This document shows, one piece after another, positions 1 to 64,000 of a stretch of 64,000 nucleotides of DNA. The notes beneath the pieces are model-generated. The model searched no databases, had not been told where the DNA came from, and saw only the letters and a list, made by a program, of their open reading frames with translations. Location: NCBI RefSeq assembly GCF_019453995.1, contig NZ_CP075587.1, positions 1,426,001-1,490,000 on the forward strand. Reading direction: 5' to 3'. Numbering within the stretch: the first letter of the stretch is position 1; each line of letters opens with the position of its first letter. The position numbers and the translations under genes are program-made. This stretch comes from Candidatus Rhabdochlamydia oedothoracis. Its GTDB lineage: Bacteria; Chlamydiota; Chlamydiia; Chlamydiales; Rhabdochlamydiaceae.

Positions 1-80
1 TGACAATAACGCACAAACACCTGGATACTCTCTTGAGTAGGCTTTTTTATCCATGAAACCAACTTACGTAATATATCCAT
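1..80 (-). CDS. N-terminal fragment of an unidentified protein, cut by the window edge
   Basis: An open frame runs leftward off the window from an ATG at 80-78 for 26 codons, beginning MDILRKLVSWIKKPTQESIQ. It overlaps the last 17 nt of the nudix gene. A strong Shine-Dalgarno (AAGGAAG) sits about 8 nt before the ATG, which makes a real start more likely than chance. The tight overlap suggests it is translationally coupled to the nudix and fabF genes. The fragment is too short to name a family, and no function is proposed. Confidence 0.5.
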   Translation of the reverse strand, partial: MDILRKLVSWIKKPTQESIQVFVRYC

Positions 81-471
81 CAAGATACTTCCTTGCTTGC
101 TTAAAAACATTTTGCGATTCTGGAAAGGAGATTTGCTTCATCGCTTCATCTAAATCAAACCACCTTGCTTGCACAATCTCATTTGGCTGACATTCCAAGA
201 CTCCTGTTACAAGAGCTGGAAAATAACCAACGATCTTGCTCTTCTCTTGAAGAGAATAGCTTTCTGTAAAAGGCTTTAGAGAAAGAAGTTGCCGAACACG
301 TAAACCAGTCTCTTCTTTTAATTCACGAATAGCGGTCTTTTGCGCTGTTTCTGTTTTTTCAGCTCTGCCTTTTGGGAAGCCCCAATGCTGTCCATTTAGA
401 TGTTGAATCAACAATACTTGCCATTTTCCTTTTAATTTGCGAAAAGGGATAATTCCATAAGAGGTGATCAT
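64..471 (-). CDS. NUDIX hydrolase (diadenosine tetraphosphatase-like)
   Basis: The 135-aa protein is a single Nudix fold. The Nudix box is visible at about residues 32-58 as GFPKGRAEKTE followed by RELKEETGL, with the REXXEE metal-binding core intact. Its length and the KWQVLLIQ...WGFPKG segment fit bis(5'-nucleosyl)-tetraphosphatase enzymes that cleave dinucleoside polyphosphates. The stop lies 17 nt inside the next gene and the start is 3 nt after the fabF stop, so it is probably cotranscribed with fabF. C. trachomatis, as I recall, also has a nudix gene next to fabF. The exact substrate is an inference. Confidence 0.85.
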   Translation of the reverse strand: MITSYGIIPFRKLKGKWQVLLIQHLNGQHWGFPKGRAEKTETAQKTAIRELKEETGLRVRQLLSLKPFTESYSLQEKSKIVGYFPALVTGVLECQPNEIVQARWFDLDEAMKQISFPESQNVFKQARKYLDGYIT

Positions 472-474
472 CGT

Positions 475-1728
475 TTAATAATAAGGAGCAAAGATTAAAC
501 TGGAATTATGCCCACCAAAGCCGAAAGAATTACTAAGCGCTGCAGTCACTTTATGGGGCGTGGCTTTTACAACAATATCTAAATCTTGGACTTCTTCTTC
601 TGGCTCTTCCAAATTAATGGTAGGATGTAACATTCCTTGACGCATCTGCTCAATCAGAGCTACCGCTTCAATTCCCCCTGCTGCACCAAGACAATGCCCA
701 ATCATTGATTTAGTAGCATTTATTTTAATATTTGCAGCATGTGATCCAAAAGTTTGTTTAATCCCCCGTATCTCACATAAATCTCCTACTTGCGTAGACG
801 TTGCGTGTGCATTGATATAGTTAATCCGCTCTTTTGATATACCGGAATTTTTAATTGCCTGTTTCATACACAACTGAACTCCCCATCCATCTTCCCGAGG
901 AGATGTCATATGAAAGGCATCACAATTAATAGCTCCCCCTAGATACTCACATAAAATAGGTGCATTTCTTGCCAAAGCATGTTCTAAGCTCTCTAAAACT
1001 AAAATCCCCGCTCCTTCTCCAACAACAAATCCATCTCTTTTCTTATCCCAAGGCCTAGAAGCTTTTTGAGGATCTTCATTGTATTTTGATAAAGCATGAC
1101 AAGCCACAAATCCACCTACTCCAATCGGATTAATGGGAGCCTCTGTTCCCCCACATAACATAAGATCCGCCTCTCCACGAAAAATATGCTCTGCTGCTGC
1201 ATGAATAGAATAGTTAGCTGTGGCACAAGCCGTAGAAATGGAGTAATTAGGTCCCATAAAACCCAATTCAATTCCCAGTAAAGCACCAGCCATATTGGTA
1301 ATAATGAAAGGAACAAAAAAAGGTGTAAGACGTTTAAAACCTTCTTTTATAAGGGTTTGGGTGCCATTATAAAACATATGCATTCCACCCATACCAGAGC
1401 CTACAACCACACCGCAGCGTTGTTTATTCAGCTTTGATAACAGTTCAGGTGTTAAGAGCTGTGCTTGTTGGAGAGCCTTCTTTCCCGCTACAATTGCATA
1501 GCGAATAAAAGGATCAACCCGTCTTGCTTGTTTTTTATCTAAATAATCACCCACTTCAAAATTGCGAATGCTAGCAGAAAATCTAGTGGGGTAGTCTTGA
1601 CAAGGAAATTCTTCAATAGGGATAACCCCGCTCTTTCCTGCTAGAAGCTGTTGATAAAATGTCCTTACATCTGTGCCAAAACAAGACGCAAGACCCATTC
1701 CTGTCACAACAACCCGTTTTTTCGCCAT
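475..1728 (-). CDS. fabF: 3-oxoacyl-[acyl-carrier-protein] synthase II (FabF)
   Basis: Beta-ketoacyl-ACP synthase II condenses malonyl-ACP with acyl-ACP in type II fatty-acid elongation in the cytoplasm. The 417-aa length is typical. The Cys-His-His triad is visible: nucleophile Cys in STACATANYSIH (about residue 168), His in NAHATSTQVGD (about 306) and His in MIGHCLGAAGG (about 342). A longer frame begins at 1797, but I chose the ATG at 1728 (MAKKRVVVTGMG). It matches the family N-terminus and follows an AGGGAG ribosome-binding site. It lies 3 nt upstream of the nudix gene; rsfS lies 129 nt further upstream. Confidence 0.96.
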   Translation of the reverse strand: MAKKRVVVTGMGLASCFGTDVRTFYQQLLAGKSGVIPIEEFPCQDYPTRFSASIRNFEVGDYLDKKQARRVDPFIRYAIVAGKKALQQAQLLTPELLSKLNKQRCGVVVGSGMGGMHMFYNGTQTLIKEGFKRLTPFFVPFIITNMAGALLGIELGFMGPNYSISTACATANYSIHAAAEHIFRGEADLMLCGGTEAPINPIGVGGFVACHALSKYNEDPQKASRPWDKKRDGFVVGEGAGILVLESLEHALARNAPILCEYLGGAINCDAFHMTSPREDGWGVQLCMKQAIKNSGISKERINYINAHATSTQVGDLCEIRGIKQTFGSHAANIKINATKSMIGHCLGAAGGIEAVALIEQMRQGMLHPTINLEEPEEEVQDLDIVVKATPHKVTAALSNSFGFGGHNSSLIFAPYY

Positions 1729-1857
1729 AAAAAGCTCCCTATAAAATAAGCAGTTAGGATATACAAAACAGGTTAATTTCTGCAACTTGAGAAACAAGAG
1801 GTAGCTTATATTAATAGAGATTTATTAAAAAGATAGTAAAAATTTTTTTTGAGAACT

Positions 1858-2235
1858 TTAAGCTTGCTTATCTGATTCAATATTTATTTTTAAATCTATA
1901 ATAGAGCCCTTGTTCCATAAATCCTCCAAACGGTATCTCTCCCTTAATCCAGGCTCAAAAATATGAACCATGGTATCTAAGTAGTCGATAATAGCCCAAT
2001 CGCCGTTCTGCAAGCCTTCTATATAAGAGGGCTTTAGACCTGCTTTCTTCAGTTCATCAACAATAGTGCTTGCAATAGCACTTACATGTTTATCTACATT
2101 GCCTTCTGCAATAATGACAAAATCAGCAAGCGAGCTAATGCCTCTTATATCAAGCGCTAAAATATTGCTGCCCTTTTTATCAAAAATAATCTGAGCAATT
2201 TGATTAAGATAGGGAGGAATTTCTTGAGTGTTCAT
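1858..2235 (-). CDS. rsfS: Ribosomal silencing factor RsfS (Iojap/YbeB family)
   Basis: RsfS binds ribosomal protein uL14 and blocks joining of the subunits when nutrients are short. The 125-aa protein shows the DUF143/Iojap core: DIRGISSLADFVIIAEGN, then HVSAIASTIVDELKKAG, GDWAIIDYLDTMVHIF and RERYRLEDLW. Its start overlaps the nadD stop by 4 nt (ATGA type). The nadD-rsfS pairing is common in bacteria and supports both calls. The C-terminal tail of about 15 residues is not conserved. Confidence 0.94.
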   Translation of the reverse strand: MNTQEIPPYLNQIAQIIFDKKGSNILALDIRGISSLADFVIIAEGNVDKHVSAIASTIVDELKKAGLKPSYIEGLQNGDWAIIDYLDTMVHIFEPGLRERYRLEDLWNKGSIIDLKINIESDKQA

Positions 2236-2843
2236 AGCTTTGAAGAGTATAGGTGATTTAATTGAATATAGTCTAGTATCTTTGCAGGTACAAGATGTTT
2301 ACAAAATTTTCTTTGTTGTAAACGCTGGCGTGTCATTCTACCACTAATTTCCATTAAAGGAATTTTTATAAATCCCTTTCCCAGTTTGATCTTTGCTTGA
2401 GAAGACAACTTAAGATCGATTAGTTGAGATGCGACAAACCGCGAAGCGACTAAGGGAGTCACAAGATGTAAAAGCTCTTCTATCCGATGCCAAAGATGTA
2501 AGTTGGGTAAAAGATCTTCTCCCAACAAAAGAAAAAGATCTATTTCCCCTCTTTTTTTTAACCTCTCGACCGTATCTATCGTATAAGGTTCCTGCATTTG
2601 AATTTCCCAGTCTAGTAAAGCAAATGAGGGAACCTTCTCAATCACCAACTGCAGCATGTGAATGCGATGTTCTATAGAAGCATCAGGGGTTTTAAAAGCA
2701 GTACTTTTGGCAGGACAAATGAAAACCTGGTCTAGATGAGCGTATTCTAACAAATTAATCACCAGATTTAAATGGCCAAAATGAAAAGGATCAAAACTGC
2801 CACCAAATAAACCAATTTTTTGCTTTCTCAAAGAATAGCCCAT
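2232..2843 (-). CDS. nadD: Nicotinate-nucleotide adenylyltransferase
   Basis: NadD transfers AMP from ATP to nicotinate mononucleotide in NAD synthesis. The 203-aa nucleotidyltransferase fold shows the N-terminal GLFGGSFDPFHFGHLNL motif (about residues 12-28) with the HxGH-type ATP site. The C-terminal signature is modified to ISGRMTRQRL where most homologues have ISSTXIR. The ATG overlaps the end of the upstream HAD gene by 16 nt and rsfS follows by a 4-nt overlap, so the three genes form one unit. The ribosome-binding site is weak, which fits coupled translation. Confidence 0.93.
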   Translation of the reverse strand: MGYSLRKQKIGLFGGSFDPFHFGHLNLVINLLEYAHLDQVFICPAKSTAFKTPDASIEHRIHMLQLVIEKVPSFALLDWEIQMQEPYTIDTVERLKKRGEIDLFLLLGEDLLPNLHLWHRIEELLHLVTPLVASRFVASQLIDLKLSSQAKIKLGKGFIKIPLMEISGRMTRQRLQQRKFCKHLVPAKILDYIQLNHLYSSKL

Positions 2844-3493
2844 CCATTTTTATCAGCAACCTTCTTAAGCACCCGATCGGGATTGACACCAATTGCTGTT
2901 CCTGCAGCTTCTAAAAAGGGTAAATCTAAATGGCTATCCGAGTAAGCTGTGATATTTTTATGATCAACACAGAGCTTTTGAGCTAATTCTAACATATAAA
3001 AAGCTTTCTGCTTGCCTGCTAGAACAAAGCCAACAGCGGATAGTTTTCCTTCAGCATCAATTGCATAATCAGTTGCTTTCCAAGCATGAAACCCTAACTT
3101 TAAAGCAAACTTTTTAACTAAAAAATCAGGAGAGTTTGATAAAAGAAGAGTATAATGCCCTAAGTGTTGAGCCAGCTTTAAATGAGCAACAGATGGTAAA
3201 TAAAGCAGCTGATTAAAATATTCTTCAACAAATAAATCAGCTGCTTGCTCTAATAGGGATAACTGACGTCCGGATAACGTCTGAAAAAAAACTGCTCGAT
3301 GTAACTCAAGCAAATTTTTTTCCAGTATATAGTAACGAAAATAAGAATAGACAGCATAAAATAAATGATTATAGCTTAACATGTTTTGTCTAATTAAATA
3401 GCGACAAAAAGCCAAGCTGCAATTACAGGTTGTTAAAGTGTAATCTAAATCAAATACGCTTAAATGCATCCAGTTCTTATTTAGATTAAGCAT
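2828..3493 (-). CDS. HAD-superfamily phosphatase (HAD-IB type)
   Basis: The 221-aa protein carries the HAD motifs in order: motif I FDLDYTLT (about residues 14-21, nucleophile Asp), motif II LLLSNSPDF (about 133-141), a Lys near 155-160, and motif III/IV SDSHLDLPFL (about 186-195). The helical insert after motif I puts it in the HAD-IB group with phosphoserine phosphatase and lipid-phosphate phosphatases. The substrate cannot be read from the sequence. It is coupled to nadD by a 16-nt overlap and lies 9 nt downstream of the coiled-coil gene. Confidence 0.85.
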   Translation of the reverse strand: MLNLNKNWMHLSVFDLDYTLTTCNCSLAFCRYLIRQNMLSYNHLFYAVYSYFRYYILEKNLLELHRAVFFQTLSGRQLSLLEQAADLFVEEYFNQLLYLPSVAHLKLAQHLGHYTLLLSNSPDFLVKKFALKLGFHAWKATDYAIDAEGKLSAVGFVLAGKQKAFYMLELAQKLCVDHKNITAYSDSHLDLPFLEAAGTAIGVNPDRVLKKVADKNGWAIL

Positions 3494-3502
3494 TGACTTC
3501 TG

Positions 3503-5203
3503 TCAAATCTCCATCTCCGCTATCTTTTTTATTTTTTTCTCTATATCAAGAATGGAAGTGTTAATTTTTTTCAAAACACTTTTATCGGTTTCCACTAGCT
3601 CTCTGTACATGATTGTTTTTTCAAAGTCAAGGCCAGAACCTCCTAATAGTTTACGATACTGCTCTAGTTGGTCTTTTAATTCCTTACACCTATTTTTCTT
3701 TTCAAAAAGAATAATCTGTAATTGCGCAAGAGCTTTTTGATCATCTTCTGATAACAACATCAGGGTTTTTTCTTTATTATCATTAATTAGATCTTTAACC
3801 TGCTTAAAAAGCCTCTCTAACATTTGCTTTTCAGATTGTTTCCACCGATTCTGTTGAAAAGTTTCTTCCAAAGCCTTATTCTGCAAAGTTATTTGCTCAA
3901 GACTTAACTCACTGGCTTGTTGTATCAAATTCTTCAAGTCACAGCTAAGTTTTTCTAAACGATCTTTTTTTTCTTTTTCTTTTTCTTGCAGTTTTTGCGT
4001 GTGTATTTTTTCTGCTTCACGGGCTTTTTCTAAAATAGGCTTTTTTACATTATATAATTGCTCTTTAAGCATTTGCACTTCTTCTCGTCCCAATAAAACA
4101 GTTTTTATGAAGGCCAGGATTTCCGTGATTTGTCGATCACATTCTTGAAGCGATGTTTCTTCATTAACAGAAGCTACAAATGCCTGGATTTTTTCTGCTA
4201 CTTGATCAAACCCTTGTTTAAAGAGCAGTTTTTTCTCTTGGGTTTCTTTTTTTCTTTCTTTTTCATAATTTTTGATCTCATCCCAACAAGTACTTAACTT
4301 AACACGCGTTTCAGTAAAAACATGGGTATTTAGTGTCAAAACTTTAGCAATTTGCTGTAAATATTTAATTTCTTTTCTTAAAACATATCCCGGGATCTGT
4401 GTCAGCTCTTTTTCACGGAATTGAGAATATACAAAACACTCTACATCTTGACTAAATTGCTCAGAAATTTGCTTGATTAGTTCTTTACGCCTAGGAAAAA
4501 CTTGATTTCCACATAAAGATAACCTTTCTAGCAGTTTATTTTTTATGCGAATGCGCATCTCTGTTTTAAGAAGCTCTTTACGCAAAGAGTTAATTTTTAC
4601 AGCTAATGCATTTAATAATTGCAATTCGCGTTGAATAGTCGCATAAAGCTCTCTATTTTTTTGGAGAGAAAAACATTCTTCAGAGATTACAACATCTGCA
4701 ATCAGCTCAAGCACTACATTCATGTCTGCTACATCTTTTTCTAGTGCTTGAATGGCTAATTCAATTTGTTCAACCGCAAACGCTGACTGCTGATCTACAA
4801 TTTCCTTTAATTGCTTTGCTTCTGAAGCAAGCTCAATATAAGAATTCCATAAATCAGCACGAATTGAGATAGGCATATCTTCCTTGAATAAAGAAAGACA
4901 AATTTTTCTAACTTCCCAAAAATCCTTAAAGCGAGGAGAACTTCCTTGAGATAAGGTTTGACGCATAAATTCCAGACTTAATCGGATCTTTTTTTCAATA
5001 TGTATTTCACCGTGAAATTGCTCGAGAAACTCTATTAATGAATGGGTACTATTTTTTTCATTCATATCGTTTGGGTAAGCATCAGACACGTCTCCTTGAG
5101 AATTATCTTTTTCGCTTTGTTTCTGCTTCGCAGTAAGTTCAGCAATACTTTCATTGCTGAAGTTCTTTCCGGATTCGCCTTTCATATCGTGATCTGAATT
5201 CAT
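3503..5203 (-). CDS. Large coiled-coil protein of unknown function
   Basis: The 566-aa protein is rich in Lys, Glu, Gln and Leu and is predicted almost wholly helical, with long heptad-like stretches from about residue 140 to the end. The first 55 residues are polar and low in complexity. There is no signal peptide, membrane segment or catalytic motif. It sits between miaA and the HAD-nadD-rsfS genes; as I recall, C. trachomatis has a coiled-coil protein at the matching place, so it may be a conserved chlamydial protein. The start has no clear ribosome-binding site, so the true N-terminus is uncertain. No function is assigned. Confidence 0.75.
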   Translation of the reverse strand: MNSDHDMKGESGKNFSNESIAELTAKQKQSEKDNSQGDVSDAYPNDMNEKNSTHSLIEFLEQFHGEIHIEKKIRLSLEFMRQTLSQGSSPRFKDFWEVRKICLSLFKEDMPISIRADLWNSYIELASEAKQLKEIVDQQSAFAVEQIELAIQALEKDVADMNVVLELIADVVISEECFSLQKNRELYATIQRELQLLNALAVKINSLRKELLKTEMRIRIKNKLLERLSLCGNQVFPRRKELIKQISEQFSQDVECFVYSQFREKELTQIPGYVLRKEIKYLQQIAKVLTLNTHVFTETRVKLSTCWDEIKNYEKERKKETQEKKLLFKQGFDQVAEKIQAFVASVNEETSLQECDRQITEILAFIKTVLLGREEVQMLKEQLYNVKKPILEKAREAEKIHTQKLQEKEKEKKDRLEKLSCDLKNLIQQASELSLEQITLQNKALEETFQQNRWKQSEKQMLERLFKQVKDLINDNKEKTLMLLSEDDQKALAQLQIILFEKKNRCKELKDQLEQYRKLLGGSGLDFEKTIMYRELVETDKSVLKKINTSILDIEKKIKKIAEMEI

Positions 5204-5382
5204 TGTACTGATGGTTGTGTTCTGTTTCAGAAAAAATTGGTTTTAAAGTTATAAACAGAAAAATACTAAATCATCTTAGTTTTTTGGTGAAGGATGAACC
5301 TGTCATTAACAAATTTATTTTGCAAAAAATAACAAAATAGCTTATTTAGTATTTTTTTTTGTATATAAAAAAAGTAAAAAAT

Positions 5383-6414
5383 TTAAAAGCTTTGTTCATA
5401 ATCTCTAATGATTATTTCAGCCGCTATTTCTACTGAAACTTTGTTAAGGTTCAGCCAGCGAAATAAGGGCTCCTTACGAAACCAGGTGAATTGTCTTTTA
5501 GCATATCTTCTTGAAGATTGCTTAAAAAGTGTAATAAATTGCTGCAAATCTTCTTGTGTTTTAGATGATTGTAAATAGCTTAAGCATTGACGATAACCAA
5601 TTGCTTGGGAAGCGGTTTGATTCTTGCTTAATCCTTGCAATTCTAGCTGCTTTACCTCTTCAACAAATCCCTTTTGCAGCATTTCATCGCATCTTTTTTC
5701 AATTCTAGGATACAGGATCTCTTTTGGCATGTATAAAAACCAACAGCGAAAATCATATGTCTCTGATAATTCTGAAATAACCGGTAGCAGGGCTGATACC
5801 TTATTTTTAGTCACAGAAATAATCTCTAAAGCACGCACAATTTTTTGTCTATCTTTCGATGTAACAGTCATTGCATAATCTGGATCCAATGTTTTTAAAC
5901 GTTCGTAAAGCACTTCTGTACCGAGGGTATCCATCTCTATTTCTAGTTTTGCCCTTAAGTCCGGTTTAGATGAAGGACCACTAGGAGGGCCATAGATTAA
6001 GGAATGGATGTAAAAACCGGTTCCGCCGACTATAATGGGAACAGCTCCTCGATCCAGAATCTCTTTAATTGCTGAATTTGCTTCCTTACAAAATTCTACC
6101 ACATTAAATGTTTCATCTAAACATCGGCTATCAATCAAATGGTGAATAACTTCGCTTCTATCTTCTAAACTGGCTTTAGCAGTACCAATATCCATCCCTC
6201 GATAAACTTGCATAGAATCTGCTGAAATGATTTCACCGCCAATTGCCTTAGCAATTAATAAAGATAATGCGGTTTTACCCACTCCAGTAGGCCCTGCAAT
6301 AATAATTACCTTTTTCTTTTGAGACCTTGGAATCAATTTATGGGTTTGCTCTAAGGGAAACTGCGTTAATAAAAGCTGGAGTTCTTTATCTTCACAAATA
6401 CCTACAGTGCCCAC
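5383..6414 (-). CDS. miaA: tRNA dimethylallyltransferase
   Basis: MiaA adds a dimethylallyl group to A37 of tRNAs that read codons starting with U. The 343-aa protein shows the P-loop GPTGVGKTALS (about residue 42), the DSMQVYRGMDIGTAK prenyl-acceptor region, GGTGFYIHSL, and the C-terminal RRYAKRQFTWFR tRNA-contact motif. About 35 residues precede the P-loop, longer than in most MiaA proteins. An internal start is possible, but no better one has a clear Shine-Dalgarno. A 179-nt AT-rich gap separates it from the coiled-coil gene downstream. Confidence 0.95.
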   Translation of the reverse strand: MGTVGICEDKELQLLLTQFPLEQTHKLIPRSQKKKVIIIAGPTGVGKTALSLLIAKAIGGEIISADSMQVYRGMDIGTAKASLEDRSEVIHHLIDSRCLDETFNVVEFCKEANSAIKEILDRGAVPIIVGGTGFYIHSLIYGPPSGPSSKPDLRAKLEIEMDTLGTEVLYERLKTLDPDYAMTVTSKDRQKIVRALEIISVTKNKVSALLPVISELSETYDFRCWFLYMPKEILYPRIEKRCDEMLQKGFVEEVKQLELQGLSKNQTASQAIGYRQCLSYLQSSKTQEDLQQFITLFKQSSRRYAKRQFTWFRKEPLFRWLNLNKVSVEIAAEIIIRDYEQSF

Positions 6415-6512
6415 ATCTACTCTCTTTGTAACTCATATTGCGACTTTCTTAAGTTAGCACACCTCTTTTTTTTGAAAGCATGCAAAAGAATCGCTTAAAT
6501 TCTAAGATCAAA

Positions 6513-6740
6513 TCAAAGAACCTCTACTCGCACGCGACAGTTAAAACGCGCACCAATAGCGCCAGCAATAATCCTTAAAGAACGAATCGTGCGTCCTTGT
6601 CTACCTACTACTTTAGCCACATCATGAGCAGAAACTCTCACTTCAACAGTGGTTTCTTTCTGATTATCAATCACTTGAACATTTACCTCTTCAGGAGAGT
6701 CAACTATGTTTTTAATAATATAAGCAATAAATTCTTTCAT
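6513..6740 (-). CDS. khpA: KH-domain RNA-binding protein KhpA
   Basis: The small (75-aa) single KH-domain protein has the sequence VSAHDVAKVVGRQGRTIRSL, in which GRQG is the GXXG nucleic-acid-binding loop. The KhpA/YlqC family binds RNA, in several bacteria together with KhpB, and affects division and cell size. A frame continues upstream to 6791, but the ATG at 6740 (MKEFIAYIIKNIVD) matches the family start and has AGGG about 12 nt upstream. A second Met four codons earlier is an alternative. It lies between ftsQ and miaA on the same strand. Confidence 0.85.
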   Translation of the reverse strand: MKEFIAYIIKNIVDSPEEVNVQVIDNQKETTVEVRVSAHDVAKVVGRQGRTIRSLRIIAGAIGARFNCRVRVEVL

Positions 6741-6984
6741 AATTTTAATCATCCCTAATGGTACTATTTGAAAAAATCTGGTTAAACACATTCTTAGCTA
6801 ACATACTAATTGAGCTTCAATAAGATATCACTAAAAAATAAAAGAGAAATATCCTTCAAAAGGATAAAAAAAATTGAACTCTTGCCAACAGAACTCATTA
6901 AAGAGTATAAGCTCAAATTAAACCTTCTCGCGTCTTGGATCAGAAGGCGAACCAAAACAGCGCTAGCTGTAATCGTTCTGAGGT

Positions 6985-7911
6985 TTAAGACGCACTTTGT
7001 ACAAAAGCTAATTTTGATAAACGCAGATCGATCACTTTTTCTCTTAGACGTAAAAAGGGCTGGTTTATCTGTAATACTACCCTCTTTTTTTCTTGCTCAA
7101 TCAATTCCTCCTTTAAATTCAAATAATTCACAAGTTGTTCTTTATAATTTTTTGTACCTAAACGAAGAAGGTGAGGAAAAATCATTTGTTGTTCTAGTCC
7201 ATTTTGCCATTGTAAGATGATATTATCCACTTTTAGAACAATCTCTCTTTTACCACAACTAGAAGCAAATGCATGAGAGAGATCGATCCGTACCACATTG
7301 GATAATCCCACTTCATGAATCAGTTGAAGCAAAGAAAAAACCAGATTTACATAAGTACCGGTCATGGCTTCTTTCCATCTCACAACGGGTTTATCAGGGT
7401 CCGTAGATCGCCTGCCAAAAGAAGACAACCCAAAGTAGATATACGGCAGGTTTTTAGGAGAAAGAAAAGGATAGAAAGGAAAAGGGTAACCCGCTTTATC
7501 CATTACCACATTTTCGTAGTCCTCAACCCATGCAACTGGTTGACGAATCGTATAATCTATGTAAAGAGTGGCAGGCTTTAATACTTTTACATCTGCCTGA
7601 GCGATTAAAGGAGAAGAAAGCAACCGCTGTTTAGCTAGCTCTTCATTAAAAAAAATTATACTAGTTGGAACATCGCGAGAAATTTGCAAAAGTTCCGCTA
7701 AATATTCTGTTTTCAAAGCTTCTTTTTGGGGACCTGTTTGGATAATGGAGTGGATTTGATTGTCATAGCTAAAGGCTTTTTGGTGTTTTTTTTTTAAATA
7801 CTGCTTTAGATAAGCAAAAGACCCTCCTGTACATAGAAGCGTAGAAACAATAATCCAACCAATTGCATAAGAAAGAGGTAAACGTATAGAGAGTTTTAAT
7901 CGAGATATCAT
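6985..7911 (-). CDS. ftsQ: Cell division protein FtsQ/DivIB-like
   Basis: The 308-aa bitopic membrane protein has a short basic cytoplasmic tail (MISRLKLSIR), one membrane segment at about residues 14-34, and an extracytoplasmic part. This begins with a POTRA-like region (about 60-125, including SSPLIAQADVKVLKPATLYIDYTIRQPVAWV) followed by the FtsQ beta domain. FtsQ links early and late division proteins. Sequence similarity to the family is modest, so the call rests mainly on topology and its place directly after murC with no gap, where ftsQ is expected. The C-terminus is Lys/Arg rich. Confidence 0.8.
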   Translation of the reverse strand: MISRLKLSIRLPLSYAIGWIIVSTLLCTGGSFAYLKQYLKKKHQKAFSYDNQIHSIIQTGPQKEALKTEYLAELLQISRDVPTSIIFFNEELAKQRLLSSPLIAQADVKVLKPATLYIDYTIRQPVAWVEDYENVVMDKAGYPFPFYPFLSPKNLPYIYFGLSSFGRRSTDPDKPVVRWKEAMTGTYVNLVFSLLQLIHEVGLSNVVRIDLSHAFASSCGKREIVLKVDNIILQWQNGLEQQMIFPHLLRLGTKNYKEQLVNYLNLKEELIEQEKKRVVLQINQPFLRLREKVIDLRLSKLAFVQSAS

Positions 7912-9258
7912 CTAAAGATTTTCCATAATATCATAAGATAGGCTACTGATGTCTCCAGCCCCCATAGTTATTAGACAGTCCCCTGTTTGTAGGATTTTTA
8001 CAAGCTGACAAGATAATTTGCTACGGGAGAAGTAATAAGCAGGACGCTTAATTTCCTTGTTAATTTCGCGTAATAAAAGCCCTTCATCGATCTCTTTAAT
8101 AGGAGCCTCTCCAGCTGTGTAAATGTCTGTAATAACCACTATATCCGCAGCTTCAAAAGCAGCCCCAAACTCATTTAAACAAGCCAGGGTACGCGAATAA
8201 CGATGAGGTTGAAAAGCCAAAACAATCCTTGCTGATCCTACTGCATTTTTTATAGCTCTTAAAGTTGTAAGGACTTCCGTAGGGTGATGAGCATAATCAT
8301 CATAAAAAATGACCCCTTTTGCTTCTCCTTTACACTCTAGACGTCGATTTATCCCCTTAAAGCTCATAAAAGCACTGCGGATTTTTTCTTCCATCATCCC
8401 TAATTTAAGGCAAAGACCAAATACTGCAGATGCATTGAGTATATTATGCCTACCTATTATGGGTATTTCTATCTCTTTATAACGTTTATTTTCAAAACAA
8501 ATAGTAAATATATTCCTCCATTTATCTTGACGATGGCTTTCTATAAATAGTGCATTTTTTTTATCAAACCCATAACTATACCCTTTAGTTACAATCTCCG
8601 ATAACCACGGGTTATCCCCATGCCAAAAAAAATGCTCCCATGAGATAATTGAGTCAATAAACTTCTGGAATCCCCTAACCAATCCATTCATTGTTTGCCA
8701 GTAATCAAGATGATCACGATCGATATTTGTGATAATTGCCCCGAAAGGGGTATATTTTAAAAAAGACCCATCGCTCTCATCTGCTTCTGCAATAAAATAA
8801 CGCCCTTTTCCATAGCCTGCATTAGCATTTAAACCACGGATAAATCCCCCTATTGCAAAACTTGGCTGCATCTCTTTTTCAAGCAAGATATGAGCTAAAA
8901 GAGAAGAACTTGTGGTCTTTCCATGAGTTCCTGTTACTAATAAAGCTTCTTGAGGCTGCATAATTAAGGCGAGTAGATCAGATCTATGCAAAATACTAAG
9001 CTTATGCGATTTTGCAAACATAAGCTCTGAGTTATCAGAAGAAATAGCGCTGCTGTAAACAACAGCAGCATCTAAAGGAATTTGCTCTTTTTTATGCCCA
9101 ATAAAGATCTTAGCTCCTTTTTTTTGCAACCCACTTGTAATGCAAGAGTGCACGGTATCGCTTCCACTAACCATTGCGCCTTTTTCTAGAGCAATTAACG
9201 CCAAACCACTCATTCCAATCCCACCAATACCAATGAAATAATAGTGTTTGTTATACAT
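7912..9258 (-). CDS. murC: UDP-N-acetylmuramate--L-alanine ligase (MurC), not fused to Ddl
   Basis: MurC adds L-Ala to UDP-MurNAc with ATP use, the first step of peptide stem assembly. The 448-aa protein shows the N-terminal Rossmann GIGGIGMSGLA, the ATP site GTHGKTTSSSL (about residue 112), the DRDHLDYW Mg site and FYDDYAHHPTEV. This length matches a stand-alone MurC. In Chlamydiaceae MurC continues into a D-Ala-D-Ala ligase domain; here the protein stops and ftsQ starts immediately after. It overlaps the murG stop by 8 nt. Confidence 0.96.
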   Translation of the reverse strand: MYNKHYYFIGIGGIGMSGLALIALEKGAMVSGSDTVHSCITSGLQKKGAKIFIGHKKEQIPLDAAVVYSSAISSDNSELMFAKSHKLSILHRSDLLALIMQPQEALLVTGTHGKTTSSSLLAHILLEKEMQPSFAIGGFIRGLNANAGYGKGRYFIAEADESDGSFLKYTPFGAIITNIDRDHLDYWQTMNGLVRGFQKFIDSIISWEHFFWHGDNPWLSEIVTKGYSYGFDKKNALFIESHRQDKWRNIFTICFENKRYKEIEIPIIGRHNILNASAVFGLCLKLGMMEEKIRSAFMSFKGINRRLECKGEAKGVIFYDDYAHHPTEVLTTLRAIKNAVGSARIVLAFQPHRYSRTLACLNEFGAAFEAADIVVITDIYTAGEAPIKEIDEGLLLREINKEIKRPAYYFSRSKLSCQLVKILQTGDCLITMGAGDISSLSYDIMENL

Positions 9259-10336
9259 GTAGAGTCTCTATAATGAGATCGCTCATTTCTCTTTTTTCAC
9301 TCTTGAGATTTTGCAGAGAAACACGCATTTGCTCTCCTAATTCTGGATTTTTATAAAATGTATCTAAAAACTCTAAGATTACTCTTTGCATGTCGATTCC
9401 CTCTTTAACTACATAAGCTGCGGATAGACGCTCCAGAAACAAAGCATTTTCTCTTTGGTGCTGCTCTGTTGCATAAGGATAAGGAACAAGTATTGCAGGC
9501 ACTTGGTAGTGAATGATTTCAGCTATTGTAGCAGCGCCTGATCTACAAAGAGCTAAATCTGCCGCATAGAAGACTTGGCTCATATTTTTCTCAAAGGTTT
9601 TAATGGATGCGGGAATATTATGCCTTTTACAGAACTGCTCTACTTCAACAGATATTGATCTACCAGCTAAATGGATGATCTGAAAAGGTATCTCTTTAGC
9701 AAGTAAGTGCTTGCAAATACTTAATACAGAATGATTAATAGCAGATGCTCCTTGAGAACCTCCAAAAATCAAAAGAGTAAAGCGATGAGGAGCTAATTGA
9801 AGTTGCTCTCTTGCCTTTACTTGCGATAGAGTAGACTCTTTTACTCTTAAAGGCCAAGCCACTTCTATCAGATTCCCCTTGATTTTCTTTGCGAGAGGTA
9901 GATGAATTGCGGTATGAGTAGCAAAAGAGGAAAAAAACCTGGTTACTTTTCCTGCTACTGTATTCGATTCGAATAGCATGAACGGTCTTTTTTGCAATTT
10001 TGCTGCACATAAAATAGGGAAGGCATGAAAACTGCCAAAACCGATGATAAGATCTGGTTTAAAGCCTTTAAGAAAAAAATAACTTTGAGCAACTGCTTTG
10101 AGTAAAGCATATAGCGCCCCTAAACATCTGGTTAATCCTTTCTGAAAAGGTGTTTTGGCCAAAATTTCATGAAACTTAAAACTCTTTCTGTCAAAATATA
10201 GATTTTCTTTTAACCCAGATCCAACAAAGAGAACTTCTATCTCTTTTTCTTGCAGCTTTTTAGCAATCTCTTGTGCGGGCAAGAGGTGTCCACCTGTTCC
10301 TCCTGCAGCGATTATCACTTTTTTTTTAATCATCAT
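9251..10336 (-). CDS. murG: UDP-GlcNAc:lipid I N-acetylglucosaminyltransferase MurG
   Basis: MurG makes lipid II from lipid I on the inner face of the membrane. The 361-aa GT-B enzyme shows GGTGGHLLPAQEIA at residues 12-25, the lipid/acceptor region GFGSFHAFPIL, GGSQGASAIN (about 192) and the UDP-binding HYQVPAILVPYP plus TEQHQRENA near the C-terminus. It overlaps ftsW by 11 nt upstream and murC by 8 nt downstream, so the genes are translationally coupled. Confidence 0.97.
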   Translation of the reverse strand: MMIKKKVIIAAGGTGGHLLPAQEIAKKLQEKEIEVLFVGSGLKENLYFDRKSFKFHEILAKTPFQKGLTRCLGALYALLKAVAQSYFFLKGFKPDLIIGFGSFHAFPILCAAKLQKRPFMLFESNTVAGKVTRFFSSFATHTAIHLPLAKKIKGNLIEVAWPLRVKESTLSQVKAREQLQLAPHRFTLLIFGGSQGASAINHSVLSICKHLLAKEIPFQIIHLAGRSISVEVEQFCKRHNIPASIKTFEKNMSQVFYAADLALCRSGAATIAEIIHYQVPAILVPYPYATEQHQRENALFLERLSAAYVVKEGIDMQRVILEFLDTFYKNPELGEQMRVSLQNLKSEKREMSDLIIETLHV

Positions 10337-11426
10337 TTTTCAGTTGTTGTTTAGATTCTTCTGCTACTTTTATAATAACGGTTAGTGCGAGCATATTTGC
10401 AATTAAAGAAGACCCTCCTTGGCTAAAAAAAGGAAGATTCGTGCCCTTGCTAGGTAATAATCCTGAAACTATGCCTAGGTTTAAAAAAGCTTGAAAACAA
10501 ATCAGAAAGGTAAAACTTGCCACAAGATAAAACCCACCGATTTCCTTTACCTGCAACGCAATAGCAAAACCACAAAACGCTACCATAGCATACAGAAAAA
10601 TCAGAATACTCATCCCAATAAAACCACACTCCTCTGCAAAAATGGCTGCAATATAATCACATCTTGCCTCTGGAAGATACTCTAGCTTTTGTAAACTCTC
10701 TCCGATTCCTCTGCCAAATAACCTACCAGAGCCCGCTGCAATTCTTGCTTGATAAGGTTGATGTCCCTTGCCTTTCAGATCGTATTCTGGATGTAAATAG
10801 ATCTTTAATCGATCTGATACATGAGGCATTTGTGAAGCAACCACAGCACCTATACAGCAAATAATGGCTAAAGGCAGTGCCCAGTATACCCAATTAATCT
10901 GGCTTAAGATGAACAAAACAATTAAAGCAGAGAGAATAATGGCCACTGTTCCATTATCGGGCTCAATTAAGATTAAGCCTAAAGGAATACAAATAACACC
11001 TAGCAAGCGTAAAAATTGCAGCCAATCCAAAGAGCTTTTTTGTTTAGTGACCGCATAGATATAATACAAAGGGATTACATACTTGACAAACTCTGAAGGC
11101 TGTAAAGAATTTCCAAACAGACTAATCCAACGACGAGCTCCATTGAGTTTAGGCCCAAATACCAAAACGAGAATTAAACCTATAACCCCTAAAAAAAGTA
11201 GCAATGGACTCAATGACAAAAGAGATCGATATCCCACCGACCAAATAGCAATCACGCCTATTGCGCTTATAGCTGCATAGAGAAGTTGTTTTACTAATGC
11301 ATAATAAAGGCTACGGTCTGAAAAACGATCTAGAATTTGTGCAGAGGTTGTATTAAAGACCATAACAAGGCCTAATACAAAAAGCACAGAAATAGAGCTG
11401 AGCATGATAAAGGCGTAACGATTCAT
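10326..11426 (-). CDS. ftsW: Peptidoglycan glycosyltransferase FtsW (SEDS family)
   Basis: FtsW is the SEDS polymerase of the division site and works with a class B penicillin-binding protein. The 366-aa polytopic protein has about ten membrane segments and the C-terminal signature GLLPSKGTNLPFFSQGGSS. An upstream frame begins at 11471, but that extension is encoded by the inverted end of a MITE. I chose the ATG at 11426 (MNRYAFIMLSS), which follows AAGGATCG. The MITE therefore fills the gap between nlpD and ftsW and may affect read-through transcription. Confidence 0.95.
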   Translation of the reverse strand: MNRYAFIMLSSISVLFVLGLVMVFNTTSAQILDRFSDRSLYYALVKQLLYAAISAIGVIAIWSVGYRSLLSLSPLLLFLGVIGLILVLVFGPKLNGARRWISLFGNSLQPSEFVKYVIPLYYIYAVTKQKSSLDWLQFLRLLGVICIPLGLILIEPDNGTVAIILSALIVLFILSQINWVYWALPLAIICCIGAVVASQMPHVSDRLKIYLHPEYDLKGKGHQPYQARIAAGSGRLFGRGIGESLQKLEYLPEARCDYIAAIFAEECGFIGMSILIFLYAMVAFCGFAIALQVKEIGGFYLVASFTFLICFQAFLNLGIVSGLLPSKGTNLPFFSQGGSSLIANMLALTVIIKVAEESKQQLKNDD

Positions 11427-11452
11427 AAAAATCGATCCTTGAAAACAAAAGC

Positions 11453-11590
11453 TATACTCGTTTACATTCAAATTAAGAAGTTGAATATATAAACATTTTT
11501 ATAAAAAGAATAACCTATTCTTGCAAGATAGAGCAGCTTTTTCAAAAAAACTCAGTTATGCAATTCTTAATTTGAAAGAAAACTAGTGTA
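11453..11590. mobile_element. MITE-like palindromic element, family 1 (TA target), between nlpD and ftsW
   Basis: A roughly 137-bp element has inverted ends: left TATACTCGTTTACATTCAAA, right (reverse complement) TACACTAGTTTTCTTTCAAA. In both arms the shared TTCAAATTAAGAA core continues inward. The ends carry TA, as in Tc1/mariner- or IS630-type elements. A second full copy is at 30042-30179, with partial copies at 25516-25564 and 46564-46673. It has no coding capacity. One end abuts the nlpD stop codon (11591-11593) and the other lies 27 nt before the ftsW start. Confidence 0.85.
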
Positions 11591-12226
11591 TTAACGAATA
11601 CGCAATTTATCCCCAGGTCGTAGTTTTCGAGCTTTTTCCTCGCTCATCTCATTTAGATTCAAAAGAATTTCTAGCTTAATATTATTTTTCTTTGCAATAA
11701 TCGAAGGATTATCTCCTTCTTTTACAATATAGTATTGGGTTGTCTCTTCCAAAACAGGGCTTGCGGTATGATTAGAAGGAATTTTCAGAATCTGGCCAAT
11801 ACGCAAATGAGATGTTTGCAACCCATTTAGTCGCATAATTTCATGAACCGTAGTATGATGTTGGCGAGCAATTTTTTCCAACATATCCCCTTTTTTGATA
11901 GTAACCTCTTGTCCAGCTAGTTTTTCCGTTTTATTTTCCAAAATAGCAACTTGCCTAGGTTCTCCTGCAATAACAGGATTTTGGATGACTACAGGTTGTT
12001 CTACAGTATTTAAGCGTTGCTTTGCAAATTGTTCTAAAGCGTGATCTACAGCATCTCCTTTTTGAATAACTACTTCCTTTTTAGGAGAACCATCTACAAT
12101 AGGCTTCAATGGTTCTGGCTGATAGCACGTATTATGCATATGTGGCTTTAGGGCGCTGGCAAATAAAATAATTAATAAACCTGCATTAACCAATACAGCA
12201 ATAATAATGGTATCTTTACGACTCAT
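11591..12226 (-). CDS. nlpD: LysM-domain membrane protein (NlpD-like, no peptidase domain)
   Basis: The 211-aa protein has an N-terminal membrane anchor (about residues 7-27) and two LysM peptidoglycan-binding repeats. The first, near 108-150, reads VTIKKGDMLEKIARQHHTT then LRIGQILKIPS. The second, near 165-211, reads YYIVKEGDNPSIIAKKNN then LRPGDKLRIR. Its place between murD and ftsW matches the chlamydial gene called nlpD. It lacks the M23/LytM domain of enterobacterial NlpD, so a hydrolase-activating role is not supported; wall binding at the division site is the reasonable inference. The start lies 5 nt after murD. Confidence 0.85.
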   Translation of the reverse strand: MSRKDTIIIAVLVNAGLLIILFASALKPHMHNTCYQPEPLKPIVDGSPKKEVVIQKGDAVDHALEQFAKQRLNTVEQPVVIQNPVIAGEPRQVAILENKTEKLAGQEVTIKKGDMLEKIARQHHTTVHEIMRLNGLQTSHLRIGQILKIPSNHTASPVLEETTQYYIVKEGDNPSIIAKKNNIKLEILLNLNEMSEEKARKLRPGDKLRIR

Positions 12227-12231
12227 AACTC

Positions 12232-13509
12232 TTAAATCTCCCCATCTCTTAATAAGCGCACTTGATACTGAAATTCTTTTCCTCTATGAGCATAGTCACA
12301 AAACATATCAAAACTTGCACATCCTGGTGAAAGTAAGACGCTCTCTTTTTCCTTGGCAAGCTTTTTTGCCATAATTACTGCTGTTTGCATGGAGTCAACG
12401 CATATAACGGGAACAAAAGGATGCAGTTCCTGTTGTATTTTTTTTGCTGCTAAGCCAATTGCTATAATTTGTCTTACTTTTCCTGAAAAAGGTTTTTTCC
12501 AGACTGCATATGAGCTTCCCTTATCAACCCCTCCGGCAATCAGGATAACTTCCCCTTTCATTGCGCGTACAGCACAAATAACCGCATCTATATTTGTGCC
12601 TTTACTATCATCATAGTAATCAACTCCAGCAATAGAAGCTATATATTCTAATCGGTGTGGAGGCCTACAAAATGTGGTTAAAGCTTTCGTAAATTGTGTG
12701 TGGGAAATACCAAAAGGTTTACAAAGAGCCCAAGCTGCTAATGCATTTTCCCTTTCATGCTCTGCACATTCTCTATATAGTACCGATGAAAAATATTCAA
12801 GATCTTTTTGATAAAAACCTAATGTTTTATATTCGTTTCTTTCCAAAAGAAAACCAAACCGCTCCACCACTTTCTCATGTACAAATAAAGAACCTCTCTC
12901 TTTTATACAATTTTGTAGACGTAGCTTTGCTCTAGCATAAGCTTGCATATTAGAATAACGATCTAAATGATCTGGTGTAATATTAAGAACAACCGCTTGA
13001 TCAAATACAGGAGAGTCTAAAGTTTCCAGTTGAAAAGAGCTCAATTCAACCACAAGAACCTCTGCTTTTCGAGGAGCAAGCACATAAGAACAAAGAGGCA
13101 TGCCCACATTCCCCATTGCTTTTGCATAAATTCCACTTGCCTTTAGAATATGTTCTACCATTAGAGTTACAGTAGTTTTACCATTGGTTCCTGTCACCGC
13201 TATTAAAGGCGCTGAAATAAAAGGCAGGGCTAATCCTACCTCTGTGACAATAGAAATACCCCTATCTTTAGCAGTTGTATAGATTACATGTTTAGGATTA
13301 ACTCCCGGTGAAATAACGCATTGATCTATTTCCTCCCAACAAATAGCTCCAAAATCGGGAATACACTTTAAGCCAAGCTCTTCTAAACGAAGAGCTTCTT
13401 TAAGATCCAAGTAATCATCAAAAGCACATACGTTTTTTTTATGGAATAAAAGTAATTCCGCAGCAGCCCTTCCGCTTTTTCCCAGTCCCAGGATAAGAGC
13501 CCTTTTCAT
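12232..13509 (-). CDS. murD: UDP-N-acetylmuramoylalanine--D-glutamate ligase
   Basis: MurD adds D-Glu to UDP-MurNAc-L-Ala. The 425-aa Mur ligase shows the N-terminal GLGKSGRAAAELL, the ATP-binding GTNGKTTVTLMVEH (about residue 109), NITPDHLDRY, and the catalytic DDSKGTNIDAV (about 297). The ATG at 13509 follows a GAGGG site. In other Chlamydiae mraY lies directly upstream; here the two are separated by about 5 kb of transposons, so murD and the five downstream wall genes probably need a new promoter. Confidence 0.96.
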   Translation of the reverse strand: MKRALILGLGKSGRAAAELLLFHKKNVCAFDDYLDLKEALRLEELGLKCIPDFGAICWEEIDQCVISPGVNPKHVIYTTAKDRGISIVTEVGLALPFISAPLIAVTGTNGKTTVTLMVEHILKASGIYAKAMGNVGMPLCSYVLAPRKAEVLVVELSSFQLETLDSPVFDQAVVLNITPDHLDRYSNMQAYARAKLRLQNCIKERGSLFVHEKVVERFGFLLERNEYKTLGFYQKDLEYFSSVLYRECAEHERENALAAWALCKPFGISHTQFTKALTTFCRPPHRLEYIASIAGVDYYDDSKGTNIDAVICAVRAMKGEVILIAGGVDKGSSYAVWKKPFSGKVRQIIAIGLAAKKIQQELHPFVPVICVDSMQTAVIMAKKLAKEKESVLLSPGCASFDMFCDYAHRGKEFQYQVRLLRDGEI

Positions 13510-13592
13510 AAAACCCTCTAAATACCAAACGGTTAAAGCTTATGCTTATTTTCAACTAAAACTACAAGATTTGTGATTTAAAAACTATAGAT

Positions 13593-13630
13593 GAACCTAT
13601 CTTGAATTGACTATAAATTTTCATTAGGAT
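13593..13630 (-). repeat. Fossil end of the IS5-like element found at 16306-17227
   Basis: The stretch starting GAACCTATCTTGAATTGA, followed by (c/a)TATAAATTTTC, matches the outer end of the IS5-like element whose right terminus is at 17227 (reverse complement) for about 31 nt, then diverges. No transposase sequence remains beside it. It is a truncated relic or a recombination scar. Confidence 0.6.
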
Positions 13631-13683
13631 GCATGGTTTTTTTATTAGACCTCTTTCAAAACCCATTAACATAGCTCCAGATT

Positions 13684-14823
13684 GGCCCTTTCAACCTTGA
13701 AGTGCACAAAAAAGAACATATAAATACTTGAAAAAACATCTATTGTGCACCCGAGCATAGCATGTTTGTAGATAATCTCGTAAACACTTCTAGTGGAGTT
13801 TCGAAGTTGAGAGCCTTTCTAGGTCTGTTATTTAGTAAAGTTTCCACCCTTTCTATATCCTTAGAAGTCGTATCTAAAAAGCTTTGTGTTTTAGGAAAAT
13901 ATTGCCTAACTAGTCCGTTTGTATGCTCATTTAAGCCTCTTTCCCAAGAATGGTAGGGCGTTGCAAAGTAGAAGTCTGTCTCTAGCTCGAAACTAACCAT
14001 TTGGTGATAGGCAAATTCTTTTCCGTTGTCTGCTGTTAATGTGTGTACAAAATCTTTGATAGGTTTAAGTTGTTCAATTAACGCTTGACTTACTTCCTCT
14101 GCAGTTTTATGAGAAACTTTGGCGAGCTTAGTTAGCTTGGAAGTTCTTTCTACCATTGATACAATTACGCCTTTATGTCCTGCCCCTATGACTGTATCTA
14201 GTTCCCAGTCTCCTAAACGAGTCTTTTTTTCTACAATACAAGGCCGTTGCTTAATATCTATACGACCAGGCATGTTCCCTCTTCCAGAAGCTCCCTTTCT
14301 CTGCTTGTTATATTTTTTCCCTCGATGACGGAGCTCTCTATAAAGCTGTCCTCCCTGTCGTTTATCTTTCCAGATATGATTATAGATGGTCTCATGACTA
14401 ACATGTTCTTTACCATGTCTTTTAAGCCATCCGGATATTTGTATAGGGCTCCATTGCAACTTGATTTTTTCTTCAATACGGGTAACTATTTGAGGAGTCA
14501 TTTTTTTATTGGGCTGAGAATTTTTTCTAAGAAATGCTTTTTCTTGAGCTTGCTGATGACGGTATCCTCGTTGCCCTTTATTTCTCTTAAGTTCCCTACT
14601 AATAGTGCTATGATGAACTTTTAGAATGTTTGCTATTGAGCTAGATGTATCTCCTCTAGCTTTTAAAATATAAATCTGACATCTTTGGTCATAGGTTAGG
14701 TGATGGTAGCCTTTAGGCAAGGTCTCTCCTTGTGTTTGATTGTTAAAAATCACAATAGAGATTCTTTCATCGCCTGCCTATTCTTTTTTTAATTCTTCTG
14801 TGCACTTCAAACTTGAAAAGACT
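13684..14823 (-). mobile_element. IS30-family insertion sequence, copy A (complete)
   Basis: An element of about 1.14 kb with imperfect inverted ends: left GGCCCTTTCAACCTTGAAGT, right (reverse complement) AGTCTTTTCAAGTTTGAAGT, both followed by GCACA. It carries one intact transposase on the minus strand. Three further large copies (44401, 50840, 55399) and smaller fragments occur in the window, so this family has expanded recently. Confidence 0.9.
13740..14753 (-). CDS. IS30-family transposase (intact)
   Basis: The 337-aa protein has the IS30 layout: an N-terminal HTH (YHHLTYDQRCQIYILKARGD, then IANILKVHHSTISRELKRNKG), a middle HVSHETIYNHIWKDKRQGG region, and a DDE catalytic core with LGDWELDTVIGAGHKG (first Asp), TADNGKEFAYH (second Asp) and the HTNGLVRQYFPK glutamate region (HEHTNG-type). 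No frameshift is visible, so this copy may still be active and could supply transposase to the broken copies. Confidence 0.92.
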   Translation of the reverse strand: MIFNNQTQGETLPKGYHHLTYDQRCQIYILKARGDTSSSIANILKVHHSTISRELKRNKGQRGYRHQQAQEKAFLRKNSQPNKKMTPQIVTRIEEKIKLQWSPIQISGWLKRHGKEHVSHETIYNHIWKDKRQGGQLYRELRHRGKKYNKQRKGASGRGNMPGRIDIKQRPCIVEKKTRLGDWELDTVIGAGHKGVIVSMVERTSKLTKLAKVSHKTAEEVSQALIEQLKPIKDFVHTLTADNGKEFAYHQMVSFELETDFYFATPYHSWERGLNEHTNGLVRQYFPKTQSFLDTTSKDIERVETLLNNRPRKALNFETPLEVFTRLSTNMLCSGAQ

Positions 14824-14972
14824 TCCTTAAATATCCTAAAATCATGTCTTCTACCTTTGGAAAAAAAGGTACAAATAATCTTTTTTGTATCCTTGCTCAT
14901 TACAAAATGAAAATGCTAGATACATTACACCAATTTGACACTGAACTTCTTGCATAACCCCCTATTTTAAAG

Positions 14973-15104
14973 CTTTCATTTATAGATTCCTATCTTAACA
15001 AAAGCATTTCCAGATATATCGCTCAAACAATCATATCTCATGGACTAAATTCCTTTAAAATTATTGGTTATGCAAGCGATCTACTGTCAATGAAGCGCTG
15101 CCTG
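14973..15104 (+). pseudogene. Transposase fragment, IS1634-like
   Basis: A short piece on the plus strand reads SYLNKSISRYIAQTIISHGL in one frame and repeats, in reverse orientation, sequence at 36590-36660 that follows a DUF4277-type (IS1634-family) N-terminus. It is flanked by other IS debris. The rest of 14824-14972 is low in coding potential and I recognise nothing in it. Confidence 0.4.
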
Positions 15105-15388
15105 TCAACTCAAGTTCTGTCTAGGACACAAATCTGACGCTGAGATAACCAATCTAATTTCTCAGTGCCCATACTTCTCTTATCTCACTACGTCCTCGAG
15201 TACATTTTTCAGACCGCCAATAATCACAGCTAGCTTCTTCCGGTATAACGTCCTGTGCTTGTTCAAAAAAGTTATGAGCTTCTGCATGTAAGTGGTCTTG
15301 ATTGCCTTTAAGGGCAATAACATAATCTCCTCCCTGGGAACAAATCTGTTCTAATACTACTTTGTGACAACCGGCTGCATCGATTTTT
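15105..15388 (-). pseudogene. ISAs1-like transposase fragment
   Basis: Read on the minus strand it gives IDAAGCHKVVLEQICSQGGD followed by YVIALKGNQDHLHAEAHNFF, the central DDE part of ISAs1/H-repeat transposases (second Asp in the TIDAAG context). It is nearly identical to a plus-strand copy at 53525-54168. Both ends are missing. It abuts the 3' end of the repeat protein gene and may have replaced that gene's native end. Confidence 0.7.
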
Positions 15389-15393
15389 ATCTC

Positions 15394-16278
15394 TCAACTA
15401 TCAAGCAAAATCTTCATGCGTTGGCCCTGTACTTGAGTATGGCCTTGTCTCTGCGAAGTTTTTAAGTTATTAGCAAGATGTAAACTATGCTGGCATCTTC
15501 TTTTTTTCTTAAACATGAAAATACCAGCTAATAAACTTCCAGTTGCAAATAGAGCTAATCCTATTAATGCAATCCCTCGTTGAATATTTGTTGATTTAGT
15601 TATTTTAGGTTCTGTTGTTGTGGTTGGTTCAGGTATTGCTGTTGAAGTAGCAGCTGTTGGTTTTGTTTGTTTAACTGTTGTTTCTGGAGCAGTTGTTGAG
15701 TGAGTTAGTTCAAATATTGTAGTTGGTTTTTCTGAACTTTTTTTATATCGAGTTGACCTACTACACTGCTCTTCTAATTGAGCAATCATGCTCTCTTTTT
15801 CTTTTAAAGAGCTATTACATACCTGATTTTCTGTACGGCAAGTATTAAGATCAGCAATCAGGTTTAACACGGTAGGTGGTAGTTTTGTGTGGTTAACTGT
15901 TATTTCTGGAGCAGTTGTTGAGTGAGTTAGTTCAAATATTGTAGTTGGTTTTTCTGAACTTTTTTTATATCGAGTTGATCTACTACACTGCTCTTCTAAT
16001 TGAGCAATCGTGCTCTCTTTTTCTTTTAAAGAGCTATTACATACCTGTTTTTCTGTACGGCAAGTCCTATAATCGATAACCAGGCTTGTCATGTATTCTA
16101 CCGATACCTCGTAAACAGGTTCTATTACTCTAGGTCTTTTATGTCTTGCATGAATACGCTTTGACCGTGGAATATTTCCATACTTTGAATCTGTAAACCC
16201 ATTTCCAATTTTCACCTTAGCCACTCTATCTATTTTTCGATGTGAAGAAAACATATTGGTAGCATTCTTTAAATTCAT
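15394..16278 (-). CDS. Repeat-containing single-pass membrane protein of unknown function
   Basis: The predicted protein is 294 aa from the ATG at 16278. It has a basic N-terminal 55 residues and two copies of a 74-residue unit (CRTE.QVCNSSLKEKES, then a short coiled coil, then SEKPTTIFELTHSTTAPE). A Thr/Pro-rich linker follows (about 205-240), then one membrane segment (IALIGLALFATGSLLAGIFMF), a KKKRR stop-transfer signal and a short tail. The DNA of the repeats is nearly identical with a 222-bp period. The open frame extends to 16461, but that part lies inside the neighbouring IS element. Both ends border transposons, so either terminus may be altered. No family is recognised. Confidence 0.5.
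   Translation of the reverse strand: MNLKNATNMFSSHRKIDRVAKVKIGNGFTDSKYGNIPRSKRIHARHKRPRVIEPVYEVSVEYMTSLVIDYRTCRTEKQVCNSSLKEKESTIAQLEEQCSRSTRYKKSSEKPTTIFELTHSTTAPEITVNHTKLPPTVLNLIADLNTCRTENQVCNSSLKEKESMIAQLEEQCSRSTRYKKSSEKPTTIFELTHSTTAPETTVKQTKPTAATSTAIPEPTTTTEPKITKSTNIQRGIALIGLALFATGSLLAGIFMFKKKRRCQHSLHLANNLKTSQRQGHTQVQGQRMKILLDS
15692..16080. repeat. Direct repeat, 222-bp period, inside the membrane-protein gene
   Basis: The block around 15692-15858 recurs at about 15914-16080 with very few differences, in frame, duplicating 74 codons. Near-identity at the DNA level points to a recent tandem duplication or gene conversion. Confidence 0.85.
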
Positions 16279-16305
16279 TGGAAGTTCATTTGAAAATGGC
16301 ACTAT

Positions 16306-17227
16306 GAACCTATCTTGAATTAAATTTACTGTTTTAAAGATACTTGCCGACTTAAGAAATTCATCCAATATCCCAGTAGTCCAAACATTAATAGTCCGTT
16401 CCAATATATTGCCTTTCTTTCCCAGCGCACTGTAAGACGACGGAAGCATGTCTTTAACCAAGAAATCGTTCTCTCAACGACCCAACGTTGCTTTTCAAGG
16501 TAGCAAATGCCTTTTATCTTATATCCCTTAGTGTTTCTTTTCCGAGCTATCAGAGGAAAAACCTCATGGGAAAGAACATCGATACGTGTTTGCTCTGAGT
16601 CATAACCTTTATCTGCTTCAAGTATGGGTACTTTTCCCTGATTCCATGCTTTTTTAATGAAGGAAATGACTTTCCTAAGCAGAGGGATCACTTGTTTTTT
16701 TCTCATCCCCGGATGCTGATGTAAAAGTGATTGCAAGAGGCTTTCCTGATTTTTCTACCAGTAAATGCGATGTCACGCCTTTACCTTTGTAGCCATAATC
16801 AACTTGCTCTCCTCCTCCGCGTCCGCTGGAAAAAAAAACCATCTACAGAGAGTCTCTGGGCATCAATACACCCCAGCTGTTCGGCAAGCTTAAGCAGCTC
16901 TTCTAAAAATTGATCTAAAAATCCAGCAGATTGCATTCTTCCAAGCCATGCGTGTGCTGTTGAGGGATGAGAAAACTCCTTGTTTCTAGGTGCATCTTTC
17001 CAAGGAGCTCCTGTCCGAAGCACCCAGAAAATAGTATTCACTACAGGTCTCCATGGCGCTAATTTTCTTCCATAATGGTTACGATTTACCCATTTTTCCA
17101 TTTGAGGTTCGAGTATTTTAAACTGTTCTTCATTTAATCCTTGCTTGCTCATGTCATCTGTCTTTAGTTAAAAAATAAAAAGATCTGGTATCATAGCGAA
17201 AATTTATATTCAATTCAAGATAGGTTC
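16306..17227 (-). mobile_element. IS5-like insertion sequence (type 1), frameshifted
   Basis: A 922-bp element bounded by perfect inverted GAACCTATCTTGAATT ends. It carries a transposase on the minus strand split into two reading frames. I see no convincing target duplication (left flank CTAT, right flank TTGA), so a neighbouring deletion may have followed insertion. Confidence 0.85.
16326..17152 (-). pseudogene. IS5-family transposase with two frameshifts
   Basis: The N-terminal part (17152-16799) reads LNEEQFKILEPQMEKWVNRN and WVLRTGAPWKDAPRN, typical of IS5-family transposases. The C-terminal part (16736-16326) reads EADKGYDSEQTR and RWVVERTISWLK, the DDE Asp and Glu regions. The middle can be recovered in a third frame (SSGRGGGEQVDYGYKGKG). 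The shifts fall in an eight-T run near 16845 and an A run near 16700. They could be replication slippage, sequencing error or decay. Joined, the frames would give a full protein. Confidence 0.8.
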
Positions 17228-17420
17228 TTGAATTGATAAAGCTCATTTTTATTTCCTAATATTAAATTGTTCAACTTTTTAAAAAACAAGAATACGAAGA
17301 CTTATTTATTGCAAAATTTCGCGAAAATAAATATCCTAATAACGTTGAAGTTATTCTTTGAAATACATTATCTTGAATTTTGTGCATACATAAATCGTCA
17401 AAATCTTTCGACTATACTAG

Positions 17421-17523
17421 TGCCGATTCAAATGGCTAACTTATATAGAGTTCAAGTCAACGAATTGAAACTTGTCGTTAATCCTACATTTCAAAACATC
17501 TGTTAGTTTCGGTATCTCTTCTA
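17421..17523. repeat. Tail fragment of the IS630 type-2 element
   Basis: About 100 bp starting TAGTGCCGATTCAAATGGCT match the left terminus of the IS630-like element at 34496-34611 with few differences, then are cut by the end of an IS5-like element at 17524. The preceding 17228-17420 is AT-rich and I see nothing in it. Confidence 0.75.
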
Positions 17524-18110
17524 AGAGCCTGTTTAAAATCTTCTCATTAAGGTATAATGATAGTTTTCATAAAACCTTTGGAGGTAGTTATGACCCGCTC
17601 TTATCCAAGCGATATTTCTCGTAAACAATTTAGCAAAATCCATCTAATAATTGAGTCTACACGCAAAAAAACACGTCCACGAAGAGTTGATCTATATGAT
17701 ATTTTTTGTGGAATTTTGTACATTTTAAAAAGTGGTTGCCAGTGGCGTATGTTACCCATAGAGTATCCTAAATGGGAATTATGTTATTATTATTTCCATC
17801 TTTGGAATAAAAAAGATGATAAAAATTCTAAGAGCCTGTTTAAAATCTTTTCAAAAGTGAGGATATTCTGGAGAAAGATTTGGAAAGAGTGTACAGGAAA
17901 TATTAGAATATATATTAGAAATAGCAAAAAGAAATGCACTTCATACTTTTACAGTCATTTCTAGAAGATGGATTGTAAAGCGTTCTTTTGCGTGGATAGA
18001 AAAATGTCGCAGGCTATGGAAAAATTGAGAAAGAAAACTACATACAAGCCTGAATATGGTGGTTCTTGCTTTTATTGCTCTACTTTTGAAAAGATTTTAA
18101 ACAGGCTCTC
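17524..18110 (+). mobile_element. IS5-like insertion sequence (type 2), internally deleted copy
   Basis: It begins with GAGCCTGTTTAAAATCTT and ends with the inverted form at about 18110. The 5' half (17557-17830) encodes SYPSDISRKQFSKIHLI and LKSGCQWRMLPIEYPKWEL. At about 17830 a second copy of the terminal sequence is joined directly to the 3' part of the transposase (CRRLWKN-like). The middle of the gene is missing, so it is inactive. The intact layout is seen at 35505-36370. Confidence 0.8.
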
Positions 18111-18390
18111 AGACCGTACCTGCAACCTGTGTGAAAATACGTTCGATATTCTCTCAAATATTCTAAAGTCTTTAAAAGCTTGTCTTCTAGGTTTAAGTAA
18201 GCCTTTTCTCCTAGCTTTTCTCTATCTTTTGTTTTGCTCTTCCAATAAAATTAAGACCTTTTCTTCAAAAGTTTTTCGTTTCACTCCTGTTAGTCTTCTA
18301 AATTGCTCGGGTGAGAGTGATTGAAGTTCTAAGTAATTTTTCATATTCCTCCATTTAGGAAGGAAGTATAGCAAAAACCTAATTACGCAA
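18111..18390 (-). pseudogene. IS5-family (type 3, HTH_Tnp_4-like) transposase N-terminal fragment
   Basis: On the minus strand it reads MKNYLELQSLSPEQFRRLTG then VKRKTFEEKVLILLEEQNK, closely related to the N-terminus of the transposase at 57508-57909 (EEKFRRLTGVKQKTFDKMI). An in-frame stop follows. The outer end, CAAGAAGTCTAAT, resembles the terminus at 57943. Confidence 0.65.
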
Positions 18391-18398
18391 GAAGTCTA

Positions 18399-18617
18399 AT
18401 GAAGGCTAGCCAGCTATTTCAAGTTGGGATTGCAACTGTCTACCGATGGGTAAAGAGTAAGAAACAAAGAGGAAACGTAGAACCTCTAAAAAAGAAAAGC
18501 ACTTATAGGAAAATTGATGATCAGAGATTAATCGCTTATGTAGAGAAAAACCCCGATCATTTTTTATCAAAAATTGCAAAGCATTTTGGTTTGACTATGC
18601 AAGCAAATACAAACTAA
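18399..18617 (+). pseudogene. IS630-family (type 1) transposase fragment
   Basis: The 72 codons MKASQLFQVGIATVYRWVK to HFGLTMQANTN match residues 24-90 of the intact N-terminal frame at 24965-25333 with few changes. The HTH is present; the DDE core and both ends of the element are lost. It ends just before the mraY stop codon. Confidence 0.85.
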
Positions 18618-18637
18618 AATAGCAACAGCTCTAACTC

Positions 18638-19837
18638 TTACTGAAATTTTAAGGAAACTAACCCCAATAACGCTAAAATCAAACCCATAATCCAAAAGCG
18701 AATAACCACTTTTGTCTCAGGCCAGCCCTTATATTCAAAATGATGGTGAAGAGGTGTACATAGAAAAATACGTTTGCGATTACGCAATTTGTAACTTCCT
18801 ACTTGTAAGATCACAGAAAGGGTTTCTGCAACAAATACTCCCCCCACTAAGGCTAAAAGAAGCTCTCTTCGTAATAAAACAGCACAAAAGCCAATGATCC
18901 CCCCTAGAGATAATGAGCCGATATCGCCCATAAAGACCTGTGCCGGGAACCCATTATACCACAAAAACCCAAGAGTTGCGCCAATAACAGCAAATAAATA
19001 GATAGCTATTTCTCCACTTTGTTTGATGTATAAGATATTTAGGTAACGAGCCATTTCTTTATTATTTGATAAAAAGGCAACGATTCCTAATACAACCGCT
19101 ACCATAATCAAGCAACCTGAAGCTAAACCATCTAATCCGTCTGTTAAATTTACCGCATTGGAAGAACCGGTGATTACAAATACACTTAAAAAAATTCCAA
19201 GCACTAAGCTTAAACCAGTTAACTTAAATAGAGGCTTTTTGATAAAAGGAACAAAATAATAGCCCATGTATTGCTGTGTATTTAATACTTTCCACTCTCC
19301 TTCTGTCTTGCTTCTTTTAACCCATTCTTTAGCAATAGGTGGATGCAAGAAGTCTTCTTGTGTAAACTGAGGGATATATAGATAGCTACAAATTCCTAAT
19401 GTAATAAACAGCTGCATGAGAAATTTGGTGCGCGCCTTCATTCCTTTAGAATTTTTTAATTTCATTTTTAAATAATCGTCAATTCCACCTATAACTGCTA
19501 GACCCAAAGTAAGTAAGCATAACATGATGGTAAAGCTGCTTCTCCAATCCATCCACAAAATAAGGGAAATCAGTGCCGAAAATAAAAGGAAAATACCTCC
19601 CATAGTCGGGGTTTCTTTTTTTTTTTGATGAAGTTCTGCTAATAGAGGGCAATCTTCCACACGAATTGACTGTCCTGTTTTTAAGGCATAGAGCCTTCTG
19701 ATACAGTAAGGGCCTATCCAAATCGCACATAGCAAAGAGCTCAATGCTGCTAGTATCGTCCGAGTAGATGAATAAGTAAAAACCGAATGTAATGGAATTC
19801 CTAAACTACTTAAATATTGATAAATGAAAAGAATCAC
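18638..19837 (-). CDS. mraY: Phospho-N-acetylmuramoyl-pentapeptide-transferase
   Basis: MraY transfers phospho-MurNAc-pentapeptide to undecaprenyl phosphate, giving lipid I. The 399-aa polytopic protein shows GIDDYLKMKLKNSKG (catalytic Asp pair region, about 120), SSNAVNLTDGLDGLASG (about 225), MGDIGSLSLGG (about 305) and CTPLHHHFEYKGW (about 360). It is longer than the roughly 360 residues usual for the family because of an insert near 170-205. It follows murF after 67 nt. Its 3' side is IS debris rather than murD. Confidence 0.96.
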   Translation of the reverse strand: MILFIYQYLSSLGIPLHSVFTYSSTRTILAALSSLLCAIWIGPYCIRRLYALKTGQSIRVEDCPLLAELHQKKKETPTMGGIFLLFSALISLILWMDWRSSFTIMLCLLTLGLAVIGGIDDYLKMKLKNSKGMKARTKFLMQLFITLGICSYLYIPQFTQEDFLHPPIAKEWVKRSKTEGEWKVLNTQQYMGYYFVPFIKKPLFKLTGLSLVLGIFLSVFVITGSSNAVNLTDGLDGLASGCLIMVAVVLGIVAFLSNNKEMARYLNILYIKQSGEIAIYLFAVIGATLGFLWYNGFPAQVFMGDIGSLSLGGIIGFCAVLLRRELLLALVGGVFVAETLSVILQVGSYKLRNRKRIFLCTPLHHHFEYKGWPETKVVIRFWIMGLILALLGLVSLKFQ

Positions 19838-19904
19838 GGATGCACTCTTAAGTTGTTCTTTAAGTAAATGTTATCTTAAGCTAGAAGATGAAAACATCGC
19901 AATC

Positions 19905-21218
19905 CTAATCCAAAATGCGCCATAATTGATGAGAATTCGCGCCTTTAATTAAAACAACATCACCATGGCTTGCAAGAGCATATACAGCTTTGTACAGATC
20001 TTGAAAATCATGATATAGATAAGCTTTGCGTTTATTCTTAATAAATAATTCTACCATTAAGGAACAATCTTTTCCTAAACAGAGCAATATATCGGTGACT
20101 TCTAATGCGTATTTAGCCACTTCCAAATGACATGTCTCTGTAAACTCTCCGAGCTCTTTCATATCCCCTATTACAGCAATTGTCTTTCCTTTAGACTTTG
20201 GCAAGGACTTAAAAGCTGCTCTCATGGAAGACACACTAGCATTATAAGAGTCATCAACAAATATAATCCCTTTTTTTTCTACAATAGTAAATCGATGAGA
20301 AATGGTTTTAAGTTGCTTGGTTTGTTCAATAATCTTTTTCCAGCAAACGCCAAATTCCCTAACAACTAGAGCAGCACCACAAAAATTTTCCCATAAATGC
20401 TCTGCTTGAAAAGGCAAAGAAAAAAAAGAAGATCTACCAGATTTTTCTATCAAACAAAACTTTTCCTCACAAACTTGTAAATAGAGATCTAATCCTTGTG
20501 ATAAACCATAATTTTTTTTGGGCAACAAGCTATTTTTAATAGCGGAAAAATTTCCTACATTAGATCCTAAAATAGCAAGACGCGTTTTGCTGGATGACAA
20601 AACTTCAGCCTTTGCCTGAGCAATAGCTTCTAATCCTTCTGGAAAATAAGCGCTATGAGCTAAACCTATATTGGTGATTACAGCAATTTCTGGAGGGGCA
20701 ATAGATACAAGTTTAGCTATTTGTCCTTTTTGACTCATTCCCATTTCCACAACAAAAATATCTGCTTTTCTATCTGCATTTAATAAAGCCAAAGGTACCC
20801 CTATTCGAGAATTGGCATTACCGGGAGTTTTCGCAACCCTAAACTGCGCGGATAAAAGCGCTGCAATAAACTCTTTAATAGTTGTTTTCCCCACAGATCC
20901 AGTAACTGCAATAATACGGGTTTGTCTCTTTGAAAATACAACCTGTGCCAAAAGATGTAATGCATTCATGACATCTTCTACAGCTAATAGAGATAAACCA
21001 TAGCTTGGCCCTTTGTATCGCTTGGATACAACAGCTGCTACTGCCCCTTTTTTTGCTACTTCTCTTAAAAAAGCATGACCATCCACTCTCTCTCCAGACA
21101 GAGCAAAAAACAGATCGCTTGGCTCAATTAGCCTGCTATCTTGATGAAATCCCTTTATGGAAACCAGATTAGAGGAGAGGATGCCTAAATAAGCTGCAAT
21201 TTCTTTACAAGTATACAT
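19905..21218 (-). CDS. murF: UDP-MurNAc-tripeptide:D-alanyl-D-alanine ligase
   Basis: MurF adds the D-Ala-D-Ala dipeptide to the nucleotide precursor. The 437-aa protein has HQDSRLIEPSDLFFALSG (N-terminal uridine region), VTGSVGKTTIKEFIAALL (ATP loop, about 105), ITNIGLAHSAYF, DDSYNASVSSMRAAF (about 325) and VIGDMKELG. It heads the minus-strand wall cluster. A short intergenic region of about 100 bp separates it from the divergent tRNA-Cys gene. Confidence 0.95.
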   Translation of the reverse strand: MYTCKEIAAYLGILSSNLVSIKGFHQDSRLIEPSDLFFALSGERVDGHAFLREVAKKGAVAAVVSKRYKGPSYGLSLLAVEDVMNALHLLAQVVFSKRQTRIIAVTGSVGKTTIKEFIAALLSAQFRVAKTPGNANSRIGVPLALLNADRKADIFVVEMGMSQKGQIAKLVSIAPPEIAVITNIGLAHSAYFPEGLEAIAQAKAEVLSSSKTRLAILGSNVGNFSAIKNSLLPKKNYGLSQGLDLYLQVCEEKFCLIEKSGRSSFFSLPFQAEHLWENFCGAALVVREFGVCWKKIIEQTKQLKTISHRFTIVEKKGIIFVDDSYNASVSSMRAAFKSLPKSKGKTIAVIGDMKELGEFTETCHLEVAKYALEVTDILLCLGKDCSLMVELFIKNKRKAYLYHDFQDLYKAVYALASHGDVVLIKGANSHQLWRILD

Positions 21219-21270
21219 TTGTATGAAAGAGTAACTAAATAAAGATTTTAATCATTAAAAAAACTTATCC

Positions 21271-21300
21271 TTGACCCTTTTATGCTTAATACAGCATAAT
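21271..21300 (+). promoter_or_regulatory. Sigma-70-type promoter for tRNA-Cys
   Basis: TTGACC at 21271-21276 and CATAAT at 21295-21300 with an 18-nt spacer lie 17 nt upstream of the tRNA gene. Both hexamers differ from consensus by one position. Confidence 0.65.
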
Positions 21301-21317
21301 TTTTGCAAATTCCTTAA

Positions 21318-21388
21318 GGTGGCATGGCCAAGTGGTAAGGCAGGAGCCTGCAAAGCTCCTATCCCCAGTTCGAATCTGGGTGCCACCT
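21318..21388 (+). tRNA. tRNA-Cys (anticodon GCA)
   Basis: A complete cloverleaf: acceptor GGTGGCA pairs with TGCCACC, anticodon arm GGAGC-CTGCAAA-GCTCC gives GCA, T arm with TTCGAAT. The discriminator base is T, as expected for tRNA-Cys. The 3' CCA is not encoded. It lies upstream of rsmI on the same strand, with 20 nt between. Confidence 0.96.
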
Positions 21389-21408
21389 TTTATTTTTACT
21401 AAAAATCC

Positions 21409-22230
21409 ATGTTATATGTAGTTTCAACCCCTATTGGCAATTTAAAAGATTTTTCCTTTCGTGCACTTGATGTACTTAAAGAATGTGATTATATCTTATG
21501 TGAAGATACCCGTCATAGCCAAATCCTCTTAAATCATTACTCGATTAAAAATCCCCTAAAAAGCTTTCATCGCTTTAATGAAAGAATGAGACTCGATAGC
21601 ATTTTAGAAGATTTAGCAAATGGAAAAAATGTAGCACTTATTTCCGATGCGGGAACTCCTACAGTTTCAGATCCTGGTCTACCACTTATCTCTGCATGTC
21701 GCCAGAAAAAAATTCCTATGACAGTGATCCCAGGAGCTTGTGCTCTAATTGTTGCCCTTGGATTGTCTGGCTTTTCATCTACTGTTTTTCAATTTCTAGG
21801 GTTTGTTCCTAAAAAAGAAAAAGAAAGGGCTCTAATCCTTAAGATAGCATTAGAGTATAAAGGAACTAGTATCTTCTATGAGACTCCTCATCAAATACAA
21901 AAAACCCTGTCTCATTTACAAAAACTAGATAATACAAGGTTTCTTTGTATTGTAAGAGAAGCAACCAAACTACATGAGGAGAGTTTGTTTGGAGAAGCTA
22001 GTGTCTTACTCGATCATTTTCAAACACATACCCCTCGTGGAGAAATCGTCTTATTAATTTCAGAAAATACACAAGAGGGCTGTCTAACAGGCAATGTCAT
22101 TTCGCATATTAACATACTACAAGAAGAACTACATCTTAGCCGCTCTGAAGCCGTTAAAATAGTCGCCAAACTGCATCAACTCCCTAAAAGAAAAATTTAT
22201 AAAGAAGATCTTGACTTTGAAGACAACTAA
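21409..22230 (+). CDS. rsmI: 16S rRNA (cytidine(1402)-2'-O)-methyltransferase
   Basis: RsmI methylates the 2'-OH of C1402 in 16S rRNA using SAM. The 273-aa tetrapyrrole-methylase-fold protein shows MLYVVSTPIGNLKDFSFRA, CEDTRHSQILLNHY, LISDAGTPTVSDPG (SAM site, about 79) and VIPGACALIVALGLSG. The C-terminal helix set with SRSEAVKIVAKL is also typical. It may be cotranscribed with the tRNA-Cys just upstream. Confidence 0.95.
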   Translation: MLYVVSTPIGNLKDFSFRALDVLKECDYILCEDTRHSQILLNHYSIKNPLKSFHRFNERMRLDSILEDLANGKNVALISDAGTPTVSDPGLPLISACRQKKIPMTVIPGACALIVALGLSGFSSTVFQFLGFVPKKEKERALILKIALEYKGTSIFYETPHQIQKTLSHLQKLDNTRFLCIVREATKLHEESLFGEASVLLDHFQTHTPRGEIVLLISENTQEGCLTGNVISHINILQEELHLSRSEAVKIVAKLHQLPKRKIYKEDLDFEDN

Positions 22231-22326
22231 TTGCAAAATAAGCTTTCTCTTTTTATACTTCTTCTATCAGAAATAATCACTATTATGTCACTCTGTATGA
22301 CAACCACTTTTAACTAGGAGATAGTT

Positions 22327-23910
22327 ATGTCAACACTTAAGGAACTGATTTTCGAAGAAGAAGCCAGAAATAAATTACTCGAAGGAATAGATCAACTTGT
22401 AGACGCTGTTTGTAATACATTAGGTCCTAAAGGCAGCAATGTAGCTATAGAATCCTCTTGGGGAGCTCCTAGTATTACCAATCATGGAAATAATGTGGCT
22501 AAAGAAATCGAGCTAAAAGATCAATATACAAATATGGGAATTGCTTTAGGTAAAGAGAGTGCTGCAAAAATGAAAGAGCTGTGTGGAGATGGAATCACTA
22601 CCTGTTTGATTTTACTACGCGCAATTGCAAAAAATGCCGCTAAACAAATCACATCAGGATCAAACCCTGTTCATTTAAAACGAGGAATAGAAAAAGCACT
22701 TGACGCCATTTTACATGATTTGAAGACAAATGCTATTACCATTGAAACCCAAAAAGAAATACAAAATATAGCAACAGCTTCTGCTTCAGGCGATCAAACC
22801 ATTGGAACCTTTATTGCTGAAGCTATTGAACGAGTAGGGAAAAATGGTGTTATTACTATAGAAGAGAGCAAAGGAATCCACACAACGGTTGAAATAGCTA
22901 AAGGGATGCAATTTGACCGTGGCTATATCAGTTCCTCTTTCTGCACAAAAGAAGATGCACTATGTGTAGAACTACATAACCCTCGCATTTTAGTCACAGA
23001 TAAAAAGATCTCATCTGCTCAAGAATTACTGCCTATTTTACAATCCATTGCCACTTCCTCTTCTGAATTATTGATTATTGCAGAAGAGGTAGAAGCAGAT
23101 GCTCTTTCCACGCTAGTGATTAATAAATTAAAGGGAATACTTAAAGTAAGTGCAGTAAAAGCCCCTGGTTTTGGAGATAACCGTCAGGAAATGCTCAAAG
23201 ATATTGCTATATTAACAGGCGCTAAGTTTATCTCAAAAGAGACCGGTTTGTCTTTAAAAGATGCTACTTTTGAGGATCTAGGCTATGCAGAAAAAGTGAT
23301 TGTGAGCAAAGATAAAACAATTATCATTACAGATGAGAGCAAAAATGAAGAAGTAAAAGTACGCATTAAGCAGATTGAGTTAGAAATTACAGAAACTACC
23401 TCCTCTTACAACAAAGAAAAGTTAGAAGATCGCAAAGCTAAATTGATAAGCGGAGCAGCGGTCATTCGCGTAGGAGGTGCTATTGAGGCAGAAGCCAAAC
23501 AAAAACAACAAATATTTAAAGACAGTCTCAATTCCACAAGAGCTGCAATTGATGAAGGAATTGTAATTGGAGCAGGAATCGGGCTTTTAAGAGCTAGCCG
23601 CAACATAAACGTGCATCTAAGCGATGAAGAAAATAGGGGAGCGCAAATTTTGATCCAAGCTTGCGAAGCTCCTCTTAAGCAAATCATTGCTAATAACGGT
23701 CTAGACAGCGCTGTTATTTTTAATGAGATTCTGAGCAAAGAGTCGCAATTTGGATTAAATGCCCTAACAGGAAAAGTAGAGGATCTTCTAAAAAGCGGCA
23801 TTATAGACCCATTGAAGGTTTTAAGGTCTGCTCTACAATGTGCTGTATCAACAGCTATTCTTATTCTTTTCTCAGAGGTTTTGATTGGTAATGCTCCTGA
23901 AAAAGAATAA
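22327..23910 (+). CDS. Diverged chaperonin GroEL paralogue
   Basis: The 527-aa Hsp60 protein aligns over the whole family length: NTLGPKGSNV (residues 30-39), GAPSITNHG (46-54), VAKEIELKDQYTNMG, CGDGITT (nucleotide site) and the apical and intermediate domains. Two ATP-site positions differ from E. coli GroEL: the DGTTT motif reads DGITT, and the Asp equivalent to D52 is His53. The D398-equivalent Asp is kept (FKDSLNSTRAA). The GGM-rich tail is absent. No groES lies beside it and no CIRCE operator precedes it. Chlamydiae carry two extra GroELs of unclear role, and this is probably one. A strong AGGAGATAGTT site precedes the ATG. Confidence 0.92.
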   Translation: MSTLKELIFEEEARNKLLEGIDQLVDAVCNTLGPKGSNVAIESSWGAPSITNHGNNVAKEIELKDQYTNMGIALGKESAAKMKELCGDGITTCLILLRAIAKNAAKQITSGSNPVHLKRGIEKALDAILHDLKTNAITIETQKEIQNIATASASGDQTIGTFIAEAIERVGKNGVITIEESKGIHTTVEIAKGMQFDRGYISSSFCTKEDALCVELHNPRILVTDKKISSAQELLPILQSIATSSSELLIIAEEVEADALSTLVINKLKGILKVSAVKAPGFGDNRQEMLKDIAILTGAKFISKETGLSLKDATFEDLGYAEKVIVSKDKTIIITDESKNEEVKVRIKQIELEITETTSSYNKEKLEDRKAKLISGAAVIRVGGAIEAEAKQKQQIFKDSLNSTRAAIDEGIVIGAGIGLLRASRNINVHLSDEENRGAQILIQACEAPLKQIIANNGLDSAVIFNEILSKESQFGLNALTGKVEDLLKSGIIDPLKVLRSALQCAVSTAILILFSEVLIGNAPEKE

Positions 23911-23923
23911 AAAGCTTTTATTT

Positions 23924-23949
23924 AGCCTAGGTTTCTTTAGACCTAGGCT
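23924..23949 (+). terminator. Probable intrinsic terminator after the groEL paralogue
   Basis: AGCCTAGGT and ACCTAGGCT form a perfect 9-bp stem around an 8-nt loop, 13 nt after the groEL stop. The following tract (GATTTTAC) has only a short T run, so termination strength is uncertain. Confidence 0.65.
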
Positions 23950-24044
23950 GATTTTACACAAAAATACTGGTTATAAATTGAAAATAAATAAATTAAAAAA
24001 TAGAATGAGCATTTAAGAGCAATATATCCATTCAAGGCTAATCT

Positions 24045-24389
24045 ATGAAAGATCAACTCTCTTTAAAAAATCGCAAAAAACAAAGAAAAGAAATTCATTC
24101 TGCTCAAAAAAACCCCGTCATTCAAGAGAATCCTCCTGTAAAAATTCCTAAAAAAATCATGCAAAAAAGAAAAGAGTTAATGGATTCTTTTACAAGACAT
24201 ATGAAAATTAAAAAAGCTAGACACAATACTAAAAATTCTAAACGCACTACGCCGGGAATAGGCATTACAACAACCGATGCTCAACCAGCTCACACTCACA
24301 TTGAAGGTGTTCGCTGGATAAAAACAACCATCAAACAAAATCTTGCCCAGCAGAAGATTTTGAGCCGCAATGGACCTAGAAAAAAATAA
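24045..24389 (+). CDS. Small, highly basic hypothetical protein
   Basis: The 114-aa protein is dominated by Lys and Arg (for example SLKNRKKQRKEIHSAQKN and KIPKKIMQKRKELMDSF), with a more mixed segment TPGIGITTTDAQPAHTHIEG and a basic end. It has no membrane segment or known motif. The charge suggests nucleic-acid binding, but this is only an inference. It sits between the groEL paralogue and an IS630 copy. No clear Shine-Dalgarno is seen (AAGGCTAATCT lies before the ATG). Confidence 0.5.
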   Translation: MKDQLSLKNRKKQRKEIHSAQKNPVIQENPPVKIPKKIMQKRKELMDSFTRHMKIKKARHNTKNSKRTTPGIGITTTDAQPAHTHIEGVRWIKTTIKQNLAQQKILSRNGPRKK

Positions 24390-24464
24390 GGACGTTTTTG
24401 TCTTGCCTCTAGGGCTTTTTTTATTAATGCCAAATGTAAGAGTTTGCCTACGCTAGTAAGAAGT

Positions 24465-25402
24465 TATAGTTATTTAAATCGACATTGATAAAACAGCTTG
24501 ATCTAAGGCTTCGGATAAATTAGCTACAGTAGGTAAAAGTTCTCGGATTTTCGTTTTCATATTGGCCCAATATTTTTCGATAGGATTTAAGTCCGGTGAA
24601 TAAGGCGGGAGAAAGAGCATTTCGTATCCACTTTCCTCTATCAATGTTCTAGTTGTCTTTGATTTATGAAAGCTCGCGTTATCGAGAATCAAAACTTGGC
24701 CATGAGTCAAATTTGGAATCAATTCCTGTTTTAGCCATACATTAAATAGATCCGTATTGCAAGTTCCTTCAAAACACATCGGTGCCAGCAATTTCTTCCC
24801 TTGTAGTGCCGAAATTACACTCTGTCTACCAAATCGTTTTCCTGAAATTCCTCCAAATATTTGTTTTCCCCTCGCGCTCCTCGCATATTGCCTATGCACA
24901 TATTGACTGATTCCGCTCTGATCCAAATAGACCCTTTTTTCAGGAGAAATTGCTTCTATCTTTTTTAGATATTCCGCTCTTGCTTCCGCATTCCTTTCCT
25001 TATAAAACGCAATCTTTTTTTTCTTGTGATCTTGAGTCTTTTCAAAGCGTAAAAGATTGCTTGCAAAGTCAAACCAAAATGCTTTGCAATCTCTGATAAA
25101 AAATGATCGGGGTTTTTTTCTACATAAGCGATTAATCTCTGATCATCAATTTTCTTATAAGTGCTTTTCTTTTTTAGAGGTTCTACGTTTCCTCTTTGTT
25201 TCTTACGCTTTACCCATCGGTAGACAGTTGCAATCCCAACTTGAAATAGCTGGCTGGCCTTCATTTTGTCGTTATTTTCTTCTAGGTATTGAAGCACTCG
25301 TTTTCTTAGATCCATTGAATAAGGTTTAGGCATTTCTCTACCTCCATATATTTTGTTGGAGAAAAATATACAACTTTATCAATAATATTTTAAATAACTA
25401 TA
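24465..25402 (-). mobile_element. IS630-family insertion sequence (type 1)
   Basis: About 938 bp bounded by inverted TATAGTTATTTAAA ends with TA at the borders, as expected for IS630/Tc1-type target duplication. It carries a transposase on the minus strand in two frames. A fragment of the same type is at 18399-18617. Confidence 0.88.
24474..25333 (-). pseudogene. IS630-family transposase, split by a frameshift
   Basis: The upstream frame (25333-24965, 122 aa) has two HTH units: MPKPYSMDLRKRVLQYLEEN and FQVGIATVYRWVKRKKQRGN. The downstream frame (24926-24474) has LDQSGISQYV (first Asp), HGQVLILDNASFHKSK (second Asp) and FLPPYSPDLNPIEKYWANMK (Glu). The catalytic triad is therefore present but in another frame. 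Programmed frameshifting is known in some IS630 elements; simple decay is the alternative. Confidence 0.82.
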
Positions 25403-25515
25403 CATTGACTTAACAGATATATGCATACTCACTAGGTCTTTCAGAAATGCTATGGCCCTCATTTTGGCATCCATCCTATTGTTGAAGATCTTGCTACTGA
25501 GTCTTTAGATGTAAC
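25403..25515. other. Intergenic remnant with possible gene fragment
   Basis: One plus-strand frame reads FQKCYGPHFGIHPIVEDLAT before running into the MITE end at 25516. It looks protein-like but I cannot assign it, and there is no start codon or ribosome-binding site. Confidence 0.25.
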
Positions 25516-25564
25516 TATACTCGTTTGCATTCAAATTAAGAGTTTGAATGTATAAACATTTTTC
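25516..25564. mobile_element. Truncated MITE, family 1
   Basis: TATACTCGTTTGCATTCAAA and the following 25 nt match the left end of the element at 11453-11590. The other end is missing, replaced by an inverted IS5-like fragment. Confidence 0.75.
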
Positions 25565-25784
25565 TATCCACGCAAAAGAACGCTCTACAACCCCTTCTTG
25601 AGAAATACACTTCATACTTTTACAGTTATTCCTAGAAAATGGGTTGTAGAGCGTTCTTTTGCGTGGATAGAAAAATGTCGCAGGCTATAGAAAAATTGCG
25701 AAAGAAAACTACATACAAGCCTGAATATGGTGGTTCTCGCTTTTATCGCTCTACTTTTGAAAAGATTTTAAACAGGATCTTAGA
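25563..25784. mobile_element. IS5-like (type 2) fragments in fold-back arrangement
   Basis: 25563-25591 is an inverted piece of the IS5-like transposase 3' region, followed at about 25600-25784 by the same region in plus orientation, ending AAAAGATTTTAAACAGG. The two arms are nearly perfect inverse complements of about 29 nt and could form a strong hairpin. There is no coding capacity. Confidence 0.7.
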
Positions 25785-25845
25785 AATATTTCTTGTATAG
25801 AGTAATTGGGGATTATTTATTGACTAAAACCCAAAACTGAGGTTC
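25785..25845 (+). repeat. Dispersed 60-66 bp repeat, second copy at 44266-44332
   Basis: The segment running from GAAATATTTCTTGTATAGAG to AAAACCCAAAACTGAGGTT occurs again in reverse orientation at 44266-44332 with about four differences. It is not part of any IS I could delimit. 25846-25951 holds nothing recognisable besides the upstream region of the next gene. Confidence 0.7.
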
Positions 25846-25960
25846 TTACACTTTTGCATAAAGAACATTGTGCGACAAGCCTTTTGCTCGTTTGTATATT
25901 TATAGAGAAGAATTCTCAGATCGGTTAATCTAATGACCAAAGTATTTTAGGATGATCACA

Positions 25961-26833
25961 ATGGTTCGCTGCGCTCATATTTCAGATCTACATTTTGCAA
26001 AACCGTCTTGGAAAATCCATCAATTTTTTTCTAAGAGATGGATAGGAAATGTTAACTTCTATCTACGCAGACGCTCCCAATTTTGTTTTGAAAATATACA
26101 ATCGCTCCCTTTGCTTTTTAAACAGTTAGGGGTTTCTAAGGTACTGATTACAGGAGATCTAACTACTACTTCTGATGAAAAAGAATTTTTAATGGCGCAA
26201 GCTTTTCTTCAAAGACTAGAGGAACAGGGCCTTTTAGTATTTCTTCTTCCTGGTAATCACGACCAATACACAAAAGCTGATTTTTCCCATAAAACCTATT
26301 ATCGTTTTTTCCCCTCTTATTTTTCTGAATCTACATGTAACTTAAAAGACGATGGTCTAACAATCGTTGAAATAGAAAATAAATGGTCTGCTATTTTTTT
26401 AGATACCGCAATAGCTACGCCTCCTCTTGCGTGTCATGGTTTTTTTTCAATAGAACTAGAAAAGAGATTAAAACAAGCTTTAAAACAAATACCTAAAGAT
26501 CACAGTATATTGATTTTAAATCATTTTCCTCTCATTTATAACGAAGCTCCTGAAAAAGGTCTTAAACGCTCAGAGGCTTTATGCGATCTCATTAAGGAGT
26601 TTCCTCGGGTTAATTTATATCTACATGGGCATACCCATCGCCATTGTATTGCAGATCTTAGACAAAGCGATTTACCTATTATCCTAGATAGCGGATCTAT
26701 TATAGAAAAAAAAACGGGCTCTTGGAATCTCATTGAATTACATGAAAAGGAATTTTGGGTTGAGGGCTTTAAAATCATTAACAGCAAATGGCAACCTACT
26801 TCCCGCTCTTATTTTAAGGTTAATAATGTCTGA
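25961..26833 (+). CDS. Metallophosphoesterase (calcineurin-like)
   Basis: The 290-aa protein shows the five metallophosphatase blocks: HISDLHF (about residue 5), ITGDLTTTSD (about 68), LPGNHDQY (about 103), LNHFPLI (about 186) and YLHGHTHRH (about 224). These residues bind a dinuclear metal centre. The substrate is unknown; related enzymes cleave cyclic nucleotides or phospholipid-type substrates. I start at 25961 rather than 25952 because AGGATG then lies 8 nt upstream. It is the first gene of a plus-strand operon. Confidence 0.88.
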   Translation: MVRCAHISDLHFAKPSWKIHQFFSKRWIGNVNFYLRRRSQFCFENIQSLPLLFKQLGVSKVLITGDLTTTSDEKEFLMAQAFLQRLEEQGLLVFLLPGNHDQYTKADFSHKTYYRFFPSYFSESTCNLKDDGLTIVEIENKWSAIFLDTAIATPPLACHGFFSIELEKRLKQALKQIPKDHSILILNHFPLIYNEAPEKGLKRSEALCDLIKEFPRVNLYLHGHTHRHCIADLRQSDLPIILDSGSIIEKKTGSWNLIELHEKEFWVEGFKIINSKWQPTSRSYFKVNNV

Positions 26834-27233
26834 AAAATGGTATAAAGAAGGTCTACGTTTTCATTGTACAGGATGCGGTAAATGCTGCACAGGATCTCCT
26901 GGATATGTATGGGTAAGTGATAGCGAAGTGAAAGAAATCTCACAATTTTTACAAATAAGTTTTGAAGAATGCATAAAAAAATACACCCGTAAAGTGGTAG
27001 GGAGACTCTCGCTTTTAGAGGATTATCTAAGTTATGATTGTGTTTTTCTAAAAGATAAGAACTGTCAGATTTATTCTACTAGGCCTAAACAATGCCGCAA
27101 ATTTCCTTGGTGGCTAGAAAACTTAAAAACAAAAAAAGATTGGGAAGAAGAGGCCATACGTTGTGAAGGAATAAACCATGTTGATGCGCCTTTGATCTCT
27201 TTTGGAGAAATAGAAAAACAAGTAGATTCTTAA
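26826..27233 (+). CDS. YkgJ-family cysteine-cluster protein
   Basis: The 135-aa protein has the Cys-rich signature FHCTGCGKCCTG near residue 13 and CVFLKDKNCQIYSTRPKQC further on, eight conserved Cys positions typical of the YkgJ/UPF0153 family. These are thought to bind a zinc ion or Fe-S cluster. The biochemical role is not established. The ATG at 26826 overlaps the metallophosphoesterase stop by 8 nt. A longer frame from 26733 overlaps that gene and is not supported. Confidence 0.85.
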   Translation: MSEKWYKEGLRFHCTGCGKCCTGSPGYVWVSDSEVKEISQFLQISFEECIKKYTRKVVGRLSLLEDYLSYDCVFLKDKNCQIYSTRPKQCRKFPWWLENLKTKKDWEEEAIRCEGINHVDAPLISFGEIEKQVDS

Positions 27234-27247
27234 AAAAGCGGTGATAT

Positions 27248-29005
27248 ATGGCAATTCCGGCAGATATTCAAAAACGTGCTGAGGTTTGGCTAAATAGCCC
27301 TTTTGATTCTGACACGCAAAACCAAGTGCGTTTGCTCATGCAAAAGCCCCAAGAGCTTATCGATGCCTTTTTTTGCGACCTTTCTTTTGGGACAGGAGGT
27401 ATGCGAGGATTAATGGGAGTAGGGACCAACCGTCTAAACATCTATACTATTCAAAGAGCTACCCAAGGTTTAGCAAATTATGTAAATCAACAAAAAAAAA
27501 CAGGAAAAGTTGTCATTGGTTTTGATAGTCGACATCATTCTAAAGAATTTGCAGAAGAAGCCGCAAAAGTACTTGCTGCTAATCAAATTCAAGTCTTTTT
27601 AATCCATGAATTAAGACCGACTCCTTATATTTCATTTGCTTGTCGTTTTGTGCAAGCAGATGCTGCTATTATGATTACCGCTTCTCACAATCCCGCTCAA
27701 TACAACGGATATAAAGTCTATTGGAGCGATGGCGGTCAAGTTGTATCTCCACATGATATAGGTATCATGCAAGAAGTAGAAAAAATATCCCAACTTTCAC
27801 AAATTCATTTAAGTGATTTTTCTAATCCAATCATCCAAAAAATTAATAATTCTTCAAATCAACTAGATCAACTAGATCAATTCTATTTACAAGCAATAGC
27901 CCCTCTGCAGGTCTTTCCCAAGCAAGACCATCAAATGGGTAAGAATTTGAAGATTACCTATACAAGCTTATACGGTACAGGTAGCACTATCGTGCCTCAA
28001 GCTTTAACACATTGGGGTTTTGATCAGGTCTATCTAGTCAAAGAACAGTGCCAACCTGATGGTTCTTTTCCCACTGTAGCTTTTCCAAATCCTGAGTATA
28101 AAGAAACATTTACAATGGGTCTGAAATATATGCTAGATACCAAGTCTGATCTTTTGATCGCAACAGATCCCGATGCAGATCGGATAGGGATTGCGATTTT
28201 ACATCAAAATAAACCTATCCTATTGGATGGGAACCAAGTAGCAGCTATTTGCGCAGACTATCTTGCCCAAGTATTGAACTCAGAGAACAAAATGCCAGCT
28301 AGAGCAGCAATTGTTACAACTATTGTTTCAACGCAGCTCTTAAAAAGCATTGCAAAGCGCTATAAAATTGCCTATAGAGAAGTTCTTACTGGATTTAAAT
28401 ATATTGGCGAACTGATTCATAAATGGGAACAATCCCAAGAAGGCCCTCATTTTCTATTCGGTGCTGAAGAGTCTTACGGCTACTTAATCGGTACTCACGC
28501 AAGAGATAAAGATGCTATTGTCATGTCTTGTTTACTCGCAGAAATTGCGCTATATGCAAAAAAACAGAATCAAACCCTCCAAGATCGCTTAGAAAAGATT
28601 TATCAAACATATGGTCTTTTTCAAGAAAAGCAATTTTCTATAGATTTTGCACCTGGTAAAAAAGGCATGGAAAAAATTGAGAAAATTATGCAACAATTAA
28701 GACAAAACCCGCCTAAGACAATTGCAGCGATAGACGTGCTCTATATAGAAGATTATCAAAAAAGAATACGTTTTACCTTAGAGCTTAAGCAAGAAGAAGC
28801 CCTAGAGCTACCTCTTTCTAATGTATTAGTGTTTGGATTAAAAGATCAGAGTCGCTTAATTATACGCCCCTCTGGAACAGAGCCTAAAATAAAAATATAT
28901 CTATCTACTCATTTAGATTCTTATTCTTCATTAGAACAAGGAATTAATCAATGTCAAACTCATTTACATACTTTACTAACTAATTTTAACCAGTTTATAT
29001 TATGA
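27248..29005 (+). CDS. Phosphohexomutase (phosphoglucomutase/phosphomannomutase)
   Basis: Members of this alpha-D-phosphohexomutase family interconvert hexose 1- and 6-phosphates. The 585-aa length fits the long PgcA/ManB-type branch. Visible sites: ITASHNPAQYNGYKVYW with the phosphoserine (about residue 144), metal-binding TDPDADRIGIA (about 302), sugar-binding GAEESYGYLIG (about 410) and phosphate-binding IIRPSGTEPKIKIYL near the C-terminus. It lies 14 nt after the Cys-cluster gene and overlaps the SDR gene by 4 nt. Glucose versus mannose preference cannot be read here. Confidence 0.92.
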   Translation: MAIPADIQKRAEVWLNSPFDSDTQNQVRLLMQKPQELIDAFFCDLSFGTGGMRGLMGVGTNRLNIYTIQRATQGLANYVNQQKKTGKVVIGFDSRHHSKEFAEEAAKVLAANQIQVFLIHELRPTPYISFACRFVQADAAIMITASHNPAQYNGYKVYWSDGGQVVSPHDIGIMQEVEKISQLSQIHLSDFSNPIIQKINNSSNQLDQLDQFYLQAIAPLQVFPKQDHQMGKNLKITYTSLYGTGSTIVPQALTHWGFDQVYLVKEQCQPDGSFPTVAFPNPEYKETFTMGLKYMLDTKSDLLIATDPDADRIGIAILHQNKPILLDGNQVAAICADYLAQVLNSENKMPARAAIVTTIVSTQLLKSIAKRYKIAYREVLTGFKYIGELIHKWEQSQEGPHFLFGAEESYGYLIGTHARDKDAIVMSCLLAEIALYAKKQNQTLQDRLEKIYQTYGLFQEKQFSIDFAPGKKGMEKIEKIMQQLRQNPPKTIAAIDVLYIEDYQKRIRFTLELKQEEALELPLSNVLVFGLKDQSRLIIRPSGTEPKIKIYLSTHLDSYSSLEQGINQCQTHLHTLLTNFNQFIL

Positions 29006-29781
29006 ATTATGATTTAGCTTTAGTCACTGGAGCTACATCTGGGCTAGGAAGAGCCTTATGTTATGCGTTAGCGCAAAGAAACATCTCTTTAATTGCAGTC
29101 GGTAGAAATATCCAAAAATTACAGCTTCTCGCTAAAAAAATACAAACACCGATTCGAATTGTGCAAGCAGATTTGAGCCAATTAAATCAAAGAACTTCTC
29201 TTTATGCACTGATTCAAGAGCTCTGCCCAGATCTTGTGATTAATAATGCAGGATTTGGTTTGTATGGCTCTGCTATAAAGCTACCCTTAAAACTATTGCA
29301 GGAAATGATCCAAGTAAATATACAGGCTGTTATGGAGTGTTCTATAGAAGCTACTTCAGCGTTAAAAAAAGCTAAAAAGCCCGGGTTGATCTTAAATATT
29401 TCATCAGCCGCTGCTTTTTTTTCCTATCCTAATTTTTCTGTATATGCAGCTAGCAAGGCATTTGTCTACCGTTTTTCAGAAGCTCTGGACATAGAGCTAT
29501 CTGCTTATCATATTCGTGTACTTACCATATGTCCTGGACAAATAGCAACGGATTTTCGTAAAAAAGCCTCTCAGAACTTCCCTCAAAAACCAGATTATTT
29601 TACCCTATCTTGTGAAAAAGCAGTACGATTGATCATCAAACAAATAAGCCAAAAAAAAAGAGTAAAAATCATCGATCTAAGATATCGCTTGATGATTTTT
29701 TTAACTTACTTTATTCCTAAGAGCTTTCTACTGCCTCTTTTGCAAAGATCTTTAAGTAAAAGATATAGAAAAAATTCCTAA
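29002..29781 (+). CDS. Short-chain dehydrogenase/reductase
   Basis: The 259-aa classical SDR has the cofactor loop VTGATSGLGRALC (residues 7-19), VINNAGFGLYG (about 82), catalytic Ser in NISSAAAFF (about 133) and YAASKAF with catalytic Tyr and Lys (about 149-153). The basic Arg in VGRNIQKL favours NADP. The C-terminal segment (YRLMIFLTYFIPKSFLLPLL) may associate with membrane. The substrate is unknown; this subgroup (DltE/YqjQ-like) acts on varied ketones. The ATGA overlap couples it to the mutase. Confidence 0.9.
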   Translation: MNYDLALVTGATSGLGRALCYALAQRNISLIAVGRNIQKLQLLAKKIQTPIRIVQADLSQLNQRTSLYALIQELCPDLVINNAGFGLYGSAIKLPLKLLQEMIQVNIQAVMECSIEATSALKKAKKPGLILNISSAAAFFSYPNFSVYAASKAFVYRFSEALDIELSAYHIRVLTICPGQIATDFRKKASQNFPQKPDYFTLSCEKAVRLIIKQISQKKRVKIIDLRYRLMIFLTYFIPKSFLLPLLQRSLSKRYRKNS

Positions 29782-29784
29782 ATC

Positions 29785-30041
29785 TTACTTCTTTAAACTC
29801 AAAGGTCCTGATCCAAAATGCGTAATTAGTAAAGCAGCGCCTAAATAAAGCGGCATTTTTCATAAACATCACTTGCTGCATGTCATGCATCATGAGATTT
29901 GAAATCGTCCAAAATTTATGCATCATATAAGTAAACAGGAACTAAAAAGATCACTAATAACCAAGCTCCGTAACGCGCTTTATAACCTAAAAGGATACTT
30001 AATCCCCCTACAAGAGCTAATAGTCCTGAAAAAGGAACAAG
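29785..30041 (-). pseudogene. DoxX-family membrane protein, broken by a MITE and frameshifts
   Basis: On the minus strand three frames together read LVPFSGLLALVGGLSILLGY, then WTISNLMMHDMQQVMFMKN, then LYLGAALLITHFGSGPLSL, the C-terminal two thirds of a DoxX quinol-oxidase-like protein. Two frameshifts separate the blocks. The upstream end is cut exactly by the MITE at 30042-30179, and beyond it the matching N-terminal half is not readable. Confidence 0.8.
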
Positions 30042-30179
30042 TATACTAGTTTGGCTTCAAATTAAGAATTTGAACCATATAAAAATCTTTAAGCAAAGAA
30101 CAATACCTTATATGAAGGTAAAGAGATTTTTTTCAAAATACCAAGAATGTAATCCTTAATTTGAAATTAAACTAGTATA
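30042..30179. mobile_element. MITE-like palindromic element, family 1, second full copy
   Basis: 138 bp with inverted ends TATACTAGTTTGGCTTCAAA (left) and TATACTAGTTTAATTTCAAA (right, reverse complement), TA at both borders and no coding capacity. It interrupts the DoxX pseudogene. 30180-30366 shows no gene that I can support. Confidence 0.88.
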
Positions 30180-30366
30180 ATACTTCTCTGGCGTCCTACC
30201 TTCTTAATAAGAAAAGATCCTCAGCTCCCACGTTTTTTATTTCAAGAAGAATAGATTTGTCTAATATAAGTCCACCTAGAAAAGTCCTTCTTTTCTGAGT
30301 CATATGGAAGAGAAAATAAACGCTTAAAAGTTCCTTAGACATTATATGTTTTTAAGAATCTGGAAT

Positions 30367-32502
30367 CTAGTTTCTAGAGGGATATTTAATGCGCAGATGA
30401 CGTGTAACAATTAAAGACTTAATGATCGCTCTTTTTACTTTTCCTAATTCTTCGAATGTTAATTGAGATTCATTAAATTGCCCATCCTCGGCTTTTTCGT
30501 CTATTAACTTATCAATCATATCGGTAATGGATTCTTCTGTAAGTTCTTCCATAGAACGAGAAGCTGCTTCTATTGTATCAGCAATCATAATGATTGCTGA
30601 TTCTCTACTATGGGGTTTAGGGCCTGGGTAACGAAAAAGCTTTTCATTCACTTTATTCGCATCACTACCCATTTGTTCCATTTGTTTACAATAAAAATAG
30701 TAAACCATTGTTGTTCCATGATGCTCTCGAATAATATCGATAAATCCTTGCGGAAGATGGTATTTACGAGCTAATGCTTCCCCTTCTGGCACGTGAGCAA
30801 TAATTACCTGCGTTGATTCCATGGGGGTGAGTAGTTGGTGGATATTAAATCCTCCAAATTGATTTTCTGTAAAATAATGAGGATTAAACAATTTGCCGAT
30901 ATCGTGATAGAGAGTAGCTACTCTGCAAAAAAGGCCGTTGGCGCCAATAGATCTAGCCCCCGCTTCTGCTAAATGCCCTACAACTAAACAATGCTGATAT
31001 GTTCCCGGTGCTTCTAAACTCAAACGATGTAACAACTCATGATTAGGATCCATGTACTCCATTAAACTCATATCTGTTGTTATATGAAATAAGGTTTCTA
31101 AAATGGGTAATAGAGCAACCGTAAAAATAGCAATCGCGCATAAAAATACAAAACAACTCATTACATCTGGAATTAAATTAAAACCCCACAAGCCATTTCT
31201 ATCTAAATTCAAGCCAATTATAGGTAGAAGAATAGATAACCAAACTTTGCCGAAAACAGAAAATATTTGCTTTCTCTTATGCAAATTATGCGTAAATAAA
31301 ACTGTGGTAAGTATCGCAATAAAATTGATTAAGATAAAAGGTACATAATTTACGGCTAAAACAGCTGAAAATAAAGATAAAAGAAATAAAGAAAAGATCA
31401 AAGCTAGTTGGGTTTCAAACAAAATACATATTAATATAGAGGCAAAAGGCACTAGAATGGGAATACGGACAATTTCAATCAAATGATTTTCTTCAGATAG
31501 CAATAAATGTTCCACTAAAGAAGAAAAAATTAAAGTCAGAATAGAAACTAACACCAAAAGAGCTAATTTACGTACTGATTGTAAAATTTCATGATAGAAA
31601 ATATTTAAAAATGCAATTAGTGAAATGAGCAAAGATAGTGCTATCAAAAAACTGCTTAACAATGTCTTAAAAGCCCATCGGTCTTGAGATTCTGCTAACG
31701 CATGCTTCATAGATTTCAACATTGTTAGGTGACGTTGAGAAACTCTTTCGCCTACCTTAATAATTTGACTTCCCGGTTCAATATGAGTATAGCGTGGAAC
31801 AACTCGATCTTGAATACTATGTTTGATGCTGCGCTCTAGAGAAAGATCTTCTTGAAGAAGCCAAAACTGTTTAGAAAACTGTACAAGGATAAAATCAATT
31901 GCCTCTGAATTTAAATGACGAAGTTCCTTTAACCTCTCTTCTAATTTCTGCCAAAAGCGCTCAGGCACAAGCTGCTGCTCTTCTATATTTTCTTTAGCTA
32001 AAGAAAGAACAAAAATTCCTTTGGTAGGGATATCAAGCCCATGCATTTTATTTAAGGTTCGTTGATCGGTAAAATGCGCCTGAATCAAAATTTCTTCTAA
32101 TCGATCCAAAACAGTATAAAGATTTTCAAAAGTGCTTTTACTTAATTTAGATCGCCAATTTGGATTTTGAATTAAAGAAAGTTCTAATTCTTTGCGATAG
32201 CTGCGAATTTGATTTTCATCTATGCGGTAGAAGGGGCTAATATCTCTTACAGCTTCCTGTTTTAGCATTCTTGTAGCTTCAAGATCTGGAAAATCAAAAG
32301 CGACTTGAGCGCTTATATAGCGAGGAGCTAGACTTCCAACTTCTGGTAAATCAATTAAAACTTCTCGGTTATTAATAAAAAAAGTCAAAGAAATGATCAA
32401 GAGTGAAAACAAGACAAGCCGCTTAACAAACTCATGGCCTTTAAACCATTTTTGCCATCCACGTAAATCTAATGAGTTTTCATCAATTTCTGCTTCTTGC
32501 AT
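30367..32502 (-). CDS. 7TM-HD phosphodiesterase (PgpH-like, probable c-di-AMP hydrolase)
   Basis: The 711-aa protein starts with a membrane segment (about residues 28-45). A long extracytoplasmic 7TMR-HDED region (about 50-270), a block of seven membrane segments (about 275-480) and a cytoplasmic HD domain follow. The HD domain has the pattern HCLVVGHLAEAGA, then TLYHDIGKLFNPHYF (about 545), REHHGTT and IADTIEAASR. This is the PgpH layout, whose members cleave cyclic di-AMP. Chlamydiae are known to make c-di-AMP, which fits. It is divergent from dnaX. Confidence 0.85.
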   Translation of the reverse strand: MQEAEIDENSLDLRGWQKWFKGHEFVKRLVLFSLLIISLTFFINNREVLIDLPEVGSLAPRYISAQVAFDFPDLEATRMLKQEAVRDISPFYRIDENQIRSYRKELELSLIQNPNWRSKLSKSTFENLYTVLDRLEEILIQAHFTDQRTLNKMHGLDIPTKGIFVLSLAKENIEEQQLVPERFWQKLEERLKELRHLNSEAIDFILVQFSKQFWLLQEDLSLERSIKHSIQDRVVPRYTHIEPGSQIIKVGERVSQRHLTMLKSMKHALAESQDRWAFKTLLSSFLIALSLLISLIAFLNIFYHEILQSVRKLALLVLVSILTLIFSSLVEHLLLSEENHLIEIVRIPILVPFASILICILFETQLALIFSLFLLSLFSAVLAVNYVPFILINFIAILTTVLFTHNLHKRKQIFSVFGKVWLSILLPIIGLNLDRNGLWGFNLIPDVMSCFVFLCAIAIFTVALLPILETLFHITTDMSLMEYMDPNHELLHRLSLEAPGTYQHCLVVGHLAEAGARSIGANGLFCRVATLYHDIGKLFNPHYFTENQFGGFNIHQLLTPMESTQVIIAHVPEGEALARKYHLPQGFIDIIREHHGTTMVYYFYCKQMEQMGSDANKVNEKLFRYPGPKPHSRESAIIMIADTIEAASRSMEELTEESITDMIDKLIDEKAEDGQFNESQLTFEELGKVKRAIIKSLIVTRHLRIKYPSRN

Positions 32503-32633
32503 AAGGGGTTTAAGCGTTGAAAACTCCCTTTGAACTTATCTTTTCCATTATAACAGATTCTTAGCAATTAATAACTATCTTTTCTAGGGGTAAAAATTTT
32601 TTTGCAGATTCCCTTAATTTTTAAACGATCTCT

Positions 32634-32662
32634 TTGGCTTCTAAATGCTTTTTTTGTATGAT
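32634..32662 (+). promoter_or_regulatory. Sigma-70-type promoter for dnaX
   Basis: TTGGCT at 32634-32639 and TATGAT at 32657-32662 with a 17-nt spacer and a TG before the -10 lie 33 nt upstream of the GTG start. AGAGGA at 32685-32690 is the ribosome-binding site. Confidence 0.6.
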
Positions 32663-32694
32663 AATAGAAGTATTGTTTATAGCTAGAGGATTTA

Positions 32695-34023
32695 GTGAGT
32701 ATTTCTTATAGAAAATATCGACCGCAGCTTTTTGGAGATGTGCTTGGACAAGATGCAATTGTTACTACCTTAAAAAATGCTCTCTATAATTCAAGATTAG
32801 CCCATGCATATCTTTTTTGTGGGTTGCGGGGTACTGGGAAAACCTCTCTCTTACGGATTTTAGCAAAAGCGCTGAACTGCCAAAACCTTGCAGAATCTGA
32901 ACCTTGTAACCAGTGTAATTCTTGTTTAGATATCTTAAACAATTGTTCTCTGGACGTATTGGAAATTGATGGAGCATCTCATAGAGGCATTGATGATATC
33001 CGTCAAATGAATGAGACAATTGGCTATGCTCCAACACACGGTAAATATAAAATATATATTATCGATGAAGTACATATGCTTACAAAAGAAGCTTTTAATG
33101 CCCTTCTTAAACCTCTTGAAGAACCTCCTTCTACTGTTAAATTCATCTTTGCTACTACAGAGCCGCATAAAGTTTTGCCAACTATTATTAGTCGCTGCCA
33201 ACGGTTTGATCTTAATCGCATTTCTCCTGAATTAATTGTCAAAAAACTCAAACAAATTTTAGAAAACTTAGGAATTTCCAGTGAAGAAGAAGCTCTTTTC
33301 CTGATTTCTGAGTTATCTGATGGATCTCTACGCGACGCGGAATCTTTACTTGATCAACTCATCTGTTTTGACAACTCTTGCATTACTGTAAAAAATGCTA
33401 CCTCTGCCTTTGCTTTAATTAATAAATCTATCTTTTTCAAGTTAGATAAGGCAGTAGAAGAATACGATCTTAAAGTTGCCTTTGAGCTATCTCATGATCT
33501 CTTTTCAAGTGGTAAAGACCTTTATTATTTCATTAACCAACTCCTCCAGCATTACCGTAATTTAATCCAATATAAGTTGGATCGTTTTCCTATTTGTTTA
33601 TTTGGAAACCAGCACAGCAATTACAAAGCATCTGCTGCTTACTATACTTTAGAACAGTGCTTAGATGTTTTAGATTATCTGATTCATTGGCAGCAAATGA
33701 TTAGTAAAATCTCTGTAAAACAAATCTTAGTTGAAACCATCTTGTTATATATCATTCGTTCTAAATACCGCATGCACTCTTCTACACTTGTGCAACGCCT
33801 TATTCAGTTAGAATCTAAATTATCTATACCAGCTATTTCTTCTTCTGAGCCATTAGATCCATTAATTAAACCAATAGAAAACATAACATCTCTACCTTCC
33901 CCCACTATTCAAGAACCAAAACCTACACCCGCATCTTTACCTTCTGCACATCAAAGCCGATATGATACCTTATTGCGATTTGCTGCTGTAGAACTAGAAG
34001 CTGTAATTAAAAAGGAGTCATAA
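32695..34023 (+). CDS. dnaX: DNA polymerase III subunit gamma/tau
   Basis: DnaX is the ATPase of the clamp loader. The 442-aa protein starts at a GTG with AGAGGA 4 nt upstream. It shows YRKYRPQLFGDVLGQD, Walker A GLRGTGKTS (about residue 44), the zinc module CNQCNSC (about 73), Walker B DEVHML (about 123) and the sensor TTEPHKVLPTIISRCQRF. The C-terminus after about 370 is a low-complexity Pro/Ser linker, and there is no tau domain V of E. coli size, so it is gamma-like. ybaB follows after 5 nt. Confidence 0.96.
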   Translation: MSISYRKYRPQLFGDVLGQDAIVTTLKNALYNSRLAHAYLFCGLRGTGKTSLLRILAKALNCQNLAESEPCNQCNSCLDILNNCSLDVLEIDGASHRGIDDIRQMNETIGYAPTHGKYKIYIIDEVHMLTKEAFNALLKPLEEPPSTVKFIFATTEPHKVLPTIISRCQRFDLNRISPELIVKKLKQILENLGISSEEEALFLISELSDGSLRDAESLLDQLICFDNSCITVKNATSAFALINKSIFFKLDKAVEEYDLKVAFELSHDLFSSGKDLYYFINQLLQHYRNLIQYKLDRFPICLFGNQHSNYKASAAYYTLEQCLDVLDYLIHWQQMISKISVKQILVETILLYIIRSKYRMHSSTLVQRLIQLESKLSIPAISSSEPLDPLIKPIENITSLPSPTIQEPKPTPASLPSAHQSRYDTLLRFAAVELEAVIKKES

Positions 34024-34028
34024 TTTAT

Positions 34029-34313
34029 ATGGGCAGTGGTTATTCAAAAGCAAAAAAACAAGCAAAGCTTATGGAACAGCAAATCGAAACAATGCGCCAT
34101 GAGTTACAAAACAAAAAAGTAACAGGGACAAGCTCAGCTAATCTTGTTACAGTTGTGCTAAATGGAGAAAAAGAGCTTCTAGAAATAAACATTAAACCAG
34201 AGTGTTTAGATCCCAATGACCCTGAAGGATTGCAAGATTTAATCAAAGCAGCTTGTGAAAATGCCTATCAACAGTTATCTAGCGAATCAAGTTCTCTCCC
34301 TTTTGGTTTCTAA
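34029..34313 (+). CDS. ybaB: YbaB/EbfC nucleoid-associated protein
   Basis: The 94-aa protein has the YbaB core: a helical N-terminus (KKQAKLMEQQIETMRHEL), a GTSSANLVTVVLNGEKELLEI beta region and KPECLDPNDPEGLQDLIKAA. The family forms tweezer-like dimers that bind DNA. The dnaX-ybaB pair is widely conserved. In C. trachomatis ptsI comes next, as I recall; here IS elements intervene. Confidence 0.93.
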   Translation: MGSGYSKAKKQAKLMEQQIETMRHELQNKKVTGTSSANLVTVVLNGEKELLEINIKPECLDPNDPEGLQDLIKAACENAYQQLSSESSSLPFGF

Positions 34314-34395
34314 TTTTTAAAGAACCAGTTGGTAATTTTTGCTATTTTTAATGCTAATCACCCAAAATGTGCCTATTGGGTCAATAGGAGATTAC

Positions 34396-34428
34396 ATGAA
34401 ACATCAGGGCAAGAATCCTCAAAGTTAG
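34396..34428 (+). other. Ten-codon ORF behind a strong ribosome-binding site
   Basis: AGGAG lies 6 nt before an ATG that opens only MKHQGKNPQS before a stop. It may be the 5' stump of a gene lost when IS elements inserted downstream at 34496, or a chance occurrence. Confidence 0.25.
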
Positions 34429-34495
34429 AGTTTATAAATCAATCATTCCAGCTAAATGAAAAAATCATTTTTTTGAGTTTTTAATGACTTCGGTC

Positions 34496-35474
34496 TATAG
34501 TAGTGCCGATTCAAACGGCTAGCTTAATGGGATTTAAGTCAACGACTTGAAACTTGTCGTTAATCCTACATTTCAAAACATCTGTTATTTTCGGTATCTC
34601 TTCTAAGAAGAATCCTCTAATTGCCTGAAAAAAAGTCACCGACGTTTCGTAATATCGATTTTATACCGTCTTTTCCTTTAAGATCTTCCACAAGCGTTCA
34701 ATAGGATTCAAATTCGGCGAATAAGGAGGGAGATAGTGCACTTTAATCCTAGAAGACATCAGAAACTCTTCTAGTTTCTTATTTTTGTTTGATCTCGCAT
34801 TATCCAAAATTACATGAATAATTCGAGCCTCTGTCTGTTTTTCTAGCTTCTTGAAAAAATCGAGCATTGCATCGGCATCAACTGTCTTATATTCCTCTGT
34901 AAAAATCTTCATTCCTATCAGGCAAAATCAGGGTTTAAGGTCTCCTTTAAAGCCATATATTGTTCTATGAAAATTCGTTGTTTTTCAGGATCTAATTTCC
35001 CAGGAATCTTTTTAGGACGTTTATAAGCAAATCCGTGCTGTATTAGCCAATCTGTCATGCCACTTCGGGAATATTTTATCCCATATTGCTCATGCACATA
35101 AGCTATGATCCCTTTGACTTTAAGATAGGTCTTTTCCCTGTAGGTGTTTTAGTAGAGACTCTGTTTGGTCTTGTGAAAGTTTTGATTTGCTACCGCCTCG
35201 AGGGCTACTTCCAGTTTTATTTTCGGAATCATATTCTCTGAGGTATTCCTGAACAGTGATAGGACTTATCCGGAGTGTTTTAGCAAGATTTTTTGTTGAG
35301 ATACCCTCATCATAGCCCAAAATTACACAAAGCCTATTCCGTTCAGAATAGTCTTTTGGATGCTTTAACTTGTGTTCTAAGTCAGCTCTCTGGCTAGGGG
35401 TCAGTTTTTTCATACTCAATAGCTTAACACAAAACAAAATATTTTTCTATACGATTGAATCGGAACCACTATAT
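34496..35474 (-). mobile_element. IS630-family insertion sequence (type 2), degraded
   Basis: About 979 bp bounded by imperfect inverted ends TATAGTAGTGCCGATTCAA and TATAGTGGTTCCGATTCAA. The transposase is on the minus strand in broken frames. Related copies: the window-end copy from 63524, a deletion derivative at 51706-52055 and a tail at 17421-17523. Confidence 0.85.
34661..35437 (-). pseudogene. IS630-family (type 2) transposase, broken
   Basis: The N-terminal frame (35437-35120) has the HTH region MKKLTPSQRADLEHKLKHPK and NLAKTLRISPITVQEYLREY. One extra G near 35130, compared with the intact frame at 63584-64000, shifts it out of frame. The C-terminal frame (34912-34661) keeps IIHVILDNARSNKNKKLEEF and YLPPYSPNLNPIERLWKILK, the second Asp and Glu of the DDE triad. 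The copy is inactive. Confidence 0.85.
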
Positions 35475-35504
35475 CCCATAGGATAAGAAGTAAACTTCTT
35501 CTTA

Positions 35505-36370
35505 GAGCCTGTTTAAAATCTTTTCAAAAGTAGAGCAATAAAAGCAAGAACCAACATATTCAGGCTTGTATGTAGTTTTCTTTCGCAATTTTTCCATAGC
35601 CTGCGACATTTTTCTATCCACGCAAAAGAATGCTCTACAACCCATCTTTTGGGAATAACTGTAAAAGTATGAAGTGTATTTCTTTTAGCTATTTCTAATA
35701 TACATCCTAATATCTCCTGGACACTCTTTGCAAATTTTTCTCCAGAATATCCTCCATCTGCTAAAACATTTTTTACACAGAACAAATTGTTTTTATGTAG
35801 TGAAAATGCTTCTATACACCCATTTCTGTCAGTGATATTAGCAGTGGTAATGTGAATCGCATGAGGGAGCCCTTGGGTATCGACTGCTATATGTCTTTTT
35901 ATTCCTGATATTTTTTTCCCTGCATCATATCCTTTCTTCTCCGCTGTATCAGTATTTTTAACACTTTGAGCATCAATAATTACAAAGCTTGTTTTCTCTT
36001 TCCGACCACTGCTTTTTCTGACCTCGCCAACCAATTTTTTTTAAAACTATTTCAAGAATACTCTTAGAACTTTTATCATCTTTTTTATTCCAAAGATGGA
36101 AATAATAATAACATAATTCCCATTTAGGATATTCTATGGGTAACATACGCCATTGGCAACCACTTTTTAAAATGTACAAAATTCCACAAAAAATATCATA
36201 TAGATCAACTATTCGTGGACGTGTTTTTTTGCGTGTAGACTCAAGTATTAGATGGATTTTGCTAAATTGTTTACGAGAAATATCGCTTGGATAAGAGCGG
36301 GTCATAACTACCTCCAAAGGTTTTATGAAAACTATCATTATACCTTAATGAGAAGATTTTAAACAGGCTC
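35505..36370 (-). mobile_element. IS5-like insertion sequence (type 2), best-preserved copy
   Basis: 866 bp with GAGCCTGTTTAAAATCTT inverted ends and a 3-bp TTA target duplication on both sides. It carries a two-frame transposase on the minus strand. Confidence 0.9.
35513..36338 (-). CDS. IS5-family transposase in two overlapping frames
   Basis: The first frame (36338-35973) encodes SRKQFSKIHLILESTRKKTR and LKSGCQWRMLPIEYPKWELC. The second (36034-35513) encodes VIIDAQSVKNTD (first Asp), NVLADGGYSGEKFAKS (second Asp) and RWVVEHSFAWIEKCRRLWKN (Glu region). The frames overlap by 62 nt, with AAAAAAATTGG near the junction. This overlap is typical of IS5-group elements that make the full enzyme by programmed frameshifting, so it may be functional. 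Confidence 0.8.
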
Positions 36371-36589
36371 TTAGACATTAATCCAACATTATATTGAAAA
36401 ACAGAAACTCTCGGCTGTCTTTTTTTGATAAAGCAGCCTTTTATTGTAACAGGGGCACCATTTATGTAAAAACTTTGGTAAAGAAGAAATTCATTAGCAA
36501 AGCTAGTATCATAACACGCCTATCAAAAGATAAAGAATCATCTATAGAAAGTTCTAACTCTGCAAACTTATTATGAGCTCGCCAAACCG

Positions 36590-36844
36590 TCTAAAATTTT
36601 AAAGTATTTTAATCCATGAGATATGATTATTTGAGCGATATAGCTGGAAATGCTTTTGTTAAGATAGGAATCTATAGATGATCATAGCCAACGCTGCTAT
36701 TCCCGGACTAACTTTTCTTTGAGGGCCTGATAGCATACGATTGTCAATCCTTTCAGCAATTTTTAAGTCCTGACAAATGGCAGCCACTAAGCCATGATGG
36801 TCCATTACTGTCGTTTGAATTTCTCCTTCTGAAACCTCTACCAT
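36590..36844 (-). pseudogene. IS1634-like transposase N-terminal fragment (DUF4277-like)
   Basis: Reads TTVMDHHGLVAAICQDLKIA then RIDNRM and KVSPGIAALAMIIYRFLS. This resembles the N-terminal domain of IS1634-family transposases (MDHLGLVAG...ISPGQAVKAM). The continuation (36590-36660) is out of frame and repeats sequence at 14973-15062. The rest of the element is absent. Confidence 0.6.
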
Positions 36845-36979
36845 AACGCACTTCTTTGTTCAAAAAAGACATAATAGCATAAAAGGCTTAGCTAATTCCA
36901 AAAATATATGCTAGGGGGTAGGAATGTAGGATGGAAACATCTTTTTTAGATCAAAAGCCTGCCAAATAAGCCTATCAGA

Positions 36980-37019
36980 TGCCAATCGATAGGTACAGAA
37001 ATCGGAGAAAGGGGTCTAA
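36980..37019. repeat. Relic of a family-2-like MITE
   Basis: TACAGAAATCGGAGAAAGGG followed by GTCTAAT matches interior sequence of the 176-bp elements (TACAGAAATCGGAGAAAGAG) and then ends with a terminus-like GTCTAAT. It lies immediately downstream of the ptsI stop. Confidence 0.5.
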
Positions 37020-37024
37020 TATAT

Positions 37025-38830
37025 TCACGATCTATTTTTTGCATAAAGATTGCTGCTCAAATATGCAGGAATATGTATAGAACTGAGATAATTTTGTAAG
37101 ATCTCAAAAATTTGTGCTGATGAATCCATTTCCAATATTGTTTGTGCTAGAATAGCTGCATCTTTAAGGTGAATTTGTTTAATTACATATCTAATAGCTG
37201 GAATATAGCGAGGAGAACAGGAAAAGATTTTCAATCCTAATCCCATTAATAGAGCAACAAAGAGAGGGTTAGAAGCAATCTCTCCACAAATGGAAACATC
37301 TTTTTTATTTTGTATAGCCTCAGAAATAACCATTTTAATCATGCGGATAATACTCGGATGAATAGAATAATTAAAACCGCTTTCTACATAATCACTCCGA
37401 TCTATTCCTAAGCTATATTGTATAAGATCATTGGTCCCAATAGATAAGAAATCGCAATTTTTTGCTAAAGCACCAGAAATGAATACAGCCGATGGGATTT
37501 CAATCATACATCCTAAAGGTAGATTTGATTTATATAATGCCCCTTCTTGAGATAGCTCTTGAGACACTTGTTCTATCAAAATACGCGATTCTTCTAATTC
37601 GATAAGATCGCTGATTAAAGGTAATAAAATGCGTACATTTCCATAATATGCTACTCGTAAAATAGCTCTTAATTGCACACGGAAAATATCTTTATGTAAA
37701 AGAAGAAAACGAATACCTCGATATTTGGATACAGTATTATCTGTGTTAAAAGAGTGTAAAAACTGTGGAATTTTATCTCCTCCAATATCAAAAACACGAA
37801 TAGTTACTGGCATATCGGCGGCTTTCTGAATAATTTTCGAATAAAACTCATATTGATGTTCTTCTGAAAAAGAAAAATGATCGTTTTGGAAGAAAAGATA
37901 TTCTGTTCGAAACAAACCAATCCCTTTGGATCCAAGCTTTGTCAACTGTTCGACATCATGTAGATGACCTACATTTGCTAATACTTCTACAGATTGTCCA
38001 TCCTTTGTTCGTAAAACAGAATCTGTATTCACATGAATTTTCTTAATCCATTTCTGTAAATTATTTCTGCGGTTCTGATATTCTGCTAAAGTTTTATCGT
38101 TAGGATTTAAAATAACTTCCCCACTATATCCATCTACAATAACGCATTGGATTAAGCATAAGCGCAGATTATTTAAATTAATACAAGTCACATAAGGAAT
38201 TCCTTTCGATCTAGCAATAAGTGCTGCGTGTGAACTAGTTCCTCCTTCTTCTGTAACAAAAGCAATCACAAGAGGATAATCAGCAACTGCTGCATGAGAA
38301 GGAATTAAATCTTTTGCAAAAATGATAGACTCAGCCGGAACATTAAGCCAAGGAGCTTGCTCTTGAAAACAAAGATGCCTAAGAACTCTTTTCGCTAAGT
38401 CCATTATATCAACCCATCTATCTTGAAAAAGGTTATCCTTTATACAAGAAAAACGAATCTCATATTCTGTAATTACAGAATGAAAAACCGCTTCGATATT
38501 TTGCAGCATATTCCGAATCTTTTCTTCTACTTGAGTGGTTAAACAGGGATCTCCCAAAATTTGGATTTGCGTATCAATAATAGTAGCGGCTTCTTTGGAA
38601 CCTTTATAGGTTAAATATTTGGAAAGTTTTTTAAGATCTTCACTGCTGCACCTTAAAGCTATGTGATAACGTTGGATCTCTTGATCAACTTCATTTAATG
38701 TAATAGGGAAATTAGGAATGGGTTTGTCTATATTTTCTAGAAAAAAGGGATGACCTATTGCAATTCCTTCGCTAACCGAATAACCTTGAATCCGAGTTTC
38801 TTGGGTTTTGTCTTCTTGTTTTTTGGACAT
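37025..38830 (-). CDS. ptsI: Phosphoenolpyruvate-protein phosphotransferase (enzyme I)
   Basis: Enzyme I takes phosphate from PEP and passes it to HPr. The 601-aa protein shows the phosphohistidine swivel GGTSSHAALIARSKGIPYV (about residue 185-203), the LFRTEYLFFQ segment (about 310), and the PEP-binding GCMIEIPSAVFI and SIGTNDLIQYSLGIDRSD (about 455). It is slightly longer than the usual 570-575 residues. The start directly adjoins the ptsH stop. No sugar-specific enzyme II lies nearby. Confidence 0.95.
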   Translation of the reverse strand: MSKKQEDKTQETRIQGYSVSEGIAIGHPFFLENIDKPIPNFPITLNEVDQEIQRYHIALRCSSEDLKKLSKYLTYKGSKEAATIIDTQIQILGDPCLTTQVEEKIRNMLQNIEAVFHSVITEYEIRFSCIKDNLFQDRWVDIMDLAKRVLRHLCFQEQAPWLNVPAESIIFAKDLIPSHAAVADYPLVIAFVTEEGGTSSHAALIARSKGIPYVTCINLNNLRLCLIQCVIVDGYSGEVILNPNDKTLAEYQNRRNNLQKWIKKIHVNTDSVLRTKDGQSVEVLANVGHLHDVEQLTKLGSKGIGLFRTEYLFFQNDHFSFSEEHQYEFYSKIIQKAADMPVTIRVFDIGGDKIPQFLHSFNTDNTVSKYRGIRFLLLHKDIFRVQLRAILRVAYYGNVRILLPLISDLIELEESRILIEQVSQELSQEGALYKSNLPLGCMIEIPSAVFISGALAKNCDFLSIGTNDLIQYSLGIDRSDYVESGFNYSIHPSIIRMIKMVISEAIQNKKDVSICGEIASNPLFVALLMGLGLKIFSCSPRYIPAIRYVIKQIHLKDAAILAQTILEMDSSAQIFEILQNYLSSIHIPAYLSSNLYAKNRS

Positions 38831-39091
38831 TTACTGCTCTCCAAAATGATTCTCAAATCCATTAACTAGCTTTTCCATAGTTTCTTGAGCATCATCTCCT
38901 TCCACCAAGATAGTAATCAAAGAGTTTTTTGTTGCAGCTAACATCAAAATGCTCATGATACTCCGTGCATTAATTGTTTCTTTGCGATAGGTAAAAGAAA
39001 CAGCAGACTTTGTCCCTTGCAGTAATCTAACAATTCCGGTAGCTGGTCTAGCATGCAATCCCATTGCATTTTTAACCCTCACTTTGCGCAT
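38831..39091 (-). CDS. ptsH: Phosphocarrier protein HPr
   Basis: The 86-aa HPr has the His phosphorylation motif GLHARPATGIV (His at about residue 15) and the regulatory Ser motif ARSIMSIL (about residue 46) that HPr kinase modifies. Both sites are kept, so both PTS phosphorylation and HprK control are possible. I start at the ATG at 39091 (MRKVRVKNAMG). A longer frame to 39154 lies inside hprK. The start overlaps the hprK end by 20 nt with GAAGG just upstream. Confidence 0.93.
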   Translation of the reverse strand: MRKVRVKNAMGLHARPATGIVRLLQGTKSAVSFTYRKETINARSIMSILMLAATKNSLITILVEGDDAQETMEKLVNGFENHFGEQ

Positions 39092-40046
39092 GACCTTCAC
39101 AGATTTTAGCCCTCTTACTCTGTTTTCTAGAAATACTTTCCAATAACTTAGCATTGAATTCCCGAGCAGAATGATACCCCATCTCTTTTAATCTTTGATT
39201 CAAAACAATGGTTTCAATCAGCAAAACAATATCTCGACCTTGCTTAACGGGAATCACGTGAAAAGGAACTTTGATTCCAAGAATATCATAATATTTTTCA
39301 TCTAAACCCACTCGATCATAAAATCTACGCTCATCCCACTCTTCTAGCTTTATAATGAGATCGATTGTTTTCTCATCTCTTACACATACCGCTCCATATA
39401 GGTGGGCTACATTAATAATGCCAATTCCTCGAATTTCAAGTAAGTGACGGGTTAATTCAGGGCCTGATCCTTGAAGATAAGATCCTTTTCGCAGACGAAT
39501 ACGCACAACATCATCGGAAATTAAACGATGCCCTCTTTCAATAAGGCCTAAAGCAGCTTCGCTTTTACCTACCGAGGAATCGCCTTGTATCAATATGCCT
39601 ACTCCAAAAGCTTCTACTAAAGTTCCATGGCAGCTCATGGTTAACGAGAACTCTTCATTGAGTATTAATGTCATTTTACTAACTAAGCTCATGGTGGAAC
39701 CTTGAGCTTGAAACAAAGGAATTTTCACTTCTGCGCAAATACGCACCAGTTCTTTTAAAGGCGTATAACGACCAGCTAAAATAACAGCGGGGGTTTGGGG
39801 AGTTAGAATTGCTTGTAATCTACTTAATCGTAGTTTTTTGTCGAGATCTCTAAGATAGCGCGCTTCAACGTTACCAAACACTAAGATTCTTTGACTGGCA
39901 TAATTCTTTAGATATCCGGATAAGCTAAGGCCTGGACGATGTACTTCTGGTACTTTAATTTGACGATTTAAACCCGGTTCTCCTGCAATTAATTTTAATC
40001 CAAGCTGTGGTCCATATTTTTGGAAAAGATCTTGAACACAATACAT
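39072..40046 (-). CDS. hprK: HPr kinase/phosphorylase
   Basis: HprK phosphorylates or dephosphorylates HPr on its regulatory Ser. The 324-aa protein has the N-terminal domain (VPEVHRPGLSLSGYLKNY), the P-loop GDSSVGKSEAALGL (about residue 152), LISDDVVRIR and the family signature LLEIRGIGIINVAHLYG (about 205). It heads an hprK-ptsH-ptsI operon. 40047-40285 is an AT-rich divergent region shared with the NADH dehydrogenase gene. Confidence 0.94.
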   Translation of the reverse strand: MYCVQDLFQKYGPQLGLKLIAGEPGLNRQIKVPEVHRPGLSLSGYLKNYASQRILVFGNVEARYLRDLDKKLRLSRLQAILTPQTPAVILAGRYTPLKELVRICAEVKIPLFQAQGSTMSLVSKMTLILNEEFSLTMSCHGTLVEAFGVGILIQGDSSVGKSEAALGLIERGHRLISDDVVRIRLRKGSYLQGSGPELTRHLLEIRGIGIINVAHLYGAVCVRDEKTIDLIIKLEEWDERRFYDRVGLDEKYYDILGIKVPFHVIPVKQGRDIVLLIETIVLNQRLKEMGYHSAREFNAKLLESISRKQSKRAKICEGHAQSEG

Positions 40047-40285
40047 GTAGTAACTTAAGGTAAATGCGAATCGCTGCTTTAACGGATTTTTCAGCTTTAG
40101 CGCAATATGGTGTTAAAATTTTTATTTTTGTATTTTAAAGTGATTTTATTGAGAAGTAGGCTTTCTTGCAAATCAAAAAGAAATATATTCTCTCGATAAA
40201 AGAATCTTGCAAAGATTTTACTTTTCCTCTTATTTAAATAAAAACAAGAAGATTAATTTCATAATAATAAAACTAAAGTAATTTT

Positions 40286-41542
40286 ATGACTAAAAGCAGA
40301 TTAATTATTATTGGTGGAGGCTTTGGAGGATTAAATGCCGCTAAAGCTTTAAAAAAAGCTAATGTAGATATTTTATTAATCGATAAAATGAACTACCACC
40401 TATTTCAACCTCTTTTATACGAAGTGGCTACAGCGGCTCTATCGCCGGGAGAAATCGCAACACCTCTAAGAGAAATTCTTAGAAACCAAGAAAATGTTTC
40501 TGTAATTATGGGCGAGGTAACTGATATCAATACCGCGCAAAAACAAGTGATTCTTTCTAATCAAGCATGGTTTGGATATGATTATTTAATCATTGCAACT
40601 GGAGCTCGTCACAGCTACTTTGGCAATGATCAATGGGAAGCATTCGCTCCTGGTTTAAAAACCATTCCCGATGCTTTAAATATTCGCGAGCAAATCTTAA
40701 TCTCTTTTGAAAAAGCAGAAAGAGCGGATTTTGGATCCATTTTGCCTTATTTAACATTTGTAATTATTGGAGGAGGACCTACTGGAGTAGAAATGGCAGG
40801 CGCTATTGCTGAAATTGCTTACAAAACCATGTTTAAAAACTTTCGTAAAATTAATCCAGAGAAAGCACAGATTTTTTTAATAGAAGCATGCCCTAATATC
40901 CTACCTAGTTATCCTGAAAGATTATCCAAACGTGCTAAAAAAGACCTTGAAAAACTCGGAGTTCGAGTACTTAATAACACAAAAGTAACCAATATTGATG
41001 ACTCAGGCGTTCAAATAGCAGACACGTTTATCGCTTCAAAAAACATCATTTGGGCAGCTGGCAATCAAGCATCCAAATTACTCAACTGCTTAAATACTCC
41101 CCTAGATCGTGCAGGTCGTGTGATTGTTGAACCTGATTTAACCCTGTCTAACTTGCCAGAAGTATTTGTCATCGGAGATGCTGCACATATGGAATACAAA
41201 GACAAGCTTCTTCCTGGGATTGCACCTGTAGCTATTCAACAAGGGCGCTATGTAGCAAAAACCATTATCCGCGACCTAGATAAAAAAAATAGAAAACCTT
41301 TTAAGTATTTTGATAAAGGGAGCATGGCTACTATTGGAAAAGCCAAAGCCATTGCTTTTATTGGTAAACTCCAATTTACCGGCTTTATCGCCTGGCTTAT
41401 ATGGGCTTTTATTCACCTTATCTATCTCATTGGGTTCCGTGACCGCTTTATCGTACTAATTGAGTGGGTAATGACCTTGATTTCTGGTAAAAGAGGGGTA
41501 CGACTCATCTACAGCCGTTCTATAGATGAAATAAAAGAATAG
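40286..41542 (+). CDS. Type II NADH dehydrogenase-like FAD oxidoreductase
   Basis: The 418-aa flavoprotein shows the FAD site IIIGGGFGGLNAAKAL (residues 6-21), YHLFQPLLYEVATAALSPGE (quinone-site region of NDH-2 enzymes), the NADH site FVIIGGGPTGVEMAGAIAE (about 158) and the second FAD site VFVIGDAAHM (about 293). The C-terminal amphipathic region (FIAWLIWAFIHLIYLIGFRD) is the usual membrane anchor of NDH-2. It probably passes electrons from NADH to quinone without proton pumping. Confidence 0.92.
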   Translation: MTKSRLIIIGGGFGGLNAAKALKKANVDILLIDKMNYHLFQPLLYEVATAALSPGEIATPLREILRNQENVSVIMGEVTDINTAQKQVILSNQAWFGYDYLIIATGARHSYFGNDQWEAFAPGLKTIPDALNIREQILISFEKAERADFGSILPYLTFVIIGGGPTGVEMAGAIAEIAYKTMFKNFRKINPEKAQIFLIEACPNILPSYPERLSKRAKKDLEKLGVRVLNNTKVTNIDDSGVQIADTFIASKNIIWAAGNQASKLLNCLNTPLDRAGRVIVEPDLTLSNLPEVFVIGDAAHMEYKDKLLPGIAPVAIQQGRYVAKTIIRDLDKKNRKPFKYFDKGSMATIGKAKAIAFIGKLQFTGFIAWLIWAFIHLIYLIGFRDRFIVLIEWVMTLISGKRGVRLIYSRSIDEIKE

Positions 41543-41680
41543 ATCTAGATGTTTTTTAAACAACGGTTTTCCATACTGTCAATTTATTTAGTTCCATTAC
41601 GTTCTTATTTAAACTATATTTTAATAAAAACATACTTATAAGTCTAAAAATCATGATAAAATAATTTACTAAGGAGATTT

Positions 41681-42277
41681 ATGACATCAGCGGTAAAATT
41701 TCACTCAGTTCCACAAAACTCATACACAGTAACCGTCGATTTATCACCTTCAACATCTAATCATTCTTGCTTAACACGAAGGAATATTGTAATTGGATGT
41801 GCTACTGGCGTTGGAATCGCAGCAATAGCTGCGGTTACTGCATGTTATTTTGAGGCTGGTAAAGATGCTGAATCTTTATGCCTTAACGAAAACCGGAATT
41901 TTATTTGTGAAACTGCAGAAGGTAATATCATCGCAGGTGAAATTTTCGATTTATCTAAACAGGTTAGAGGAAATTTTTCTAATTGTGAAAATGCTTTTAA
42001 TAATCTCTTTAATAAAGATCTTTGTCGTTTGTTTAGTCTTAGAGATTTTTTTTATGATTGCTTTGATGTAGCTCAATCTTGCGCACAATCAATTTGCTCG
42101 TCATGTTATGAAGCTGCAGATTTGGCACAAGCATGTTTAGAATACATTCCCAATATTAAGAAAAAACGCGCCGAAAATGGTACTATCTACTGTTCACATG
42201 AAATTTTGAATCAGTCAATAAACTTGCAGGATTCAGAAAAATTACCGCCCTTACTGGAGTCATATGAATATTCTTAA
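41681..42277 (+). CDS. Cysteine-rich single-pass membrane protein of unknown function
   Basis: The 198-aa protein has a polar N-terminus, one membrane segment at about residues 36-57 (NIVIGCATGVGIAAIAAVTA) and a C-terminal domain with over ten cysteines, several in pairs (SCAQSICSSCYE). AAGGAG lies 6 nt before the ATG, so translation is likely. The disulphide potential and a single anchor recall chlamydial envelope or inclusion-membrane proteins, but there is no recognised motif. An independent gene is likely, as ndh upstream and comEC downstream are each over 100 bp away. Confidence 0.65.
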   Translation: MTSAVKFHSVPQNSYTVTVDLSPSTSNHSCLTRRNIVIGCATGVGIAAIAAVTACYFEAGKDAESLCLNENRNFICETAEGNIIAGEIFDLSKQVRGNFSNCENAFNNLFNKDLCRLFSLRDFFYDCFDVAQSCAQSICSSCYEAADLAQACLEYIPNIKKKRAENGTIYCSHEILNQSINLQDSEKLPPLLESYEYS

Positions 42278-42549
42278 TTTTAGCAAACAACTCAGTGCTT
42301 CTTAATAGAAGCACTATTGTTTTTTAGTTTCTAATCTATCTTTATTCTTTTTCAACCAAAATCTGAAAGCTTTTTCTACAAGTATTTCTTATACAAACTG
42401 TATAAAATCAGGCTTTAGAAAAATCTCGTGGGAAATAGTAAAAAATAAGCTCTAGATAATAGGACTTTATTGTTATATTGGCTTTGTAAAAAAATTATGA
42501 GAAAAGCCAAGGGTTTGGAAAATATCATCCAAAAGAGTTATTTCCTAAG

Positions 42550-44061
42550 ATGCTTTCAAATACATGCCAAGCTTACTATAACTTTTGGCTAAAACACCCT
42601 GCGCTTCTTACAGGGATTTCTCTCTTAATGGGAAGCGCTTGTTATTTAAGCTTCCAGTCCTATTATCTGGTAGTTTTAGCAGTTCTTATTCTTCCCATAA
42701 CTAAAAATCTGAAGCTTTTTTGTTTAGCAATTATCGCTATTCTAATTGGTTTTGTATCTATCTTATTCCGCTATCCTGAATTAACACTTGCTTCTGAAAA
42801 GATTTCAGGAGTAGGTAAGTTCAAACCCCAATTGATTAAAATGGTCTCTTCTCCTTTTTATCGTTCTTTGCTCTATCAGGGAACATTAATCGATTTTCAA
42901 ACGAAAGAACAAACCTATCATAATATCCCTTGTTCTATTTACTTGCCCATTTACGGTAAAAGGCCTATTTGTAATGCGATTTATGAAATAGAAGGCAATC
43001 TACAGCAAAAATCTTCTCACCTTTTTGTCTTAAAACCAACGAAGAAAAAAACTTGGAAGAGGGTAGCTCCTTTTTTAAGTCTCATTGAATGGCGCTTCTC
43101 GGCTAAACAGCTAATCTCCAAATACATCCATAAGCAGGTATCGGATCGAAAAACAGCTGTTTTTTTAAGTGCTTTGGTTACTGGGCAAATCGATGAGAGA
43201 TTATTAACGATGCAGTTTGGTAAGTTAGGTCTACAACATTTACTTGTCATTTCAGGTTTTCATTTTGCACTATTAGCTTATTTGCTGAAAAGTATGTTTA
43301 ACTGTTTACTTCCTTACAAGACAACTGCTTTGACGACTCTTTTATGCCTTAGCTTCTATTATGTTTTTCTAGGAGATTCTCCTTCTATTCAAAGAGCGTA
43401 TATTGCAATTGCTACCCTTTTAATGGGAGAATTAATTGGTTATCCCTCTTCTGGACTCAATACTATTGGTTTAGGATTGATTGTTGAGCTATATGCATTG
43501 CCTTTGAACATTTTAGAACTGGGGTTTCAACTTACCTTTCTTTGTACTTTAGCTATCCTTTTATTGTACCAACCAACAGAACATCTATTGAGCTATTTTT
43601 TACCCAAACGCACCGAAAAAGAACTCAAGGAGATGCCCCTTATAGATAAATATGCCTACAGTATTTTGCACCTCTTGCGCAGTTCTTTTTCGGTAAATAT
43701 CGCAGTTCACATTGCAACCGTTCCCTTACTGCTCTATCTGTTTCACCAATTTCCCTTGCTTAGCATTGCTTACAATCTTTTCTTTCCCTATTGTGCAGCT
43801 CTTTCTTGTATTTTACTATTTCCTAGCCTTATTTTGTATTTTATACCTAAGGCATGTTCTTTTGTATTCAAGATCAATGAGCTTTTTTCCACAGCTATTT
43901 TACATATCACATCCTATCCTCCCATAAAGCTACAGTTTAGTCTACGCACAGATGTGATAACTCCCAATATGCTCGGTTTATATCTAACAGTGCTTTTTTT
44001 TGGAGCGATTGCTTTTCATGAAAAAGCTTCTTTGCAAAAGGCTTCAAATCCTATCTTTTAA
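42550..44061 (+). CDS. comEC: ComEC/Rec2-type competence membrane protein, short form
   Basis: ComEC forms the inner-membrane channel for single-stranded DNA in natural transformation. The 503-aa protein has N-terminal membrane segments, a soluble OB-like part (about 85-170), and the Competence domain with FGKLGLQHLLVISGFHFALL (about 222-241) followed by more membrane segments. Many ComEC proteins exceed 700 aa and carry a C-terminal metallo-beta-lactamase domain, which is absent here. The position near the pts genes fits the chlamydial order as I recall it. Confidence 0.85.
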   Translation: MLSNTCQAYYNFWLKHPALLTGISLLMGSACYLSFQSYYLVVLAVLILPITKNLKLFCLAIIAILIGFVSILFRYPELTLASEKISGVGKFKPQLIKMVSSPFYRSLLYQGTLIDFQTKEQTYHNIPCSIYLPIYGKRPICNAIYEIEGNLQQKSSHLFVLKPTKKKTWKRVAPFLSLIEWRFSAKQLISKYIHKQVSDRKTAVFLSALVTGQIDERLLTMQFGKLGLQHLLVISGFHFALLAYLLKSMFNCLLPYKTTALTTLLCLSFYYVFLGDSPSIQRAYIAIATLLMGELIGYPSSGLNTIGLGLIVELYALPLNILELGFQLTFLCTLAILLLYQPTEHLLSYFLPKRTEKELKEMPLIDKYAYSILHLLRSSFSVNIAVHIATVPLLLYLFHQFPLLSIAYNLFFPYCAALSCILLFPSLILYFIPKACSFVFKINELFSTAILHITSYPPIKLQFSLRTDVITPNMLGLYLTVLFFGAIAFHEKASLQKASNPIF

Positions 44062-44290
44062 AGAAAGTGGTTCTGCTTTGATGAAGATAGAGCGTTTCTT
44101 TAAATGAGCTCTAGTGGACTCAATGGATTTAACTGATTTAGTAGACTGCATATCTAGGCTGAATTTCGGGTTAGATTTCTTTATCAATTTTTTATATTTC
44201 CCAGGTAATTCTTTATAGATTTTTTTATTGTTTATTTGGGTTTTTGAACTTTCTTTATCTTTAGTAACCTCAGTTTTGGGTTTTATTCAA
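44044..44290 (-). other. Possible degraded ORF downstream of comEC
   Basis: A minus-strand frame reads VTKDKESSKTQINNKKIYKE on to LKKRSIFIKAEPLSLKDRI and stops inside the comEC 3' end. It is basic and has no good start (a TGA lies just upstream, inside the dispersed repeat at 44266-44332). Probably a gene remnant; no family is recognised. Confidence 0.2.
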
Positions 44291-44332
44291 TAAATAATCC
44301 CAAATTACTCTACACAAGAAATATTTCTAAGT
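44266..44332 (-). repeat. Dispersed 66-bp repeat, copy 2
   Basis: Reverse complement of 25780-25845 with about four mismatches. Its borders do not coincide with any IS end I can define. 44333-44400 holds nothing recognisable. Confidence 0.7.
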
Positions 44333-44544
44333 TAATAATTATAAACAACTAATACTATATGTATCTATCTATAAGTCACCTGTTTCTTTGTATTTCATTT
44401 GGCCCTTTCAACCTCGAAGTGCACAAAAAAGAACATATAAATACTTGAAAAAACATCTATTGTGCACCCGAGCATAGCATGTTTGTAGATAATCTCCTAA
44501 ACGCTTCTAGTGGAGTTTCGAAGTTGAGAGCCTTTCTAGGTCTG

Positions 44545-45438
44545 TTATTTAGTATAAGTTTCCACCCTTTCCATATCCTTGGAAGTCGTATCTAAAAAGC
44601 TTTGTGTTTTAGGAAAATATTGCCTAACTAGTCCGTTTGTATGCTCATTTAAGCCTCTTTCCCAAGAATGGTAGGGCGTTGCAAAGTAGAAGTCTGTCTC
44701 TAGCTCGAAACTAACCATTTGGTGATAGGCAAATTCTTTTCCGTTGTCTGCTGTTAATGTGTGTACAAAATCTTTGATAGGTTTAAGTTGTTCAATTAAC
44801 GCTTGACTTACTTCCTCTGCGGTTTTATGAGAAACTTTGGCGAGCTTAGTTAGCTTGGAAGTTCTTTCTACCATTGATATAATTGCGCCTTTATGTCCTG
44901 CCCCTATGACTGTATCTAGTTCCCAGTCTCCTAAACGAGTCTTTTTTTCTACAATACAAGGCCGTTGCTTAATATCTATACGACCAGGGATGTTCCCTCT
45001 TCCAGAAGTTCCCTTTCTCTGCTTGTTATATTTTTTCCCTCGATGACGGAGCTCTCTATAAAGCTGTCCTCCCTGTCGTTTATCTTTCCAGATATGATTA
45101 TAGATGGTCTCATGACTAACATGTTCTTTACCATGTCTTTTAAGCCATCCGGATATTTGTATAGGGCTTCATTGCAACTTGATTTTTTCTTCAATACTGG
45201 TAACTATTTGAGGAGTCATTTTTTTATTGGGCTGAGAATTTTTTCTAAGAAATGCTTTTTCTTGAGCTTGCTGATGACGGTATCCTCGTTGCCCTTTATT
45301 TCTCTTAAGTTCCCTACTAATAGTGCTATGATGAACTTTTAGAATGCTTGCTATTGAGCTAGATGTATCGCCTCTAGCTTTTAAAATAGACTTCTTTCGA
45401 AATTCCTCAAAGCAACTCCAAATTGTGAATTTAGGCAA
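44545..45438 (-). pseudogene. IS30 transposase, broken by MITE, stop and frameshift
   Basis: The HTH region is split by the MITE (45438-45388 is MITE-derived coding). The middle ends at KIKLQ-stop near 45169. The DDE core continues from an internal start at 44874 and terminates after ERVETYTK, short of the normal NNRPRKALNFETPLEV tail. Confidence 0.85.
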
Positions 45439-45563
45439 TTTAAAGAGATTTAAGATTATAAGCGATAGATACAGAAATCGGAGAAAGAGGTTTGGTTTGT
45501 GATTTAATCTTATCGCAGGGATTCACAATTTGGAGTTGCTTTGAGGAATTTCGAAAGAAGTCT
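45388..45563. mobile_element. MITE-like palindromic element, family 2, 176 bp
   Basis: Ends are AGACTTCTTTCGAAATTCCT and its inverse, with inverted arms of about 42 bp. The target duplication is AAT on both sides (45385-45387 and 45564-45566). Removing the element restores the intact IS30 sequence found in copies A and D. There is no coding capacity. A second copy of exactly 176 bp is at 53344-53519. Confidence 0.93.
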
Positions 45564-45655
45564 AATATAAATCTGACATCTTTGGTCATAGGTTAGGTGA
45601 TGGTAGCCTTTAGGCAAGGTCTCTCCTTGTATTTGATTGTTAAAAATCACAATAG

Positions 45656-45786
45656 AGATTCTTTCATCGCCTGCCTATTCTTTTTTTTAATTCTTCTGTG
45701 CACTTCAAACTTGAAAAGACTGATTCTTTCATCGCCTGCCTATTCTTTTTTTAATTCTTCTGTGCACTTCAAACTTGAAAAGACTT
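45656..45786. repeat. Tandem duplication of the IS30 right end (about 65 bp)
   Basis: The sequence from GATTCTTTCATCGCCTGCCT to the IS30 terminus occurs twice head to tail with one T-run difference. The other full copies have it once. 45787-45990 is very AT-rich with nothing recognisable. Confidence 0.85.
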
Positions 45787-45993
45787 CCTCTTAACAATAA
45801 GTTCTAAAACACAATAGATTTTTTACTTATATTAAGTATTTAAAAAAATACTCTTTTATAATTAAGCGTAATTAATTATTAAAATAAATTCAAATTAAAT
45901 TTTAAACTAAAAATTATTTTTTTATTTATTGTTAACATGTATTCACTACACTCTTTAATAGGGCGCATTCCGTCTTATTTTTATCGAAGTAAT

Positions 45994-46022
45994 TTGACGC
46001 AAAAAAACTTTTAAGATAAAAT
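45994..46022 (+). promoter_or_regulatory. Sigma-70-type promoter for tRNA-His
   Basis: TTGACG at 45994-45999 and TAAAAT at 46017-46022 with a 17-nt spacer, 15 nt before the tRNA. Confidence 0.65.
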
Positions 46023-46036
46023 GATTCGCTTATTGT

Positions 46037-46111
46037 GGCGGTCGTAGCTCAGCTGGTTAGAGCACTGGATTGTGGTTCCAGATGTCGCGGGTTCGAGCCC
46101 CGTCGATCGCC
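46037..46111 (+). tRNA. tRNA-His (anticodon GTG)
   Basis: The cloverleaf has acceptor GCGGTCG/CGATCGC, D arm GCTC...GAGC, anticodon arm CTGGA-TTGTGGT-TCCAG and a TTCGAGC T loop. An extra encoded G precedes position 1 and the discriminator is C, the G-1:C73 pair diagnostic for tRNA-His. CCA is not encoded. The IS5-like element starts 35 nt downstream. Confidence 0.96.
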
Positions 46112-46145
46112 CAAATTCTTACTATCTCCTGTTCAATTATGCTAA

Positions 46146-47116
46146 GAGCCTGTTTAAAATCTTTTCAGTAAGGCATAATGATAGTTTTCATAAAACCTTT
46201 GGAGGTAATTATGACCCGCTCTTATCCAAGCGATATCTCGCGTAACCAATTTAGCAAAATCCATCTAATACTTGAGTCTACACGCAAAAAAACACGTCCA
46301 CGAATAGTTAATCTATATGATATTTTTTGTCGGGTTTTGTACATTTTAAAAAGTGGTTGCCGGTGGCGTATGTTACCCATAGAATATCCTAAATGGGAAT
46401 GATGTGATTATTATTTCCCTCTTTGGAATAAAAAAGATCATAAAAATTCTAAGAGTATTCTTGAAATAGTTTTAAAAAAAATTAGTTGGCGAGGTCAGAA
46501 AAAGCAGTGGTCGGAAAGAGAAAACAAGCTTTGTAATTATTGATGCTCAAAGTGTTAAAAACATTGCATAACTGGGTTTTTTGAAAAAACTGCTCTATCT
46601 TGCAAGAAGATGTTATCCTTTGTATAAAAATGTTTATACATTCAACCTCTTAATTTGAATGCAAACGAGTATACAGTGGAGAAGATAAGGACATGATGCA
46701 GGGAAAAAAATATCAGGAATAAAAAGACATATAGCAGTCGATACCCAAGGGCTTCCTCATGCGATTCACATTACCACCGCTAATATCACTGACAGAAATG
46801 GGTGTATAGAAGCATTTTCACTACATAAAAACCATTTTTTCGGTGTAAAAAATGTTTTAGCAGATAGAGGATATTCTGGAGAAAGATTTGCAAAGAGTGC
46901 GCAGGAAATATTAGGATGTATAGTAGAAATAGCCAAAAGAAATGCACTTCATACTTTTACAGTTATTCCTAGAAGATGGGTTGTAGAGCGTTCTTTTGCG
47001 TGGATAGAAAAATGTCGCAGGCTATGGAAAAATTGCGAAAGATAAATACATACAAGCCTGAATATGGTGGTTCTTGCTTTTATTGCTCTACTTTTGAAAA
47101 GATTTTAAACAGGCTC
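46146..47116 (+). mobile_element. IS5-like insertion sequence (type 2), copy interrupted by a MITE fragment
   Basis: 971 bp with GAGCCTGTTTAAAATCTTTT ends and a TAA duplication on both sides. Its transposase has stop codons (for example TGA at 46400) and about 110 bp of family-1 MITE inserted after the SVKN codons (46564-46673), which accounts for the extra length over the 866-bp copy. Confidence 0.9.
46564..46673. mobile_element. Partial MITE, family 1, inside the IS5-like copy
   Basis: Reverse-oriented match to 11453-11555, ending in CAAACGAGTATA. The other terminal repeat, about 27 bp, is missing. Confidence 0.85.
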
Positions 47117-47147
47117 TAAGTTAAATTTGTAGGCTAAGGAGATTTTC

Positions 47148-47927
47148 ATGTCTTTATTAGAAGCTTTTTTGTTAGGTCTAATACAAGGGTTAACTGAATT
47201 TTTTCCGGTTAGCTCTTCAGCACATCTTACATTATTTAAATTGATGCTTGGTATCCAAGACACAGAAACCCAAGTTATTTTAAGTCTTTTCTGCCATTTA
47301 GGCACTCTCTTAGCTGTGATTGTTTTCTTAAAACAAGATATTCTAACCATTTTGCGAACGGACCGTAAAAAAGCTCTTTTGCTTTTTTTAGCAATAATTC
47401 CTCTTATTCCTTGCTATTTACTGGTTAAACCATTTAAAGATTGGGTTTTTAATCCCAACTTTCTTGGGTTTGGTTTAATGTTTACAGGCTTTGTTTTACT
47501 GATAGGTCATTTTTGGCGTTTAAAAATACCCATTGAATCTTCTTTGAAAAAACGCGTACATGATGCTCTCTACATTGGAGCCTTGCAATCCATTGCTTTA
47601 ATTCCTGGTGTATCGCGTAGCGCTTCTACTATTTGTTGTGCTCGTGTTTTAGGATGGGAAACAAGCGATGCAGTACGCTTTTCTTTTTTACTCTCTATTC
47701 CTACTATTATCGGCGGTAACTGTTTAGAGCTTTTTCAAATAACTATATGCGATGCTCCTAAAGATTTCTCCCTGATGGCTTGTATAGTGGGATTTATCAC
47801 TTCTTGCCTAGTTGGGTTGCTTGTTATTCGCTTTGCCTTTTCTATCCTAGAAAAAGGAAATTTTAAACCCTTTGCTTGGTATTGTCTTATTCTTGGCTTT
47901 TGCAGCGCAATTTATTTAAACTATTAG
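47148..47927 (+). CDS. uppP: Undecaprenyl-diphosphatase (UppP/BacA)
   Basis: UppP recycles undecaprenyl pyrophosphate to the carrier lipid used by MraY. The 259-aa polytopic protein has the two family motifs: GLIQGLTEFFPVSSSAHL (residues 12-29; the Glu-rich catalytic loop) and ALIPGVSRSASTI (about 148-160). AAGGAGA lies 6 nt before the ATG. ftsK follows after 9 nt. Confidence 0.95.
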   Translation: MSLLEAFLLGLIQGLTEFFPVSSSAHLTLFKLMLGIQDTETQVILSLFCHLGTLLAVIVFLKQDILTILRTDRKKALLLFLAIIPLIPCYLLVKPFKDWVFNPNFLGFGLMFTGFVLLIGHFWRLKIPIESSLKKRVHDALYIGALQSIALIPGVSRSASTICCARVLGWETSDAVRFSFLLSIPTIIGGNCLELFQITICDAPKDFSLMACIVGFITSCLVGLLVIRFAFSILEKGNFKPFAWYCLILGFCSAIYLNY

Positions 47928-47936
47928 GAGTTGATA

Positions 47937-50291
47937 GTGAATAAAAATACATCTTTTGAAAAAAAATCTAAAGTAGTACATCCAGAAGCAAGAGGATTGA
48001 TCTTATTAGCACTTACTGTGATTGTTTTACTAAGTTTGATCAGTTTTCGATTCGATGCTCCTCATCAGAATTGGTTAGGTCTCATTGGTTGGGGATTGGG
48101 ATTTGGTTTTAATTATCTTTTTGGAATAAGCAGCTATCTCATTGCTGGTTTTGGTTTGTGGCTTGGATGGAAGTTGATCCTCAATCAAAAACCTATATAT
48201 ATGCTATCTAAGCTTTTTTGCTTCCTGATTCTGTGTTTTTCTTGTTGTTTTTTACTAAATTTACTAGCAGAGAATAAATGGACTTACACTCAGTTGTTTG
48301 AAAACAGGGTGTATACCGAATCATATTTTTTCGAACTCCCCTATCCTTATTCTACCCTTCGATATAATTTGGGAGGAGTTCCTTTGTACTATCTATATAA
48401 GGACATCCCTACATTTAATTTACAGCATATGCTAAGCGATGTAGGAATCTTTATTACTTTCTTTATAACAGCTTGCGTATCTTTTTTGTTCTTAATGGAA
48501 ATTGAATTGCTTGCCATTGGCAGAAAACTTAAATCTTTCACCTTATTTCTAAAGAATAAACTCCTTAACAAAATCTCTCAAAAAAAAACACTTCCCACGA
48601 TTAAAAGCGCTTCTGAAATTGAGCGTTTACTTTCACAGCGCTCCATAGCTCCTCCTTATTTACACACAAAACCTCAAGAAAGGCCGGAAAAGGAGATAAA
48701 AATTCGCACGATGGCGGATATTGAGCCTGTTAAAAAAAAACAGCCCATAGAAACTAAACTCAGCAAACGGCAACTAGCGCTTAATGCACAATGTGTTGTC
48801 AAAGGAGATTATACAACATATCAAGTCCCTCCTGCCTCTTTATTGAATCACCCTAAAAAAGTAGATCAACCACTTCTAAAAAAAGAATTAAAAAAACAAG
48901 CCGAGGTACTTCAAGATACTTTAATGAGTTTTGGGATCGAAGCTAAAGTCGGTGAAATCAACTGCGGCCCCACTATTACCTCTTTTGAAGTACATCCAGC
49001 TATTGGAGTAAAAGTACAAAAGATCAAAACGCTAGAAAATGATATCGCTCTCAATCTACAAGCTAAATCCATCCGCATTATTGCTCCTATTCCAGGTAAG
49101 GCAGCAGTAGGGGTAGAAGTCCCTTCTATTTATCCTCAAGAGGTGAGTTTTAAAGAGCTGCTAACCCAATATCAAAGCCATGTACGTAAAATGATGGTTC
49201 CTCTTTTGCTAGGTAAAACAGTCTCAGGAGATAGCGTAATTAGCGATTTAAGTAAAATGCCTCACTGTCTAATTGCAGGGGCAACAGGTTCGGGAAAATC
49301 CGTTTGCGTAAATACTCTGATCATGTCCATTCTTATGAATGCACGCCCTGATGAAATCAAGTTAGTCATGATCGATCCTAAAAAAGTAGAGTTAACCCCC
49401 TATACTAATCTACCTCATATGTTAGCACCTGTTATTACAGAACCCCATGGAGCTTATGCAGCTTTGAGTTGGCTTGTAAAAGAGATGCAAACCCGCTACG
49501 ATATTTTAAAGCAATTAGGAGTACGTAACATCACAGCTTTTAATAATAGGCAGATCAATCAAGAATTAGAAAGTTCTTTGAATATTCCTATCCCTGCTAA
49601 AATGTATGCAATTGTAGCTATTATTGATGAGTTTGCTGATCTTATAATGGCCTCTAGCTCTGATTTAGAAACTCCCATTGCTCGTATTGCCCAAATGGCT
49701 CGTGCAGTGGGCATACATCTTATATTAGCAACACAAAGACCATCTAGAGAAGTGATTACAGGTCTTATTAAAGCAAATTTTCCTACTCGAATCGCTTTTA
49801 AAGTAGCTAGTCGGATTAACTCGCAAATCATTCTAGATGACGTAGGAGCAGAAAGTCTTTTAGGAAATGGCGATATGCTTTTTTTACCCCCCGGTACATC
49901 TACCTTAATTCGTTCTCAGGGAGTATATATTAGCGATGAAGAGATCAATCGAGTCGTCTCTTTTATATGCAATCAAAGCCCTCCGAATTATTTGATAGAA
50001 TCTTTTGACAAAATGCGTTTTGAAGATCTATCTTCTGAAGAAGGGGCAGAAAGCGGTCCTCGTGATATGCTCTATGAACAAGCGCTTAACCTAGTTATAG
50101 AAACAGGAATGGCATCGACAACTTTTCTGCAACGCAAATTGAAAATTGGCTATGCAAGAGCTGCCTCTTTAATGGATGAACTAGAGAGCAAAAAAGTGAT
50201 TAGCTCGCAAGAAGGAGCAAAACCTAGAAGGATTTTAGTGGATCCTAAAGATTCCTTGCTTAAACCAAATAAGGTAAATGATACAGAATAA
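47937..50291 (+). CDS. ftsK: DNA translocase FtsK
   Basis: FtsK anchors at the septum and pumps chromosome ends toward dif. The 784-aa protein has about four membrane segments (residues 20-190), a linker, the RecA-like motor with Walker A GATGSGKSVCVNTL (about 448) and Walker B AIIDEFADLIM (about 558), and a C-terminal winged-helix gamma domain (LYEQALNLVIETGMAS, then QRKLKIGYARAASLMDELE). I use the GTG at 47937 because AGGAG lies 6 nt upstream; a TTG two codons earlier is too close to that site. yycJ lies nearby as in other Chlamydiae. Confidence 0.95.
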   Translation: MNKNTSFEKKSKVVHPEARGLILLALTVIVLLSLISFRFDAPHQNWLGLIGWGLGFGFNYLFGISSYLIAGFGLWLGWKLILNQKPIYMLSKLFCFLILCFSCCFLLNLLAENKWTYTQLFENRVYTESYFFELPYPYSTLRYNLGGVPLYYLYKDIPTFNLQHMLSDVGIFITFFITACVSFLFLMEIELLAIGRKLKSFTLFLKNKLLNKISQKKTLPTIKSASEIERLLSQRSIAPPYLHTKPQERPEKEIKIRTMADIEPVKKKQPIETKLSKRQLALNAQCVVKGDYTTYQVPPASLLNHPKKVDQPLLKKELKKQAEVLQDTLMSFGIEAKVGEINCGPTITSFEVHPAIGVKVQKIKTLENDIALNLQAKSIRIIAPIPGKAAVGVEVPSIYPQEVSFKELLTQYQSHVRKMMVPLLLGKTVSGDSVISDLSKMPHCLIAGATGSGKSVCVNTLIMSILMNARPDEIKLVMIDPKKVELTPYTNLPHMLAPVITEPHGAYAALSWLVKEMQTRYDILKQLGVRNITAFNNRQINQELESSLNIPIPAKMYAIVAIIDEFADLIMASSSDLETPIARIAQMARAVGIHLILATQRPSREVITGLIKANFPTRIAFKVASRINSQIILDDVGAESLLGNGDMLFLPPGTSTLIRSQGVYISDEEINRVVSFICNQSPPNYLIESFDKMRFEDLSSEEGAESGPRDMLYEQALNLVIETGMASTTFLQRKLKIGYARAASLMDELESKKVISSQEGAKPRRILVDPKDSLLKPNKVNDTE

Positions 50292-50631
50292 CACTCCTGA
50301 CGAGGATACAATCCATCCCGATATTCCACTATTGCCCGGTTTAAAGTTCATGGGATACATCCTCTATGGATTTGCTTGTATTACTCTATCTATAGCCATT
50401 TTTGCACCTAAATCGAATTCTATTTACACCGAGCTTGCAGAAGATAACTTAACAACTCCTCAAGAAATGGAGCAAGGCTCGGGTTTAAGTCTTCTTACAG
50501 AAGATGAATCTCTTTTAGAGCTTGATCCCAGAGAGGTTTTTAACTTTTTCTATGTGAGCGCATTATTTGCTTTAGTAGGAACTTCTTGCTTTTGGCTCTT
50601 TTATAAAAAGAAGAAAAATCTACAGGTTTAA
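50278..50631 (+). CDS. Small two-pass membrane protein linked to ftsK
   Basis: The 117-aa protein has membrane segments at about residues 24-42 (FMGYILYGFACITLSIAIFA) and 88-108 (FFYVSALFALVGTSCFWLFY) with an acidic loop between (EDESLLELDPRE). It overlaps the ftsK end by 14 nt, so it is probably translated together with ftsK. I do not recognise a family. Confidence 0.65.
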   Translation: MIQNNTPDEDTIHPDIPLLPGLKFMGYILYGFACITLSIAIFAPKSNSIYTELAEDNLTTPQEMEQGSGLSLLTEDESLLELDPREVFNFFYVSALFALVGTSCFWLFYKKKKNLQV

Positions 50632-50637
50632 TCATTA

Positions 50638-50840
50638 ATGAACAGAAAAGAGTCTAAAAAAATTCTTTTGGCTGATTCTGATCGAAAATTACATCAACGT
50701 ATTAAACAAGCTAAAGAAGCAGCGCAATATCATTTCGAATTCGCAGCTTCTGGAACAGAAGTTTTGAAAAAAATGCCTCATTTTCAACCCGATCTAGTGG
50801 TTGTAGAGCTCGTGCTACCCCATATTCACGGAATCGAAGG
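50638..50840 (+). pseudogene. Response-regulator receiver domain, 5' half, truncated by IS30
   Basis: Reads KKILLADSDRKLHQRIKQAK then FAASGTEVLKKMPHFQPDLV and VVELVLPHIHGIE, the first half of a CheY-type receiver with the acidic pair in LADSD. The phosphoacceptor position, normally Asp in DLxLLDLxLP, is Glu here. An IS30 copy starts at 50840. The likely 3' end is at 52058-52159. Confidence 0.75.
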
Positions 50841-51683
50841 GCCCTTTCAACCTCGAATTGCACAAAAAAGAACATATAAATACTTGAAAAAACATCTATT
50901 GTGCACCCGAGCATAGCATGTTTGTAGATAATCTCCTAAACACTTCTAGTGGAGTTTCGAAGTTGAGAGCCTTTCTAGGTCTGTTATTTAGTATAAGTTT
51001 CCACCCTTTCCATATCCTTGGAAGTCGTATCTAAAAAGCTTTGTGTTTTAGGAAAATATTGCCTAACTAGTCCGTTTGTGTGCTCATTTAAGCCTCTTTC
51101 CCAAGAATGGTAGGGCGTTGCAAAGTAGAAGTCTGTCTCTAGCTCGAAACTAACCATTTGGTGATAGGCAAATTCTTTTCCATTGTCTGCTGTTAATGTG
51201 TGTACAAAATCTTTGATAGGTTTAAGTTGTTCTATTAACGCTAGACTTACTTCCTCTGCAGTTTTATGAGAAACTTTGGCGAGCTTGGAAGTTCTTTCTA
51301 CCATTGATATAATTGCGCCTTTATGTCCTGCCCCTATGACTGTATCTAGTTCCCAGTCTCCTAAACGAGTCTTTTTTTCTACAATACAAGGCCGTTGCTT
51401 AATATCTATACGACCAGGGATGTTCCCTCTTCCAGAAGTTCCCTTTCTCTGCTTGTTATATTTTTTCCCTCGATGACGGAGCTCTCTATAAAGCTGTCCT
51501 CCCTGTCGTTTATCTTTCCAGATATGATTATAGATGGTCTCATGACTAACATGTTCTTTACCATGTCTTTTAAGCCATCCGGATATTTGTATAGGGCTCC
51601 ATTGCAACTTGATTTTTTCTTCAATACTGGTAACTATTTGAGGAGTCATTTTTTTATTGGGCTGAGAATTTTTTCTAAGATGT
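50840..51683 (-). mobile_element. IS30-family insertion sequence, copy C, truncated
   Basis: The left end (GGCCCTTTCAACCTCGAATT) and the catalytic half are present; the element stops at about 51680 within the LRKNSQPNKK codons and lacks its HTH and right end. A 22-bp filler and the IS630 derivative at 51706-52055 follow. Confidence 0.88.
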
Positions 51684-52018
51684 TTAGTCCCAAAGTATAA
51701 TGGTGTATATAGTGGTTCCGATTCAATCGTATAGAAAAATATTTGTTGGTCTTGTGAAAGTTTTGATTTGCTACCGCCTCGAGGGCTACTTCCAGTTTTA
51801 TTTTCGGAATCATATTCTCTGAGGTATTCCTGAACAGTGATAGGGCTTATCCGGAGTGTTTTAGCAAGATTTTTTGTTGAGATACTCTCATTATAGCCCA
51901 AAATTACACAAAGCCTATTCCGTTCAGAATAGTCTTTTGGATGCTTTAACTTGTGTTCTAAGTCAGCTCTCTGGCTAGGGGTCGGTTTTTTCATGCTCAA
52001 TAGCTTAACACAAAACAA
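50984..52018 (-). CDS. Chimeric transposase ORF: IS630 HTH fused to IS30 catalytic domain
   Basis: The 344-aa frame begins with the IS630 type-2 N-terminus (MKKPTPSQRADLEHKLKHPK to GGSKSKLSQDQ, about residues 9-91). A bridge follows, encoded by the IS630 terminal repeat (IFFYTIESEPLYTPLYFG). It then continues in frame into IS30 from LRKNSQPNKKMTPQIV through the DDE Asp residues (GDWELDTVIG, TADNGKEFAY). It ends early at ERVETYTK because of the same one-base insertion as copy B. A start with no evident regulatory signal means expression is doubtful. Confidence 0.6.
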   Translation of the reverse strand: MFCVKLLSMKKPTPSQRADLEHKLKHPKDYSERNRLCVILGYNESISTKNLAKTLRISPITVQEYLREYDSENKTGSSPRGGSKSKLSQDQQIFFYTIESEPLYTPLYFGTKHLRKNSQPNKKMTPQIVTSIEEKIKLQWSPIQISGWLKRHGKEHVSHETIYNHIWKDKRQGGQLYRELRHRGKKYNKQRKGTSGRGNIPGRIDIKQRPCIVEKKTRLGDWELDTVIGAGHKGAIISMVERTSKLAKVSHKTAEEVSLALIEQLKPIKDFVHTLTADNGKEFAYHQMVSFELETDFYFATPYHSWERGLNEHTNGLVRQYFPKTQSFLDTTSKDMERVETYTK

Positions 52019-52055
52019 ATATTTTTCTATACGATTGAATCGGAACCACTATATA
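51706..52055. mobile_element. IS630 type-2 deletion derivative with perfect 40-bp inverted ends
   Basis: The outer end (52016-52055) and inner end (51706-51745) are exact inverse complements over 40 bp, starting TATATAGTGGTTCCGATTCA. Only the N-terminal part of the IS630 transposase lies between. The original other terminus is slightly different (see 34496), so the inner end is a copy of the outer one. Confidence 0.88.
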
Positions 52056-52057
52056 CA

Positions 52058-52159
52058 GACACCTCTCATTGGATTGTGACTCATCATGATCCTATGCATA
52101 CAGATGAAAATTTATTGCATAAAATTCAAACTGCATCGAGATGTCTTAATCGATTGTAA
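52058..52159 (+). pseudogene. Probable 3' end of the interrupted receiver-domain gene
   Basis: A plus-strand frame reads DTSHWIVTHHDPMHTDENLL, HKIQTASRCLNRL and stops. It lies directly beyond the IS cluster that cut the gene at 50840. The assignment is by position only. Confidence 0.4.
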
Positions 52160-52207
52160 TACAGATTGTCATTTTGAAATGGCCTTTGATGGACTCTTAC
52201 TGCCGCT

Positions 52208-53038
52208 TTAAAACACAACAGGTTGACTGCAATGCTGTTGAAAAGCGATGCATACCTTAGTCTCCGCCTGTAAGATTTCAAGTTTTTTTTGCACGGTTTC
52301 TAATGCCACATCAGGATGATTACATTCACTAGAAAGATGTGCTAAGTAGATCTGTTTGAGGTTTGGATGAAAAATTTGCTCAATTAAAGAGCTACACTCT
52401 TCGTTAGAAAGATGTCCCTGACGCCCTAAAACTCTTTGTTTATAAATAGCAGGGCGCGCACTCGCATAAACCATCGAAGGTTGATGATTAGCCTCTACAT
52501 ACAGATAATCACATTTCTTCAATGTTTGTACAATGGAAGTAGAAATAAAACCCAAATCTGCACAAATACCTATTTTTAATCCCTCCAAATGAAGGGTAAA
52601 TCCTACTGGATCTGCTGCATCATGGGGAATAGAAAAAGGAAGAATTTCAATATCTCCAAATGAAAAATATTCTCCTGTAGAAAAAATCTTAAAACGAGGG
52701 ATCTTCTTGACATAAGAAGCAATAGCACAAGCTGTATCGCTATTTACAAATACAGGAATTTGATCTTCCCAAGCTAAACGCTCTAAGCCTTTAATATGAT
52801 CTGTGTGCTCATGAGTGACTATAACCGCATCGATTTGACTTAAATGCACACCAATCAATTCTAATCTCTCTTTTAGGATTTTTATACCGATTCCTGCATC
52901 GATTAAAAGTTTTGTCTTTTCAGTTCCAATATAGAGACAATTACCTTTAGAGCCAGATGCAAGAGGACAAAAACCAATCATCTTTTTTTTCCTTAAATTC
53001 CAAGATAACTGTTTTAACAAGAAAACAGCGATTTGCAC
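52208..53038 (-). CDS. MBL-fold metallohydrolase (YycJ-like)
   Basis: The 276-aa metallo-beta-lactamase-fold protein shows FCPLASGSKGNCLYIG (about residue 24), the metal motif VTHEHTDHIKGLERLAW (about 74-90), FSIPHDAADPVGFTL, LYVEANHQP and GHLSNEECSSLI, as in YycJ/WalJ proteins. These are 5'-3' exonuclease-type enzymes linked to DNA repair and cell-wall control in Firmicutes. The place beside ftsK is the chlamydial arrangement as I recall it. A later Met (MIGFCPLASG) is a possible start. Confidence 0.87.
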   Translation of the reverse strand: MQIAVFLLKQLSWNLRKKKMIGFCPLASGSKGNCLYIGTEKTKLLIDAGIGIKILKERLELIGVHLSQIDAVIVTHEHTDHIKGLERLAWEDQIPVFVNSDTACAIASYVKKIPRFKIFSTGEYFSFGDIEILPFSIPHDAADPVGFTLHLEGLKIGICADLGFISTSIVQTLKKCDYLYVEANHQPSMVYASARPAIYKQRVLGRQGHLSNEECSSLIEQIFHPNLKQIYLAHLSSECNHPDVALETVQKKLEILQAETKVCIAFQQHCSQPVVF

Positions 53039-53067
53039 AAGCTAAGAAAAAAAATTCTCTCTTTGCA

Positions 53068-53270
53068 TCAAAAAATACATTTCGCGATAGAACCTATTGA
53101 TTTAAGATGTTCCACATTTTCCATAACATATTTAGGAAAAGTATTGTCAATAGGAATAGTTACTTGTTGTTGAATCCAAGTTTCGAGTTCCTCATCTGTA
53201 ATGCCAAGTATATCGTCTCTTCTTTCTCTCTTTACGGGACAATTTTTTAGGAGCAGATAAAAAGAATAGC
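53068..53270 (-). pseudogene. C-terminal fragment of a GT17-like glycosyltransferase
   Basis: Reads RDDILGITDEELETWIQQQV then TIPIDNTFPKYVMENVEHLK and SIGSIAK, closely paralleling the end of the intact gene at 54272-55156 (DSLSDEEIEIWIQAQEIIPV, EYMKKNMKHLRSMGFIAE). The upstream part is gone, replaced by 44 bp of IS30. It is a dead paralogue. Confidence 0.75.
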
Positions 53271-53275
53271 CCGCA

Positions 53276-53319
53276 AACTTGATTTTTTCTTCAATACTGG
53301 TAACTATTTGAGGAGTCAT
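53276..53319 (-). mobile_element. 44-bp IS30 internal fragment
   Basis: Matches the MTPQIVTSIEEKIK codons of the IS30 transposase. It is fused in frame to the GT17 fragment, but the join is accidental. Confidence 0.75.
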
Positions 53320-53343
53320 TTAGAAAAACAGGAAAAAAGTATT

Positions 53344-53519
53344 AGACTTCTTTCGAAATTCCTCAAAGCAACTCCAAATTGTGAATCCCTGCGATAAGAT
53401 TAAATCACAAACCAAACCTCTTTCTCCGATTTCTGTATCTATCGCTTATAATCTTAAATCTCTTTAAATTACCTAAATTCACAATTTGGAGTTGCTTTGA
53501 AGAATTTCGAAAGAAGTCT
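53344..53519. mobile_element. MITE-like palindromic element, family 2, second 176-bp copy
   Basis: Inverse orientation of the copy at 45388-45563, the same length, ends AGACTTCTTTCGAAATTCCT, and ATT duplicated on both sides (53341-53343, 53520-53522). Confidence 0.93.
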
Positions 53520-53524
53520 ATTAA

Positions 53525-54168
53525 AGGAGTTGTTGTAACAATCGATGCAGCCGGTTGTCACAAAATAGTAGTAGAACAGATTTGTTCCCAGGGAGGAGAT
53601 TATGTTATTGCCCTTAAAGGCAATCAAGACCACTTACATGCAGAAGCTCATAACTTTTTTGAACAAGCACAGGACGTTATACAGGAAGAAGCTAGCTGTG
53701 CTTATTGGCGGTCTGAAAAATGTACTCGAGGACGTAGTGAGATAAGAGAAGTATGGGCGACTGAGAAATTAGATTGGTTACCTCAGCGTCAGATTTAGAA
53801 GAAGCTGCATAGCTTGATATACGTAAAAGTACAGAAGAAATCGCAAGAGAGGAATAGCTGTGAAATTCGGTATTTTATTTCAAGTCTACCTGCTAATGCA
53901 GAACGTCTTGCAAAGGAAGTGCGTAATCAATGGAGCATCGAAAACAAATTGCATTGGCAACTTGATGTTAATTTCCGAGAGGATTTAAGTCGTGTTAGAA
54001 AAGGAAATGGAGCTGAAAATCTATCTATAGTTCGACGGAGCTACTTTGAATCTTTTACAAAAAGATAAGACAAGCAAGGTCAGTTTACATAAACGGCGCT
54101 TCATTGCATCATGTCGTAAAGATTATTTATTAGATCTGGTAGGTGCAAAGGAAATTCTTCATGCGTAA
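53525..54168 (+). pseudogene. ISAs1-family transposase remnant
   Basis: Starts VVVTIDAAGCHKIVVEQICS, continues through GDYVIALKGNQDHLHAEA, then, after a stop and frameshifts near 53797, RYFISSLPANAERLAKEVRN and IENKLHWQLDVNFREDLSRV. It ends ...LVGAKEILHA at 54168. These are the middle and C-terminal DDE parts of ISAs1 transposases. The N-terminus is missing, cut by the MITE side. Confidence 0.85.
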
Positions 54169-54271
54169 GCCCTGAGAGCATAACAGGCAAAAAAGTATTA
54201 AAATAGCGCTCATAGCATAAAATCTTTAAAAACTTAAGATCGATCTTCTGATTCTAACTTTTCTCTAGCAC

Positions 54272-55156
54272 TTACTCTGCAATAAATCCCATTGATCTAA
54301 GGTGCTTCATATTTTTTTTCATATATTCAGGAAAATCGTTAGGATACTCACTATCAACAGGGATGATCTCTTGTGCTTGAATCCAGATTTCTATTTCTTC
54401 ATCTGAAAGCGAATCTACATTTTCTTTATCTCTACCTTCTACAATACTAAGTAACTTCTGTCTAGTCTTATCTTTACCTCCCATACAGGTAAAATGCCAT
54501 CCCCCATCCATAATTTGAAAAAAGTTCCAGCGGTTATCTCGAAAGAACTGAATTCCCTTCCTTTTAACAGTATCATATAGAGTAGCAACGGTCCCTACCC
54601 ATCGACCCCCATTAAGTTCACTTTTTCTATTGAGTTGATACATAAATAAAGGCATTTCAAGAGCTATTGCATCTGGTGGATTTTTTATGACTAGCTTTTT
54701 GGGCTTTCTTGTTTCTCTATAAAATAGCCACCTAAGCGTTTCTAAAGCCTGTACTCGAGGAATCTCATCGAGATCGGAAATCATAATAATATCCCAATCA
54801 TTGCACTGCTGTAGACCTTTTATGATGCATTTTCTTTGAAAATTCTCTCTATCCCAACAAAGCCCTGTTGCAGGATCCATTGTATTTGAAGCTAGACGTT
54901 CATCGACAATGACATGTTTGATTTTAGGTAGATACTTTTCAAAAAGATGTTGGTTTTCTTGAAAATACAAAGGCTTAGGTTCCCCTCTTTGTGTTTCAAC
55001 CGATTCTACCAATACAAAATAATCCACGTGATCATTGAGTTCTTCTAAACGCATCTTTAAAAGTTCTAACTCATTAAAAAAGGTAAAACAATCATATATC
55101 TTGCTGTAAGACGGGATACAAGTGCATAAAAAAGTAAAAAGGAAAATAAAATACAT
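54272..55156 (-). CDS. Glycosyltransferase family 17 protein (GnT-III-like), probably exported
   Basis: The 294-aa protein has an N-terminal hydrophobic signal (residues 1-18, YFIFLFTFLCTCIPSYS). The GT17 pattern follows: KIYDCFTFFNELELLKMRLE, YFVLVESVETQRGEPKPL, the VDERL segment, WDRENFQRKCIIKGLQ and the probable metal-binding IMISDLDEIPR (DxD, about 139). GT17 enzymes add GlcNAc to a core mannose in eukaryotic N-glycans; bacterial members act on unknown acceptors. A broken paralogue is at 53068. 55157-55398 is AT-rich with nothing recognised. Confidence 0.82.
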   Translation of the reverse strand: MYFIFLFTFLCTCIPSYSKIYDCFTFFNELELLKMRLEELNDHVDYFVLVESVETQRGEPKPLYFQENQHLFEKYLPKIKHVIVDERLASNTMDPATGLCWDRENFQRKCIIKGLQQCNDWDIIMISDLDEIPRVQALETLRWLFYRETRKPKKLVIKNPPDAIALEMPLFMYQLNRKSELNGGRWVGTVATLYDTVKRKGIQFFRDNRWNFFQIMDGGWHFTCMGGKDKTRQKLLSIVEGRDKENVDSLSDEEIEIWIQAQEIIPVDSEYPNDFPEYMKKNMKHLRSMGFIAE

Positions 55157-55398
55157 ATCTATTTGCTCATAAAAAATTCATTCCATGAAGCTATCAGAGC
55201 AATCAAAAAAAATAAAGATTATTTTAAAAAAAGAAATAGATCTCTAAAAAAATAGTTATTCTTATTAACAGATTTTAAAGATGTGTATTTAAAAATTTAT
55301 AAGATCTTAGAAAGATTTTTTGGTTATATATCTTATTGCTATTTTATTTATGGTTTTTTCTCCATTTTAGGTAATCCTAAACATGTAATGCTTAATAT

Positions 55399-56540
55399 GG
55401 CCCTTTCAACATCGAAGTGCACAAAAAAGAACATATAAATACTTGAAAAAACATCTATTGTGCACCCGAGCATAGCATGTTTGTAGATAATCTCCTAAAC
55501 ACTTCTAGTGGAGTCTCGAGGTTGAGAACCTTGTCTAGGTCTGTTATTTAGTAAAGTTTCCACCCTTTCCATATCCTTGGAAGTCGTATCTAAAAAGCTT
55601 TGTGTTTTAGGAAAATATTGCCTAACTAGTCCGTTTGTATGCTCATTTAAGCCTCTTTCCCAAGAATGGTAGGGCGTTGCAAAGTAGAAGTCTGTCTCTA
55701 GCTCGAAACTAACCATTTGGTGATAGGCAAATTCTTTTCCATTGTCTGCTGTTAATGTGTGTACAAAATCTTTGATAGGTTTAAGTTGTTCAATTAACGC
55801 TTGACTTACTTCCTCTGCAGTTTTATGAGAAACTTTGGCGAGCTTAGTTAGCTTGGAAGTTCTTTCTACCATTGATACTATTACGCCTTTATGTCCTGCC
55901 CCTATGACTGTATCTAGTTCCCAGTCTCCTAAACGAGTCTTTTTTTCTACAATACAAGGCCGTTGCTTAATATCTATACGACCAGGGATGTTCCCTCTTC
56001 CAGAAGTTCCCTTTCTCTGCTTGTTATATTTTTTCCCTCGATGACGGAGCTCTCTATAAAGCTGTCCTCCCTGTCGTTTATCTTTCCAGATATGATTATA
56101 GATGGTCTCATGACTAACATGTTCTTTACCATGTCTTTTAAGCCATCCGGATATTTGTATAGGGCTCCATTGCAACTTGATTTTTTCTTCAATACTGGTA
56201 ACTATTTGAGGAGTCATTTTTTTATTGGGCTGAGAATTTTTTCTAAGAAATGCTTTTTCTTGAGCTTGCTGATGACGGTATCCTCGTTGCCCTTTATTTC
56301 TCTTAAGTTCCCTACTAATAGTGCTATGATGAACTTTTAGAATGGTTGCTATTGAGCTAGATGTATCGCCTCTAGCTTTTAAAATATAAATCTGACATCT
56401 TTGGTCATACGTTAGGTGATGGTAGCCTTTAGTCAAGGTCTCTTGTTGTGTTTGATTGTTAAAAATCACAATAGAGATTCTTTCATCGCCTGCCTATTCT
56501 TTTTTTTAATTCTTCTGTGCACTTCAAACTTGAAAAGACT
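55399..56540 (-). mobile_element. IS30-family insertion sequence, copy D
   Basis: Same ends as copy A. The right end is followed directly by an IS5-like (type 2) terminus. Confidence 0.9.
55495..56469 (-). CDS. IS30-family transposase with altered C-terminus
   Basis: 324 aa, almost identical to copy A through ERVETLLNNRPR, then frameshifted by an insertion near 55530 to end QGSQPRDSTRSV, replacing KALNFETPLEVFTRL. The HTH and the DDE Asp residues remain. Because the C-terminal tail is changed, activity is uncertain. Confidence 0.85.
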   Translation of the reverse strand: MIFNNQTQQETLTKGYHHLTYDQRCQIYILKARGDTSSSIATILKVHHSTISRELKRNKGQRGYRHQQAQEKAFLRKNSQPNKKMTPQIVTSIEEKIKLQWSPIQISGWLKRHGKEHVSHETIYNHIWKDKRQGGQLYRELRHRGKKYNKQRKGTSGRGNIPGRIDIKQRPCIVEKKTRLGDWELDTVIGAGHKGVIVSMVERTSKLTKLAKVSHKTAEEVSQALIEQLKPIKDFVHTLTADNGKEFAYHQMVSFELETDFYFATPYHSWERGLNEHTNGLVRQYFPKTQSFLDTTSKDMERVETLLNNRPRQGSQPRDSTRSV

Positions 56541-56603
56541 CTTCCAAAGGTTTTATGAAAACTATCTTTATGACTTATCGAAAAGATTTTAAACAGGCCT
56601 CTT
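56541..56603 (-). mobile_element. IS5-like (type 2) 5'-end fragment
   Basis: CTTCCAAAGGTTTTATGAAA through AAAAGATTTTAAACAGG matches the transposase start side of the element at 35505-36370 (positions about 36310-36370). Confidence 0.8.
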
Positions 56604-57092
56604 AGGATGCAAATCTCTCATATACAGCTCCATTTGGTAGTGAGGGACTGGATGCCAGCTTGCAATAAACTCTCCCATGATCTTAAAGCCCACTTTTTGA
56701 TACACGTGGATGGCTCGTTTATTGGTCGCTTCAGGGTCTGTCAGAACTCTTTTCATATTTGGAAACTGGCTGATTAAAAACTCTTGAATCATCGGTACAG
56801 CAATCCCTTTCCCCAAATAATTCAGGTCACAAATGAACAAATCTAAGGTAGTCGCATCATTTCCTTTAGGAGAAGTTATCAGAAAAGCGAAAGGGATATC
56901 TTTATCATAACCAATCCAGTAGGTAGTATTAGATTCTCCTTGAAAAAACTTTTCCAATCCGTTTAGGGTATTTTGAAGTCCGACTCCATGAATCCACTCA
57001 GCAACATGGGGTTGTACAAGCCATTTGTGAATAAGAGGCCGATCTTCTAATACCAGTGGTTTAAATGTAAACCGAAATTTAGACGGCATCAT
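56589..57092 (-). CDS. GNAT-family N-acetyltransferase
   Basis: The 167-aa protein fits the aminoglycoside 6'-acetyltransferase-like/RimL branch: FKPLVLEDRPLIHKWLVQPH at the N-terminus, YWIGYDKDIPFAFLI, then the acetyl-CoA region LDLFICDLNYLGKGIAVPMI (about 102-121) and TNKRAIHVYQKVGFKIMGEF (about 142). The substrate is unknown and resistance is not implied by sequence alone. It lies between IS5-like remnants in the same orientation, and its 3' end overlaps one of them by 15 nt. It may have been acquired or moved with them. Confidence 0.85.
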   Translation of the reverse strand: MMPSKFRFTFKPLVLEDRPLIHKWLVQPHVAEWIHGVGLQNTLNGLEKFFQGESNTTYWIGYDKDIPFAFLITSPKGNDATTLDLFICDLNYLGKGIAVPMIQEFLISQFPNMKRVLTDPEATNKRAIHVYQKVGFKIMGEFIASWHPVPHYQMELYMRDLHPKRPV

Positions 57093-57108
57093 ACCTTTCC
57101 TAGTAGTT

Positions 57109-57352
57109 TCATCGTATTTTCCATAGCCTGCGACATTTTTCTATCCACGCAAAAGAACGCTCTACAACCCATCTTTTGGGAATAACTGTAAAAGTATGAA
57201 GTGTATTTCTTTTGGCTATTTCTACTATACATCCTAATATCTCCTGCATACTCTTTGCAAATTTTTCTCCAGAATATCCTCCATCTGCTAAAACATTTTT
57301 TACACCGAACAAATGGTTTTTATGTAGTGAAAATGCTTCTATACACCCATTT
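57109..57352 (-). pseudogene. IS5-like (type 2) transposase C-terminal fragment
   Basis: Reads NVLADGGYSGEKFAKSMQEI and RWVVERSFAWIEKCRRLWK, the second Asp and Glu regions. Both element ends are missing, and at 57353 it joins about 25 bp of IS30 (57353-57378). Confidence 0.85.
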
Positions 57353-57378
57353 CTACCATTGATATAATTGCGCCTTTC

Positions 57379-57943
57379 TACGACTATTTGTCTTTTGATC
57401 GAATGCTTTTTCTTTTTTCCGGAGTAAAATTGCGATTTTTTATCCTCTTTTTATCTTTGACTTTTTTTTGGGACGCTCTATAGGTGTTTCTGATGCATCT
57501 ATAAGAATTACTTCGTATTCCATGTCACTCTTAAGAAGAGCTTTTTTAAAAAGTGGTTACCAGTGGCGTAAAAAAAACTTTTATCTGTATCACTCTTCAA
57601 AAGAGCTTTACGTCCTGGTAGCTCAAAATCTGGATGCTTAATTACTGTGTCTTCCAACCATTTCACTGTTTTATAAGCATTACTTTCACTGACTGAGTAA
57701 CTTTGGCTTATGTGAAAGTAAGTCCTATATTCTCTAATGTACTCTAAAGTCATAAGCAGCATGTTTTCTATGCTTATCTTCTTTTTTCTTCTCTTCTTTG
57801 TTTTTCTATCTTTAACTTCTTGCTCTAGAATACCTATCATCTTATCAAACGTCTTTTGCTTAACACCGGTTAGACGACGAAACTTTTCTTCATCCAATAG
57901 AGGATACAATATACTCTCAAAAATTTAATTTCGAAAGAAGTCT
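57379..57943 (-). mobile_element. IS5-family insertion sequence (type 3), truncated; end shared with family-2 MITEs
   Basis: The intact terminus at 57943 reads, inward, AGACTTCTTTCGAAATT, identical over 17 bp to the ends of the 176-bp MITEs. The transposase follows on the minus strand. The other end is lost in a junction with IS30 and IS5 type-2 debris. Confidence 0.75.
57400..57909 (-). pseudogene. IS5-family (type 3) transposase, broken
   Basis: The N-terminal frame (57909-57508) has EEKFRRLTGVKQKTFDKMIG and YFHISQSYSVSESNAYKTVK, an HTH_Tnp_4-like domain. A foreign insert of about 26 bp from the type-2 IS (57546-57571) disrupts it. Past that, another frame gives VILIDASETPIERPKK and SGKKKKHSIKRQ, the DDE start. 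The rest is absent. Confidence 0.75.
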
Positions 57944-57950
57944 AATATCG

Positions 57951-58112
57951 ATTATTGAGAACTTTTTTATTCATGAATCGCCAAAGGCGTTCAATCAGAT
58001 TGAGATCGGGAGAATAAGTAGGACAAGGATTCTGTACCTCACAATAGAGACATTGGCTCATAGAATCTTTAATTTTTTTATAAGTTGCTTTCCCTGTAGA
58101 AAATAGCTTAAG
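57951..58112 (-). pseudogene. IS630-like transposase C-terminal fragment (third type)
   Basis: Reads QNPCPTYSPDLNLIERLWRF then MNKKVLNNR, the DDE Glu region of IS630 transposases but different from the two other IS630 types in the window. It ends 3 nt before the P-type ATPase stop. Confidence 0.65.
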
Positions 58113-58114
58113 GT

Positions 58115-60073
58115 TTATTGTCTAAGGAGTCTTAGGCTATTTAAGCCCACAAGAACGGTGCCTCCTTCGTGGAAGATAACCGCAAGCCAAAGGGGAACCA
58201 AACCTAAAAGGGCAGGGAGGGTTACTAATAGAATAACAGCAAGAGCTAGGGTGATGTTTTGTTTGACAATAGCAATTGTTCTGTGGGCTTTTTGAATCAT
58301 CCAATCGAGTAAAGAAAGATCATCATTGAGAAAAACAATATCTGATGCTTCAATTGCTGTAGCACTTCCTATTGTTCCCATAGAGATACCCACAGTGGCT
58401 CTTGCTAGGGCAGGAGCATCATTAATTCCATCGCCAACCATAATAAGACCTTGGCTAGTAGAAAGTTCTGCTACTTTAGCTAATTTATCTTCAGGTTTTA
58501 AGTCTGCATAGATTGTAGAAATAGCTAATTGCTCAGCTACATCTTTTGCAATTTTTAACTTATCACCTGTAAGCATAACGGGATGAAGTTTTTGGTTTTT
58601 TAGTCGATCGATTAAGGGTTTTGATTGAGCTCGTAAAGTATCGGTAAAATGGAAGAGAAATAGAGTATTTCCTAATAAAAGATAACTATTTAGTGTTCCT
58701 TTTTGAAAGATCTCAGGAGAAAAGGTTTTAGGTAAATAGGGTAGGATAAATGCTGAATTACCTATGTAGACAGGGACTTTGCGGTTTTGTAAAAAAACAA
58801 AACCTTGTAAACCAGAACCTGGAATAGATGTAAAATCTAAAAGTTCCGAAGGCTTAATTTGTTTTTCTTTTGCATAAGAAATAATAGCATCTGCAATGGG
58901 ATGTACGGCAAATATTTCTAACCCATAAGCTGCTTGTAATCCTTCTTCTAAAGTATAGCATGGAGCCTGCTTTGGATGGATTATTTCTAATTTTGTGCAA
59001 TGAAGCTTTCCCGTTGTTAATGTTCCTGTTTTATCAAAAGCTACAGTGTGACATGAGGTAAGTGCGTCTAAAATAATCCCTCCTTTAAGCAAGATGCCTT
59101 TACGAGCGCAGCTACTGATTGCACTTAAATAAGCCGTTGGAGTTGCTATGATTAATGCGCAAGGAGAAGCTGCAATTAAGAAAGATAACGCGCGGTAGAG
59201 CCCTCCTTCAGCTCCTAAATAGGTGATGGGAAAAATCCAAGGTAGTGTGATTGCAAAAATTAAAAAAAGTGAGATGATACTCATCGCATACCATTTACCA
59301 AAACGATCTAAAAAGCGTTGCAGACGGGGTTTTGATTCTTGAGCTTGAGTAATGAGCTCAATAATCCGATTTAATGTGGAATCACTACTTGTGCGAGTAA
59401 CCTCTACTGTAATAGTGCCATCAAGATTATAAGCACCTGCCTGTACTTCATCGCCTAGTTTTTTACTAACAGGGCGACTTTCTCCTGTTAAATGACTTAA
59501 ATTTACAAAAGAACTACCCTTAATAACAACAGAGTCAAGAGGAACAATTTCTCCTGCTTTAATCAGCAGGGTGGTTTTAAGAGGGATATCTTTTACAGAT
59601 CTCTCGTAAATAGCTCCATCTTCTGCTACTACGTAGGCAAATCTAGGAGCTATTTGATGCAAACTAACCAGGGCACTTTTTGTTTTTTCTGTAACTAAAG
59701 TTTCCATAGCACCAGATAACTCAAATAAAACAAGCAATAAGGCTCCTTCCATACCATTCCCTATTAATACCGATAAGAGAGCGGCTAAAGTCATTAGTAC
59801 ATCGATATTAATTTCGAGATTTTTTATATCCCCTAAAGCTCCAATTAACGCAGGGGTTCCCGAAAAAAAATAAACAAATAACAGACAGAGATTAGAAAAA
59901 GCAGGGTTAAGAAAGGAAAAAATAAAAGCGCATAGTAATAATATTCCAGATATAAAAGCTGTTTTTAAAGAGAGGTGTTTACCCCATTTACGCGAAGAAG
60001 GGGTTAGAAAGGGACTGATGCTCTCTTCCTTACCCGAGGCAAAAAATTCATCAAAGAGATAAGGGCTATTCAT
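58115..60073 (-). CDS. P1B-4-type heavy-metal transporting ATPase
   Basis: The 652-aa ATPase lacks an N-terminal metal-binding domain. It shows TGES actuator (LTGESRPVSKK, about 190), SPC in the transport helix (AASPCALIIATP, about 303), the phosphorylation site DKTGTLTTG (about 349), the HP motif (VHPIADAI), GDGINDAPALA (about 547) and HEGGT in the last helices (AVIFHEGGTVLVGLNSLRLL). SPC plus HEGGT marks subgroup P1B-4, which moves Co, Fe or related divalent metals, mostly outward. It starts 1 nt after the VIT-like gene, in a three-gene operon. Confidence 0.9.
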   Translation of the reverse strand: MNSPYLFDEFFASGKEESISPFLTPSSRKWGKHLSLKTAFISGILLLCAFIFSFLNPAFSNLCLLFVYFFSGTPALIGALGDIKNLEINIDVLMTLAALLSVLIGNGMEGALLLVLFELSGAMETLVTEKTKSALVSLHQIAPRFAYVVAEDGAIYERSVKDIPLKTTLLIKAGEIVPLDSVVIKGSSFVNLSHLTGESRPVSKKLGDEVQAGAYNLDGTITVEVTRTSSDSTLNRIIELITQAQESKPRLQRFLDRFGKWYAMSIISLFLIFAITLPWIFPITYLGAEGGLYRALSFLIAASPCALIIATPTAYLSAISSCARKGILLKGGIILDALTSCHTVAFDKTGTLTTGKLHCTKLEIIHPKQAPCYTLEEGLQAAYGLEIFAVHPIADAIISYAKEKQIKPSELLDFTSIPGSGLQGFVFLQNRKVPVYIGNSAFILPYLPKTFSPEIFQKGTLNSYLLLGNTLFLFHFTDTLRAQSKPLIDRLKNQKLHPVMLTGDKLKIAKDVAEQLAISTIYADLKPEDKLAKVAELSTSQGLIMVGDGINDAPALARATVGISMGTIGSATAIEASDIVFLNDDLSLLDWMIQKAHRTIAIVKQNITLALAVILLVTLPALLGLVPLWLAVIFHEGGTVLVGLNSLRLLRQ

Positions 60074-60074
60074 T

Positions 60075-60797
60075 TTAGATGCCCTTGATTAACTGTTGAG
60101 CAAATATAACAGCGCCGCCAACAAGAACCAATACAGCACAATTCCAAACAGTTCTTTGCCAAGCTGAACTATTTTCAAGACGAGCAGAAAGTACAGTGGA
60201 AAAAACCGTTATTAAAAGAACGGCAATAGGCAGCCCAAATGAGAAAGATAAAGCATAACCTATTAAACACAAAACAGCGCTTATTAAAGCCCCTAACAAG
60301 GCAAAAGCGCTTTGTTTAAGCGGATGTTCGTATTGTTCTAAAGAGAGGCCTAATTCTTCTTCTAACATAATTTGTAAAAGACGATTGTCATCAGCCATCA
60401 GACAGTCGATCACTTCTTCGAGCAATTTACCAGAAAAGCCTTTTGCTTCATAGATTTCGGCTAGCTCTTCTCTTTCTTGATGTCTATGATGCTCAATTTC
60501 AAAGCGCTCTTCTTCAATCACACGATGTAATCTTTCCATTCGCGACCAGCCATTTAAAGCACTACGCGATGCTATAAATAAAATCAGACCAAAAGAGAGT
60601 AGTCCGAGAGTTTGCAAAGATAGTTGAATAAGCCATCCAATCAAAAGCGCTATCGCAAGCAATTTCATGCTTTCTGTTGCGGCAATTACATGGGAGGGAA
60701 CTTCTGATCCATGTATTTCAGCTTTGAGAAGCATTCCTTTTTTACGTGCTTCTTTTAGATGTTCTGGAACTAACTTTCCTTTAAAATGTTTGGACAT
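60075..60797 (-). CDS. VIT1/CCC1-family membrane protein (probable iron/manganese carrier)
   Basis: The 240-aa protein has two membrane segments near residues 45-85, a cytoplasmic acidic helical hairpin (EREELAEIYEAKGFSGKLLE, then DCLMADDNRLLQIMLEEELG) that in VIT proteins binds metal, and three more membrane segments near the C-terminus. The family exports or stores Fe and Mn. I start at 60797 (MSKHFKGKLVPEHLKEARKK), since a longer frame overlaps the aminopeptidase. It lies 4 nt after the M18 gene and 1 nt before the ATPase. Confidence 0.82.
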   Translation of the reverse strand: MSKHFKGKLVPEHLKEARKKGMLLKAEIHGSEVPSHVIAATESMKLLAIALLIGWLIQLSLQTLGLLSFGLILFIASRSALNGWSRMERLHRVIEEERFEIEHHRHQEREELAEIYEAKGFSGKLLEEVIDCLMADDNRLLQIMLEEELGLSLEQYEHPLKQSAFALLGALISAVLCLIGYALSFSFGLPIAVLLITVFSTVLSARLENSSAWQRTVWNCAVLVLVGGAVIFAQQLIKGI

Positions 60798-60801
60798 GAT
60801 T

Positions 60802-62079
60802 TTATGATCCCTCTTGAACCAAATAGCTAAGCAAGTGCAACAGATCGAGGTAATCTTGACAAGCAATTAATTCCCTGGTCGAATGCATAGAAAGTTGAGG
60901 ACATCCAATATCGATTGTATCAATTCCTAGATTAGCAGCCATGATGGGACCAATGGTGCTTCCACAAGGAAGATCAGATCTAGATAGAAAAGATTGGTAG
61001 TTGAGATTTAAGTTGTGACAAGCATGTACAATAGGAGCTACAGAAATTGCCTGGGAAGCATATTTTTGGTTTGCATTGTATTTAATCACAATCCCCTTAT
61101 TTAAAAGAGGCTGGTGCTGTGAATCGTGTTTATCTATATAATTTGGGTTTAGCGCATGAGCCATATCAATCGAAAGACAAAGAGAACTGTTTTTCATGCG
61201 TGTTAGCGCTTCTACATCTAATCGAAGGTGGTAAGAAATGCGTTGCAATATATCTTGTAGGAAGGAAGAGCCAGCTCCTTCTACACTATAGGACCCTATC
61301 TCTTCATGGTCCCAAAAGAGCGCTATTTGTAGCTGGCTTAAGCTTGGTTTTTTACAATAGACTAAAGCAGCTAAAGCAGCATGTGCACTGACTAAGTTAT
61401 CTATTCGATACGAGGCAAGCATTTCATTGTTTAATCCTATAAAACGCGCAGGTTCTTGTGGTACTAGAAAAAGATCGAAGGAAAGCAGCTTTTCAAAAGA
61501 GAGCTGACGTTTTAATAATTTTTCTAAGATATTTTTTTCTTGACTAGATACACTGACAAGAGGGCATAAGTGTTCTTGTTTATTTAAAATCACTCCTTTT
61601 TCATTCACTTCGCGATCTAAATGGAGGGCAAGCTGTGGGATGATAAAAGTAGCATCGTCTAAAATAACCAGGTTCTCTTCTGGTTGTTGATCCTTATTTA
61701 AAATAACTACTCTCCCTGCTAGAACCAGATCGCGATTTAGCCACGAAGAAAGCAGAGGACTGCCATATACTTCAACACCAAACGAGGTCATGTTTTGCTT
61801 AAGATAGCTGGGAAGTGGTTTGAGTTTAAGAGCACAGCTATCCGTGTGAGAGGCAAGAATAAGCGCTTGTTTAGGGGGGTTTTTAGGAAGGGAAAAAGCA
61901 CACAAACTTCCTCCTCTTATCGTGAAATATTTACCACCTGGTTTTAATTTCCATTTATCGATTTCTTCTAAAGGCAGGAAATTATGAATGGCTAGACGAT
62001 TACCTATTTCCTGAACAGCATGCCAAGAAGTAGGTGCTGTTTCTAAAAAAACTTTTAAATCAGCTAAAATGTGTGTCAT
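60802..62079 (-). CDS. M18-family aminopeptidase
   Basis: The 425-aa zinc peptidase shows LILASHTDSCALKLKP (metal His, about 82), IALFWDHEEIGSYSVEGAGS (catalytic Glu pair, about 258), SIDMAHALNPNY and STIGPIMAANLGIDTIDIGC with HSTRE near the C-terminus (about 395-410). The M18 family removes N-terminal acidic residues in the cytoplasm. It is the first gene of the operon with the VIT-like and ATPase genes; no functional link to metal export is evident beyond its need for a divalent metal. Confidence 0.92.
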   Translation of the reverse strand: MTHILADLKVFLETAPTSWHAVQEIGNRLAIHNFLPLEEIDKWKLKPGGKYFTIRGGSLCAFSLPKNPPKQALILASHTDSCALKLKPLPSYLKQNMTSFGVEVYGSPLLSSWLNRDLVLAGRVVILNKDQQPEENLVILDDATFIIPQLALHLDREVNEKGVILNKQEHLCPLVSVSSQEKNILEKLLKRQLSFEKLLSFDLFLVPQEPARFIGLNNEMLASYRIDNLVSAHAALAALVYCKKPSLSQLQIALFWDHEEIGSYSVEGAGSSFLQDILQRISYHLRLDVEALTRMKNSSLCLSIDMAHALNPNYIDKHDSQHQPLLNKGIVIKYNANQKYASQAISVAPIVHACHNLNLNYQSFLSRSDLPCGSTIGPIMAANLGIDTIDIGCPQLSMHSTRELIACQDYLDLLHLLSYLVQEGS

Positions 62080-62289
62080 AGAATTTTTGTTCTTTTACAT
62101 TGCATTTATCTAACTTAAAATTTATATCACATGAGGTGGGATGAGAGCTATAATAATATGGCTTTTAAAAAAAGATAAAATTATAATGTTTCGAGCTGCT
62201 ATCAGTCAATCTTGTTTTAAAAGAATATGACTTTAAAACATTTGTACTTTACTCTTTTTTGGAATTCAGTTTCACTCTGAAAAAAATGT

Positions 62290-63507
62290 ATGCGTTTATT
62301 TCCTATATTATTAACTGTCTTTATCGATAGCTTAGGTTTTGGTCTGGTTTATCCGATTTTTTCTGTGTTGCTCATGAATCCTGAACAAGGATTTTTGCCT
62401 CTAAATACCTCTTTAGCGCTCCGAGGCTGGTTATTTGGATTACTGGTTTCGGGTTTTTGTTTGGGGCAGTTTTTTGGTGGACCGATTTTAGGGACTTTAT
62501 CTGATTATAAAGGGCGTAAAAAAATTTTATTGCTCACTCTTTGGCTTGCTGCATCTACTTATGCATTGACTGTTTTCGGAATTATTTTTGAGAGTATCGT
62601 TGTCATTTTTATCTCTCGTTTATTAGGAGGAGTAGCTGCTGGTAATTGGTCTGTGGCTCAAACGATAATTGTAGATACCAGCACTGAGGAAGAAAAAACC
62701 AAGAACTTTGGTTTATTGGGAATGGCATGGGGAACAGGGTTTGTTATAGGACCTTATCTAGGAGGCAAGCTTTCAGATCCTTCTATATGTGCTATTTTTA
62801 ATTTGACCACCCCTTTTTGGGCGGCTTCTGTTCTTTGTTTGCTTAACATTGCTCTTTTACTTTGGAAAATGCAAGAAAGCCTGCCAGCCATTCAGTTTAC
62901 AAAAATTAGCTTAGTTGCTGGTATTCATCAACTTAAGGAAGCATTTACCTCTGTTAAACTTCGTAGTTTATTCTTCATGATGTTTATTTTTTGTATCGGT
63001 TGGGGGTTTTTTACGGAATTTTGTCCTGTTTTTTTGATTCGAGAATTTCACTTTAGCGGGTCTGAAATTGCTAATTTTTATGCAAGTATTGGTTTTTGGA
63101 TTGCTTTCTGCCAAGGGCTTGTTATTCGTCCTTTCTTAAAATGGTTCTCTCCTAATTCTCTTATTTTAACTGCCTTACTTGGAATGGGTTGTACTCTAAT
63201 AATTATGGTTTTTATAAAAGTTAAATTCTTTCTTTATTGCATGCTACCAGCCCTTGCTTTTTTTGAGGCTTTGCTTTTTCCATCTGCAACGACAATTGTC
63301 TCGAACGTGAGTGATAAGCAATCGCAAGGACATATTTTAGGCATTTACAATTCAGTGCAGTGGGCGGCAATTGGCCTGACTCCTCTTTTCTCGGGTTCGT
63401 TTGTAGCCATTTATCCTTATCTTCCTTTCGTTGTGGGAGCTATGGCTATGTTTTTTGCTCTTATTGTATTTATTGCAAATAATAGACCTAAAGAACTTAT
63501 CTATTAA
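62290..63507 (+). CDS. Major facilitator superfamily transporter (TetA-like)
   Basis: The 405-aa protein has twelve predicted membrane segments. The loop 2-3 signature is GGPILGTLSDYKGRKKILLL (about residues 63-82; the usual G-x-L-S-D-x-x-G-R-K), and the antiporter motif region is GLLGMAWGTGFVIGPYLGG (about 142-160). It resembles the TetA/multidrug branch, but the substrate cannot be told. A weak ribosome-binding region precedes it. It faces away from the M18 operon across a 210-nt AT-rich gap. Confidence 0.88.
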   Translation: MRLFPILLTVFIDSLGFGLVYPIFSVLLMNPEQGFLPLNTSLALRGWLFGLLVSGFCLGQFFGGPILGTLSDYKGRKKILLLTLWLAASTYALTVFGIIFESIVVIFISRLLGGVAAGNWSVAQTIIVDTSTEEEKTKNFGLLGMAWGTGFVIGPYLGGKLSDPSICAIFNLTTPFWAASVLCLLNIALLLWKMQESLPAIQFTKISLVAGIHQLKEAFTSVKLRSLFFMMFIFCIGWGFFTEFCPVFLIREFHFSGSEIANFYASIGFWIAFCQGLVIRPFLKWFSPNSLILTALLGMGCTLIIMVFIKVKFFLYCMLPALAFFEALLFPSATTIVSNVSDKQSQGHILGIYNSVQWAAIGLTPLFSGSFVAIYPYLPFVVGAMAMFFALIVFIANNRPKELIY

Positions 63508-63523
63508 AAAATAATTTTTAAGA

Positions 63524-64000
63524 TATAGTGGTTCCGATTCAATCGGATAGAAAAATATTTTGTTTTGTGTTAAGCTATTGAGTATGAAAAAACTGACCCC
63601 TAGCCAGATAGCTGACTTAGAACACAAGTTAAAGCATCCAAAAGACTATTCTGAACGGAATAGGCTTTGTGTAATTTTGGGCTATGATGAGGGTATCTCA
63701 ACAAAAAATCTTGCTAAAGCACTTCGGATAAGCCCTATCACTGTTCAGGAATACCTCAGAGAATATGATTCCGAAAATAAAACTGGAAATAGCCCTCGAG
63801 GCGGTAGCAAATCAAAACTTTCACAAGACCAAACAGAGTCTCTACTAAAACACCTACAGGAAAAGACCTATCTTAAAGTCAAAGGGATCATAGCTTATGT
63901 GCATGAGCAATATGGGATAAAATATTCCCGAAGTGGCATGACAGATTGGCTCATACAGCACGGATTTGTTTATAAACGTCCTAAAAAGATTCCTGGGAAA
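63524..64000 (+). mobile_element. IS630-family insertion sequence (type 2), continues past the window
   Basis: Begins TATAGTGGTTCCGATTCAAT, 17 nt after the MFS stop, and is open at the window end. It is in better condition than the copy at 34496-35474. Confidence 0.9.
63584..64000 (+). CDS. IS630-family transposase, N-terminal part (cut by window end)
   Basis: An uninterrupted 139-codon frame runs MKKLTPSQIADLEHKLKHPK through NLAKALRISPITVQEYLREY (HTH) and LKVKGIIAYVHEQYGIKYSR (second HTH) to HGFVYKRPKKIPGK at the edge. It lacks the extra G that breaks the other copy, so this one may be intact. The catalytic DDE part would lie outside the window. Confidence 0.9.
   Translation, partial: MKKLTPSQIADLEHKLKHPKDYSERNRLCVILGYDEGISTKNLAKALRISPITVQEYLREYDSENKTGNSPRGGSKSKLSQDQTESLLKHLQEKTYLKVKGIIAYVHEQYGIKYSRSGMTDWLIQHGFVYKRPKKIPGK

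Follow-up and report, generated by a model that had tools for sequence, protein, structure and literature searches.

Candidatus Rhabdochlamydia oedothoracis carries a family of short repeats that are genuine miniature mobile elements (MITEs), present in dozens of copies. A 343-aa DD34E transposase of the IS630 type, encoded elsewhere in the same genome, very probably mobilises them in trans by an insertion that duplicates a TA. The analysis centred on a window of 64,000 nucleotides (G000:C1:1426001-1490000) and drew on five sister genomes of the same genus (G001-G005).

Copies, subfamilies and empty sites

The MITE unit is 134 bp long, multicopy and non-coding with 26-bp inverted termini; no open reading frame of 80 aa or more was found wholly within the element. 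A genome-wide search with the 26-bp terminus (TAYACTMGTTTNCNTTCAAATTAAGA) returned 135 matches at three or fewer mismatches, against none for a reversed-pattern control. Among the matches listed are at least about 44 distinct full or near-full elements. Subfamily A is represented there by at least about 40 full copies, most of them 86-97% identical to the window copy at 11453, and subfamily B by at least five (96-98% identity), including the window copy at 30042. The two subfamilies are about 75% identical to each other. Copies also occur on a 38.9-kb second contig, the chromosome itself being 1.879 Mb. A search of a plasmid collection gave no match, and an Rfam scan of the window returned tRNAs only. 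The shorter 13-bp core was ruled out as a diagnostic marker, since its 14 matches at two or fewer mismatches approximate the 13.9 expected in the AT-rich window and are not significant alone.

Within the window, full copies of the form TA-134 bp-TA lie on the + strand at 11453..11590 (subfamily A) and 30042..30179 (subfamily B). Partial copies of subfamily A are found at 25516..25566 (+; the left about 50 bp) and 46564..46673 (-; the left about 110 bp, without the right terminus). The preliminary description had reported two TA-bordered full copies and two partial ones at these places and had classed them as MITEs. All four are present, and the class assignment is borne out by the size, copy number, non-coding character and 26-bp inverted termini of the elements and by the TA duplication seen at empty sites. 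Its reading of the copies as states of decay does not hold for the two full ones, which represent two subfamilies. The partial copies both end against IS5-like sequence and so seem to have been cut short by an inserting IS or by rearrangement, not by gradual decay.

The element at 11453 is absent from all five sister genomes, and the pre-insertion sequence CGTTAA-TA-GCTTTTG is kept in G001 and G002. When its flanks are joined they match a stretch of G001 (L165) at 38 of 38 positions with exactly one TA, so the unit reads TA + 134 bp + TA and its insertion duplicates the TA. The site of a further copy (L010) is empty in four sister genomes, again with one TA, and that of a MITE in G003 (L124) is empty in another species, G004. 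Clean TA empty sites were obtained for about nine copies in total, subfamily B included, for the most part within paralogous repeats of this genome; for one MITE of G002, a search of other genomes with the joined flanks gave no match across the junction. Three copies (L007, L009 and L010) are identical and lie at unrelated sites, which suggests recent movement, and we infer that the family is still active. The L010 copy lies close to the 3' end of an apparent gene that the sister genomes share.

The copy at 30042 marks the break in a DoxX-family gene, so that at least one MITE copy is found in a broken gene. The remnant (29782..30041, -; Pfam DoxX E 2.1e-10, with its translation compared with the L169 open reading frame) ends at the insertion and is also frameshifted; the gene is intact in the sister species G004. 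The left junction, ACAAG-TATA, is also found in sister genomes (L169 and L171) that lack the element there. It is the only side open to comparison, the right flank being unlike that of the sister genomes and apparently rearranged.

Some arrangements of the repeats are more complex. In L022 (1368-1639) a MITE of subfamily B adjoins one of subfamily A, with TATA common to both; one has inserted at the other's terminus. The two flanks of the L007 and L137 copies apparently come from two different ISs, which suggests that MITE copies have recombined with one another and that the genome has been rearranged. Related termini in L042, L043, L122 and L135, most of them followed by AATTTATAA, enclose different interiors and possibly represent another non-autonomous family. 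The termini of L042, L043 and L135 (TATACTAATCTTATTTC... and TATACTAGTTTGATTTCAAATTAAGAATTTATAAA) were considered as those of a second IS; this was rejected, as no transposase open reading frame was found beside them in L043 or L135.

IS630-type transposases and the candidate driver

The window contains two IS630 types: remnants at 34661..35437 (-) with ends TATAGTGGTTCCGATTC and Pfam DDE_3 and HTH domains, and another type at 24474..25333 (-) with ends TATAGTTATTTAAA. The ends of both match those of MITE A at 15-16 of 26 positions, and neither type is the best-matching driver. The preliminary description was right that these ends differ from those of the MITE, and right to suspect, from the TA borders, an IS630/Tc1-type transposase. 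It had called the driver unknown; there is now a strong candidate elsewhere in the genome, a third IS630 type whose 3' end matches the MITE termini. A relative of the 24474..25333 type interrupts a MITE A copy in L136.

The candidate driver is an IS630-type element of 1138 bp including both TAs, located outside the window. Its copies were found by tracing termini that had no MITE partner, and the transposase gene ends inside the terminus TATACTCGTTTGTTTTTAAATTAAGA. The 343-aa transposase (gene at G000:C1:370108-371136) is intact in two copies, has the DD34E triad D175, D255 and E290, and carries the domains of the IS630 family (Pfam DDE_3, E 1.2e-30, with HTH domains). A third long copy, L064, encodes 333 aa; the first catalytic motif was looked for in it and not found. 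The 3' end of the element, TATACTCGTTTGTTTTTAAATTAAGA, agrees with the MITE termini at 20-25 of 26 positions, whatever the subfamily or species (background 7.4, s.d. 2.2). The 5' end, TATACTGAAATGCATTAGAAAAAAGA, matches at 14-18 of 26, so the correspondence is to one end of the IS. The MITE has in it a co-resident autonomous element that matches through its 3' end and weakly through its 5' end. One copy, L063, sits at a TA in IS5-like sequence and its empty site, GGCTATTTCTACTATACATCC, occurs exactly elsewhere, which indicates that the IS obeys the same TA rule as the MITE.

We propose that the transposase recognises the MITE terminus as TATACT-N8-TTYAAATTAAGA and, acting in trans, would insert the MITE at a TA that is duplicated in the process. 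The distribution of the MITE terminus speaks for this model: among 48 genomes sampled, it is present in four of the six that belong to the genus and in 0 of the remaining 42. Transposases closely related to the candidate (about 60% or more identical) turned up in that sample solely within the genus, and the relatives carrying the transposase are chlamydial. The sister genome G004 encodes a transposase 70% identical to the candidate; no MITE termini were found in that genome. We count this against the proposed driver, along with the match to one IS end and the interior homology to the IS, which is modest for subfamily A and was not detected for B.

Two other accounts of the repeats have to be weighed against mobilisation by the 343-aa enzyme. 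The MITE might be moved mainly by a more abundant IS630 type with a 355-aa transposase and ends TATAGTGGTTCCGATTCAA, via cross-recognition. That type, with dozens of intact copies in the genome, is likewise flanked by TA; its ends and those of the MITE agree at 15-16 of 26 positions, above the background of 7.4. This match is far weaker than the 20-25 of 26 seen for the candidate driver, and the inner motif AAATTAAGA is missing from the ends of the 355-aa type, so we regard it as an unlikely main driver, though it may still act on the MITE by cross-mobilisation. The repeats could also be regulatory or RNA elements, such as mRNA hairpins or terminators, kept for their function and not mobile. 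In favour of this, their strands fold better than shuffles (z -3.7 for subfamily A and -5.2 for B), and the 11453 copy lies within a cell-wall gene cluster read in one direction, directly after the stop codon of a LysM gene (11591-12226, -) and upstream of ftsW (-). The foldback, however, follows from the inverted termini. Conservation of position across species, which the preliminary description had named as the evidence that would favour such a role, is not seen: positions vary, and the 11453 and L010 sites are empty in sister species. Several copies are located within transposase genes or other genes, and in most copies both arms retain the same mismatches (CTCG vs CTAG). A functional, immobile role therefore appears highly improbable, and the MITE reading is retained in what follows.

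Origin of the MITE and IS1111-type insertion at its terminus

Both MITE termini resemble the IS 3' end, which suggests the birth of the MITE from one end of the IS, the 3' end being followed by an inverted copy of itself. The MITE interiors of G003 and G005 show clear colinear homology to the IS 3' end (Z 4-10 vs shuffles), sharing its orientation and register. The subfamily A interior is also colinear with it, at a weaker signal with nhmmer E values of 0.02-0.7, a level that one unrelated window stretch equals, and the subfamily B interior gave no homology signal against the IS. Colinearity extends up to the inner border of the far terminus. The IS sequence at that point is TTCTTAA, identical to the inner border of the inverted terminus, and an inverted 3' terminus may therefore have been attached there through this short identity.

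MITEs are usually explained by internal deletion, and an ordinary deletion within an IS630 whose ends were once more similar would be compatible with the same driver. The IS 5' end does have TATACT, TT and AAGA in common with the MITE termini. However, in every subfamily the 3' end is the better match to both MITE ends, the 5' motif TTAGAAAAAAGA is present in IS copies of the genus and absent from the MITEs, and the 3' colinearity running up to TTCTTAA at the far terminus is at odds with such a deletion. We view this origin as possible but rather doubtful.

The MITE terminus, whichever way it arose, is itself a target. An IS110/IS1111-type element of about 1.5 kb, with subterminal inverted repeats and the Pfam domains Transposase_20 and DEDD_Tnp_IS110, has its 3' end joined exactly to the MITE/IS630 terminus (TATA/element/CTCGTTT) in 15 of 31 recognised copies. 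Of these 15 targets, eight are IS630 3' ends and seven belong to MITEs; every one is of the 3' type (CTCG or CTTA), and no CTAG terminus is among them. Copies at TATA/CTCG include L150, L151, L152, L154 and L155 (G000:C1, near 952664, 856003, 253198, 436529 and 263276, respectively). The element on the MITE terminus provides a natural setting in which RNA-guided choice of target could be tested, and a guide complementary to TATACTCG, if present, would fit its targeting of the terminus. In L155, the left non-coding part of the element includes ATATAAACGAGA, which contains the complement of CTCGTTT; it is possibly a guide, though the match could be due to chance.

Returning to an origin from one IS end, we tentatively put forward the following combined scheme. 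A stretch of about 115 bp from the IS 3' end, transposase codons included, would have gained an inverted terminus at TTCTTAA to yield the MITE. The MITE would then dock a presumably RNA-guided IS1111-type element that discriminates TATA/CTCG from TATA/CTAG, giving a three-tier chain of parasites.

Relation to known elements

By analogy, the family most likely belongs with the known RUP-like, IS630-driven MITEs. RUP of pneumococcus is 107 bp long, occurs in about 100 copies, targets TA and has termini like those of the co-resident IS630-Spn1 (PMC2229807). The RUP/IS630-Spn1 pair is the nearest analogue, in that the repeat is short, targets TA, has termini like those of a co-resident IS630 element and inserts in other ISs. 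Set against the RUP properties given in PMC2229807, the Rhabdochlamydia family differs in its 26-bp termini, its host in the Chlamydiota, its empty sites and an interior homologous to one IS end. Correia/NEMIS elements of Neisseria (107-155 bp, with terminal inverted repeats of about 24 bp, terminal TA and empty sites; PMC2229807) resemble it by description in size, inverted repeats, TA termini and empty sites, but that source names no matching transposase for Correia.

The IS1111-type insertions also have counterparts. QMITE2 of Coxiella burnetii is a MITE that serves as an IS1111 hot spot (PMC5896051), as here and likewise in an intracellular bacterium; there the repeats are variable direct repeats of 7-11 nt and the target is a REP, whereas the Rhabdochlamydia insertions hit the MITE/IS630 terminus and the duplication is of TA. 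IS4321 and IS5075, of the IS1111 family, are described as inserting in the terminal inverted repeats of the Tn21 family (Partridge and Hall 2003, as cited in PMC11187229). On the terms of that citation they share with the present element the IS1111 type, subterminal inverted repeats and insertion into the terminal inverted repeats of another transposon, and they differ in having a Tn21-family target where ours is an IS630/MITE terminus.

No description of MITEs in Chlamydiae or Parachlamydia was found in the literature searched, and the words MITE and IS630 are absent from the main text of the Rhabdochlamydia genome paper. A count of 415 transposase genes has been published for Candidatus Rhabdochlamydia oedothoracis (PMC9723776). 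Since the published account of IS-driven genome reduction counts transposase genes, without MITEs in its main text, the family adds dozens of mobile copies that were not counted. As the genus includes genomes with and without the element, the birth, spread and loss of the MITE can be traced through clean empty sites.

Follow-up and report, generated by a model that had tools for sequence, protein, structure and literature searches.

What is the 176-bp palindrome that sits inside an IS30 transposase gene of Candidatus Rhabdochlamydia oedothoracis, and from what was it built? The window analysed here, a 64,000-nucleotide stretch of a 1,879,229-bp contig (the assembly's second contig is 38,901 bp), carries two full copies, which an earlier note had described as a coding-free, palindromic, non-autonomous element with clean 3-bp target duplications. 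Both positions and the common length of 176 bp were borne out, with copy 1 at 45388..45563 on the plus strand, inside the IS30 gene, and copy 2 in the opposite orientation at 53344..53519 on the minus strand. The copies agree at 174/176 positions, differing only at element positions 19 and 49. Their inverted arms, previously put at about 42 bp, measure 43 bp; in copy 1, the left arm (45388..45430, plus strand) and the right arm (45521..45563, plus strand) pair at 43/43 positions, after which the identity ends abruptly, while 42/43 pair in copy 2. Such a palindrome is beyond chance: the predicted RNA fold of the element is very stable (-87.3 kcal/mol, z-score of -13.4), and 0/200 shuffled sequences folded equally well. 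As argued below, we consider it highly probable that this is a type I MITE derived from an insertion sequence of the IS5 family (IS-A below), with the right end of that IS at both sides.

Copy 1 is a genuine insertion with a 3-bp duplication. It is flanked by AAT at 45385..45387 and again at 45564..45566, and two sister copies of the IS30 gene in the window, at 14655..14684 and 56371..56400 (both plus strand, the latter within ORF 55495-56469, which the IS30 model matches above cut-off), run through the same site uninterrupted and contain AAT once. With two such empty sites, excising the element on paper does restore the sister sequence, and real transposition of a non-autonomous element, as proposed from the letters alone, stands for this copy.

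The same cannot be said of copy 2, whose ATT/ATT had been read as a second target duplication. Its flanks come from two different genes: on the left are 22 bp of an IS110 transposase gene (53322..53343), on the right a fragment of an ISAs1 transposase gene (53520..53760), both plus strand. Since the two triplets belong to different genes, they are no proof of target duplication, and we dropped that reading. Seven loci of the ISAs1 gene were tried; one is copy 2 itself (L170), one has no junction motif (L174), and the five others (L171, L172, L173, L177 and L179) run left into gene sequence that is absent at copy 2, where the right flank continues the gene. On the other side, the first 21 bp of the IS110 flank occur at 21 exact places in the genome, copy 2's own included, and the three others that we examined (L182-L184) are uninterrupted onward. 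Matching triplets are also easily had here: the left-flank triplets of sister elements are strongly biased (ATT 9, AAT 7, ACT 3, CTT 1; n=20), and unrelated flanks therefore agree in about 35% of cases. Copy 2 is most likely the product of recombination between two MITE insertions, or of a rearrangement with its endpoint at the element; a MITE could also have hit a pre-existing IS110/ISAs1 junction to the base, which would be a coincidence. Directly beside copy 2, very short fragments of IS30 (46 bp) and IS110 (22 bp) lie next to each other at 53276-53343, as a patchwork that rearrangements among dead IS copies have left. That 46-bp IS30 fragment is all that the 400-bp flanks of the two copies have in common; its distance from the element is 166 bp at copy 1 and 22 bp at copy 2. 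Because the flanks otherwise differ, the copies are not parts of one longer segmental duplication, a source of the pair that we accordingly rejected.

The description of the element as coding-free turned out to be wrong. Its interior and right arm come from the 3′ end of an IS5-type transposase gene: element positions 47-157 (45434..45544, plus strand) translate as GNLKRFKIISDRYRNRRKRFGL, a stop codon, FNLIAGIHNLELL and a second stop, and the corresponding stretch in G157, the nearest relative, as GSLKRFKIISDRYRNRRKRFGLRFNLIAGIHNLELP followed by a stop. Seventeen of the 37 codons differ between the two, 14 of them silently (one being the stop itself, TGA versus TAA) and only 3 not, so that 34/37 encode the same residue or stop. 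It is because these differences are mostly silent that we take the interior for the end of a transposase gene. At the DNA level, element positions 46-176 and the 3′ end of the IS in G157 are identical at 112/131 positions. The remnant carries one added stop codon relative to the gene of the relative.

The right arm is thus accounted for as the right end of IS-A, together with the last codons and the stop of the transposase gene. More telling is the left arm, which, inverted, matches right ends: its own at 43/43 positions, that of G157 at 39/43, those of two related IS loci at 36/43 (L041) and 35/43 (L065), and that of the sister element IS-C at 30/43. Compared with native left ends without gaps, it agrees over the 17-bp terminal repeat only, and gapped alignment gives 30/49 for IS-A, 28/49 for IS-C, 29/49 for L065 and 27/47 for L041. 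In four left-versus-right comparisons, the native repeats likewise extend for about 16-17 bp before unlike sequence begins. By sequence comparison, then, positions 1-43 repeat the last 43 bp in inverted form, and the native left end is absent. The element reads right end, gene end, right end, since its left arm matches right ends throughout and native left ends for 17 bp only, and the duplicate meets the gene immediately before the codons for G-N-L-K-R-F-K. The earlier note was right in seeing a real mini-element; its palindrome, however, is made of two right ends of one IS and not of its two native ends.

In other respects the element has the features by which MITEs are known. It is 176 bp long (<500 bp) and has no functional transposase, its 37-codon remnant being interrupted by an internal stop; it shares terminal inverted repeats with an IS, the 17-bp repeat being found at left and right ends of the IS-A type; and a flanking target duplication is present at copy 1 (AAT, two empty sites), that of copy 2 being unproven.

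The presumed parent itself is represented in the window by a 5′ remnant at 57464..57943 on the minus strand, with the left end AGACTTCTTTCGAAATTAAATTTTTGAG and N-terminal transposase fragments; no complete IS-A was found in this genome, where only 3′ fragments and left-end pieces came to light. The family assignment was made on the sister IS-C, whose DNA is 67.9% identical to the 3′ part of the element, in place of a full IS-A. The two halves of the IS-C transposase match the IS5-family model NF033581 at positions 2-135 and 141-285 of 285 (E-values of 2.5e-22 and 1.4e-35; each half alone is below the full-length cut-off) and Pfam PF13613, PF13359 and PF01609 above cut-off, which places the parent in the IS5 family by way of IS-C. 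The second half scores 123 bits with the IS5 model versus 28 bits with the IS982 model (IS982 cut-off, 130), and on this transposase comparison we rejected an IS982-derived, MITECca01-type element. A 3-bp duplication is compatible with several IS5 subgroups. Related IS, full or internally deleted, have ends of the AGA..TCTT/AAGA..TCT type and matching 3-bp flanks (L014, L016, L023, L041, L043, L049 and L065).

How widespread is the element? The search of the genome and of related Chlamydiae that the earlier note called for was run, and it found two full copies here and no close full-length match elsewhere. In this genome, the 176-bp query gave 25 matches: the two full copies, two fragments (element positions 71-176 and 109-176), five that are arms or the palindrome on the opposite strand, and 16 matches of 70-91%; of those whose sequence was examined, most represent the 3′ end of a related IS. 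For the truncated copies, at 1175103 and 328374, IS-A is a conceivable source in place of the MITE. At two full copies and two fragments in this genome, the family is small. The genome has 43 exact matches to the end TAGANYTCTTTCRAAAYY, and the only inward-facing pairs within 400 bp are the two copies. An unusual match lies elsewhere in the window, at 36984-37015 (L019), where a 32-bp match to the element's interior stops just before GGGGTCT and then AAT, which looks as though sequence from inside the element had been used as an end.

Among 232 Chlamydiota genomes (137 at least 90% complete; up to 3 candidates scored per genome), the query matches 30, this one included, and no full-length match above 68% identity was found outside this genome; among the 6 genomes of the genus, full-length copies were seen in this one only. 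The matches listed from other genomes are right-end or 3′-end pieces, with the exception of one in a congener (G046) that covers positions 1-171 at 68%. This same congener is the only other of the 232 genomes to show the two-right-ends pattern with CTTTCGAAA-type ends. Its structure, 170 bp by the ends chosen, is closer to IS-C (85.0%) than to IS-A (67.7%), its arms agree at 30/39 positions, and its flanks, ATT and CAT, are unmatched. It represents an old case of separate origin, or else two right ends that remained next to each other. The genome_contigs collection yielded the pattern in 2 stretches, one of them on a Chlamydiales MAG contig that is as long as the G046 contig (20,111 bp); the other, in a Bacteriovoracaceae sequence (L072), was taken as chance, being without the long palindrome.

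As to how a second right end came to replace the left one, we favor template switching during replication, although its chances against the other routes are about even. A nascent strand that had read from the right end inward (...AATTGTGAAT) would pair with a similar stretch of the gene and copy back out through the right end; such a fold-back or strand switch at the junction would yield the structure observed, with a few bases lost there. In G157, which at 85.5% identity stands in for the true parent in this comparison, AAATGAGAAT is the gene sequence immediately before the junction, and the inverted right end at that place is AATTGTGAAT, the two being alike at 8/10 positions with GAAT identical.

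The strongest competitor gives the same right-end/right-end anatomy and differs in the origin alone: the right ends of neighboring inverted IS copies would have been joined by a deletion and then moved as a unit, with no template switching. Patchworks of truncated IS are common in this genome, and the congener's structure, with arms alike at only 30/39 and flanks unmatched, is what two separate IS copies would give. Against this route, the arms of copy 1 are identical for 43 bp and then part abruptly, where separate IS copies should match further unless cut exactly there; we regard it as the less probable origin, though far from a negligible one. Considerably weaker is the usual way of making a MITE, by an internal deletion of the IS that keeps the native left and right ends. 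Mini-elements of this kind do exist, namely a 141-bp element in G060 (L039) and the local 152-bp element described below, and their ends differ outside the terminal repeat. In our element they do not: the native left end AGACTTCTTTCGAAATTAAATTTTTGAG occurs elsewhere in the genome, and the left arm matches it for 17 bp only but the right end for 43 bp, so that an ordinary left/right derivative was rejected by the end comparison and is, in our judgment, improbable. It is more improbable still that the hairpin was kept for a function as a terminator, small RNA or regulator, as its fold of -87.3 kcal/mol might invite one to think, given that the sole terminator-like site in 45300-45650 lies outside the element (by a scan that allows loops of 3-8 only and is hence blind to the long stem), that no promoter-like site was found there, that Rfam gave no match in the element, and that both full copies (n=2) adjoin or interrupt broken transposase genes; a structured RNA of known family was rejected, with no Rfam match at five loci.

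Whether born by template switching or otherwise, the element probably owes its movement to an IS5-group transposase acting in trans, to judge from its ends. Pairing of the two right ends by such an enzyme is possible in principle because each carries the 17-bp terminal repeat, and the unit would then enter AAT/ATT-like targets. Against the best explanation as a whole we count that a proven target duplication is found at one insertion of the element only, and that the second IS-C frame has its weak match to the IS982 model. Who might supply the enzyme today? Nine IS-C loci (L110-L118) were examined among 35 matches listed, 30 of them with loci, and 8/9 have broken or truncated frames. In the ninth, L115, both frames are open, the first being six residues shorter than its sisters and the second having one substitution near its end. 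L115 is the only candidate helper among these nine. In several loci (L110-L115, L117 and L065), the IS5-type transposase is spread over two reading frames, the break being at a run of A; the first frame has the same ending (..QGRRK..) here and in a genome that belongs to another family, a likeness suggestive of programmed frameshifting.

Two further mini-elements bear on how particular the IS5-group ends are. The first, a 152-bp MITE, has the left and right ends of a related IS (AGATTTCTTGCATAACC and AGATCTCTTGCATAACC) and is perhaps the other family of the earlier note. It occurs on both chromosome and plasmid and is commoner than the 176-bp MITE, with 17 copies that have both ends (AGATTTCTTGCATAAC...GGTTATGCAAGAGATCT) among 30 loci of 45 matches; in the window it is seen at 14934-15082 (85%) and, as a fragment, at 36590-36681, and on the plasmid at C2:26918-27070. 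Part of this second contig aligns with the 19,669-bp plasmid of Ca. Rhabdochlamydia porcellionis at 84.1% identity, with 67% of the query covered; according to PMC9723776, plasmids of the genus measure 20-39 kb and the transposase genes of Ca. R. oedothoracis number 415.

The second is a 183-bp chimera, in which 31 bp of the IS-A left end precede the 152-bp MITE of another IS. Its three full copies, at 10589-10771 (L141), 771806-771988 (L142) and 1333677-1333859 (L140) of the chromosomal contig (G000:C1), are flanked by AAT, ATT and ACT pairs; because each has its own matching 3-bp flanks, we conclude that the chimera moved with hybrid ends. Taking all copies with both ends recognized (20, from 30 loci among 45 matches; 3 chimeras and 17 of the 152-bp element), 16/20 have matching 3-bp flanks, which has a probability of about 5e-5 if unrelated flanks match at 0.35. 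The four unmatched copies pair AAT with ATT, as inter-copy recombination would give.

The pairings found here are right with right (176-bp element), the left end of one IS with the outer end of another's MITE (183-bp) and left with right (152-bp). Tentatively, and with the doubt leaning against us, we propose that IS5-group ends act in these chlamydiae as interchangeable modules, any near-cognate pairing of which can be moved, and that right-end/right-end elements arise repeatedly by fold-back at nearly the same place of the transposase gene, in IS-A here and in an IS-C-like IS of the congener. Together with the chimera, the 176-bp element suggests that IS5-group transposases tolerate odd end pairs; if true, such tolerance would go some way to account for the spread of mini-elements at a time when intact IS copies are decaying. 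The 176-bp element, for its part, offers a readable case of the birth of a bacterial MITE, with the parent's frame, the duplicated end and the junction still visible.

How does this compare with known systems? Near-perfect palindromes made of terminal repeats are familiar from eukaryotic MITEs of the Made1 type, which belong to Tc1/mariner in animals and are not known to retain transposase codons. For bacteria, no MITE described as having two right ends was seen among the open-access papers listed, which is weak evidence of absence. The main text of PMC9723776, on the IS-rich genome of Ca. R. oedothoracis, contains none of the words "mite", "miniature" and "non-autonomous", and at the 7 listed occurrences of "mite" in PMC9997750 the animal is meant. 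Compared with prokaryotic type I MITEs as characterized in section 4 of PMC10969869, our element is likewise <500 bp and non-autonomous, has IS-derived terminal repeats, a strong stem-loop and direct repeats (at one copy), and shares IS sequence beyond its ends; in contrast, its arms of 43 bp exceed the typical terminal repeats of about 4-30 bp, and both its ends are the right end of the IS. Another intracellular arthropod symbiont harbors a MITE of about 240 bp in 169 copies that has been attributed to IS982 and keeps sequence beside the left repeat (PMC9769881, PMC9997750). By its description, that MITE resembles ours in being IS-derived, in its host's lifestyle and in disrupting other mobile elements among its sites, whereas ours is of IS5 type and has 2 full copies. 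Finally, TIME mosaics of the Tn3 family, with 5-bp duplications and experimentally shown mobility (PMC4133298), also combine non-autonomous ends into larger mobile mosaics, as in the 183-bp chimera, but differ from the IS5-type ends and 3-bp duplications seen here. Set beside these systems, the element belongs to a known class, in an unusual architecture and at low copy number.
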